A stretch of 36,168 bases of DNA, taken from Gammaproteobacteria bacterium. GTDB taxonomy: Bacteria > Pseudomonadota > Gammaproteobacteria > JAHELT01. The notes below the pieces were generated by a model, which was not told the origin of the DNA, ran no database searches, and saw only the letters and a list, made by a program, of their open reading frames with translations. Shown here one piece after another: positions 1-36,168 of the stretch; within the stretch, counting starts at the first letter, position 1, and every line of letters starts with the position of its first letter. Made by a program: the position numbers and the translations under genes. The stretch is from NCBI GenBank assembly GCA_029861595.1, contig JAOTYY010000007.1:1-36168 (forward strand), read 5' to 3'.

Positions 1-579
1 TGCGGTGTAAACCTCGACCGGGTCACTATTGGCAATCCAGCACACGAGGTCGTAGAAATGGGTGCCCTTCTCGCGCAACATGCCGCCCGATAACGGTGCG
101 GTGTCGGGGGCGGGCGCTCGATTACCGCGCGAGGCTACATGCAGCATCTCGACCTGACCCAGTTCGCCGGCGCGGACCCGATCGAAGACTTCACGGTATT
201 GCCGGTCGAGGCGCCGATTGAAGCCGACAGCGGCAACGACGCCGGTACTTTGTGCCGCTTTCAAACATCGCACCGCACCATCGAGGGTGTCGGCGAGGGG
301 CTTCTCACACAAACAGGCCTTGCCTGCGGCGATGCTCGCGAGCAGCTGATCTTCGTGCGCGCTTGTGGATGAGCCGATGATCACCGCGTCGAGGTCGGGG
401 TCGCGAAGTGCGGCTTCGGCGTCAGGCATTGCAGTGGTACCGTAGTCCCCTGCCAGCGACCGGGCCCGCGTGATCTGGGGGTCCACGATGCAGGCCAGTG
501 TGCAATCGGGATGCGCGGTCACGTTTTTCGCGTGCACTGCGCCAATGACCCCTGCACCGAACAGCGCAATCCTTATCAT
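1..579 (-). CDS. Gfo/Idh/MocA family NAD(P)-dependent oxidoreductase, C-terminus cut by window edge
   Basis: This family oxidises or reduces sugar, inositol and related polyol substrates with NAD(P). The first 193 residues are in the window. They open with a Rossmann motif (IALFGAGVIGAVHA), and the family's signature EKP motif appears in CLCEKPLADTL near residue 95, followed by a GFNRR stretch. The substrate domain begins near residue 120 and runs off the edge with THFYDLVCW, the region where the family usually carries its catalytic His. ATG at 579 is preceded by GGAAGG, a good ribosome binding site. The closest resemblance is to inositol 2-dehydrogenase-like members, but the substrate cannot be assigned. 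No partner gene is visible, because the gene reads out of the window. Confidence 0.88.
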   Translation of the reverse strand, partial: MIRIALFGAGVIGAVHAKNVTAHPDCTLACIVDPQITRARSLAGDYGTTAMPDAEAALRDPDLDAVIIGSSTSAHEDQLLASIAAGKACLCEKPLADTLDGAVRCLKAAQSTGVVAAVGFNRRLDRQYREVFDRVRAGELGQVEMLHVASRGNRAPAPDTAPLSGGMLREKGTHFYDLVCWIANSDPVEVYTA

Positions 580-1014
580 GAATGCCTTCCCGGCGGGACA
601 AATGCCGCGATTATATTTGCCCTGTGAGCCTGATTCCCAACTTTCGTCCGCGCCGTTCGAGTTGCAGGTTCATCGAGTCTGCGCCGGGCCAGTCGACCGA
701 TCAGATCCTGCGCAGCAGCTTCTGGTTGCGAGCCGAAAGACACCAGAATCGGCCAGTGTACCGGTCCAGCCAGCCGCGGAACACAGCATGTCTGGACGCG
801 GTGCATCGAAAAACTACGGATGAGCGTTCTATGCAACCCGCCAGGCTCGACTCATTCCGCTCACCTGCAACGCGCTGGAGTTGCAAACCTGCTTGCTTGA
901 CTGAATTCGTCCGAGCGGGTGGCGACGTGCAGGACGTTCCGGCCGGGTGTGCTACTGCGGCTACAATGGATCATTCGAGTCACTTCCGGTCATCACTCAA
1001 TAAGTACCACAAGC
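580..1014. other. Intergenic stretch without a recognised gene
   Basis: About 435 bases lie between the divergent oxidoreductase start and the GDPD-like relic. Open frames cross it on both strands, but none has a credible ribosome binding site or a recognisable domain. I see no promoter or hairpin I would defend. Confidence 0.5.
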
Positions 1015-1224
1015 ATGCGGCACCAAGCGACAAGCGTTGCGAATTCCGTCCTGCACAACATCCTGCAGAGCCGACGGCAGACCTTTACCGCCCATGTCGT
1101 CTATACCGGGGCCGGCACTGTCGTTCTCTTTCCTCTGCTGGGATTGTTCGCGCGCCTGGCGTTGCGACTGTCCGGGCAGCCGGCGCTGGCGGATCAGGAC
1201 ATCGTGTACTTTGCCTTACGATGA
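1015..1224 (+). pseudogene. Remnant: N-terminus of glycerophosphodiester phosphodiesterase membrane domain
   Basis: A 69-codon frame starts at ATG 1015 and encodes a hydrophobic segment (VVLFPLLGLFARLALRLSG) followed by PALADQDIVYFAL. From memory this matches the start of the multi-helix membrane domain that precedes the catalytic domain in some GDPD proteins, where a phrase like ALSDQDI-x-FLLSPLG is common. The frame stops at 1222-1224. The expected SPL phrase then appears in the next frame (MSPLES, from 1221), which suggests a frameshift at the break. Nothing of the remaining membrane helices or the phosphodiesterase domain follows, so this is read as a truncated relic. It could instead be an unrelated small membrane peptide. 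Confidence 0.35.
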
Positions 1225-1247
1225 GTCCCCTTGAGTCAAGGAATCGC

Positions 1248-1838
1248 ATGGAGTCCGCTGTCGTTATCTTTGCGCGGGTAGCGCTTATGTCCGTGACGCT
1301 GAGTGCGGCGGGGTTCGCATTTGGCCAGGACGCCGCTGCGCCGGATCCCACCGTCGATGCCATGGAACGGCAGTTGGAGACGGGCCGCCACGAACGGCTC
1401 ATCAGTCGCATAGCTGAGGACGGTACGTTCATTACTGGCTTCACGACCGACGGCTGCAGCGGCGGACTCTCTGCCGGTTGGGAATATCTGTCCGGCCGGT
1501 TCCCGGACTTCGCGGCCCGGCATGGAACACGCCCGCCCTGGGAAGACTGCTGTGTTGCGCACGACCGCGTGTACCATTCAGGCGGAGTCGACGTTGCAGA
1601 TGCGAGTGAGAGCTTCGAACAACGCAAGGCGGCCGACTTGGAACTCATGTCCTGCGTTGTCGCGACCGGTGTGCGGCGTTCTGCCGAACTGCAGAGCGAG
1701 TACCAGCTCACTGAGTCTCAGGTCGCCCTTCTTTATGAAGCGATCGCCGGGCTAATGTACAGGTCCGTGCGACTTGGCGGGGTGCCCTGTACGGTGCATC
1801 CCTGGCGCTGGGGCTACGGCTGGCCGGAGTGCCGATAG
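1248..1838 (+). CDS. Secreted phospholipase A2-like protein
   Basis: A 196-residue protein with a signal peptide (residues 1 to about 27, hydrophobic core VVIFARVALMSVTLSAAGFA, likely cut near AFG-Q). The mature part carries DGCSGG near residue 67 and then PPWEDCCVAHDRVYHSGG. The CC-x2-HD core resembles the PLA2 active-site helix (CCxxHDxCY), where His is catalytic and Asp helps bind calcium. Six cysteines sit mostly in conserved-looking contexts, fitting a disulfide-bonded periplasmic or secreted protein. ATG 1248 is chosen because AAGGA lies just upstream; an ATG at 1221 is in frame but lacks such a site. Phospholipid hydrolysis is inferred from the motif. The family is poorly characterised and may have another activity. 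Confidence 0.6.
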   Translation: MESAVVIFARVALMSVTLSAAGFAFGQDAAAPDPTVDAMERQLETGRHERLISRIAEDGTFITGFTTDGCSGGLSAGWEYLSGRFPDFAARHGTRPPWEDCCVAHDRVYHSGGVDVADASESFEQRKAADLELMSCVVATGVRRSAELQSEYQLTESQVALLYEAIAGLMYRSVRLGGVPCTVHPWRWGYGWPECR

Positions 1839-2240
1839 TCAGCGCGACTCAGGCCTCTCGGCATCGAGTGCAAACAGATCCGCGCACCCGGCTGGAAGGC
1901 GAATGAGGAAGCCAGTTTCAGCGACCCCGTCGAAGATTCCGGCGTTCACCCGATCGATCCGGTGTACGCCGTTGGCTGTGGCGAAGTCGTTCTCACCCCG
2001 AATCACCGGGTTTTCGGGCGAAATCGCCCACGATAGCGTTCTGTTGGACTGACGCTGTGGAGGTAGGTGGTCGTTGAACAAACGCGGTAGCGCTTGCGGA
2101 CAATGGAAAGGCGATACGCTCGCCCGGCGTTGGGTCGCCGTATGCCCCCTTCGTTTTGTGCAGGCTTATTTTCAAACGTACGAAGGCGTACTCTTGCAAA
2201 CTGAACACCGATGGAGTTATCACGCTCTGCAGGAACGCTC
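1839..2240. other. Intergenic stretch without a recognised gene
   Basis: About 400 bases separate the PLA2-like gene from the dioxygenase. A minus-strand frame (1839-2081) has somewhat protein-like composition but no ribosome binding site and no family I recognise. A short palindrome, gggcg-aaat-cgccc, occurs near 2018 and is too small to call a terminator. Confidence 0.4.
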
Positions 2241-3104
2241 ATGAGTCAGTTCATATTTGAATCCCTGCACCCCGATTTCGGCGCCCGTGTCGAAGGAGTG
2301 GACCTTACAGCAGAGCTGTCGGACGATGTCGTGCGGCAGTTCCACGAAGCGATCGACACCTATTCGCTGCTGTGGTTTCCCGCGCAACCAATGACCGATG
2401 CAGCGCAACTCGTCCTCACTCGCCGGCTCGGCGAGCCGGAGGCCGAGCATGTGACTTTGGGTAAAACCGGCGAGGTCGTGTATTTCGGCACGGTTGGCAA
2501 CATTACCGACTCGGGCGAAAAGCAAGACGGCGGGCATCCCCGCACCCGCTATCAGACCGGCAACGAGTTGTGGCATTCGGATTCGTCTTTCCGGCGTGTA
2601 CCCTCCTATGTTTCCATCAACCACGCCTATGAGGCGCCGGGGGAGGGCGGGGCGACCGAGTTCGTGAGTATGCGCGCCGCCTACGCCCGTTTACCGGCGG
2701 AAATGCAAGCTGAGATCGATCCGCTGCACGCAATCCACGACTACGTCTTCTCGCGCACTCAGCGAGCACCCGTCGACCCCAACCACGCCGCTTCATTGCC
2801 GCCGGTCGAGCAAAAGCTGGTGCGCGTAAACCGGGGTAACGGCTTGAAAAACTACTACGTCGGCTCGCACGCCCGCTCGATCGTCGGCTGGACGGGTATC
2901 GAGAGCCGCAAGCTGCTCGACGATCTGCTGGCACGCACCACACGGGCGCAGGATATCTACCCGCACCAGTGGCGGGCCGGCGACACCGTGATCTGGGACA
3001 ACCGCTGCTTGCTGCACCGGGGCGCCGGTTACGATGCCGACCGCTGGCGACGCCGGATGCGTCAGACACGAGTCGCCGGCAGAGGTCCGACTGTCGAGGA
3101 ATAG
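2241..3104 (+). CDS. TfdA/TauD-family Fe(II)/2-oxoglutarate-dependent dioxygenase
   Basis: An oxygenase that couples 2-oxoglutarate decarboxylation to substrate hydroxylation. With ATG 2241 the protein has 287 residues, the length I recall for the 2,4-D dioxygenase TfdA. The iron ligands are H112 and D114 (NELWHSDSSF) and H259 (WDNRCLLHRGAGYD). The 2-oxoglutarate-binding Arg is in the R271-R274 cluster (RRRMR). The phrases LWHSDSSF, MRAAYARLP and WDNRCLLHRG all have TfdA counterparts. ATG 2241 is preceded by AGGA at 2231-2234; an in-frame ATG at 2211 has no such site. The substrate is unknown: relatives act on phenoxyacetates, taurine, alkyl sulfates and others. It appears to be a single-gene unit. 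Confidence 0.9.
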   Translation: MSQFIFESLHPDFGARVEGVDLTAELSDDVVRQFHEAIDTYSLLWFPAQPMTDAAQLVLTRRLGEPEAEHVTLGKTGEVVYFGTVGNITDSGEKQDGGHPRTRYQTGNELWHSDSSFRRVPSYVSINHAYEAPGEGGATEFVSMRAAYARLPAEMQAEIDPLHAIHDYVFSRTQRAPVDPNHAASLPPVEQKLVRVNRGNGLKNYYVGSHARSIVGWTGIESRKLLDDLLARTTRAQDIYPHQWRAGDTVIWDNRCLLHRGAGYDADRWRRRMRQTRVAGRGPTVEE

Positions 3105-3272
3105 AGCCCATTTCTTAACCCAGGCAGGGGTGCTTCCGCCAGGCACTGCCCAGGCAGGCACCGCGAAGCCAGGATCGCGAATCCGCCCGTGCCGGTTTAG
3201 AATCACGCAGCCGCACCAGCACAGGTTCGTGGCACGCTGGCGAATTTTGCAAACAGAACCCGAGATGTAACA

Positions 3273-3617
3273 ATGACGATCACAAGAATTCCGGGCTACG
3301 CCAAAGGCCGTTGTAAAACCGTGTGCCACGACGGCATGGTGTGGACGGTTGCAACCGCGGATGGTGCGAACGTCGCAGAACAGACGCGCGCGGCGCTGGC
3401 GCAGATAGAGGCAAATCTGCGTGAAGTGCATACCGACAAGCGACATATCGTGGAGGCCGTCGTCTACCTCAGCGATATATCGAATAAAGCGGAAATGGAT
3501 GCCGTTTGGTGCGACTGGATACCGGATGACGGCTGGCCCTGTCGCGCGTGTGTGGGAACCAGTCTGGCACCAGGCGATCTGGTCGAGATCAAGATAACGG
3601 CGGTTAGTAAGCGCTGA
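3273..3617 (+). CDS. RidA/YjgF/YER057c-family protein
   Basis: A 114-residue member of the Rid family. The best-known members hydrolyse reactive enamine/imine intermediates made by PLP enzymes or amino acid oxidases; others act in specific catabolic pathways. The fold is covered end to end, and the family Arg that binds the substrate carboxylate is present in PCRACVGTSLAPGDLVEIKI near the C-terminus. The phrase WIPDDGWPCRACV resembles divergent Rid subfamilies more than archetypal RidA, so housekeeping imine hydrolysis is not assured. The ribosome binding site is weak. The DUF2058 gene starts 36 bases downstream and may be cotranscribed. A second Rid gene lies at 22948-23301. Confidence 0.85.
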   Translation: MTITRIPGYAKGRCKTVCHDGMVWTVATADGANVAEQTRAALAQIEANLREVHTDKRHIVEAVVYLSDISNKAEMDAVWCDWIPDDGWPCRACVGTSLAPGDLVEIKITAVSKR

Positions 3618-3653
3618 AAGCGCGCGGGCTTTCTCTTACAACGGAGAACGAGC

Positions 3654-4190
3654 GTGACCAACTCACTTCAGGATCAGCTGTTAAAGGCAGGTCTGGTCAA
3701 GAAATCCCAGGTCAACAAGGCTAACAAAGCAAAACACAAAAAAGCCAGGCAACGTAACGCGCGCAACGCCGAGGCGGACGACAAGGCGATACTCGCGCAG
3801 CAGATGCGGCAGCAGAAAATTGCGCGCGACCGCGATCTCAATCGTGACATTGTCGCCAAACAACAACGCAAAGCGGCAGTCGCCGAGATACAGCAGTTGC
3901 TCGAATTGCATGCCGTGACGGACACCGAGGGCGAGGTCGCATTCAACTTCCAGCACAAGCGCAAGATCAAGCAGTTGAACGTTTCCAAAAACACCCACGC
4001 CAGCCTGGTCGCCGGCCAGCTGGCCATCGTGCATTTCGATGGCAGGTATCGGCTGATTTCCGCCGAACTGCTCGACAAAATACGGCAACGCGACGCAAAC
4101 TGCTTCACGTTTCTGTCCTCACCGGGTACGGTCGGCGGACCAGAAGATGAATACGCTGGTTATGAGGTACCCGACGATCTGACCTGGTAG
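3654..4190 (+). CDS. DUF2058 family protein (YaiL-like)
   Basis: A 178-residue cytoplasmic protein of the DUF2058 family, common in Gammaproteobacteria and sometimes labelled a nucleoprotein or polynucleotide-associated protein; its role is not established. The N-terminal half is extremely basic and helical (LKAGLVKKSQVNKANKAKHK onward, to about residue 75), as expected for nucleic-acid contact. The C-terminal half holds the conserved stretch FNFQHKRKIKQLNVS and an acidic tail (PEDEYAGYEVPDDLTW). The start is GTG at 3654, supported by GGAG at 3643-3646. Its presence is one reason for placing the window in Gammaproteobacteria. Confidence 0.9.
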   Translation: MTNSLQDQLLKAGLVKKSQVNKANKAKHKKARQRNARNAEADDKAILAQQMRQQKIARDRDLNRDIVAKQQRKAAVAEIQQLLELHAVTDTEGEVAFNFQHKRKIKQLNVSKNTHASLVAGQLAIVHFDGRYRLISAELLDKIRQRDANCFTFLSSPGTVGGPEDEYAGYEVPDDLTW

Positions 4191-4281
4191 TGCGGGTGCC
4201 TGGTGCTTCACACAGATGACCGGGCGAACCGCTATCTGGCTCGCGGACGTATTCGCCCCACGGCAGTAAAGGCACGAGTTG

Positions 4282-5262
<981 letters not shown>

Positions 5263-5301
5263 CGGCGATGAGTTGATCGAACCTGTTTGCCGGGGCGCTT
5301 T

Positions 5302-6717
5302 TCAAGGCGCGGCAAGAATTTCTGCCAGCGCATTGCGTAAATGCAGGTGCGGTGCATCGTCGTTCACCTCGCCCCGTAACGCCGGTCGCACGATATCTTC
5401 GACCAGGCGCAGGTACGTCGCTTCGCCGCGGCTATACGTGTCGCCGTAACCCTTGAGCACGCGCGCAACCTGTGCGGTCTGCATCGCGAACTCTGGTGAC
5501 AGTTCACGCGCGGCGCCGACGAGGTTCAGCCACTCGTCGATATTCTTCTGCTCGCGCTGGAACCTGAATGACCGGCGGCGCCAGGGTCTGAGTTTGGCGA
5601 GCCACCAGACTTGCAGGAAGCCCCATACCGTGGTGGTTTTCACGCGCATCGCGATAGCTGCCTTCTCCTGGCGGTTTTTTTTCTGCGCCAGTGCCAGCAG
5701 CCGGCGTCCGGGTCGCGGGGGTAGGATGTCCGCCAGTTCTGCGATCCCGGGCTTGAAGAAATCCTGGATCTCGATCGGGTCATGCCGCTGCGCGCCGAGC
5801 TCTTCGCGAATCCGCTCGAAGCGGCTGGATTTTATTTTCAGCTGCGCAACGCGAATGATATCTTCATACGACATGCGCACGGCCAGATTACGCGCGACCT
5901 CACGCTGTAACTCGGGATCGTCGACGAATCTCTGCAATCGTTCGAGGTACTGTCGTGCATAGCGTGAATCCTGATAGTCTGTGAGGCGAGCGATGCCGAG
6001 CCGCGCAACTTCACGAGCTTCTTCCGCGACGCCGGCAACCTGCTCCTGGAGGGAGACTGACGTGGTCACCGTTTTGTCCGCCGGCGCCCCTGCGGGTCGC
6101 CTTGCGCTTGGTTGTGTCAGCGCAAGACCGGCATCGAATCCGCGCAGGTTCTGAGACACGGCAACGCCGCGTCGCGCAATCGAATCACGCAGGCGCTCAG
6201 CGTTCACCGGCAGCATGTCCGTTGTCGCAAGCGCCCCCAGCAGTACCGCGTTGATCGGCGCGTTGGCCGCGCTTGCCGTGCTCTGGGCATCGAACAGGAA
6301 GCGGGATTTACTGCCCGATTCCAGAGCCCGCATCAACGTGGCGGCGTCCAGACGCCCGTCGCCCCTGGCCATTTTCTCCTGGGTAGTGAGAACCCGGTGT
6401 GTAGAGGCAACCAAGCACGTTCGTTCGCTGGTGCTGTAACCTTTCTCCACCATGCGCGCGGCCTCCAGCAGTTCGCTGGCGAGCACTACGTCGACGTCGC
6501 CGGCCACGGGCATGAGCGCAAAAACCGGCGTCTGCGCGGCGCTCTCATGCCAGATCTCCAGGTAGTAGGTGGTGGCGCCGGTGCGCTGCGCTACGCCCGG
6601 CACCGAGGTGGCCTGCGCGGGCAATCCGGCCTGTTGCGCAGCATCGATGACCCAGCTGGTGAGAACGCCGCCGCCCTCGCCGCCCAGTGCCGCGATCAGC
6701 AGGCGCGTGGCCGGCAT
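5302..6717 (-). CDS. iorB: Indolepyruvate oxidoreductase subunit B (IorB) with C-terminal DUF6537-like domain
   Basis: The second subunit of a 2-oxoacid:acceptor oxidoreductase that converts aryl pyruvates to aryl-acetyl-CoA. The 471-residue protein begins with LLIAALGGEGGGVLTSWV, the Gly-rich start of the POR/KOR gamma-type domain (to about residue 200). A helical, basic C-terminal region of about 240 residues matches the DUF6537-type extension of bacterial IORs. ATG 6717 overlaps the iorA stop by one base (TAATG), so translation is coupled and the two subunits form one enzyme. An in-frame start 22 codons upstream would lie inside iorA and is not needed. The substrate (indolepyruvate, phenylpyruvate or another aryl 2-oxoacid) is inferred from the family. 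Confidence 0.87.
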   Translation of the reverse strand: MPATRLLIAALGGEGGGVLTSWVIDAAQQAGLPAQATSVPGVAQRTGATTYYLEIWHESAAQTPVFALMPVAGDVDVVLASELLEAARMVEKGYSTSERTCLVASTHRVLTTQEKMARGDGRLDAATLMRALESGSKSRFLFDAQSTASAANAPINAVLLGALATTDMLPVNAERLRDSIARRGVAVSQNLRGFDAGLALTQPSARRPAGAPADKTVTTSVSLQEQVAGVAEEAREVARLGIARLTDYQDSRYARQYLERLQRFVDDPELQREVARNLAVRMSYEDIIRVAQLKIKSSRFERIREELGAQRHDPIEIQDFFKPGIAELADILPPRPGRRLLALAQKKNRQEKAAIAMRVKTTTVWGFLQVWWLAKLRPWRRRSFRFQREQKNIDEWLNLVGAARELSPEFAMQTAQVARVLKGYGDTYSRGEATYLRLVEDIVRPALRGEVNDDAPHLHLRNALAEILAAP

Positions 6718-8849
6718 TAGCCGGGTTCCGCCAGCGCGCCGATCAGGCGCTGGCGCAGCCGGTGCAGCGCGCGCTCGAACCAACCGGCATTATGAATGCG
6801 AATGGCACGGTAGAACGAAGGACACAACGCGGCGGCATGCGCCATTTCGCCGCACAGGCCGCAATCAAGGCATTCTTCAGTGACATGCGCGACAGGATCG
6901 GTGCGCAACGGGTCGGTGTTCGGCCGCACCGTCAGCGTCGGGCAGCCGGACAGCCGGATGCAGGAGTGGTCGCCCGTGCACACGCTTTCGTCGACACCGA
7001 ACTTGCCCTTCGCTACGCGTCGGCCGTTTTGCAGCGCATCGTTAACGCGCACGCGTTCACGCCGTTGGCGCGCCAGCATGCACTCGCCATCGGCGATGAT
7101 CACCTTCAGTCCCTTCTCGGTAGTGGTCAACGCCTGCTTGAGCGTTTTGACCATCGTGCCAACCGAGTAGGTCCTGACGATCTTCAGCCAGTCGACCCCC
7201 ATCGTTTTGAGGGTGCGGGCGATGTCATTGCCGGTCCGGAACCTGCCGGTCGCGTGCCGTGTAGAGGGAAGGAACTGTTGTCCGGTGGCCGAAGCGTAGC
7301 CGTTGTTCATGATTATCAGCACACCGTCGCCCCGGTTGTAGAGATTGCTGGCCACGCCGGTCTGAACACCGTTATGCCAGAACCCGCCATCGCCCATGAT
7401 CGCCACCGTTCGTCGCGCCTGCAGCGGCGCCACGGCGGCATTGCTGGCAAGCGACATTCCATAGCCGAGAATCGAGTTGCCCATCGAAAATGGTGGGAAC
7501 GTTGCGAACGCGTGGCAACCGATGTCCGCGGCGACGTGAACCTTGCCGACCGCTTTTTCGGCCAGCTTGATGGCACCGAATACAGGCCGTTCGGGGCAGC
7601 CGGTACAGAAACCGAGCGGTCGCGGTGCGAGCGGCATCCCGGTTACGCCGGCGGCCCGCTGCCGGACCGACTCCAGATTCTGACGGCGTTTGAGTATGCC
7701 TGCGAGGTCGAGTTCGTCGCCGGCGGTTTCCGTAAAGAACCGGCCCAGTCCTTCCGCGAGCACTTCGCCGCCATACTCGCCGGATTCGGGGAGAAAATCT
7801 TTGCCGTGCAGTGTCACGCTCGCACCGGCGTCTACCAGCATTCGCAGCATCTGCTGTTCCATGAATGCAGGTGAGCCTTCTTCGATAACCAGCACGTGCC
7901 CCTTGTCGGCTGCAAAGTCGACGATTTCATCGGTTACCAGCGGGTAGGTAACATTCAGGGCAAGAATGTCTACATCGGATTCGCCGTATTCGGTGGCGAG
8001 ACCGAGTTCGAACAGCTGGCGCAGCACGGTGTTGTAGAGCCCGCCCTGCAGGATCAGTCCCAAACGGCTGGTCTTGCGGCCGGTCCACCTTTCGTTGAGG
8101 GCATGATCGCGGATGTAGTCGCGCGCAGCCGGAATACGTTCGCGGAGCTTGCGGGTTTCCTGATTGAAAGTCACCGGCGGGTGCGCCAGGTGCTGGTAGT
8201 CGAATTCTGCCGGGTCGCTGAATCTGTTGGCGGGCCCATGCGCTGGTTTGCGGTTGTTTCTGGCCTTGAACGAACCCTGCAGATGGCAGGCGCGGATCCG
8301 CAGCTGCAGCAGCGCCGGCATGTTGCACGCTTCCGACAGCGCGAAGCCCTGTTCGACCATGTCGACCATGGTGGTCAGGTTCGGGCGGGGGTCCAGCATG
8401 AGCAGCGTGGATTTCATGGCGTAGGCGTATGTGCGTTCCTGGATAACGCTCGAGCCTTCGCCGTAGTCTTCGCCGATGACGGCGAGTGCGCCCCCCAGCA
8501 CGCCGGGCGAGGCCAGATTCGACAGCGCGTCCGAAGCGACGTTGGTACCGACAATGGACTTCCAGGTTACGGCGCCACGCACCGGGTAATTAATGGACGC
8601 GCCGAGCATAGCGGCCGCGGAAGCCTCGTTGCTGCATGCTTCAACATGCACACCCATTTCCACCATGTAATCCTGGGCACTGACCAGGACATCGAGCAAG
8701 TGCGACACGGGTGCGCCCTGGTACCCCCCGACGTAGGCTACCCCCGATTGCAGCAATCCTTTGGTGATGGCGAGAATACCTTCGCCATAGAACGTTTCAC
8801 CCTCACCCAGGCGCAGCATGCCGATTTCATTTTCGAACGTTCGTTCCAT
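6717..8849 (-). CDS. iorA: Indolepyruvate:ferredoxin oxidoreductase subunit A (IorA)
   Basis: The 710-residue catalytic subunit. The N-terminal pyrimidine-binding half contains YVGGYQGAPVSHLLD, and the ThDP-binding GDG motif starts at residue 486 (GDGGFWHNG) with the matching NN at 515-516. A ferredoxin-like tail carries Cys624, Cys630, Cys636, Cys660, Cys663, Cys666 and Cys676. In the first cluster motif the usual second Cys is Asp627 (CTGDHSC); the second is CxxCxxC with a later CP. ATG 8849 follows GAGGG; an upstream in-frame TTG (8885) is less likely. The enzyme oxidatively decarboxylates aryl pyruvates with CoA and ferredoxin, in aromatic amino acid breakdown. It is translationally coupled to iorB and divergent from the TRAP genes. 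Confidence 0.9.
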   Translation of the reverse strand: MERTFENEIGMLRLGEGETFYGEGILAITKGLLQSGVAYVGGYQGAPVSHLLDVLVSAQDYMVEMGVHVEACSNEASAAAMLGASINYPVRGAVTWKSIVGTNVASDALSNLASPGVLGGALAVIGEDYGEGSSVIQERTYAYAMKSTLLMLDPRPNLTTMVDMVEQGFALSEACNMPALLQLRIRACHLQGSFKARNNRKPAHGPANRFSDPAEFDYQHLAHPPVTFNQETRKLRERIPAARDYIRDHALNERWTGRKTSRLGLILQGGLYNTVLRQLFELGLATEYGESDVDILALNVTYPLVTDEIVDFAADKGHVLVIEEGSPAFMEQQMLRMLVDAGASVTLHGKDFLPESGEYGGEVLAEGLGRFFTETAGDELDLAGILKRRQNLESVRQRAAGVTGMPLAPRPLGFCTGCPERPVFGAIKLAEKAVGKVHVAADIGCHAFATFPPFSMGNSILGYGMSLASNAAVAPLQARRTVAIMGDGGFWHNGVQTGVASNLYNRGDGVLIIMNNGYASATGQQFLPSTRHATGRFRTGNDIARTLKTMGVDWLKIVRTYSVGTMVKTLKQALTTTEKGLKVIIADGECMLARQRRERVRVNDALQNGRRVAKGKFGVDESVCTGDHSCIRLSGCPTLTVRPNTDPLRTDPVAHVTEECLDCGLCGEMAHAAALCPSFYRAIRIHNAGWFERALHRLRQRLIGALAEPG

Positions 8850-8903
8850 GCTCGACACCCTCAGGTAAAACGACCGCTGTAGCAATCAATGGCGGATTGT
8901 AAT

Positions 8904-8932
8904 TAATATAATTGTCGACTGTTCGTGGTCAA
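8904..8932 (-). promoter_or_regulatory. Candidate sigma-70-type promoter for iorA-iorB
   Basis: Read on the minus strand, TTGACC (8932-8927) and TATATT (8910-8905) are separated by 16 bases. This places a start of transcription about 50 bases ahead of the iorA ATG. The stretch is sharply AT-rich against a GC-rich background. On the plus strand the same bases contain TATAAT (8907-8912), which could serve dctP, but no convincing -35 accompanies it. Confidence 0.42.
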
Positions 8933-9002
8933 GATGATATGTGTGGACAAGGGGTACACGTCGAACCCCGGCATGATAAATAAAACTCGCAGGAGGATAG
9001 CC

Positions 9003-10037
9003 ATGGCTACTTGCATCGGACGACTCACGGTCGCTGCCGCACTCGCGCTGCTTGCGGGTGTTGCGAACGCCGCGCCAGAAGTGACATTGAAGCTGCATCA
9101 CTTTCTCAGTCCCAAAGCCCCGGCTCACGCCGCCATGCTCGCGCCCTGGGCAGAGCGTGTGGAAAAAGCGTCCAACGGTCGCATCAAGATCGACATCTAC
9201 CCGTCCATGACGCTGGGCGGTAAACCACCGCAGCTGATTCGCCAGGTACGCGACGGTGTTGTCGACATTATCTGGGCGGTGAACGGTTACGCTGCCGGTT
9301 CGCATCCGCGTACAGAGGTTTTCGAGTTGCCTTTCGTGCACACCAACAATGCCGTGGCCACCAATATGGCAATGTACGACACGTTCGACGAGTACCTGGC
9401 CGACGACTACAAGGACGTGAAGGTGCTGGCGCTTCACGTGCACGCCGGCCAGGCAATTCATATGGTCGATTCACCGGTGCGCACCGCCAGCGATCTCGAA
9501 GGTAAGAAGATGCGTATCCCGACCCGCACAGGAGCGTGGATTCTAGAAGCGCTAGGTGCGACACCGGTCGGCATGCCGGTGCCTGAATTGCCACAGGCAC
9601 TGTCCAAGAAGGTCGTGGACGGCGCGCTGATTCCGTTTGAGATCATTCGCCCGCTGAAAATTCACGAATTGACCAAGTACCAGATCGAAGGTGTCGACAA
9701 CACACGTTTCGGGACCACCACGTTCCAGATCTCGATGAACCCGGACAGCTGGAACCGCCTGCCCGACGATCTGAAAAAAGTCATGGACGAACAGACCGGA
9801 GCGGCCTGGTGGCGCGAAATCGGCGAGATCTGGACGCGCACCGAAACCGGCGGGTTGAAGGCGGCAGTGGACGCGGGAAACGAGCACATCCTGATCGGCA
9901 AGAGCGAACTGGCAAAGTTCGAGAAGCGCCTGCAACCGGTCGTAGACAGGTGGATCGCGGAAGTCGAAGCGAAGGGGATAGACGGCCGCGCGCTGGTTGC
10001 CGCTGCGCGTGCAGCAATCGCCAGGCACAGCAAGTAG
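9003..10037 (+). CDS. dctP: TRAP transporter periplasmic solute-binding protein, DctP type
   Basis: A 344-residue periplasmic receptor that captures a carboxylate and delivers it to the DctQM permease. The signal peptide is residues 1 to about 24 (LTVAAALALLAGVANA). The mature protein has the DctP fold signatures: HHFLSPKAPAH near the start, NGRIKIDIYPSMTLGG, and KKMRIPTRTGAWILEALGA, whose Arg is the usual ligand-carboxylate contact. ATG 9003 is fixed by a perfect AGGAGG at 8991-8996; codons in frame upstream are not part of the gene. It is first of three genes and divergent from iorA. Substrate specificity cannot be read from sequence; an aryl or 2-oxo acid is an inference from the neighbour. 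Confidence 0.94.
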   Translation: MATCIGRLTVAAALALLAGVANAAPEVTLKLHHFLSPKAPAHAAMLAPWAERVEKASNGRIKIDIYPSMTLGGKPPQLIRQVRDGVVDIIWAVNGYAAGSHPRTEVFELPFVHTNNAVATNMAMYDTFDEYLADDYKDVKVLALHVHAGQAIHMVDSPVRTASDLEGKKMRIPTRTGAWILEALGATPVGMPVPELPQALSKKVVDGALIPFEIIRPLKIHELTKYQIEGVDNTRFGTTTFQISMNPDSWNRLPDDLKKVMDEQTGAAWWREIGEIWTRTETGGLKAAVDAGNEHILIGKSELAKFEKRLQPVVDRWIAEVEAKGIDGRALVAAARAAIARHSK

Positions 10038-10068
10038 ATAGCACCACCAGTCTCTTTCCGCGCGAGCG

Positions 10069-10599
10069 ATGAAAGAGGCGCAAGAGCAACGCTGGAGGAG
10101 GGGGCCGCGGGGCCTCGTCCGGCGGATCACCGAGTTGTGGGCGCTGCTCGGCGGCCTGCTGCTGTCGGGCATCGTGCTGCTCACCGTGGCGAGCGCCACC
10201 GGCAATCTCCTGTTCGACAAACCCTTCGCGGGCGATTTCGAGATGGTCGAAGTCGGCGTAGCGGTAGCCGTGTTCCTGTTTCTTCCCTACTGCCAGATCA
10301 GCGGCGCGAACGTGACAGCCGACATTTTCACCTCCTGGGTGGGTCCGCGCGGGCAGGCTGTGCTGGAGATGCTGGCCTCGCTGGTGGCGTTGGCGTTCGC
10401 TGCGATCCTGCTGTGGCGTATGAGTGCTGGCCTGATGGATTACTACGAGCACGATGAGATCACATCGATCATCGGGTTTCCGCTGTGGACGGCCTTCATT
10501 CCGATCCTGATGTCGCTGGCGCTGCTGGTGGTTGCGGCGCTGGTGACGTCGGCGGATGCGCTGCAACGCGTGCGGCACGTTGCCGGCGAAGTGGAATAG
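10069..10599 (+). CDS. dctQ: TRAP transporter small permease, DctQ type
   Basis: A 176-residue inner-membrane protein with four hydrophobic segments (about residues 22-45, 63-80, 98-118 and 137-160), the standard DctQ topology. The conserved-looking stretch FEMVEVGVAVAVFLFLPYCQISGANVTAD crosses helix 2 and the following loop. It partners DctM to form the sodium-coupled permease. It starts 31 bases after dctP and ends 12 bases before dctM, so the three are one operon. The ribosome binding site is weak, which suggests some dependence on upstream translation. Confidence 0.92.
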   Translation: MKEAQEQRWRRGPRGLVRRITELWALLGGLLLSGIVLLTVASATGNLLFDKPFAGDFEMVEVGVAVAVFLFLPYCQISGANVTADIFTSWVGPRGQAVLEMLASLVALAFAAILLWRMSAGLMDYYEHDEITSIIGFPLWTAFIPILMSLALLVVAALVTSADALQRVRHVAGEVE

Positions 10600-10611
10600 G
10601 CAGGCACAAGG

Positions 10612-11934
10612 GTGGAGTCGAACCTGCTTATCGGCGTCCTCGGATTGGGCGCGCTGATCGGGCTGATCGCCCTGCGCATGCCCATTGCGTACGCGATGAT
10701 CCTGGTCGGCGCTGCCGGTGTGTCGATACTGTCGGGCCCCAACATCGTACTGGCACAACTCAAGGATCTCGCCTACGCGCAGTTTTCCATCTACGATCTG
10801 TCGGTCGTTCCGATGTTCGTGCTGATGGGCAATATCGCCACCCGGGCCGGGTTGAGCGGCGATCTGTTCCGGGCGGCCAACGCCTGGCTGGGATGGATGC
10901 GAGGCGGTGTCGCCATGGCGGCGATCGCCGCCTGTGCCGGTTTCGGTGCCGTTTGCGGCTCTTCGCTGGCGACGGCATCGACCATGGGCCAGGTGGCGCT
11001 GCCGGAACTGCGGCGTTACCGGTATTCACCGGTTCTTGCGACCGGCACCATCGCCGCCGGTGGTGTTCTCGGCATCCTCATTCCACCCTCCGTGGTGCTG
11101 GTCATCTATGCGATCATCGTCGAGGCAAACATCATCACGATGTTCATAGCCGCCTTCATACCCGGCCTCATCGCGGTGGCGCTGTTCATGCTCACAATCG
11201 CGGTCTACGTCGCTGTACGTCCCCAGGCCGGTCCGCGCGGCGAACGCGTCACCGCAGCCGAGTTGCGAGCGGCGACGCTGGGCATCTCGCCAGTGGCGCT
11301 GATTTTCGGGCTGGTGATCGGCGGCATCTACCTCGGTGTATTCAACCCTACGCCGGCCGCGGCTATCGGCGCTTTCCTGGTCGCGATATACGGCTTTGCC
11401 CGCAAGCGCGTCGGGCTCGCCGGCTTCCGGCAGTCGCTGCTGCAGACGGCGCGTACCACCGGAATGATTTATCTGATCCTGCTAGGGGCGGAGCTGCTCA
11501 AGATCTTCCTGTCGCGCGGCGGTGTGCCCATGGCGGCGGCCGACTTGATGATTTCCAGCGGACTGTCACCGTACATGATCCTGGTGTTGCTGTTGATCGC
11601 ACTGATTGTCCTGGGGTGTCTGATGGACAGCCTGTCGATGATTCTGCTGGCGATTCCGTTTTTCTGGCCGGTTATTTCCGGAATGGACTTCGGCATGGAC
11701 GAGGAAACGCTGAAAATCTGGTTTGGCATCATCGCGTTGATCGTCGTTGAGCTCGGCCTGATTACGCCGCCGGTTGGTATGAACGTTTTCGTCATCAACG
11801 CCTTCTCACCGGATGTGCCGATGCGCCAGACTTTCCTCGGCGTGATGCCGTTTTTCGCCGCCGAGCTGTTGCGGGTCGCACTGATCGTGGCGTTTCCCGG
11901 GATCGTCCTATTTTTACCGCAGTTGTTGTCTTGA
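10612..11934 (+). CDS. dctM: TRAP transporter large permease, DctM type
   Basis: A 440-residue integral membrane protein with a dozen or so hydrophobic segments, the transport-active subunit. Family hallmarks are GFGAVCGSSLATASTMGQVA near residue 120, GILIPPSVVLVIYAIIVE near 160, and the C-terminal LITPPVGMNVFVINA. The length is typical of DctM. The start is GTG at 10612, twelve bases after dctQ, with only a weak AGG upstream. It ends the operon. A short imperfect dyad just after the stop (gttgc with gcaac, 11936-11959) is not strong enough to call a terminator. Confidence 0.94.
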   Translation: MESNLLIGVLGLGALIGLIALRMPIAYAMILVGAAGVSILSGPNIVLAQLKDLAYAQFSIYDLSVVPMFVLMGNIATRAGLSGDLFRAANAWLGWMRGGVAMAAIAACAGFGAVCGSSLATASTMGQVALPELRRYRYSPVLATGTIAAGGVLGILIPPSVVLVIYAIIVEANIITMFIAAFIPGLIAVALFMLTIAVYVAVRPQAGPRGERVTAAELRAATLGISPVALIFGLVIGGIYLGVFNPTPAAAIGAFLVAIYGFARKRVGLAGFRQSLLQTARTTGMIYLILLGAELLKIFLSRGGVPMAAADLMISSGLSPYMILVLLLIALIVLGCLMDSLSMILLAIPFFWPVISGMDFGMDEETLKIWFGIIALIVVELGLITPPVGMNVFVINAFSPDVPMRQTFLGVMPFFAAELLRVALIVAFPGIVLFLPQLLS

Positions 11935-12031
11935 CGTTGCAGCATGCCCGGCAACATATCTCCGAGCGCGTGGCTGCGTTCGACGCGGCGGTGGCTCGGG
12001 TCAGCCGTGCTGCACGCTCGATGCCGCTCGC

Positions 12032-12345
12032 TCAGGCCTCTCCCCATACGCGGTGCGCTACTTCGACGAGGCGTTCCAGCTTGGCACGCTGATCCGACTC
12101 GCTGAGGGTTATTGCCTTTCACTGAACTTGCCTCCTGCATCGCGATCGCCTCGCGGATACACGTGTGCTCGACTTTGCGCAGTGCGGTGCTGTCATGGGG
12201 CCTCCAGGTTCGAAACCGCCGTGTCCGTGCCGAGAAGCCGCTCGCGGGCCTGTTTCAGGGCGGTGGGGCGCAGCAGGTTGCCCGCATGATTGGTCCGAAA
12301 CGGCGGCCTGCGGGCGCCCGGTTGACCGGTGAACGTTGTCGTCAT
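12032..12345 (-). pseudogene. Collapsed MetE-like (cobalamin-independent methionine synthase family) pseudogene
   Basis: Three pieces in different frames, in order on the minus strand, match parts of the roughly 370-residue MetE-like (YxjG/YxjH-type) family. From ATG 12345 comes the N-terminal zinc-family opening (RRPPFRTNHAGNLLRPTALK), ending at a TGA near 12195. A second frame gives STALRKVEHTCIREAIAMQE, the usual helix that precedes the ITDGE motif. A third frame (12106-12032) gives LSESDQRAKLERLVEVAHRV then WGEA and a stop, the normal C-terminus of the family. The whole middle, including the catalytic core, is gone. This is a frameshifted relic with a large internal deletion. The assignment rests on recalled family phrases. 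Confidence 0.6.
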
Positions 12346-12638
12346 TGGTGTTTTGCTTGGACGGACAGCCGGTGCGGCGGGCTTTTCTTGCGCGTGCATT
12401 GTTCCTGTGCTCGATAACCTGTTAATCAAGGGACGCGGGAAAACAATGACACAACGGGTCATGAGCAACCAACTTCGCCAGACGCTGGGTGAACTCGCCA
12501 CAGCTTGTCGAGTGCTGGCGATGGAAGGGCACAGCGCAGGCCGCCCGTATCCCAAGCCCTTCTCCCGGCGGGGAGAAGGGCTGCGTTTATTTGATGGCGC
12601 GCCGCTTTTGTGTGTGATTTATGCGATGCGCACTGCGT
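12346..12638. other. Non-coding gap upstream of the MetE-like relic
   Basis: This stretch of 293 bases holds no supported gene. Its only clear structure is the perfect 12-bp hairpin at 12555-12582, listed separately. Confidence 0.5.
12555..12582. terminator. Perfect 12-bp inverted repeat, possible terminator or repeat unit
   Basis: The arms agcccttctccc (12555-12566) and gggagaagggct (12571-12582) are exactly complementary around a GGCG loop. It lies 57 bases beyond the stop of the minus-strand ThDP enzyme, where a terminator is expected. However, no T-run follows on the minus strand; on the plus strand a short T-rich patch (gcgtttattt) does. GC-rich palindromes with this appearance also occur as dispersed repeats in proteobacterial genomes. 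Confidence 0.45.
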
Positions 12639-14417
12639 TCAGGGGCTCCAGGGCTTGCCGAACACAGGCTCTTTGGGCGCGATGGGCGGCAGGGCCCAGG
12701 CGCCCGTGCCGGGGGGTCGGATTTCAGCATCGACATGTACGTCGATGACTGCCGGTTTGTTGAACGCTACGGCTTCTGCCAGCACGTCCGCGAAGTCCTC
12801 CGAGCGCGTTACCGTGATCCCCGCAACACCCGCGGCTTTGGCCCAGGCCGCAAAATCCGGATTGTAGGGTTCCTTGTTCGGTCCCCGGTAAAACGCCGTG
12901 CCGATCTCCCGGCCGTCGAAATAGGCGTATTGCAGATCGCGGATCGCCGCCCAGGCAAAATTGTTCCACACTACCCAGACAACCGGAATGTCGTACTCCA
13001 CGGCCGTGCACAGGACGTGAGGTACCATGGTGAAGCCGCCATCGCCGCAGATCGACACACACGGACTGTCGGGTGCCGCGAGCTTGGCGCCGAGAATGGA
13101 GCAGGGGCCGAATCCCATGCCGGAATAACCCCAGGTGTTGAGCATGGTCTGCGGCCGGCGCGCTTCCCAGAACTGCATGAACCAATTGTGATGAATGCCG
13201 GAATCCAGCGAGATGATTGCATCATCAGGTAACACCGCGCGGCAATCGGCGACGATGCGCTCCGGGCGTATGGGTGCACTGTGCGTTTCGAACCCGGGCC
13301 GTACGAAAGTTTCCCACTCGGCACGCCAGTGGGCGATCTTGTCGTACCACGGGCCCAGACGTGGGCCAGTGTCGAGTGTGCGGCGGTGGATTTCTGATAG
13401 CAGCTGCTGAATGAACGCCTTGGCGTCCGCCAGTATGCCGAGGTCGGGCGCGTAGTTGCGCCCGAGCTCCGCGTGATCGACGTCCACGTGTATCAGGCGG
13501 GTATGCGGGAAGTTCCAGGAATACCCCGGCAGCCACGACGAGGACGACCGGTCATCGAAGCGTGCGCCGATAGCCAGTACCAGGTCCGCGTGCCGGCCCG
13601 CCTGATTGGCCGGGTAGGCGCCGTTGCGGCCGATGAATCCCAGCGAAAGATCGTCGCGCATGTCCAGGCAGCCCATGCCGTTGGGTGAGCTGATTACCGG
13701 CACGGAAAGCAGCTGAGCGAGCGCGGTCAATTCCTCACCCGCTTCGGACAGGGTAACGCCGTGGCCGATGAAAATCGCCGGCCGCTCGGCCTCCAGCAAC
13801 CAGTCCACGGTGCGCACCACGTCTGCTTCGCTCGCGCCGCTGCGGCGGCTGTTGAACCCGTCCCAGGCCGGTTCGACGTCCACCTCGGCACTTTCCTGAA
13901 ACAGGTTGAAGGGGATGTCCAGATTGACCGGCCCCGGCCTTCCGCTGGTCATGGTGGTGGCCGCCTGGCGCATTGCCAGCGGCAGCATTTCCACCCTCGT
14001 CGGTTGAAAACTTCGCTTCACCACCGGCTTGATCACGTTGTTGAAATCCGCCTGGTGATGGCGGTTGAGTTCCTGGAAAGGGCCGCGGTTGAACTGCGAA
14101 GTCGGCACATTCGCGGTGATCGACAGCACCGCCGAGGAATCGGTCTGCGCGACCGCCAGCGCCATGATCAGATTGGCCGAGCCGGGGCCGGTGGAGGTCA
14201 ACGTCGCCGCCGGCCGGTGGCTTACCCGGAAAAATCCGTCAGCCATGTGCGCGGCAACCTGCTCGTGCCGGGGCGACACCAGCTGTACCTTGTCCCTGAC
14301 GTCGTAAAGCGAATCCAACAGGCCGATATTGCCGTGGCCACAGATGCCGAAAACGTAAGGGATTTTTTCCTTGACGAGAAACTCGGCGACCAGATCGCCG
14401 CCTTTGCGCATTGCCAT
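12639..14417 (-). CDS. ThDP-dependent acetolactate-synthase-like enzyme
   Basis: A 592-residue enzyme with the three-domain layout of the acetolactate synthase/oxalyl-CoA decarboxylase superfamily. The catalytic Glu that activates thiamine diphosphate is E52 (PRHEQVAAHMADG), preceded by an unusual GICGHGNIGLLDSL where synthases normally read G-x-PGG. The ThDP-binding motif runs from GDGGF at 458 to NN at 485-486. The middle domain (about 200-340) has the FAD/ADP-type fold phrase AIFIGHGVTLSEAG. The GHGN phrase recalls IolD-type hydrolases, but the length and the rest do not settle the reaction. It starts 23 bases after the flavoprotein gene, so the two are probably one operon. The start is ATG 14417, with a second ATG two codons on. 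Confidence 0.85.
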   Translation of the reverse strand: MAMRKGGDLVAEFLVKEKIPYVFGICGHGNIGLLDSLYDVRDKVQLVSPRHEQVAAHMADGFFRVSHRPAATLTSTGPGSANLIMALAVAQTDSSAVLSITANVPTSQFNRGPFQELNRHHQADFNNVIKPVVKRSFQPTRVEMLPLAMRQAATTMTSGRPGPVNLDIPFNLFQESAEVDVEPAWDGFNSRRSGASEADVVRTVDWLLEAERPAIFIGHGVTLSEAGEELTALAQLLSVPVISSPNGMGCLDMRDDLSLGFIGRNGAYPANQAGRHADLVLAIGARFDDRSSSSWLPGYSWNFPHTRLIHVDVDHAELGRNYAPDLGILADAKAFIQQLLSEIHRRTLDTGPRLGPWYDKIAHWRAEWETFVRPGFETHSAPIRPERIVADCRAVLPDDAIISLDSGIHHNWFMQFWEARRPQTMLNTWGYSGMGFGPCSILGAKLAAPDSPCVSICGDGGFTMVPHVLCTAVEYDIPVVWVVWNNFAWAAIRDLQYAYFDGREIGTAFYRGPNKEPYNPDFAAWAKAAGVAGITVTRSEDFADVLAEAVAFNKPAVIDVHVDAEIRPPGTGAWALPPIAPKEPVFGKPWSP

Positions 14418-14440
14418 ATTGCCTCGCGTGGTTGTGATGT

Positions 14441-16261
14441 CTAAAGACTGTTTGCAGCCGCTGCCGGCCGGACGGCTGGTGTGCTGCGGGCCCGGCTACT
14501 GGCGCTGGCCGCATGCCGGGCCGCGACCCAGGCGAACGTCATTGCCTGACCCAGTTGTGCCCCGGCTCCGGGATATTCACCCCCGAAAACAGATTGCATG
14601 TCGTTGCCGCACACATAAAGTCCCGGGATCGGTTCACCCGATGCGGTGCACACCCGCGCCCGTGAATCCGTCAATAGTCCCCGGCTGGTGCCGAGCGGCG
14701 TGGGCAGCACCGGCAACGCGTAGAACGGCGGAGTCGAGATCGGCCCGAGACACGGATTTGGCCTGACATTCGCGTCGCCACCGCTGCGGTCGTAAATATT
14801 GCCGCCCTTGTCGAAATCTTCATCGACACCGGCGCGCACGAAGCCGTTGAATCGCGCAACCGTGGATTGCAGCCCGGCCGCCGACAAACCGATCCTGCCG
14901 GCCAGATCCTCGAGTGTTGGTGCGGTGTGCAGGTAACCGCTGGCTACGTATTTACGCAGGCTCCGTGTGCGCGGTCGCACCAGGCCAAGGCCGTAGCGGC
15001 GGATAAATGGGCGATCGCAGATCAACCAGGCCGGAATGCTGGCCGACTCACGATGGGCGCGGTGCATGGCGCGTACGAACTCATGATAGGACACGGCTTC
15101 GTCGACGAAACGCTGCCCTTGCTGATTCACGGCGATAAGGCCAGGCTTGGCCCGGTCGAGCACGATGTGCGGATAAACGGCGGTCGAACCGTCGGGCCGG
15201 GTGGCGATGGAACTCGGAAACCACAGTGCATTATCCACACCCGCCGGTCCCAGCGCCGCGCCCGCGGCCACGGCCAGGTCGAGTGTGCTGCCGTCGCAGC
15301 CGGGCGCGGCCGGGGTGTGCTCGGCCAGCGGCGCGGGCAGATGTCGCGCCCGCCACGCCGCACTCGCGGGGAAGCCGCCGCCTGCGAGGACCACGCCACA
15401 TCGGGCCCGCACGGTGACGACTTGTCCCTCGCGCGCTACTTCCACAGCGCAGATCCGGCCGCCGCTTTCCAGCAGACGTTCACAGTGTGCGCTGGTCCAG
15501 ACTGGCGCACGGCGATCCAGCAAGGCTTTGTACAGCCGTGCCACCAGTGCATTACCTAACACCAGACGCGTACCACGCGCATAGCGCATGCGGTCGCGCA
15601 GGTAGCGTTCCAGCAGACACGTACCAAGCCACATCGCGGGCAGCGAACGGTCCGCTTGGAGCAGCTGCGCCGTTTCACCGCGCGTGACCATCATGCGGCC
15701 GAACAGCATCAGCTCCGGCAGTGGCCAGGCCAGGCGTGAAAACTCGGCACCCAGCAACCGGCCGTCGAAGGGCAGTGGTTCCAGGGGGCGGCCGCCGCTG
15801 GCGGCGCCGGGATGATCCTGGCGGTAATCGGGAGCTGTCAGATAAGGGCGAAACCTGATGCCCGCACGTTCATGCAGGTCTTCGATCATCAGCGGCGCGT
15901 TGTCCAGGTATGCCTTGCGCATGACCGGTTCGTCGCGCTCGCCTGCCAGGGATGCCAGATAGCGTCCGGCGTGTTCGCGATCGTCGTGCCCGCTATGCGT
16001 ACGCACGTAATGATTGCCCGGTACCCACACCGTGCCCGAGGAACGCGCGCTGGTCCCGCCGACGTCGCGGGCGTGTTCGAGCACGATAACCTGTAATCCC
16101 GCCAGGGATGCGGTGAGTGCGGCGGTCAGGCCCGCTGCGCCACTCCCCAAGACGACCAGGTCTGCGGTGACGGGATCAGCGCCGGCTGCCGTTTGTTGTT
16201 GTACGTTCGTGATTTCCTCCCGGCAAACTGCGTACAGCGCACGCCCCCCAGGAAACCGCAT
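14441..16261 (-). CDS. FAD-dependent oxidoreductase, KstD / fumarate-reductase flavoprotein family
   Basis: A flavoprotein of the 3-ketosteroid dehydrogenase/fumarate reductase superfamily. The FAD site is ADLVVLGSGAAGLTAALTAS, about 30 residues in from the likely start. GTSARSSGTVWVPGNHYV follows, and the C-terminal EYPGAGAQLGQAMTFAWVAA closes the FAD-binding domain as in KstD proteins. The cap domain between holds the substrate site, so the substrate (steroid-like ketone or enoate) is unknown. The start is uncertain. ATG 16261 is the nearest canonical codon but has no ribosome binding site, while a strong GGGAGGAAA (16221-16213) lies downstream with ACG at 16210 five bases after GGAGG. With ATG 16261 the protein has 606 residues. 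Cotranscribed with the ThDP enzyme. Confidence 0.85.
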   Translation of the reverse strand: MRFPGGRALYAVCREEITNVQQQTAAGADPVTADLVVLGSGAAGLTAALTASLAGLQVIVLEHARDVGGTSARSSGTVWVPGNHYVRTHSGHDDREHAGRYLASLAGERDEPVMRKAYLDNAPLMIEDLHERAGIRFRPYLTAPDYRQDHPGAASGGRPLEPLPFDGRLLGAEFSRLAWPLPELMLFGRMMVTRGETAQLLQADRSLPAMWLGTCLLERYLRDRMRYARGTRLVLGNALVARLYKALLDRRAPVWTSAHCERLLESGGRICAVEVAREGQVVTVRARCGVVLAGGGFPASAAWRARHLPAPLAEHTPAAPGCDGSTLDLAVAAGAALGPAGVDNALWFPSSIATRPDGSTAVYPHIVLDRAKPGLIAVNQQGQRFVDEAVSYHEFVRAMHRAHRESASIPAWLICDRPFIRRYGLGLVRPRTRSLRKYVASGYLHTAPTLEDLAGRIGLSAAGLQSTVARFNGFVRAGVDEDFDKGGNIYDRSGGDANVRPNPCLGPISTPPFYALPVLPTPLGTSRGLLTDSRARVCTASGEPIPGLYVCGNDMQSVFGGEYPGAGAQLGQAMTFAWVAARHAASASSRARSTPAVRPAAAANSL

Positions 16262-16424
16262 ACGCCATTGCTGCTGCGAGAATGGCAAGCGCTCTGCAAG
16301 GTTGTCAAATCGAGGTCGGGGTTTTGCCCGCGGCCATGGCACCCGCTGCTGTTGCACACCGGTGGGCGGCAGGCGATCATGCACGGAGCTGTGCTGTAGC
16401 TGGACACCTGGAGAGGAGAATTCC

Positions 16425-17006
16425 ATGACTTCCCCCGTCGACCCTAACCGGGTGCTGATGACCGGTGAGAACTCTTTCATCCGCCTGAGCCCCGACCAGG
16501 GCAAGACCATGACCGATCGGTTGAGCCACTGGCGCGTGCTGTGGTGCCCTGCCGGCACAGGTCATGCGCTGTTCATGAAGAGCGAGCTCACCGGTGGGGC
16601 AGTACGTGTCTACAGTGACAATGCCGCGGTCGCCCGTTGGTTGCAGCGCAGCATCGAGACCCTGCTGTTTCCCGAGTTCGCCGACACGGGCATTCCTGTC
16701 ATCGCCGCGGCTTTCGAGCGCTACGGTGACCCTCGCTCGAGTGCCGTGGAGCTCGTCGAGTCCGACGACGATCTCATCCGAATGACCTGGTACGACGGTA
16801 TCGAGCCGTTCGTGCTCAACATGCCGCCCGGCATGGACGGGCGGCCCATCGGCGTGTTCAGCACGTTTTTCCCGGCGCGCTCGGCGCAGGTGTCGCTGAA
16901 CGGACGCTTTGCCAGTGGCATGCCCTGGGAGGAGCAACGCGGAGACCGGCAATCGTCGAGCGCGGTACTCGCCTGGTCGGAAACGTGGGTCGAGCCGCGC
17001 GATTGA
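16425..17006 (+). CDS. Protein of unknown function, 193 aa
   Basis: I do not recognise this family. The protein is soluble-looking, with no signal peptide or membrane segment and only two or three Cys. It has an acidic middle (VELVESDDDLIRMTWYDG) and aromatic-rich segments such as FVLNMPPGMDGRPIGVFSTF, suggesting a compact beta-rich fold. ATG 16425 is well supported by GGAGAGGAG ending five bases upstream. The next gene starts 24 bases after its stop, so the two form an operon divergent from the KstD-like flavoprotein. That context suggests a role linked to the flavoprotein/ThDP pathway, but no reaction can be proposed. Confidence 0.8.
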   Translation: MTSPVDPNRVLMTGENSFIRLSPDQGKTMTDRLSHWRVLWCPAGTGHALFMKSELTGGAVRVYSDNAAVARWLQRSIETLLFPEFADTGIPVIAAAFERYGDPRSSAVELVESDDDLIRMTWYDGIEPFVLNMPPGMDGRPIGVFSTFFPARSAQVSLNGRFASGMPWEEQRGDRQSSSAVLAWSETWVEPRD

Positions 17007-17030
17007 TTTTTCTCCAGCGCCGGAGGCGCC

Positions 17031-17408
17031 ATGCGTAAGATTAAAATCACCGCCGGTCCGGTGACCATTCGGGCGGAACTTCTGCAAACCCCGACCGCGG
17101 AGGCGATTTTTCTGGCGTTGCCGATACGCTCGAGCGCCAACACGTGGGGCGAGGAGGTCTATTTTTCCACGCCCGTCGACGTGCCGCGCGAAGCGGATGC
17201 ACGCGACGTGATCGAGGCGGGCGAGATCGCTTTCTGGGTAGAGGGCAGTTCGATCGCTATCGGATTCGGCCGCACGCCGGTTTCCAGGGGCAACGAGATA
17301 CGCCTGGCGGCGCCGACCAACATCTGGGCCAGAGCGCTTGACGACGTAACACAATTGAGCGCCGTCGGATCCGGTGACCCCGTAACCGTGGAATTGCTCG
17401 AGGAATAG
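17031..17408 (+). CDS. Cyclophilin-like fold protein (TM1367/COG2164 type)
   Basis: A 125-residue protein resembling Thermotoga TM1367, whose structure is cyclophilin-like. The family phrase [18 protein letters not shown] is at residues 34-51. It is followed by [27 protein letters not shown] and [12 protein letters not shown], both of which have TM1367 counterparts. Whether such proteins have prolyl isomerase activity is not established; the cleft may bind a small ligand. There is no signal peptide. It is second in the operon with the unknown 193-aa protein and ends 20 bases before the convergent EamA gene. Confidence 0.78.
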
Positions 17409-17428
17409 CAGCGCGCCTTATCGTCAAC

Positions 17429-18304
17429 TCATCCGTACACGACCACGATCACCACGCCCGGCACCACCAGTGCAATGGTCGCGACGGTGCGCCGGGTGAT
17501 GATTTCTTTCTTGAACACGAACAAGCCCAGGGCCATGGCGAACACCGGGGAACAGGAGACGATCGGCGCCACGGTCAACAGTTTGCCGGTGGCCAGTGCC
17601 GTGTTGAGGCAGTAAAGGGACAGTCCGTTGATGGTACCCGCCAGTGCAAACCAGCCCATGCCCGGTGACAGCGGGGGCATCTTCCGCCGGCCCAGTTGGT
17701 AGGCACCCAGGCTGACGACAAACGACACGCTGTAGGAGACCAGGCCGGCGAAATAGGGACTTGGTGCCGTTTCGTAGCCGATCATGGTGATGGGGTGCCC
17801 GATGGCGCGGAAGAAGGCCGCACCCAGGGGCAGCGCGATGGCCCATAGTGGCCACCCCCGGCGTATGCCGCCGCGCGCGAAACTGGCCACGAACACGCCC
17901 ATAACCACGGCCGCAGTGCCGACGGCGATTGGCAGGGTAAGAATTTCGCCCAGGATGATGACTGCCGCCGCGGCGGCGAAGATGGGATTGGTCGCGGCCA
18001 GGCCGCTGGTCAGCGTCGGGCCGAGGTATTTGATACCGGACATTGCCAGCCGTGCCGAGAGAGCCGGGCGGAACAATCCCACCAGCGCGAACCACAGCGC
18101 TCCGACAGTCAACCAGTATGTGGAGATGGTGAACATTGGCGCCACCAGCCAGTAGACCGCCGCGGTCGCGCCGATAGAAATCAGGGTGCCGGTTCTCGGA
18201 TCTGCGTGCTTCAGGCCCAGGTGCTGTAACTGCACCCCCAACGCGAACAGGAATGCCGACACAACCGCGAGCGCGGCAGGCAGCGTTTCAGCATTCCATT
18301 CCAT
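17429..18304 (-). CDS. DMT superfamily transporter (EamA domains)
   Basis: A 291-residue inner-membrane protein with about ten hydrophobic helices in two tandem EamA repeats (residues about 8-140 and 150-290). The repeats end in AVVIILGEILTLPIAVG and MALGLFVFKKEIITRRTVAT, the positions where the family carries its conserved Glu. Such carriers export or import amino acids, purines or other metabolites. The substrate cannot be predicted. It starts 22 bases after the winged-helix/TPR regulator gene, which suggests cotranscription. Confidence 0.88.
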   Translation of the reverse strand: MEWNAETLPAALAVVSAFLFALGVQLQHLGLKHADPRTGTLISIGATAAVYWLVAPMFTISTYWLTVGALWFALVGLFRPALSARLAMSGIKYLGPTLTSGLAATNPIFAAAAAVIILGEILTLPIAVGTAAVVMGVFVASFARGGIRRGWPLWAIALPLGAAFFRAIGHPITMIGYETAPSPYFAGLVSYSVSFVVSLGAYQLGRRKMPPLSPGMGWFALAGTINGLSLYCLNTALATGKLLTVAPIVSCSPVFAMALGLFVFKKEIITRRTVATIALVVPGVVIVVVYG

Positions 18305-18326
18305 CAGCGATGTGAGACGGGGCGGG

Positions 18327-19361
18327 CTAGTTGAGCCCAGCCGATTTCAGCCGGACGACTATCCGCTGCAATGTTTCAGCGTTTTTGTATGGTTGCGATT
18401 GTGCGAACTCGGCGAGCGCAAACTCCGGCTTGATCTCCAGAACTTTTCTGGCTGCACACTGCGCGTCTTCTGTGCGGCCCAGCGCGGCATGCGCGGCAAC
18501 CACAAGAAGGTAGGGAGTTATGTCGTTGCCTTCGAGATGGATAGCCGTCTGTGCCGCAGCCACCGCCTCCTCATAGCGATCGCAACTGCAGTAAGCACTG
18601 GCAAGAACGGCAGGATAAAGCGGGGGATGCACAGGGGTCAGGCGCAACGCGTACTGTGCAAATTCGATCGCGTCGCCGGCCCGCCCAAGGTAGGTCAGAA
18701 TGCTGGCTTTGATCGCATAGGACGTGGGGCAACTCGGCCGATCGGAAACGGCCTGGTCAGCCTGTGCCATCGCTTCATCAAATTCTCCCCAGGTCAAATG
18801 CACATGCGCCATTACTATGTGCGCGTAGCCCGTTACGTCGTCCAGCCGGATCACATCGCGCGCCAGTTCAGTCGCTCGCTCGAGACACTTTGAGGAGTCA
18901 TCGCTCAACCCGGAAATCGCCTCTGCCCAGTAGGTCAGAGCGCCGGCCGCGTAGCCAACGGGCAATTGCGGTTCCAGGTGGATGGTTTCCTCGAAGAGAC
19001 GCTGCGCTTCGCGCATTTCCAGCTTCGTGGTCGAACGCCACAGCAGGTCCTCGCCGCGGTAGTAACTTTCCAGTGCGTGTGGATCTTTGAGCGCTTTGCG
19101 CAACTTGATGATGGTGTTGGTAAGCGTTTTGTAAACGACGACCGTGCCCGACCAGATAGCATCTTCGAGTTCCCGGCGCGTCACCATCTCGCCCGGCCGT
19201 GCCGCCAGGTACTCCAGAACAGCCATCATCCTGGGTTCGATTCGGGTTGTCTTGCCGTCACGCTCGATACGGCAGGCCGCGGGTACCACGTACCAATCGG
19301 CTACCTGCAGTACCCGATCGTTGTCGGGCCGCGTGCTGGATTCATTGCCTGCCATAGCCAA
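18327..19361 (-). CDS. CadC-type winged-helix DNA-binding protein with TPR repeats
   Basis: A 344-residue predicted transcription regulator. Residues about 18-92 form an OmpR/PhoB-type winged helix (TRIEPRMMAVLEYLAARPGE, then RRELEDAIW and TNTIIKLRKALKD). From about residue 97 the protein is made of TPR-like helical pairs to the C-terminus (for example GYAHIVMAHVHLTWGEFDEA and PPLYPAVLASAYCSCDRYEE). Relatives usually have a wing ending in a RGYRL phrase, then a TolB/adenylate-cyclase-like middle domain before PEAYDYYLRG-type TPRs. Here KALKD runs straight into PHALESYYRGEDLLWR, so the wing end and middle domain look deleted in frame. No membrane helix is seen. It probably controls the adjacent EamA gene. 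Confidence 0.85.
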   Translation of the reverse strand: MAMAGNESSTRPDNDRVLQVADWYVVPAACRIERDGKTTRIEPRMMAVLEYLAARPGEMVTRRELEDAIWSGTVVVYKTLTNTIIKLRKALKDPHALESYYRGEDLLWRSTTKLEMREAQRLFEETIHLEPQLPVGYAAGALTYWAEAISGLSDDSSKCLERATELARDVIRLDDVTGYAHIVMAHVHLTWGEFDEAMAQADQAVSDRPSCPTSYAIKASILTYLGRAGDAIEFAQYALRLTPVHPPLYPAVLASAYCSCDRYEEAVAAAQTAIHLEGNDITPYLLVVAAHAALGRTEDAQCAARKVLEIKPEFALAEFAQSQPYKNAETLQRIVVRLKSAGLN

Positions 19362-19556
19362 TCGTAACCGCGCCGGGCGTCACTGCGAAAGGATGTAACT
19401 GCTTGAATTCTGGGCAGGTAGTAAAAAAGTGGCAGAACCGTGCCTTTTTGGCGCCCACGCCGCGGCCGGGTATCGGTACAACTCACCACGGGCAATCGGC
19501 AAGTCACTTGCCGCAAGCCGGGGCCCCGAGCCACTTTCATCAACAGGAGACTAGTC

Positions 19557-19790
19557 ATGAGAATCCACAGCGCAGCACACACCGCGCAAGCCATTGCTCC
19601 CGTCTACTCACTGCGGCTGCGAAAGCACGGCGCGGTGCTCGCGGACACTGTCGCACTGTGGAAAGAGCGCAAGCGCTACCGCGCCGACTTGCGGCGGCTA
19701 TCGCGCGTCGGGCCGTATATGCTGCACGATATCGGTTTGACACCAGAAGAGGCGAATCGTGAGATTCACAAGCCGTTCTGGAAGCCGTGA
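19557..19790 (+). CDS. DUF1127 domain small protein (YjiS-like)
   Basis: A 77-residue basic protein. The C-terminal half is a DUF1127 domain: RRLSRVGPYMLHDIGLTPEE with the family's L-x-D-I-G-L phrase, then an Arg-rich flank. In other Proteobacteria such small proteins have been linked to RNA metabolism and to phosphate or carbon regulation; the role here is unknown. ATG 19557 is chosen over upstream in-frame codons because AGGAG lies at 19545-19549. It stands alone between the divergent regulator gene and the convergent dehydrogenase gene. Confidence 0.87.
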   Translation: MRIHSAAHTAQAIAPVYSLRLRKHGAVLADTVALWKERKRYRADLRRLSRVGPYMLHDIGLTPEEANREIHKPFWKP

Positions 19791-19794
19791 CGTT

Positions 19795-20679
19795 TCACGC
19801 CAGCAGCCGGCGAATCACCGGAAAGTAACGATCGCCGTCGCCCGCTGCGATCGCCTGCTCGAACAGTTTCGCCACGCTTTGCGCGCCGGGTGTACGAACG
19901 CCGTGCTGCCTGGCCGCATCCAGCGCATAGGAAAGATCCTTGGCCGCGTATTTCACCGAAAACGCCTGGCCAGGATAGATTTCCGGCAACAGGCTTTTGA
20001 TACCGTGATTGCGCAGCGCGAAGCTGTCGCCAGAGCCTTTGCTCATCGCGTTCAAGAGAGTGTTTCCATCGACACCGGACCGTTCCGCGATACACAAGGC
20101 TTCCGCCAGCGCGGCGACGGTCTGAAACAGCACCATGTTGTTCATGGTTTTCACCACCTGACCGGCCCCCGGCCCACCGCAATGCACGACGTCCGTGCCC
20201 ATGGTGAACAGTACGGGGTAAATGGCATCGAACACCGCCTGGTCGGCGCCAACCATTATCGCGAGCGTGCCGTCCGCGGCCGCCTGGCGGGTTCGCGCGA
20301 TTGGGGCATCAGCGAAATGCGCGTCCCGATCACGAGCGACCTCGGCGATTTCCTCCATCAGCGAGGGCTGTGACGTGGACATGTCCACCAGGAACTGGCC
20401 GGCTCGAACTCGGTTGATCAGTCCATCGCCGCCGAGCACGAGCTTGCGCACTTCGTCGCCGCCGGGAAGGCACGTGATCACCATATCGGTCGTGTCCATG
20501 ATTTCGCCGGCCGATGACGCCTTGCTTGCGCCCGCCTCGACGGCGCGGGCCAATGGTTCCGGTTTAACATCGAAAGCGGTTACCGGCCAGGATCCCCGGG
20601 TGGTCAGATTCCGGCACATGGCTTCGCCCATGACCCCCAGCCCGATGAAGCCGAGACTTTCGATGTTTACAGCGCGCAT
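19795..20679 (-). CDS. Beta-hydroxyacid dehydrogenase family oxidoreductase
   Basis: A 294-residue NAD(P)-dependent enzyme of the 3-hydroxyisobutyrate/tartronate semialdehyde reductase family, which interconverts beta-hydroxyacids and semialdehydes. The Rossmann motif is FIGLGVMGEAM at residues 11-21, and the catalytic Lys is K177 in GAGQVVKTMNN. The substrate motif, normally DAPVSGG, reads DAPIARTRQAAADGTL (124-139), closer to the GRT-type motif of YihU-like sulfolactaldehyde reductases. A non-canonical semialdehyde substrate is therefore likely. ATG 20679 is preceded by AGAGG at some distance. It is last in a minus-strand run and starts just 13 bases after the isochorismatase remnant. Confidence 0.9.
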   Translation of the reverse strand: MRAVNIESLGFIGLGVMGEAMCRNLTTRGSWPVTAFDVKPEPLARAVEAGASKASSAGEIMDTTDMVITCLPGGDEVRKLVLGGDGLINRVRAGQFLVDMSTSQPSLMEEIAEVARDRDAHFADAPIARTRQAAADGTLAIMVGADQAVFDAIYPVLFTMGTDVVHCGGPGAGQVVKTMNNMVLFQTVAALAEALCIAERSGVDGNTLLNAMSKGSGDSFALRNHGIKSLLPEIYPGQAFSVKYAAKDLSYALDAARQHGVRTPGAQSVAKLFEQAIAAGDGDRYFPVIRRLLA

Positions 20680-20692
20680 TTCCGATGACCTC

Positions 20693-20842
20693 TTATTCAA
20701 CCTTGGCGGCGCCGAAATCAGCCGGCAGTTCGGCAACCGTCTTGATCCCGGCGAGTACTCGCATGGCGTTCAGCGACGCTTCGTGTTGTTGCTGAGTGGC
20801 GGTGGGGCAGGCATCTGCCGCCACCGTCACCTCGTAGCCCAT
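20693..20842 (-). pseudogene. C-terminal remnant of an isochorismatase-family hydrolase
   Basis: From ATG 20842 the frame reads MGYEVTVAADACPTATQQQH, continues to a Glu-Ala-Ser-Leu helix and ends with VAELPADFGAAKVE and a stop. This is the usual C-terminal end of cysteine-hydrolase (isochorismatase-like) amidases, where a phrase like GYEVTVVADAC follows the catalytic Cys segment. An in-frame TGA lies five codons upstream. The N-terminal three quarters, including the catalytic Asp, Lys and Cys, are absent: the neighbouring gene begins about 45 bases further on. It sits in the operon between the maleate-isomerase-like and beta-hydroxyacid dehydrogenase genes, so an amidase step may have been lost here. 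Confidence 0.55.
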
Positions 20843-20888
20843 GCTGGTTGGATCTCAGCGTGCTTGGCGCGGCATTCGCTAATGCCGA

Positions 20889-21686
20889 TCACAGTGTGCA
20901 CTCAAAAAGGCGTCCGCGCCCTGTGAGCGTGTCGTTGACGCCGGCCAGCCGCAAGCAGTGCCATGCCATGGCGTGGTTGGATGACGTGGTTGGAATTCCC
21001 GTGTCGTTTTCGATGCCTGCCACCGCATCGACCAGCCGGATCGAGGTGCACGAAACGAACACGGCGTCCACATCTCGGCCCGCGGTTATCGTTGCCACGG
21101 CGTTGCGCAGACTGTCAGCGTCGATGGCAGCCGCCGTGGGGTCGTGCTCCTCGTTGAAGGAGCCGAACACCGGTACGGTGTAACCGCGCTTTTCGATGTA
21201 CTCGCGAACGATGTCGTTGACGTCGCGGCGGTAGGGTGTGAGAACGGCAATGCGTTTCGCGCCCAGCGCATCGAACGCGGCGAATGCGGCGCTGATCGGG
21301 TTGGTGGTTTTCGCCGTGGGCTTGGCCGACTTGAGGCGTTCGCCGACGAGTTCCTCGCCGAGCACCATCGAAGCGGACGTGCACCCGAAGGCCAGGACGT
21401 CGAGTTCATCACCGGGCAGAATGAGTTCCGCGGTTTCGGTGATCAGCGGTTCCATCGCGGTCAGTGAGGCCGGCGTGATCGATGGCGAGTTACGGATTCG
21501 TGCCTCGTAGAAATCCACGCCCGGCATCGTTATGATGCGCCTGAATTCGTGCTCGACCGTGTAGTCGGTGGCGAGCACAACCAGACCGATTCTCGCTCGC
21601 GAGCCTACGGCCTTTTCGGTCGTGAAGGCGAGGTTCTCCATCATTTCGCAGCCGCCGGTCGCGACACCGGTTTCAGACGTGCTCAT
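20889..21686 (-). CDS. Asp/Glu racemase superfamily, maleate isomerase / arylmalonate decarboxylase-like
   Basis: A 265-residue enzyme of the Asp/Glu/hydantoin racemase superfamily, where paired cysteines act on the carbon next to a carboxylate. C102 (AFGCTSASMVLGEE) and C213 (FVSCTSIRLVDAV) are the two catalytic-site candidates, and both are present. This TSASM/TSIR pattern is closest to maleate cis-trans isomerases and arylmalonate decarboxylases. ATG 21686 follows GGAGG by nine bases and overlaps the end of the DadA-like gene by 14 bases, so the two are coupled. An in-frame ATG seven codons upstream is less well placed. The substrate is unknown. The isochorismatase remnant next door recalls the maleamate-maleate step of nicotinate breakdown. 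Confidence 0.82.
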   Translation of the reverse strand: MSTSETGVATGGCEMMENLAFTTEKAVGSRARIGLVVLATDYTVEHEFRRIITMPGVDFYEARIRNSPSITPASLTAMEPLITETAELILPGDELDVLAFGCTSASMVLGEELVGERLKSAKPTAKTTNPISAAFAAFDALGAKRIAVLTPYRRDVNDIVREYIEKRGYTVPVFGSFNEEHDPTAAAIDADSLRNAVATITAGRDVDAVFVSCTSIRLVDAVAGIENDTGIPTTSSNHAMAWHCLRLAGVNDTLTGRGRLFECTL

Positions 21687-22923
21687 AGCGCAGTCCCTCC
21701 GTTGCATGCTGCGGCGCGCGCTGGCCGATCAGATCGGTGAGTATCTGCGCGCAGCCGTTCGCCATCGTCCAACCCATGTGGCCGTGACCGGTGTTGAGCC
21801 AGAGATTCTCGAGCGGTGAGCGATCGACGATCGGGATCCCGCTCGGCGTCATCGGTCGCAGCCCCGCCCAGTATTCGGGCCGTGTATAGTCCACACAAGC
21901 ACCGAACAGCGCCTGCGCGCGGTTCAGCATCGCACGAAAATCTCCGGGTTTGTGGGCCGTGGAGTAGCCGGCAATTTCCGCCGTCGCGGTGAGCCGCAGC
22001 CGCTCGCCCATGGGGCAATAGGCGAGCAGGTTCTCCTCATCGACGCCGCCCAGCTGCGGGGCGCGTTGCGCATCGGTAATGGGCAGGGTCACCGAATAAC
22101 CCTTCACAGGGTAGATAGGCAGTCTGAGGCCGAGCGGCGCCGCCAGAGCCGCACTGTGAACGCCGCAACAAAGCACGAACTGGTCGCCGGAAATCGGGCC
22201 GGCCGACGTCTCGACGCCGCTCACCCTGTCGCTGTTGTGGGCGAACGCTTTGACCTCTACCCCGTAGTGGAACGTGGCGCCCAGTTCCGCACAGTGTTCC
22301 GCAAGCGCTCTGGTGAAGAGATGCGCGTCGCCGCTTTCGTCGGTTGGCGCGAACAGCGCGCCGGCAATCTGCCCGGCCGCGGGCGCGAGTCCCGGATCGC
22401 GCTCGGCGATTTCGTGCGGCTGGAGCGTTTCGACGGTGATCCCCTGGCGGCGCAGGATTTCGCATTTTTCGGCGGCCGCGGCAAATGCCTGCGGCGAGCG
22501 GTAAAAATAGATCAGTCCGCCTTTACGGCCGTCATAGGCCACGCCGGTTTCCGCTGTAACAATTGCCAGCTGTTGTTGCGAGTACCGGCACAGGCGCGCC
22601 TTGATCTCGGTGTTGCGCCGAGCGCTTTCGGCATTGCACTGTTTCAGGAACGCAGCCAGCCAGGTCCACTGCCGCAGCGATACCGCCGGGCGGAACCGGA
22701 TCGCCTGGTCCCGGCGCCACAGCGACCGCAGCATCAGACCCGGCGCGAGGGGTGAGGCCCAGGCATACGCGTGGCCCGGCGCAACCAGCCCGGCATTGGC
22801 GTAGCTGGCGAAAAGCGCCGGCCCCTCGGCGCGGTCGATCACGGTCACGTCGTGGCCGTCGCGCAACAGCTTGTAGGCGGTGGTTACGCCAACGACGCCT
22901 GCGCCGAGAACGACGATAGTCAT
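21673..22923 (-). CDS. FAD-dependent D-amino acid dehydrogenase/oxidase-like protein (DadA family)
   Basis: A 416-residue flavoprotein that oxidatively deaminates D-amino acids or secondary amines. The FAD-binding motif VVLGAGVVGVTTAYKLLRDG is at residues 4-23, followed by the Glu/Asp-type cofactor contact VIDRAEGPA. The C-terminal GLRPMTPSGIPIVDRSPLEN and NTGHGHMGWTMANG are standard for DadA-like proteins. It starts 24 bases after the RidA gene and overlaps the next gene by 14 bases. A RidA partner makes sense, because amino acid oxidation releases reactive imines. Substrate specificity is not readable; DadA itself acts on D-alanine. Confidence 0.9.
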   Translation of the reverse strand: MTIVVLGAGVVGVTTAYKLLRDGHDVTVIDRAEGPALFASYANAGLVAPGHAYAWASPLAPGLMLRSLWRRDQAIRFRPAVSLRQWTWLAAFLKQCNAESARRNTEIKARLCRYSQQQLAIVTAETGVAYDGRKGGLIYFYRSPQAFAAAAEKCEILRRQGITVETLQPHEIAERDPGLAPAAGQIAGALFAPTDESGDAHLFTRALAEHCAELGATFHYGVEVKAFAHNSDRVSGVETSAGPISGDQFVLCCGVHSAALAAPLGLRLPIYPVKGYSVTLPITDAQRAPQLGGVDEENLLAYCPMGERLRLTATAEIAGYSTAHKPGDFRAMLNRAQALFGACVDYTRPEYWAGLRPMTPSGIPIVDRSPLENLWLNTGHGHMGWTMANGCAQILTDLIGQRAPQHATEGLRYEHV

Positions 22924-22947
22924 CTGCGGTTGCGTCCGCGCGGCCGG

Positions 22948-23301
22948 TTATCTCGCGGCGATCAGGCCGATCTCGACGGTAAACTGGGGCGCGGCGAGGC
23001 GCGGCGATTCGACGCATGCGCGGCAGGGTGCGTTGCCCCCCCTGGTCCAGGCATCCCACACGTCGTTCATCTCATTGAAATCGTCCATGCTGGTCAGCCA
23101 GATGGTCGCCGACAGGGCTTTGGACTTGTCGGTGCCCGCCTCGGCGAGCAACTCGTCGATCTGTGCCAGGATGGCCCTGGTCTGCTCGGCGACGCTTTCT
23201 CCCGGCGCTGTCAGGGCAACCTGCCCTGCCAGATAGACAGTGTCCCCGTGAACCACAATCTGGCTCATCCGGTCATTGGTTCGCATACGTTGAACGGGCA
23301 T
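22948..23301 (-). CDS. RidA/YjgF-family imine deaminase-like protein
   Basis: A 117-residue Rid-family protein, first gene of the minus-strand catabolic run. It carries the family region VYLAGQVALTAPGESVAEQT and the carboxylate-binding Arg in NAPCRACVESPRLAAPQFTV. It probably hydrolyses the imine product of the downstream DadA-like oxidase, an inference from family and gene order. ATG 23301 has a strong GGAGGAG four bases upstream. It differs clearly from the Rid protein at 3273-3617, so the two are not recent duplicates. Confidence 0.88.
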   Translation of the reverse strand: MPVQRMRTNDRMSQIVVHGDTVYLAGQVALTAPGESVAEQTRAILAQIDELLAEAGTDKSKALSATIWLTSMDDFNEMNDVWDAWTRGGNAPCRACVESPRLAAPQFTVEIGLIAAR

Positions 23302-23345
23302 GGACTCCTCCGCAGGAAAATAGGGTAGGCGAAGTGTATAGGTAT

Positions 23346-23365
23346 ATAGGCACTCGTGCGCCTAT
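23346..23365. promoter_or_regulatory. Inverted repeat upstream of the ridA-dadA run, possible operator
   Basis: ATAGGC (23346-23351) and GCCTAT (23360-23365) form a 6-bp dyad whose inner bases are also partly complementary, about 45 bases ahead of the RidA start. On the minus strand it is followed by an AT-rich TATATACCTATACA run that could supply a -10 element. No regulator is encoded next to it. Confidence 0.3.
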
Positions 23366-23594
23366 GACCAGAGGATCACCCTGCATGATGATGAACGGCA
23401 AGGTGGCGGGAGTCACCGCGACCTTCTACACGCCAGCCTTCCCGAACAGAATGGATACTCGGTTTGCGTGCGTTCCAGGCCTCGCAGGGGCCAGCATGGA
23501 CAGGTCTACGTGTTTCTTGCTTTGTGATGCACGGTGAGGCATCTTGCAGCGTACCTGGCAAAACTGATATCAAGTAGTTAGGAGAAAAGGATTC

Positions 23595-24368
23595 ATGATA
23601 TATATCAAGAAATCACATGCGCGCAACAGAGCCTTGACCGCTTTTGCCTGCATAGTCGGGTTTGCATTTACTTTGTCAGGTTGCGGTGGCAGTTCATCGA
23701 CACCGGCGCCAGCCGCACCACCAGCTGCTCCTGGAAATATTGCGATCAGCGGGAAAATAGAGACTCCCACTGCTGTTTTCGGCGATGTCGCCGAGCCCGA
23801 TGTTACTGTTGAGGCCGTCTATACAGATCCCGGCGACCCGGCGAATCCTACGGCCATGACAGATGCCAACGGAGATTATTCGATCGCCGTGGAACAAAAC
23901 AGAACATTCTATCTGCGTTTCTCAAAAGACACTTTCGCTACCTTGAACAGCGAAAAGGTGGCATTCAGTAACAATCAGACAGGTATTGATCAGACAATCC
24001 TGCTTACCGGTAGTACGCAAATCATTATTAATGACGCGTTTGCACCACAGTTCCCCCAGCCCGGGCTCCCGGATTTTGCCTGGCTCGCTGTCGGTGTGGA
24101 AGACAACGACGTTGAAATAAATGGCGTAACAATTTCATCAGTACCGGCAACATTCGACAGGGTGTACACAGATTGTACCGGGGCGGATAGCGGCCAGATG
24201 GCGACTAGTGGTGCCGTTTGTCCAGGCAGAGGAAATCTCGGTGCTGCTCCACAATACATCGCGTATTTCGTAAACATCACGGGTACTGTCGAAGCCGACG
24301 TGACTGCTGATGGTGTAACCAAAAAAGTCCCCCTGAGAGTGGGCGAGATTGCCGTTGTTGAGTTTTGA
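23595..24368 (+). CDS. Predicted lipoprotein with Ser/Pro/Ala linker
   Basis: A 257-residue exported lipoprotein. The signal peptide ends in the lipobox LSGC (Cys30), after a hydrophobic core AFACIVGFAFT. A low-complexity linker of Gly, Ser, Thr, Pro and Ala follows (to about residue 50). The body then begins with a carboxypeptidase-regulatory or transthyretin-like beta domain (EPDVTVEAVYTDPGDPANPT, then DANGDYSIAVEQNRTFYLRF). The C-terminal region has a likely disulfide pair (DCTGADSG and AVCPGRG). Its function is unknown; surface or periplasmic anchoring is likely. It is noticeably richer in AT than neighbouring metabolic genes. It shares its lipobox-plus-linker design with the lipoprotein at 25111-25683. 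Confidence 0.85.
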   Translation: MIYIKKSHARNRALTAFACIVGFAFTLSGCGGSSSTPAPAAPPAAPGNIAISGKIETPTAVFGDVAEPDVTVEAVYTDPGDPANPTAMTDANGDYSIAVEQNRTFYLRFSKDTFATLNSEKVAFSNNQTGIDQTILLTGSTQIIINDAFAPQFPQPGLPDFAWLAVGVEDNDVEINGVTISSVPATFDRVYTDCTGADSGQMATSGAVCPGRGNLGAAPQYIAYFVNITGTVEADVTADGVTKKVPLRVGEIAVVEF

Positions 24369-24475
24369 GGGGCGATTACCCTCAATACCGTGCTTGGTTC
24401 TGACCTGTGCAGTCAGAATCAAGCATCTTGAGGTTCACAAGCGCACAGAAGAATAACCGGCGAATGCCTCGGAGA

Positions 24476-24679
24476 GTCTGCGGGGCGCGGCGGATGTTCG
24501 AGAGTGCGGTACTGCTGGTCGACGAGGTGTTGCCTGAGCCACCGATGCGCCAGTGGGTGCCGAGCGTGCCGTATGCCATTCCCTTTCTATTCGCTGCCCA
24601 TCCGCACGTGATGAGCAAGGTGCTGGCCATTGTTGACCGTGCGATCGAGACGCATCTGATCCACAACGCAGTTCGCTGA
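24476..24679 (+). pseudogene. IS91-family transposase fragment
   Basis: The frame reads VCGARRMFESAVLLVDEVLP and continues RQWVPSVPYAIPFLFAAHPH to RAIETHLIHN before stopping. This matches, from memory, the segment after the N-terminal zinc finger of IS91-type (Y2) rolling-circle transposases, where phrases like RRMAESAALLVDEV and RQWVLSVPYPLRFLFA are conserved. The zinc-finger cysteines upstream and the whole catalytic HUH/tyrosine part downstream are missing, so the copy is dead. It lies inside the lipoprotein island and marks past insertion. Confidence 0.7.
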
Positions 24680-25110
24680 GCGCTTACGATATTTGGAGCT
24701 ACCGGTTTCCGAAACGTTTGCGCATTCTGCCTGTCGGGGATAAACAACCTGTTGGACGAAGAGTTTCAGTTTCCGGGATCGTGGCTTCCCACCAGCAAGC
24801 GCCGGTTATTCCTCTTCATTCACCGGGGATTTTTATAGATATGTATTCAGATCGTTATGCTTCCAAGACAAAGTGGCCTGGGCGCGTTCGCCGGGTTTGC
24901 GATGGCATGAAGCGGAGAACCGTGTGCGCGCATCGATTACAGACCCCAGCCCAAGTCCGTGGTTTGGCCGGATTTCAGGGGTGGTGGGGCGTCGTAAAGA
25001 AATGTTCTCTGTCCCTTCTATCCCCAATATATTCGGGTAAACGATAGCGTCTATCCCGCTCCATCGGGATAGACGGTGATCGTTTCAGGATAACGTGTTC
25101 TTTCCCTGAA
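24680..25110. other. Intergenic stretch after the IS91 fragment
   Basis: About 430 bases hold no supported gene. The stretch is richer in AT than its surroundings and may include degraded insertion sequence material, but no transposase phrase is readable. It contains the hairpin at 25048-25075. Confidence 0.45.
25048..25075. terminator. Perfect 11-bp hairpin, probable terminator for the minus-strand lipoprotein
   Basis: The arms cgtctatcccg (25048-25058) and cgggatagacg (25065-25075) are exactly complementary around a 6-base loop. It lies 35 bases beyond the stop of the lipoprotein at 25111-25683. Only a weak T-rich patch follows on the minus strand, so termination strength is uncertain. Confidence 0.45.
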
Positions 25111-25683
25111 TCATTGCTTGGTTAAGAAGGATGATCCATCCAGCTGAGTGGGGCGAAGGGCATCTGTTGAGCCATCGTTGGCACCGTCAGTATCACCCAA
25201 GTACAATTTGTTGTCTTTAATCGCAGCAATTTCAAACTCGTTCTCGCTTGGATCGCTTGGATCTACGATATCCATCTCGGTGGCGGTAGTGATTCCATCG
25301 ACCGAGCCATCCACCGTTACATTACTGCCAAGTGTATAGGTTAGGGTATCAAGAGGTTCTTGCGAAACCATCATAGCGCACGTTACATCGCTTTGGTCGT
25401 AAATATCTGCCACACCGGTTATTGTCGTCGCATTTATCGTAACGGTGATGATTAGGTAGACAATATTGAGGGGATCTTCATCTTCCAGAAAGCACGGGCT
25501 CTTCCACGTCCCTGTCAGCTCTGCGGTTGTAACACCGCCACCACCGCCACCACCACCACCGCCACCACCGCCACCGGGTGCAGGGGTACTGCTTGAACTG
25601 CCGCCACAGGCGGATAACATAAAAAGAATGACGATGCCGAGTGGAACTAGTCGTTTGGTAGCTAACACAATACATTTCCTCAT
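25111..25683 (-). CDS. Predicted lipoprotein with polyglycine linker
   Basis: A 190-residue exported lipoprotein. The signal peptide has a hydrophobic core (VPLGIVILFML) and the lipobox LSAC, with Cys26 as acylation site. The mature protein starts GGSSSSTPAP and then 14 consecutive glycines. The remainder (from TAELTGTWKSPCF) looks like a small lipocalin-like or calycin beta-barrel: the opening L-x-G-T-W phrase is typical, with repeated T-x-T strands and an acidic C-terminal half. Its function is unknown. Start ATG 25683 has no clear ribosome binding site. The glycine tract is encoded by a near-perfect trinucleotide repeat, so its length may vary. Confidence 0.82.
   Translation of the reverse strand: MRKCIVLATKRLVPLGIVILFMLSACGGSSSSTPAPGGGGGGGGGGGGGGVTTAELTGTWKSPCFLEDEDPLNIVYLIITVTINATTITGVADIYDQSDVTCAMMVSQEPLDTLTYTLGSNVTVDGSVDGITTATEMDIVDPSDPSENEFEIAAIKDNKLYLGDTDGANDGSTDALRPTQLDGSSFLTKQ
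25534..25575. repeat. Trinucleotide repeat encoding Gly14
   Basis: Fourteen consecutive triplets, each acc or gcc on the plus strand (GGT or GGC codons on the coding strand), with no other triplet interrupting. Changes by whole units would lengthen or shorten the linker without breaking the frame. Confidence 0.9.
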
Positions 25684-26211
25684 AATTGATTGCTGGTGAT
25701 TACTTCATCCTAACAGAGGCGAGCGTAGTGGCTCAGAACCACTGGTGCTTCCTTGCTTCTTCGCCTGTTTGCGACACACCGCGAACGAACAATTTATCAC
25801 AGTTTTCCCCTGTCGTACTTATATCGTGACCATGCCCCGGGGGTGGAGCGACGTTGCGCGGTCGAATGACTCTTGGCCGGCGCGCCGACAACGACGTGCT
25901 CCGTGTTTCGAGAGCGCGATACGCGCTGGGAATCTGCCGGCTCGGCGTAATTAATGTCTTATCAAGGTTAGTTTGTCGGGATGCGGCGGCGGTGCGCCGA
26001 CGCCACCACCAGCATCCGCACCACCCACAGCGGGAAGTGCTTGTCCCGGCCTTAGACCGATTCACGAAGTCGCTAGGTGTGTTAAGTTGTCGTGAGCCGT
26101 ATTGGCATCGTATCGCGGATCGTACGGACTGGTCACGTTGATGCAGATCAAGAATCTGTCGTTGGTGAAAATTCAGAATAATACTCAAAACAGCGGTTAT
26201 CGGGGGTCGAC
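25684..26211. other. Intergenic stretch between lipoprotein and Cfa-like gene
   Basis: About 530 bases without a convincing full gene. It includes the lipobox-like remnant at 25955-26095. The last 110 bases are relatively AT-rich and probably contain the promoter of the methyltransferase operon, though no -35/-10 pair stands out. Confidence 0.4.
25955..26095 (+). pseudogene. Possible lipoprotein remnant (lipobox plus Pro/Ala linker)
   Basis: A short frame bounded by stops reads CLIKVSLSGCGGGAPTPPPA then SAPPTAGSACPG and ends 20 codons later. LSGC followed by GGG and a Pro/Thr/Ala linker is the same arrangement as in the two intact lipoproteins nearby. No start codon with a ribosome binding site and no hydrophobic signal core precede it in frame. 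It may be the debris of a third lipoprotein, or chance in GC-rich DNA. Confidence 0.25.
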
Positions 26212-27471
26212 ATGGGATGGGGCACATCCACCATACTTAGACGCAGGCTTGAAGCACTGGGTGGTTCGACCGCCTTGTGTTTCGCGGTTACGTTTGCCGA
26301 TGGCAGTCGTTTCCAGAACCGCATCGGCGAACCGTCGGCGCGACTGAGCTTCAAGAACAGGACTGCCGAACTGGCGGCGATATTGTTTGGGCACGTCGGA
26401 ATCCTGGATGCGTATTTCGCCGGTTCGCTGGACATAGAGGGCGAACTGGCCAGCATGTTCCGCATCGGATTCGAGACGCGCTACGATCGCTCGAGCGGCG
26501 CGCTGGTGAAACTGCGCAACCGCTGGCACGAGTGGCGGTTATCCAACGCCAGCGTGGCGCAGGCGCGCACCAACGCGCGCGCTCACTACGGTCTGGACAG
26601 CGACTTCTACCAACAGTGGCTGGACTATCCGTCGATGATGTACACCTGTGCGTACTGGAAAGACGGCACGCGTGATATCGAGCAGGCCCAGTTCAACAAG
26701 ATCGAACACGTGTGCCGCAAGATCCGGCTTGCACCTGGTGAGTCGGTGGTCGACATCGGCTGCGGGTTCGGCGGTTTCATGTTTCATGCGGCCGAACACT
26801 TCGGCGCCAGCGTGTGCGGCATCAACATCACCCCGGAACAGGTCGCCTACGTGCAGGAGGAAACACGCCGCCGGCGGCTGCAACACCTGGTGGAGGTTCG
26901 CGAAGCGGATTTCCGCAGCGTGCACGCGCAGTTCGACAAGGTGGTATCGATCGGCGTGCTCGAACACGCCGGCCGTGACCAGCTTGCAGAAGTCGTCAGG
27001 GCGCACGCGGATTTCCTCAAGCCGGGAGGCCTGGGGATGCTGCATTTCATCGGACACGTCGGCGAGCGGGATACGGAGTTCTACATTCGCAAGCACATCT
27101 TTCCGGGTGGTTGGATTCCGGGGCTCGCGCGCACCATCACGGAGATGGAGCGCTGCGGCCTCGAGATCCTGGATATCGAGAACCTGCGTCGTCACTACGC
27201 GCTGACACTGGATGCGTGGGCTGAGCGTTTCCAGCACAACTGGCCGGCTGTCCACGAGCTCGATCCGCAGCGCTTCGACGAGTCGTTCCGCCGCAAATGG
27301 CTTACGTACCTGGTCTCGTGCGCGGAGATGTTCCGCGCGCCGCAGCAGCGCACGCACCTGTTCCAGATCGTGTTCAGCAAGGGCAACGTGGCCCTGTACG
27401 ACTACCCGATGAGCCGGGACTTCCTCTACGCGCGGCCGCAACCGCCAGCGCGCGCGGCGGTGAGCCGTTGA
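26212..27471 (+). CDS. Cfa-like SAM-dependent fatty acyl phospholipid methyltransferase (TmsB/UfaM-like)
   Basis: A 419-residue enzyme of the cyclopropane fatty acid synthase family, which alkylates double bonds of phospholipid acyl chains using S-adenosylmethionine. The SAM motif VVDIGCGFGGF is at 179-189. The active-site Cys segment MMYTCAYW (C146) corresponds to MQYSCGYW in E. coli Cfa, and SIGVLEHAG is the usual acidic/His segment. The N-terminal 110 residues match the Cfa lipid-binding domain. ATG 26212 follows GGGGGT closely. Its stop overlaps the TTG start of a TmsA-like flavoprotein, which suggests that it makes a methylene-branched intermediate rather than a cyclopropane; this is an inference from gene pairing. 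Confidence 0.9.
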   Translation: MGWGTSTILRRRLEALGGSTALCFAVTFADGSRFQNRIGEPSARLSFKNRTAELAAILFGHVGILDAYFAGSLDIEGELASMFRIGFETRYDRSSGALVKLRNRWHEWRLSNASVAQARTNARAHYGLDSDFYQQWLDYPSMMYTCAYWKDGTRDIEQAQFNKIEHVCRKIRLAPGESVVDIGCGFGGFMFHAAEHFGASVCGINITPEQVAYVQEETRRRRLQHLVEVREADFRSVHAQFDKVVSIGVLEHAGRDQLAEVVRAHADFLKPGGLGMLHFIGHVGERDTEFYIRKHIFPGGWIPGLARTITEMERCGLEILDIENLRRHYALTLDAWAERFQHNWPAVHELDPQRFDESFRRKWLTYLVSCAEMFRAPQQRTHLFQIVFSKGNVALYDYPMSRDFLYARPQPPARAAVSR

Positions 27472-28802
27472 CGACAGCCGGTTACGCCGAGCGCAAGGCG
27501 CAGCTGGCCGATGCTCTCGGGTCGGCACGCCAGGTGCGGTTGCGAAAATGCACGTCCAATCTTTTCCGGGACCGTCCCGCACCGGGCGGCGGCGGACTCG
27601 ACGTGGGCGGGTTGCAGCATGTGCTCGGCGTCGATCCGGTTGCACAGTTCGTCGATGTGGAGGGCATGACACCCTACGACGCGCTGGTCGAGGCAACACT
27701 CGCAGTGGGGGTAATGCCTTGCGTAGTTCCGCAGCTTCGATCGATCACCGTCGGCGGTGCGGTGGCGGGGATCGGTATCGAATCCTCGTCCTTCCGCTAT
27801 GGGCTGGTACACGAGACGGCGCTCGAAATCGACGTGCTGCTCGCCGACTCGACCATTGTCACCTGTACGCCGGACAATGAACACCGCGACCTGTATTTCG
27901 GGTTTCCCAACAGCTACGGCACGCTGGGTTACGCGCTGCGGGCGCGTCTCAAGACAATTCCGGTACGGCCCTGCGTCGCGCTGACCCATCACCGTTTCAC
28001 GTCGGCCGACAACTTGTTCGCGGCACTGGGCCGGTTCTGCGACAGCGACGCGGATTTCGTCGAGGGTGTGGTGTTCGATCGTGCATCGCTGTTCGTCACC
28101 ACCGCGAAGTTCGCCGATGAAGTCCCGTACACGAGTGATTACGGCTTCGAACACATCTATTACCGCTCTATCCCAGTGCGAGACAGCGACTACCTGACCG
28201 CCTGCGACTATCTGTGGCGCTGGGACACCGACTGGTTCTGGTGTTCCCGCAACCTGTGGGCCGACAAGCCGCTGGTGCGCCGGCTGCTCGGCCGCGAACG
28301 GCTGAATTCGCGTTTCTACCAGAAGGTGATGCGCTGGAACAGTCGCTGGGGTGTGATGCGGCGTCTGGACCGGCTCGTCGGCGTGCATCGGGAGTCCGTC
28401 ATTCAGGACGTGGTGATACCGTTGTCGAAAGCCCCCGACTTTCTCGGTTTCCTGCTCCGCGAAATAGGCATCACGCCGGTCTGGTTATGCCCGATTCGCC
28501 GGGTGCATGACGGCTACCGATTCCCTCTGTTCCATCTCGAGCCAGGTACGACGTACGTCAATTTCGGTTTCTGGGATATGCTGCGGGGTCGCCAGGCGCT
28601 GGCCCCGGGCCACTACAACAGGCGGGTGGAAGACGAGGTTGCCCGGCTTGGCGGGATGAAGTCACTGTATTCGGACAGCTTCTACACGCGCGATGCTTTC
28701 TGGCGGCACTACGATGGGTCGGCCTACCGTGCGCTCAAGGACCGCTACGATCCAGCCAGGCGGTTCGGCGATCTGTTTGACAAGTGCGTACGCGGTACCT
28801 AG
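27468..28802 (+). CDS. FAD-binding oxidoreductase, TmsA/UfaD-like (partner of Cfa-like methyltransferase)
   Basis: A 444-residue flavoprotein of the FAD_binding_4 (vanillyl-alcohol oxidase) superfamily. The FAD domain includes VPQLRSITVGGAVAGIGIES followed by SFRYGLVHETALEIDVLL and PNSYGTLGYALRARL, phrases I recall from TmsA of 10-methylstearate synthesis and from related DHCR24-like proteins. TmsA-type enzymes reduce a 10-methylene acyl chain to 10-methyl; the UfaD type instead desaturates methylated chains on the way to furan fatty acids. The start is TTG 27468, overlapping the upstream stop as TTGA, so translation is coupled. No better start exists in frame nearby except codons inside the methyltransferase gene. 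The direction of the redox reaction is not decided by sequence. Confidence 0.85.
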   Translation: MTTAGYAERKAQLADALGSARQVRLRKCTSNLFRDRPAPGGGGLDVGGLQHVLGVDPVAQFVDVEGMTPYDALVEATLAVGVMPCVVPQLRSITVGGAVAGIGIESSSFRYGLVHETALEIDVLLADSTIVTCTPDNEHRDLYFGFPNSYGTLGYALRARLKTIPVRPCVALTHHRFTSADNLFAALGRFCDSDADFVEGVVFDRASLFVTTAKFADEVPYTSDYGFEHIYYRSIPVRDSDYLTACDYLWRWDTDWFWCSRNLWADKPLVRRLLGRERLNSRFYQKVMRWNSRWGVMRRLDRLVGVHRESVIQDVVIPLSKAPDFLGFLLREIGITPVWLCPIRRVHDGYRFPLFHLEPGTTYVNFGFWDMLRGRQALAPGHYNRRVEDEVARLGGMKSLYSDSFYTRDAFWRHYDGSAYRALKDRYDPARRFGDLFDKCVRGT

Positions 28803-29076
28803 GCGCCGGCCTGAGCGGCAACGGCCGCGCTGCAAGCCCGCTGCATCGGCGGTGATGGGCTTTCTTTTCCGATTTCACGCGGACGACCGATCGTAATGAG
28901 CCGTTCGCACGAGCGACTTGCCGCGTGAAACAGCGTTTTACGCGCGACGGGCAGACACGTGACGTTGGCCGAGTCAGTGTCTACGGATTCACCGACCTCA
29001 CCCACTTCTCCGTATCCCCGTGAGCGGCGTACCCGGGTATCATGTCGCGCCTTGAACAATGTCAGGCTGAGTGGAC

Positions 29077-29706
29077 ATGCCCGTAAGATGTGTGATTTTC
29101 GACTGTGACGGTACGCTGGTGGACAGCGAGCCGCTGGCCAGCGAAGTGATGGTCGAAATGGTCGGCGAGCACGGGTTGGCGCTGGATCTGGAGAGCTCGC
29201 TCAGAATGTTCGCCGGGCGTAAGCTGGACGAAGGTCTCGCCGAGCTCGAAAGCCGCGAGGGCTGCCGGTTCCCGGAATCGTTCGTGCCCGAATTTCGCGC
29301 CCGCTCGGCGCAGCGTCTTGCCGATGCGGTGCAGGCGATGCCACACGTGGACGAGACACTCGAGCGGCTGGACCTGCCGCGTTGCGTTGCGTCCAGCGCA
29401 CCGCGGGCGAAGACTGAACTCAATTTGTCCGTTACCGGCCTGGACCGGCACTTCGAGACGGTGTTCAGCGCCTACGAGATCAACAGCTGGAAACCCGAAC
29501 CGGATCTGTTCCTGGTGGCGGCGTCGCACCTCGGCTTCGCGCCACGCGATTGTGTTGTCGTCGAGGACAGCGATCATGGCATTGCGGCCGGACTGGCCGC
29601 CGGGATGCAGGTCATCACCTACCGGCGATCCGATGTGCACGGCGAGGGCCTGAGTAACATCGACAGTTATTGGGAGTTTCTGCCGCTGCTTGCCGATCTG
29701 GATTGA
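29077..29706 (+). CDS. HAD-superfamily hydrolase (beta-phosphoglucomutase/phosphatase-like)
   Basis: A 209-residue HAD hydrolase. Motif I is FDCDGTLVDSE with nucleophile D9 and acid/base D11. Motif II is CVASSAPRAK, motif III is the Lys of WKPEPDLFL, and motif IV is VVVEDSDHGIAAGLAAGM. The helical cap between motifs I and II places it in subfamily I, with phosphoglycolate phosphatase and beta-phosphoglucomutase relatives. It dephosphorylates or isomerises a small phosphometabolite that cannot be specified. ATG 29077 is used; GTG at 29071 is equally possible and adds two residues. It lies 274 bases after the TmsA-like gene and is probably a separate unit. Confidence 0.9.
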   Translation: MPVRCVIFDCDGTLVDSEPLASEVMVEMVGEHGLALDLESSLRMFAGRKLDEGLAELESREGCRFPESFVPEFRARSAQRLADAVQAMPHVDETLERLDLPRCVASSAPRAKTELNLSVTGLDRHFETVFSAYEINSWKPEPDLFLVAASHLGFAPRDCVVVEDSDHGIAAGLAAGMQVITYRRSDVHGEGLSNIDSYWEFLPLLADLD

Positions 29707-29782
29707 CCCGCCGCGACAGATACCTTTTTGTCAGTCGATTCCTGTACTGTAACTGCCCGCTGTGGCGACTTGCGGAGGTGAC

Positions 29783-30613
29783 GTGACTGAGTCTAACGTT
29801 GTCGACTCGATCGACGAACTGGTCGCGCGGATTCCCGACGGCGCGCGACTTGCTCTGCCGAAGGACAGTGCCGGTGCACCAATGGGCGCGGTACGCGCTC
29901 TCATCCGCCGCGGGGTGCGGGACCTGCATCTGATCACCGTGCCCACCAGCGGGTTGGCAACGGACCTGCTGGTCGGCGCGGGCTCTGTCGCCTCGGTCGA
30001 GACGTCCGGGGTTTCGCTCGGCGAATTCGGCGGTGCGCCGCGCTTCAATGCCGCAGTCAAGCAGGGCACGATCGCCGTACGCGATGCCACCTGTCCTGCC
30101 ATTTACGCCGGGCTGCAGGCTGCGGAAAAAGGCATTCCCTTTATTCCACTGCGCGGCGTCATAGGCTCGGACGTGCTCGCGTACCGCGACGACTGGAAAG
30201 TCATCGACAATCCTTTCGCGCCACACGGCAAAGACCCGCTGCTGGTGCTGCCCGCTATCGAGCCGGAGTTTGCATTGTTTCATGTGCGGCGCGCTGACCG
30301 GTTCGGTAACGTCTGGATCGGTGTAAACGGGGAACTGGCGATCATGGCGCACGCCGCGGCGCATACCCTGGTCACCGCGGAGGAGATCGTCGATGATGAT
30401 CTGATGGCGGAGGAAGGCACTGCGGCGGGCACTGTTCCCGCGGTGTACGTCACTGCCGTTGCGCAGGCGCGCAAGGGCGCCTGGCCGCTTGCGTTTCTCG
30501 ACCAGTATCCCGCGGACGATCGCCACCTTGCGAATTATGTGAGAGCGGCGCGCAGCGCTGAAGGGTTCGACGACTACCTCCGGCACTGCACCGAATCTGC
30601 AGACGATACTTGA
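29783..30613 (+). CDS. CoA-transferase family protein, subunit A
   Basis: A 276-residue member of the type I CoA-transferase family (glutaconate CoA-transferase/IpdA-like alpha subunit). The Rossmann-like fold begins at LARIPDGARLALP and includes HLITVPTSGLATDLLVGAGSV, FGGAPRFNAAVKQGTI and the C-terminal VTAEEIVDDDL. The usual glycine-rich oxyanion segment near residue 20 reads LPKDSAGAPMGAVRAL, unusual for the family. GTG 29783 is supported by GGAGG four bases upstream; an earlier GTG at 29762 has none. It is followed 16 bases later by subunit B. Members either transfer CoA or, as in IpdAB, hydrolyse a ring CoA thioester; the substrate is unknown. Confidence 0.82.
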   Translation: MTESNVVDSIDELVARIPDGARLALPKDSAGAPMGAVRALIRRGVRDLHLITVPTSGLATDLLVGAGSVASVETSGVSLGEFGGAPRFNAAVKQGTIAVRDATCPAIYAGLQAAEKGIPFIPLRGVIGSDVLAYRDDWKVIDNPFAPHGKDPLLVLPAIEPEFALFHVRRADRFGNVWIGVNGELAIMAHAAAHTLVTAEEIVDDDLMAEEGTAAGTVPAVYVTAVAQARKGAWPLAFLDQYPADDRHLANYVRAARSAEGFDDYLRHCTESADDT

Positions 30614-30629
30614 TTCCGGCGGGGCCGCC

Positions 30630-31361
30630 ATGCAGTGTCTGCCCGAAGAGCTGCTGATCGCGACGATCGCTGATCTGCTGCTGGGCTGCCGGACCGTCGC
30701 GGTCGGCGTGTCCTCACCGATTCCGGGGTCGGCCGCGTTGCTGGCCCGGGCGCAAAGCAGCCAACCGCTGCGGGTCGAACTGCTGGAGAGCCTGCACGGA
30801 AACAGCTTTACTCGCGGCAGCGTGGAGTTGTTCGACCGCGCGGCGCAAGGACGCATAGACGCGTTTTTTCTGGGCGGTGGCCAGATCGACGGCCTGGGCA
30901 ACATCAACCTGGTCGGTGCCGGCGAATACCCGGCGGGCAGCGTGCGCTGGCCGGGGTCGTTCGGATCCTCGTACCTGTATTTTCTGGTGCCGCGGGTGAT
31001 TCTGTTCCGCGAGGAGCACAGCCGGCGGGTGCTGGTGCCGCGTGTGGATTTCGTCAGCGCTCCCGGGGTCAGTGAACCCGGCGTGTTTCGCCGCGGCGGG
31101 CCTTACGCGCTGATTACCAGCAAGGCGGCGTTTCTGTTCGACGCTGAAAATTGTCGCTTCCGGCTGTCGAGTATCCATCCCGGTCATACGCTGGAGGAAG
31201 TGCTGGACAACACGGGTTTCGAATTCGACTACACCGCTGCGCCCGCCGAGACATCTTCACCGTCCGCCGCGACGCTCGCCACGATTCGCGGATCTGTCGC
31301 CGGCGAAATCGCGGCAGCCTATCCGCAGTTTGCAGCGCGCGTATTTCCCCGGCATCAATAG
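30630..31361 (+). CDS. CoA-transferase family protein, subunit B
   Basis: A 243-residue beta-type partner of the preceding gene. The segment VAVGVSSPIPGSAALLARAQ is followed by RVELLESLHGN, whose Glu may correspond to the catalytic Glu of glutaconate CoA-transferase-type beta subunits (ESG). FFLGGGQIDGLGNINLVGAG is the family signature for the C-terminal half. The remainder, VDFVSAPGVSEPGVFRRGGP with ITSKAAFLFD, is standard. It converges on the Old Yellow Enzyme gene 19 bases away. Whether the complex transfers or hydrolyses CoA thioesters depends on the Glu, which needs structural alignment. Confidence 0.84.
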   Translation: MQCLPEELLIATIADLLLGCRTVAVGVSSPIPGSAALLARAQSSQPLRVELLESLHGNSFTRGSVELFDRAAQGRIDAFFLGGGQIDGLGNINLVGAGEYPAGSVRWPGSFGSSYLYFLVPRVILFREEHSRRVLVPRVDFVSAPGVSEPGVFRRGGPYALITSKAAFLFDAENCRFRLSSIHPGHTLEEVLDNTGFEFDYTAAPAETSSPSAATLATIRGSVAGEIAAAYPQFAARVFPRHQ

Positions 31362-31379
31362 TGGGGACAGTCTCCGATC

Positions 31380-32501
31380 CTAACGCTGACCGGTCGGTGT
31401 GTCGCCGAAGACGCGTGGATGGCCCTGCGGAAGGCAACGCCAGTATTGCGCTGGCGCTGTCACGGTGGCGCCCAGTTCTGCCGCTGCCCGCCATGGCCAG
31501 CGCGGATCGTTCAGCATGCCGCGTGCAAGCGCGACCATATCGGCTTGACCGGAAGCGATAATCTCTTCGGCTTGGTGCGGTTCGGTGATTAAGCCGACGC
31601 TGATTACCGGGATGCTGATTTCGCGTTTTATGCGCTCGGCAAACGGTACCTGATAACCGGGTCCCGGCTGGATGTCCTGCTCGGGGGACAGGCCGCCGGA
31701 GGAGACATCCACGAATTCGCAGCCGGCTTCCTGCAGCCGCTGGCACAGCACGACGCTCTGCTCGATGTCCCAACCGCCCGCGATCCAGTCGCTGGCGGAT
31801 ATTCGTACACCCACAGGTATGTCTGCACCGGCTTCGCGCTGCACCGCCGCCAGCACACGCAACGGGAAACGCATGCGGTTCTCCAGCGTGCCACCGTATT
31901 GGTCGACCCGGCGATTGGTCAGTGGCGAGAGGAATTCGTGCAGCAGGTAACCGTGCGCCATATGCAGTTCGATCGCCTGGAAACCGAGGCGTTTCGTGCG
32001 CCGTGCCGCGTCCGCGAAACTGGCTTCGACGTGTTGCAGGCCGTCCTCGTCAAGCGCCCTGGGCGGCGCCTCGTGCGCATACAGGGCGATGGCCGAGGGC
32101 GCCACCGGCTGCCAGCCACCGGCAGCGGGCTCGATCAGCTTTCCGCCTTCCCAGGGACGGGCACTGGACGCCTTGCGTCCGGCGTGGGCGAGCTGGATGG
32201 CAAACGCAATGTCCGACACCTGCCTGACGACCGCCACGGCGCGCGCCAGCGAGACTTCATTGTCGTCGCTGTAAAGACCCAGGCAGGCGGGGGTGATCCG
32301 GCCTTCCGGGTTGACAGCCGTTGCTTCGACGAACAGCAGGCCGGCCCCGGACAGGGCCAGGCTGCCGAGATGTGCCAGATGCCAGTCGCTGGCCGAGCCT
32401 GCAGCGGCCGAATACTGGCACATCGGTGAGACGACGATGCGGTTGCGCAGTTCCAGCGCGCCGATCGAAACAGGTGAAAAAAGCCGCGCAGCGTTACTCA
32501 T
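31380..32501 (-). CDS. NADH:flavin oxidoreductase, Old Yellow Enzyme family (YqjM-like)
   Basis: A 373-residue FMN-dependent ene-reductase of the thermophilic-like OYE class. C28 and Y30 (SPMCQYS) match the YqjM redox-tuning Cys and active-site Tyr. H180 and H183 (ELHMAHGYLLHEF) are the substrate-binding pair, with Y185 as proton donor. QLAHAGRK and LTNRRVDQYGG are further hallmarks. It reduces activated C=C bonds of enones or similar electrophiles. It is last of a minus-strand run (SDR, AKR, OYE) with only 19 bases between it and the AKR gene. The start is ATG 32501, with a weak ribosome binding site. Confidence 0.93.
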   Translation of the reverse strand: MSNAARLFSPVSIGALELRNRIVVSPMCQYSAAAGSASDWHLAHLGSLALSGAGLLFVEATAVNPEGRITPACLGLYSDDNEVSLARAVAVVRQVSDIAFAIQLAHAGRKASSARPWEGGKLIEPAAGGWQPVAPSAIALYAHEAPPRALDEDGLQHVEASFADAARRTKRLGFQAIELHMAHGYLLHEFLSPLTNRRVDQYGGTLENRMRFPLRVLAAVQREAGADIPVGVRISASDWIAGGWDIEQSVVLCQRLQEAGCEFVDVSSGGLSPEQDIQPGPGYQVPFAERIKREISIPVISVGLITEPHQAEEIIASGQADMVALARGMLNDPRWPWRAAAELGATVTAPAQYWRCLPQGHPRVFGDTPTGQR

Positions 32502-32520
32502 GCCCGCAAGTAATGGCAGC

Positions 32521-33405
32521 TCATGCTGCCAGCGGCGTCGGATCGCCGATGCCGAACAGGGAGCTGATCTGCCGGCGTTCCACCAGGTCGGTCATTTGCG
32601 CATCGCTGGGGCGCGTCTGGAAACGCTGCGCCGCGTCCAACACTTTCGGCAGCAAGGTCATATCGCCGGCGGTGTTGACGAAAATACCCCGGCGTCCCAT
32701 AACCCAGTGCATCGCCAGATCGATGTCGGCCTGGTCTTCGAGGGGCTCGTACCAGGTCGCGTATTTCTGCTTGCTGGTCGCCCACGGCCCGCGCGCTATC
32801 GATTTGATAGTCTGCACTGCGACGTTCCTGGCTTCGCACTCGCGCACCAGTGCGTCGAAATCGTTGCGATAGCGCTCGTTACTCATCATGTAGTAATTGC
32901 ACGGCATCAGCACCGAATCGAAATCGAAGCGCGCCAGACTGCGACGGTGCATCGCCGCTACGGTCCAGCTGTGGCCCGTCACACCGATGAAACGGACGAG
33001 ACCTTCGTCACGGGCATCCACCAGCGCTTCCAGGGCACCGCCTTCGCCCATCGCCCGGTCCCACTCGTCGGGGTGATACAGCGCATGCATTTGAATGAGA
33101 TCCACGCTGTCGACGCGCAGCCGTTCCAGCGAGCGAGACAGCTCGTCGCGGGCATTTTTGTAGTCGCGCTGCCCGGTCTTGGTGGCGAGAAAAAAATCCT
33201 TGCGATGCGCGGCCATCCAGGGGCCGATGCGCAGTTCCGCGTCACCGTAGCGCGGCGCGGTATCGATGTGATTGACGCCATACTCCAGCAGCACCTCCAG
33301 TGTCCGGTCCGCTTCTGCCTGGGTTGCCGCCTTGAGCGCCGCGGAGCCGAACAAAGTAACTGTGCTCTGGTGACCGCTGCGTCCGAAAGGTCTTTTCTCT
33401 ATCAA
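32521..33405 (-). CDS. Aldo/keto reductase
   Basis: A 294-residue AKR-superfamily oxidoreductase, shorter than the classic form. The tetrad is D48 and Y53 (HIDTAPRYG), K76 (LATKTG) and H107 (LIQMHAL). The C-terminal part departs from the usual SNF and cofactor loops ([20 protein letters not shown] and [10 protein letters not shown]) and resembles the group once annotated as oxidoreductases of dubious cofactor use. The start is TTG 33405, strongly supported by GGGGAGAG about six bases upstream; no ATG competes. It lies between the OYE and SDR genes on the same strand. Confidence 0.88.
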
Positions 33406-33543
33406 GGTTCTCTCCCCGGGTGTTTAAAACCTGTGTGGGCGGATCCGGTGCCCTGGCGAGATAGCTTCTGCCCGGCGACGATCCGCGTCCAGCGTGTCTG
33501 CTCAAATTCCGCCGGATGTTTATTTCGGCCGACGTGCCCCACG

Positions 33544-34299
33544 TTACGGTAACGTTACCCGGCCCCCGTCGGCAACAAAGGTCTGGCCGGTGATGAAGCT
33601 GGAACGTTCGGAGAGCAGAAACGACACTGTCTCGGCGATCTCCTCGGGCCTGCCGGTACGTTTCAGGAATGCCTCATCGCGCAGGCGCTGCATCACCTCG
33701 ACACCCATGGATTTTCCCATATCCGTTTCTATCAGACCGGGCGCTACACAATTGACCCTGATATCCGGTCCGAACGCCTCGGCGCAACTACGGGTAAAGG
33801 CGATTACCGCCGCTTTCGATACACTGTAGGCGATCATTTTCCCGCGTGGCCGCAGTCCGGCAATCGAGGAGATGCAGACGATGCGTCCGAAGCGCCGTTC
33901 GAGCATACCGTCCTTGACGGACATGACCGGCAGGTAAGTGCCGTCGACATTGACTTCCATCGTCTTGCGCCAGCTGTCGAAACTCATCTCCGAGTGCGGC
34001 ATCATCCTGGCAAGTCCGGCGCTTGTGACCAGCAGGTCCACGGGACCAAGGCTGCTTTCTACCTCGCTGACCATGTCGGCGACTGCGCGGGGGTCGGAAA
34101 CATCGGCTTGAAAAGTGGCGGCTTGCCCATCCCCTTCGGCAATGAGCGTGCGGGTTGTCTCGGCGGCGGATTCGTCGCTGCGGAAATTGATGGCCACGCG
34201 CGCTCCTTCCCGGGCAAGGGCCAGGCAGGCGGCGCGACCGATTCCGCGGGAACCACCGGTCACCAGAGCGGTCCTGCCGGCGTGCTCTTTCACGCTCAT
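33544..34299 (-). CDS. Short-chain dehydrogenase/reductase (FabG-like)
   Basis: A 251-residue SDR. The cofactor motif TGGSRGIG is at 14-21, and the structural NNAG motif is altered to TSAG (92-95). N117 is in place, and the active site is S144/S145 with Y158 and K162 (AYSVSK). The C-terminal VADGGRVTLP is typical of FabG-like 3-oxoacyl or alcohol dehydrogenases. Arg and acidic positions after the Gly motif (INFRSDE) suggest NADPH preference. ATG 34299 follows GGAGGAG by eight bases. It is first in the run SDR-AKR-OYE but is separated from the AKR gene by 138 bases. The substrate is unknown. Confidence 0.92.
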   Translation of the reverse strand: MSVKEHAGRTALVTGGSRGIGRAACLALAREGARVAINFRSDESAAETTRTLIAEGDGQAATFQADVSDPRAVADMVSEVESSLGPVDLLVTSAGLARMMPHSEMSFDSWRKTMEVNVDGTYLPVMSVKDGMLERRFGRIVCISSIAGLRPRGKMIAYSVSKAAVIAFTRSCAEAFGPDIRVNCVAPGLIETDMGKSMGVEVMQRLRDEAFLKRTGRPEEIAETVSFLLSERSSFITGQTFVADGGRVTLP

Positions 34300-34327
34300 A
34301 CTTAACTCCTCCGACGCGCGAATGGAT

Positions 34328-34449
34328 ATTCGGGGACAGTTTACCTATTTCACTGAACGTAGATTGGGGACAGTTTACCTATTTCACTGCCTTTTCTCGG
34401 GCCATGGAACAATGCAGGCCTGAGTGAAATAGGTAAACTGTCCCCGAAT
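34328..34449. repeat. REPIN-like repeat cluster: two direct copies and one inverted copy
   Basis: A 24-base unit beginning ggggacagtttacc occurs at 34332-34355 and again, identically, at 34366-34389. Its reverse complement, 23 bases matching, lies at 34423-34445. Copy 1 and the inverted copy also share the outer attcgggg flank, giving a symmetrical element of about 120 bases. Another partial unit (cggtccccgaattt) follows at 34453-34466. No transposase is encoded nearby. This layout is typical of REP sequences moved by RAYT-type transposases, where GGGGACAG-headed units are common. Confidence 0.8.
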
Positions 34450-34584
34450 TACGGTCCCCGAATTTACGTTGCCATCGTATACGCTGAATAAAGCGATCGG
34501 CGCTGGTGTTTTGATCTGACGCACGCCAGGTCCATGCCACTTGCGCTATCATGCCAGTCCAAGGATCGGGTCAAGGAGCCAGCC

Positions 34585-35235
34585 ATGCGTATCGATATCT
34601 TTTCCGACACGATCTGCCCGTGGTGCTACATCGGTAAAAAGCGCTTCGAGAAGGCGCTGGCGCAGCGGTCCGATCTGGCGCTCGAGATACACTGGCGGGC
34701 CTTTCAGTTGAATCCCGACATGCCCGAGGAGGGCATGGATCGCAAGCACTACGTAGAGACAAAATTCGGTGGTCCGGAGCGCGCACGCCAGGTCTATGCA
34801 CGGGTCGCGTCAGCCGGCAGCGAGGACGACATTGCGTTCAACTTCGAGGGCATTGTGCGCACCCCGAACACCGTGGCCTCACATCGCCTCATCCGTTATG
34901 CGGGCGATCAACCCGGTGGCCAGGACGCTGTCGTCGAAGCGTTGTTTGAGGCTTATTTCATTCGTGGGGAGGACATTGGCGACCTCGACGTGCTGGTCGC
35001 GGCCGCCGAACAGGCAAGTCTCGATCCGCAGGCCGTACGTGAATTTCTCGCCAGCGAAGAACACCTGCACGCGGTGCGTGCCGAAGACGTGCGCGCGAGG
35101 CAACTGGGAATACAAGGCGTACCATTCTTCGTGATCGATGACAAATACGGCATTTCCGGCGCGCAGCCGCCTGATGTGTTCCTCCAGGCATTCGATCAGC
35201 TGACTGCCGAGGTGGAAATCGATGCTGCCGAATGA
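34585..35235 (+). CDS. DsbA-family thiol oxidoreductase, FrnE-like
   Basis: A 216-residue thioredoxin-fold protein of the DsbA/2-hydroxychromene-2-carboxylate isomerase group. The redox motif CPWC (C11, C14) sits in IDIFSDTICPWCYIGKKRFE, and the cis-Pro segment is GIQGVPFFVIDDKYGISGAQ. An inserted helical domain spans about residues 60-165. No signal peptide is present, so it acts in the cytoplasm, as FrnE does in oxidative-stress protection or polyketide pathways. ATG 34585 is fixed by AAGGAG eight bases upstream; in-frame codons from 34534 are not part of the gene. It stands alone downstream of the REPIN-like repeat. Confidence 0.93.
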   Translation: MRIDIFSDTICPWCYIGKKRFEKALAQRSDLALEIHWRAFQLNPDMPEEGMDRKHYVETKFGGPERARQVYARVASAGSEDDIAFNFEGIVRTPNTVASHRLIRYAGDQPGGQDAVVEALFEAYFIRGEDIGDLDVLVAAAEQASLDPQAVREFLASEEHLHAVRAEDVRARQLGIQGVPFFVIDDKYGISGAQPPDVFLQAFDQLTAEVEIDAAE

Positions 35236-35340
35236 AGCGGGGTTGCAGGGTCGGGAAGAGAGCGCGATAGCGCACGGCGCGGCCGTCGACCGAGTTTACG
35301 GAATGCCCGAGCCGGCCGCACCCATGATCTATAACTTTTT

Positions 35341-35358
35341 GATAATATTATGATTATC
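35341..35358. promoter_or_regulatory. Fur-box-like palindrome
   Basis: Three hexamers in a row, GATAAT, ATTATG and ATTATC, match the classical Fur operator pattern of GATAAT-type repeats in both orientations. The outer pair is a perfect inverted repeat (TGATAAT and ATTATCA including flanks). The stretch is far richer in AT than its surroundings. A strong AGGAGG (35359-35364) follows directly, ahead of a four-codon frame (35368-35382), with the exported-protein gene starting 72 bases beyond the palindrome. Confidence 0.45.
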
Positions 35359-35430
35359 AGGAGGCGCATGGAATTTGCTTGATGCCTGACAAGCAGTTGC
35401 GACCGCATTGCGGTCGGGGGGCGAGGGTCG

Positions 35431-35850
35431 ATGGATAGATGTTCCAAACGACTGGGTGGTTGCCACCCGTTAAGCGGTATGCGCTCTTCCCCGGGGTGGC
35501 GAATCCGATTGCTTACTGCTCTGATCGCGGCATCGTGTGTACCCATGCATGCAGCCTTTGCAGGTGATGTCCCAACGGCCAGTGCGAACGCCGAACTGGT
35601 GGCGTTCGACCGCGCTCGGGAATACGCCGAAAGTCCCATGTTGTCGCTGTCCGCGAACCAGACCGGCGAAGCGGCGCTGCGCAGCAGTTCGCTGACATAC
35701 GTTGCGCGGAAGTTCGCTCAATTGATTATCAGGGATATACGCAACAGCATGCGTGAGGAAACCACTACGCGCTTGCCACGGATCCAGTCGAACTACGATC
35801 TGCGAGTGTCCGATGACGAGTTCGTGGTGAGGATGAAATACCGCTTCTGA
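35431..35850 (+). CDS. Small predicted exported protein of unknown function
   Basis: A protein of 139 residues (or 123 from ATG 35479). A signal peptide is readable: basic RIRLLTALIAASCVPMHAAFA with cleavage before GDVPTAS. The mature part has no recognised domain. It ends in SDDEFVVRMKYRF, a C-terminal amphipathic strand with final Phe, as in outer-membrane beta-barrel proteins, though about 95 mature residues is too short for a standard barrel. ATG 35431 follows GAGGG; the later ATG has AAGCGG. A Fur-like box lies upstream. It could be a truncated outer membrane protein or a small periplasmic protein. Confidence 0.6.
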   Translation: MDRCSKRLGGCHPLSGMRSSPGWRIRLLTALIAASCVPMHAAFAGDVPTASANAELVAFDRAREYAESPMLSLSANQTGEAALRSSSLTYVARKFAQLIIRDIRNSMREETTTRLPRIQSNYDLRVSDDEFVVRMKYRF

Positions 35851-36168
35851 ACGCGAATTTGCCGCCAGCGACAGGCAGTGTGCAACACATTAGTCCCAGA
35901 CCACTGAGCGAACTTCCCTACGAGCAGATTTGTCCCCGGTGGCGAGGCGCTGAACGAGCTGTACGAGGCCTATCGCTGAGCCGCTTTCACGTCTTTCTCA
36001 CGGCGGACACGGCTATTTGAGCACATGGTGTTGTTAGTGGGAACTGCGCCCCACTCGGCGTTCGCTTCTTCGATCGTCATCGACTCTGTGCAGTCGCCGT
36101 ATCACCAGCGCGCGGGTGATCGCCGGACCGCGTCGAGTGTGGAATTCTCGCCGTTCTCGGCGTAATAG
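35851..36168. other. Terminal stretch without a recognised gene
   Basis: The last 318 bases carry only short broken frames on both strands. A plus-strand frame ends with GGEALNELYEAYR and a stop near 35979, and a minus-strand frame reads MTIEEANAEWGAVPTNNTMC. Neither has an assignable family or start. The stretch may be gene debris or the edge of a gene beyond the window. Confidence 0.4.

Follow-up and report, generated by a model that had tools for sequence, protein, structure and literature searches.

The adjoining genes P0001 and P0002 probably form a two-gene operon that places methyl branches in the middle of membrane fatty acids, in which P0001 is a Cfa-family methyltransferase and P0002, as judged from its sequence, is a BfaA (TmsA) orthologue and a predicted NADPH-dependent methylene reductase. 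What appears to be new is that a BfaA-type reductase is paired with a methylase from a clade undescribed in the sources searched, and this in the gene order of the tmp system. BfaA is another name for TmsA, and BfaB for TmsB. The window, that is, the whole stretch of 36,168 nucleotides that was analysed, is the entire contig C306 of a MAG of 4.33 Mb that is 90% complete and 0.6% contaminated. The features of the pair are as follows.

26212..27471, + strand: P0001, Cfa-family SAM-dependent methyltransferase, 419 aa (Pfam CMAS, E 6.5e-72)
26647..26649, + strand: Cys146 of P0001, equivalent to Cys139 of E. coli Cfa (bicarbonate site), from alignment of active-site residues
26743..26775, + strand: SAM-binding motif I, SVVDIGCGFGG, residues 178-188 of P0001, from the sequence; D181 and G183 are conserved in the P0001-type clade
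27178..27201, + strand: ENLRRHYA, residues 323-330 of P0001; E. coli-type Cfa reads HNFGxDYD at this place
27468..27471, + strand: TTGA overlap of the P0002 start codon TTG and the P0001 stop codon TGA, from the sequence
27468..28802, + strand: P0002, BfaA/TmsA-type FAD_binding_4 flavoprotein, 444 aa, TTG start (FAD_binding_4, E 3.8e-12)
27498..27866, + strand: FAD_binding_4 domain, residues 11-133 of P0002 (Pfam match)

A Cfa-type gene with an intact SAM motif and an active-site cysteine, joined by a TTGA overlap to a flavoprotein gene, had already been described in a sequence-only reading of this DNA, and that description is confirmed by the Pfam matches, the motif VVDIGCGFGG, and Cys146; both genes are intact. 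The TTGA junction lies at the same place in a genome of the same genus (L010), and ATGA is found in a genome of another family (L011); because these relatives have an equivalent junction, TTG is taken as the true start of P0002. An in-frame NTGA overlap occurs in 22 of the 51 methylase-first loci counted, a few of which are duplicate records, and this recurrence, together with the junctions of the two relatives, argues that the coupling of P0001 and P0002 is not due to chance.

Elsewhere in the window, a lower-GC stretch (53% at 24001-26000 versus about 62%) lies just upstream of the pair, and near it, at 23595-25683, is a pair of lipoprotein-like genes, of which one contains a long run of glycines. 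At 29762-31361 and 31380-32501, a CoA-transferase-family pair that is IpdAB-like by appearance precedes a convergent gene for an old yellow enzyme and genes for an aldo/keto reductase and an SDR, and the genes of this 29762-32501 region may be a ring-cleavage catabolic cluster. On the minus strand at 5302-8885, POR/DUF6537 and TPP_enzyme_C domains are found in ORFs that overlap one another; these resemble an indolepyruvate:ferredoxin oxidoreductase that seems to be divided between two frames.

P0002 combines two features expected of a BfaA, namely full-length FAD_binding_4 orthology and an adjacent Cfa-family methyltransferase. It is 44-55% identical, over nearly its full length, to actinobacterial BfaA orthologues of Nocardia, Tsukamurella, Nonomuraea, and Amycolatopsis, groups known for tuberculostearate, and it is in this form that the "phrases typical of TmsA" noticed earlier in the flavoprotein hold up. 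A search of named genomes with P0002 gave 80 loci at 44-63% identity, with beta- and gammaproteobacteria first, followed by Prauserella, Amycolatopsis, Actinomadura, Kutzneria, and Planotetraspora; matches in plasmid records, some of them very large replicons, came from Variovorax (55-59%), Nonomuraea (49%), Prescottella (48%), Tsukamurella (46%), and Nocardia farcinica (44%). The close homologues of the pair are beta- and gammaproteobacterial, and one tree unites the actinobacterial and proteobacterial BfaA-type copies, including P0002. The gene order in Tsukamurella is recR, YbaB, an Rv3717-type amidase, a pseudouridine synthase, an SRPBCC protein, an FAD-binding oxidoreductase, a SAM methyltransferase, and DNA polymerase III gamma/tau. 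In the bfaAB locus, the divergent neighbour is a polyketide-cyclase-like gene (PMC5660069), and the SRPBCC, FAD oxidoreductase, and methyltransferase order of Tsukamurella matches that locus. BfaB forms 10-methylene chains and BfaA reduces these with NADPH (PMC7791843); the activity of BfaAB has been shown in both E. coli and yeast (PMC5660069, PMC7791843), and in M. smegmatis tuberculostearate depends on the methylase MSMEG_6284, which is encoded after the flavoprotein MSMEG_6283 (PMC10127668).

The predicted structure of P0002 (pLDDT 85, pTM 0.87) is nearest to cytokinin dehydrogenase and DprE1, i.e., it is that of a VAO/PCMH-type flavoprotein. Both identities were considered and rejected, as only the fold and, in sequence, the FAD half are shared; as DprE1 (decaprenylphosphoryl-ribose oxidase), P0002 scores 56 bits against an NCBIfam equivalog cut-off of 500. 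FAD_binding_4 enzymes also include reductases of sterol alkenes, and one might imagine that the pair methylates and reduces an alkene of another lipid type (polyisoprenoid, sterol-like, or hopanoid, for instance), in the manner of plant SMT and DWF1. One of the distant relatives of P0002 does resemble sterol alkene reductases. However, the closest characterised relatives of P0001 and P0002 act on phospholipid acyl chains, and no isoprenoid genes were found beside the pair within the window, and we regard this possibility as very improbable. The distant relative itself, at L012:1201-2706, is an FAD_binding_4 protein with an N-terminal hydrophobic stretch that is 29% identical to P0002 and sterol delta-24 reductase-like; enzymes that reduce lipid alkenes may thus have a shared ancestry.

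For the methylase tree, Cfa-type genes were gathered by their neighbours and comprised actinobacterial BfaB, TmpB, the UfaM type, E. coli Cfa, and the paralogues of the source genome. The TmpB group consisted of Cfa-type genes adjoining a geranylgeranyl-reductase-like gene, and the UfaM group of Cfa genes adjoining DUF1365, anchored by Halomonas ufaM, with R. sphaeroides UfaM itself left out. In the careful tree, the BfaB (100/100), TmpB (100/100), UfaM (100/99), and classical Cfa (100/100) clades were recovered, and P0001 fell outside all four, in a separate clade (100/100) of methylases preceding a BfaA-type gene in beta- and gammaproteobacteria. By this placement, P0001 (METHYLTRANSFERASE) is of its own kind. 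Its profile score is 202 for BfaB versus 726 for the P0001-type clade. In the best tree it is sister to TmpB with weak support (78/55), and AU tests gave the P0001-type clade no firm place in the deep branching order among Cfa-type clades, in that a position as sister to BfaB, UfaM, or classical Cfa was not rejected (p 0.42 for classical Cfa). The methyltransferase had been called Cfa-like, and it is indeed a Cfa-family enzyme adjoining a TmsA-type reductase, but it is not a member of the BfaB (TmsB) clade, the two clades being separate at 100/100. No description of the P0001-type clade, and no enzymatic or lipid evidence on it, was found in the sources searched. At L059:1844-4246, two P0001-type methyltransferases, each about 60% identical to P0001, lie adjacent on opposite strands beside one BfaA.

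The bicarbonate site of classical cyclopropane synthases is present in P0001, which retains, in addition to Cys146, Glu251, His278, Ile280, and Tyr329 as the equivalents of E239, H266, I268, and Y317 of E. coli Cfa. The Cys146 position is C in 42/42 members of the P0001-type clade, 20/20 of BfaB, and 16/16 of TmpB; in the UfaM clade, 15/20 have S or A instead. The motif ENLRxHYA is common to P0001, BfaB, and TmpB and separates them from E. coli-type Cfa with its HNFGxDYD. As a diagnostic for methylene formation, however, this difference was demoted, as it is broken by the solved Lactobacillus-type Cfa structure (5z9o), which reads EMLRRHYQ, and by CmaA1, which reads LQPHYA. Because LRRHY or HYA also stands at this place in true cyclopropane synthases from Lactobacillus and mycobacteria, ENLRxHYA is only supportive, and the ENLRRHYA of P0001 only suggestive.

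These similar letters in known cyclopropane synthases, and a bicarbonate site as in E. coli Cfa, would lead one to ask whether P0001 is a divergent cyclopropane synthase, with P0002 an oxidoreductase having an unrelated or downstream role, for example on cyclopropane chains. Classical Cfas adjoin BfaA in four loci, and the AU test leaves P0001 unseparated from Cfa, so that the tree alone leaves room for cyclopropanation by P0001. However, the source genome has at least one other Cfa, on contig C354, that groups with the classical ones; in the class sample, every close P0001-type methylase (3 of 274 genomes) lies beside a BfaA; and BfaA is known to act on a methylene-branched chain, not on a ring (PMC7791843). 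We consider a cyclopropane synthase unlikely here. Grouping of the methyltransferase with plain cyclopropane synthases had been named beforehand as the outcome that would count against methyl branching, and P0001 lies outside the classical clade (100/100), a sister position to it not being rejected. Given the classical-clade Cfa on C354, cyclopropane acids may coexist with the products proposed here.

A further alternative raised at the outset is a furan fatty acid route, with P0001 as UfaM, P0002 as UfaD, and UfaO elsewhere in the genome. The Ufa system opens, as the present one would, with Cfa-like methylation of vaccenoyl chains (PMC7380195), and in Halomonas ufaM adjoins ufaD and ufaO and forms a furan intermediate (PMC12089945). 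However, UfaD is an NAD/FAD protein related to phytoene dehydrogenases, and UfaO is a DUF1365 protein (PMC7380195); P0002, by comparison with this phytoene-desaturase type, belongs to FAD_binding_4. DUF1365, which is found in 38 of 143 genomes of the class, is absent from the whole source genome (90% complete), and the earlier remark that no UfaO-like gene is seen can thus be extended from the window to the genome. In addition, P0001 lies outside the UfaM clade (100/99) and has none of its changes, namely G236E, H240A, H266Q, and the loss, in most members, of C139. Because the UfaD family differs, DUF1365 is missing, and P0001 stands outside the UfaM clade with intact catalytic residues, the furan reading fails and is scarcely credible for this pair.

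Methyl branching, the reading that we prefer, can be viewed against the wider distribution of the pair. A methylase-BfaA pair occurs in more than 40 beta/gammaproteobacterial loci, with the methylase first in all that have an adjacent partner, whereas the actinobacterial order is reductase then methylase. The methyltransferase-first order thus differs from the actinobacterial one, as had been pointed out, yet it is the normal order in proteobacteria. The BfaA-type reductase adjoins four methylase lineages: BfaB, the P0001 type, the TmpB type (L011, L036), and E. coli-type Cfa. The last of these lies directly upstream of a BfaA-type gene at L045:1974-3167, L065:786-1958, L073:4862-5992, and L079:4838-5962, in MAGs labelled Deltaproteobacteria, Nitrospirae/Nitrospira, and Woesearchaeota. 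With a classical Cfa before BfaA in these four loci, a BfaA neighbour alone is no proof of a methylene-forming partner, and these loci have either Cfas that form methylene chains or a different use for BfaA.

Some BfaA orthologues stand away from any methylase. In 16 further genomes, BfaA departs from the usual placement beside a methylase; 13 of these encode a TmpB-type methylase at another site, where no TmpA adjoins it. In L032 (flavoprotein at about 5968-7329), L034, and L043, BfaA orthologues without a Cfa neighbour directly follow FMN-reductase-like and ammonium-transporter-like genes, and a TmpB-type methylase is found elsewhere in the genome. A BfaA relative that is 34-35% identical, L213 (G184:C13:1859-3166), has no methyltransferase neighbour, and the other member of its genus (G012) has tmpBA.

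A search for TmpA at E 1e-30 in 20 BfaA-carrying genomes, the source genome among them, found it in none (0/20) and did recover the positive control; an incomplete MAG could account for an isolated absence, but hardly for 20. Among 274 genomes of the class, BfaA is present in 9 and TmpA in 33, with no co-occurrence, an outcome that chance gives with P 0.31; this exclusion is not significant, and therefore only the 20-genome test carries weight. TmpB expressed in E. coli is a methylene former, TmpA is inactive in E. coli and yeast, and separate origins have been proposed for bfa and tmp, in part on the ground that BfaA and TmpA are unrelated (PMC7791843). Genomes that retain a TmpB-type methylase but have BfaA and not TmpA speak for TmpA being the methylene reductase, and the gene content of these hybrid TmpB-BfaA genomes suggests that BfaA and TmpA are interchangeable solutions to the same step. 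More broadly, and with the balance about even, the BfaA family may be a portable methylene reductase, one that has become linked to four or more separate Cfa-type methylase lineages (BfaB, TmpB, classical Cfa, and the P0001 type) and replaces TmpA in gammaproteobacteria, the P0001 type being a further methylene former, maybe with new chain lengths or branch positions, e.g., 12-methyl-18:0.

In the proposed pathway, P0001, by analogy with its family, would bind SAM together with a phospholipid whose acyl chain is cis-monounsaturated and add a methyl group to one alkene carbon, and proton loss would then give an exocyclic methylene-branched chain without closure of a cyclopropane ring. The FAD flavoprotein P0002, fed by NADPH, would reduce the exocyclic methylene to a saturated methyl branch, as its orthology to BfaA predicts. 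FabA is present in the source genome, above its cut-off, and 16:1 delta-9 and 18:1 delta-11 are therefore expected as substrates. The most likely products, by analogy with BfaB and TmpB, would be 10-methyl-16:0 and/or 12-methyl-18:0; given three membrane-desaturase-family matches in the source genome, oleate is a possible additional substrate. Overall, the mid-chain methyl branching that had been proposed from the letters alone is well supported as a prediction by the BfaA orthology of P0002 and the conserved pair.

The soil fatty acids 10Me16:0, 10Me17:0, and 10Me18:0 have been assigned to actinobacteria (PMC3893180). If the present reading is true, these 10-methyl marker lipids would be blurred by beta- and gammaproteobacterial carriers, including Variovorax. 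Cultured carriers of the pair are Zeimonas arvi CC-CFT501, Methylohalomonas lacus HMT 1, and Variovorax paradoxus VAI-C. Furthermore, the mix-and-match operons make the role of TmpA as methylene reductase testable, and the P0001-type methylases would be new candidates for branched oil production.

Finally, the pair can be compared with the closest known systems. With BfaAB (TmsAB), which performs actinobacterial 10-methylstearate synthesis (PMC5660069, PMC7791843, PMC10127668), it shares an orthologous FAD_binding_4 reductase, a two-gene operon, and an adjacent Cfa-family methylase with an intact bicarbonate site (for the BfaB site, PMC7791843); unlike BfaAB, its order is B-A, P0001 is about 31% identical to BfaB and in a separate clade, and the likely substrates are 16:1 delta-9 and 18:1 delta-11 via FabA rather than oleate. 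With TmpBA, the 10-methyl(ene)palmitate system of gammaproteobacteria and Desulfobacter (PMC7791843), it shares the methylase-first order, a proteobacterial host, and a methylase 34-39% identical to TmpB, but its reductase is of the BfaA family, whereas TmpA is of the geranylgeranyl-reductase family, and P0001 stands outside the TmpB clade. UfaM/UfaD/UfaO (PMC7380195, PMC12089945) likewise combines a Cfa-type methylase with a flavoprotein, but that flavoprotein is of another family, the source genome has no DUF1365, and P0001 differs in clade and active site. Classical Cfa (E. coli NC_000913 cfa) has in common with P0001 the family, the SAM motif, and the equivalents of Cys139, Glu239, His266, Ile268, and Tyr317; unlike E. 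coli Cfa, to which it is 31% identical, P0001 has ENLRxHYA for HNFGxDYD, lies outside the classical clade, and is coupled to a reductase.
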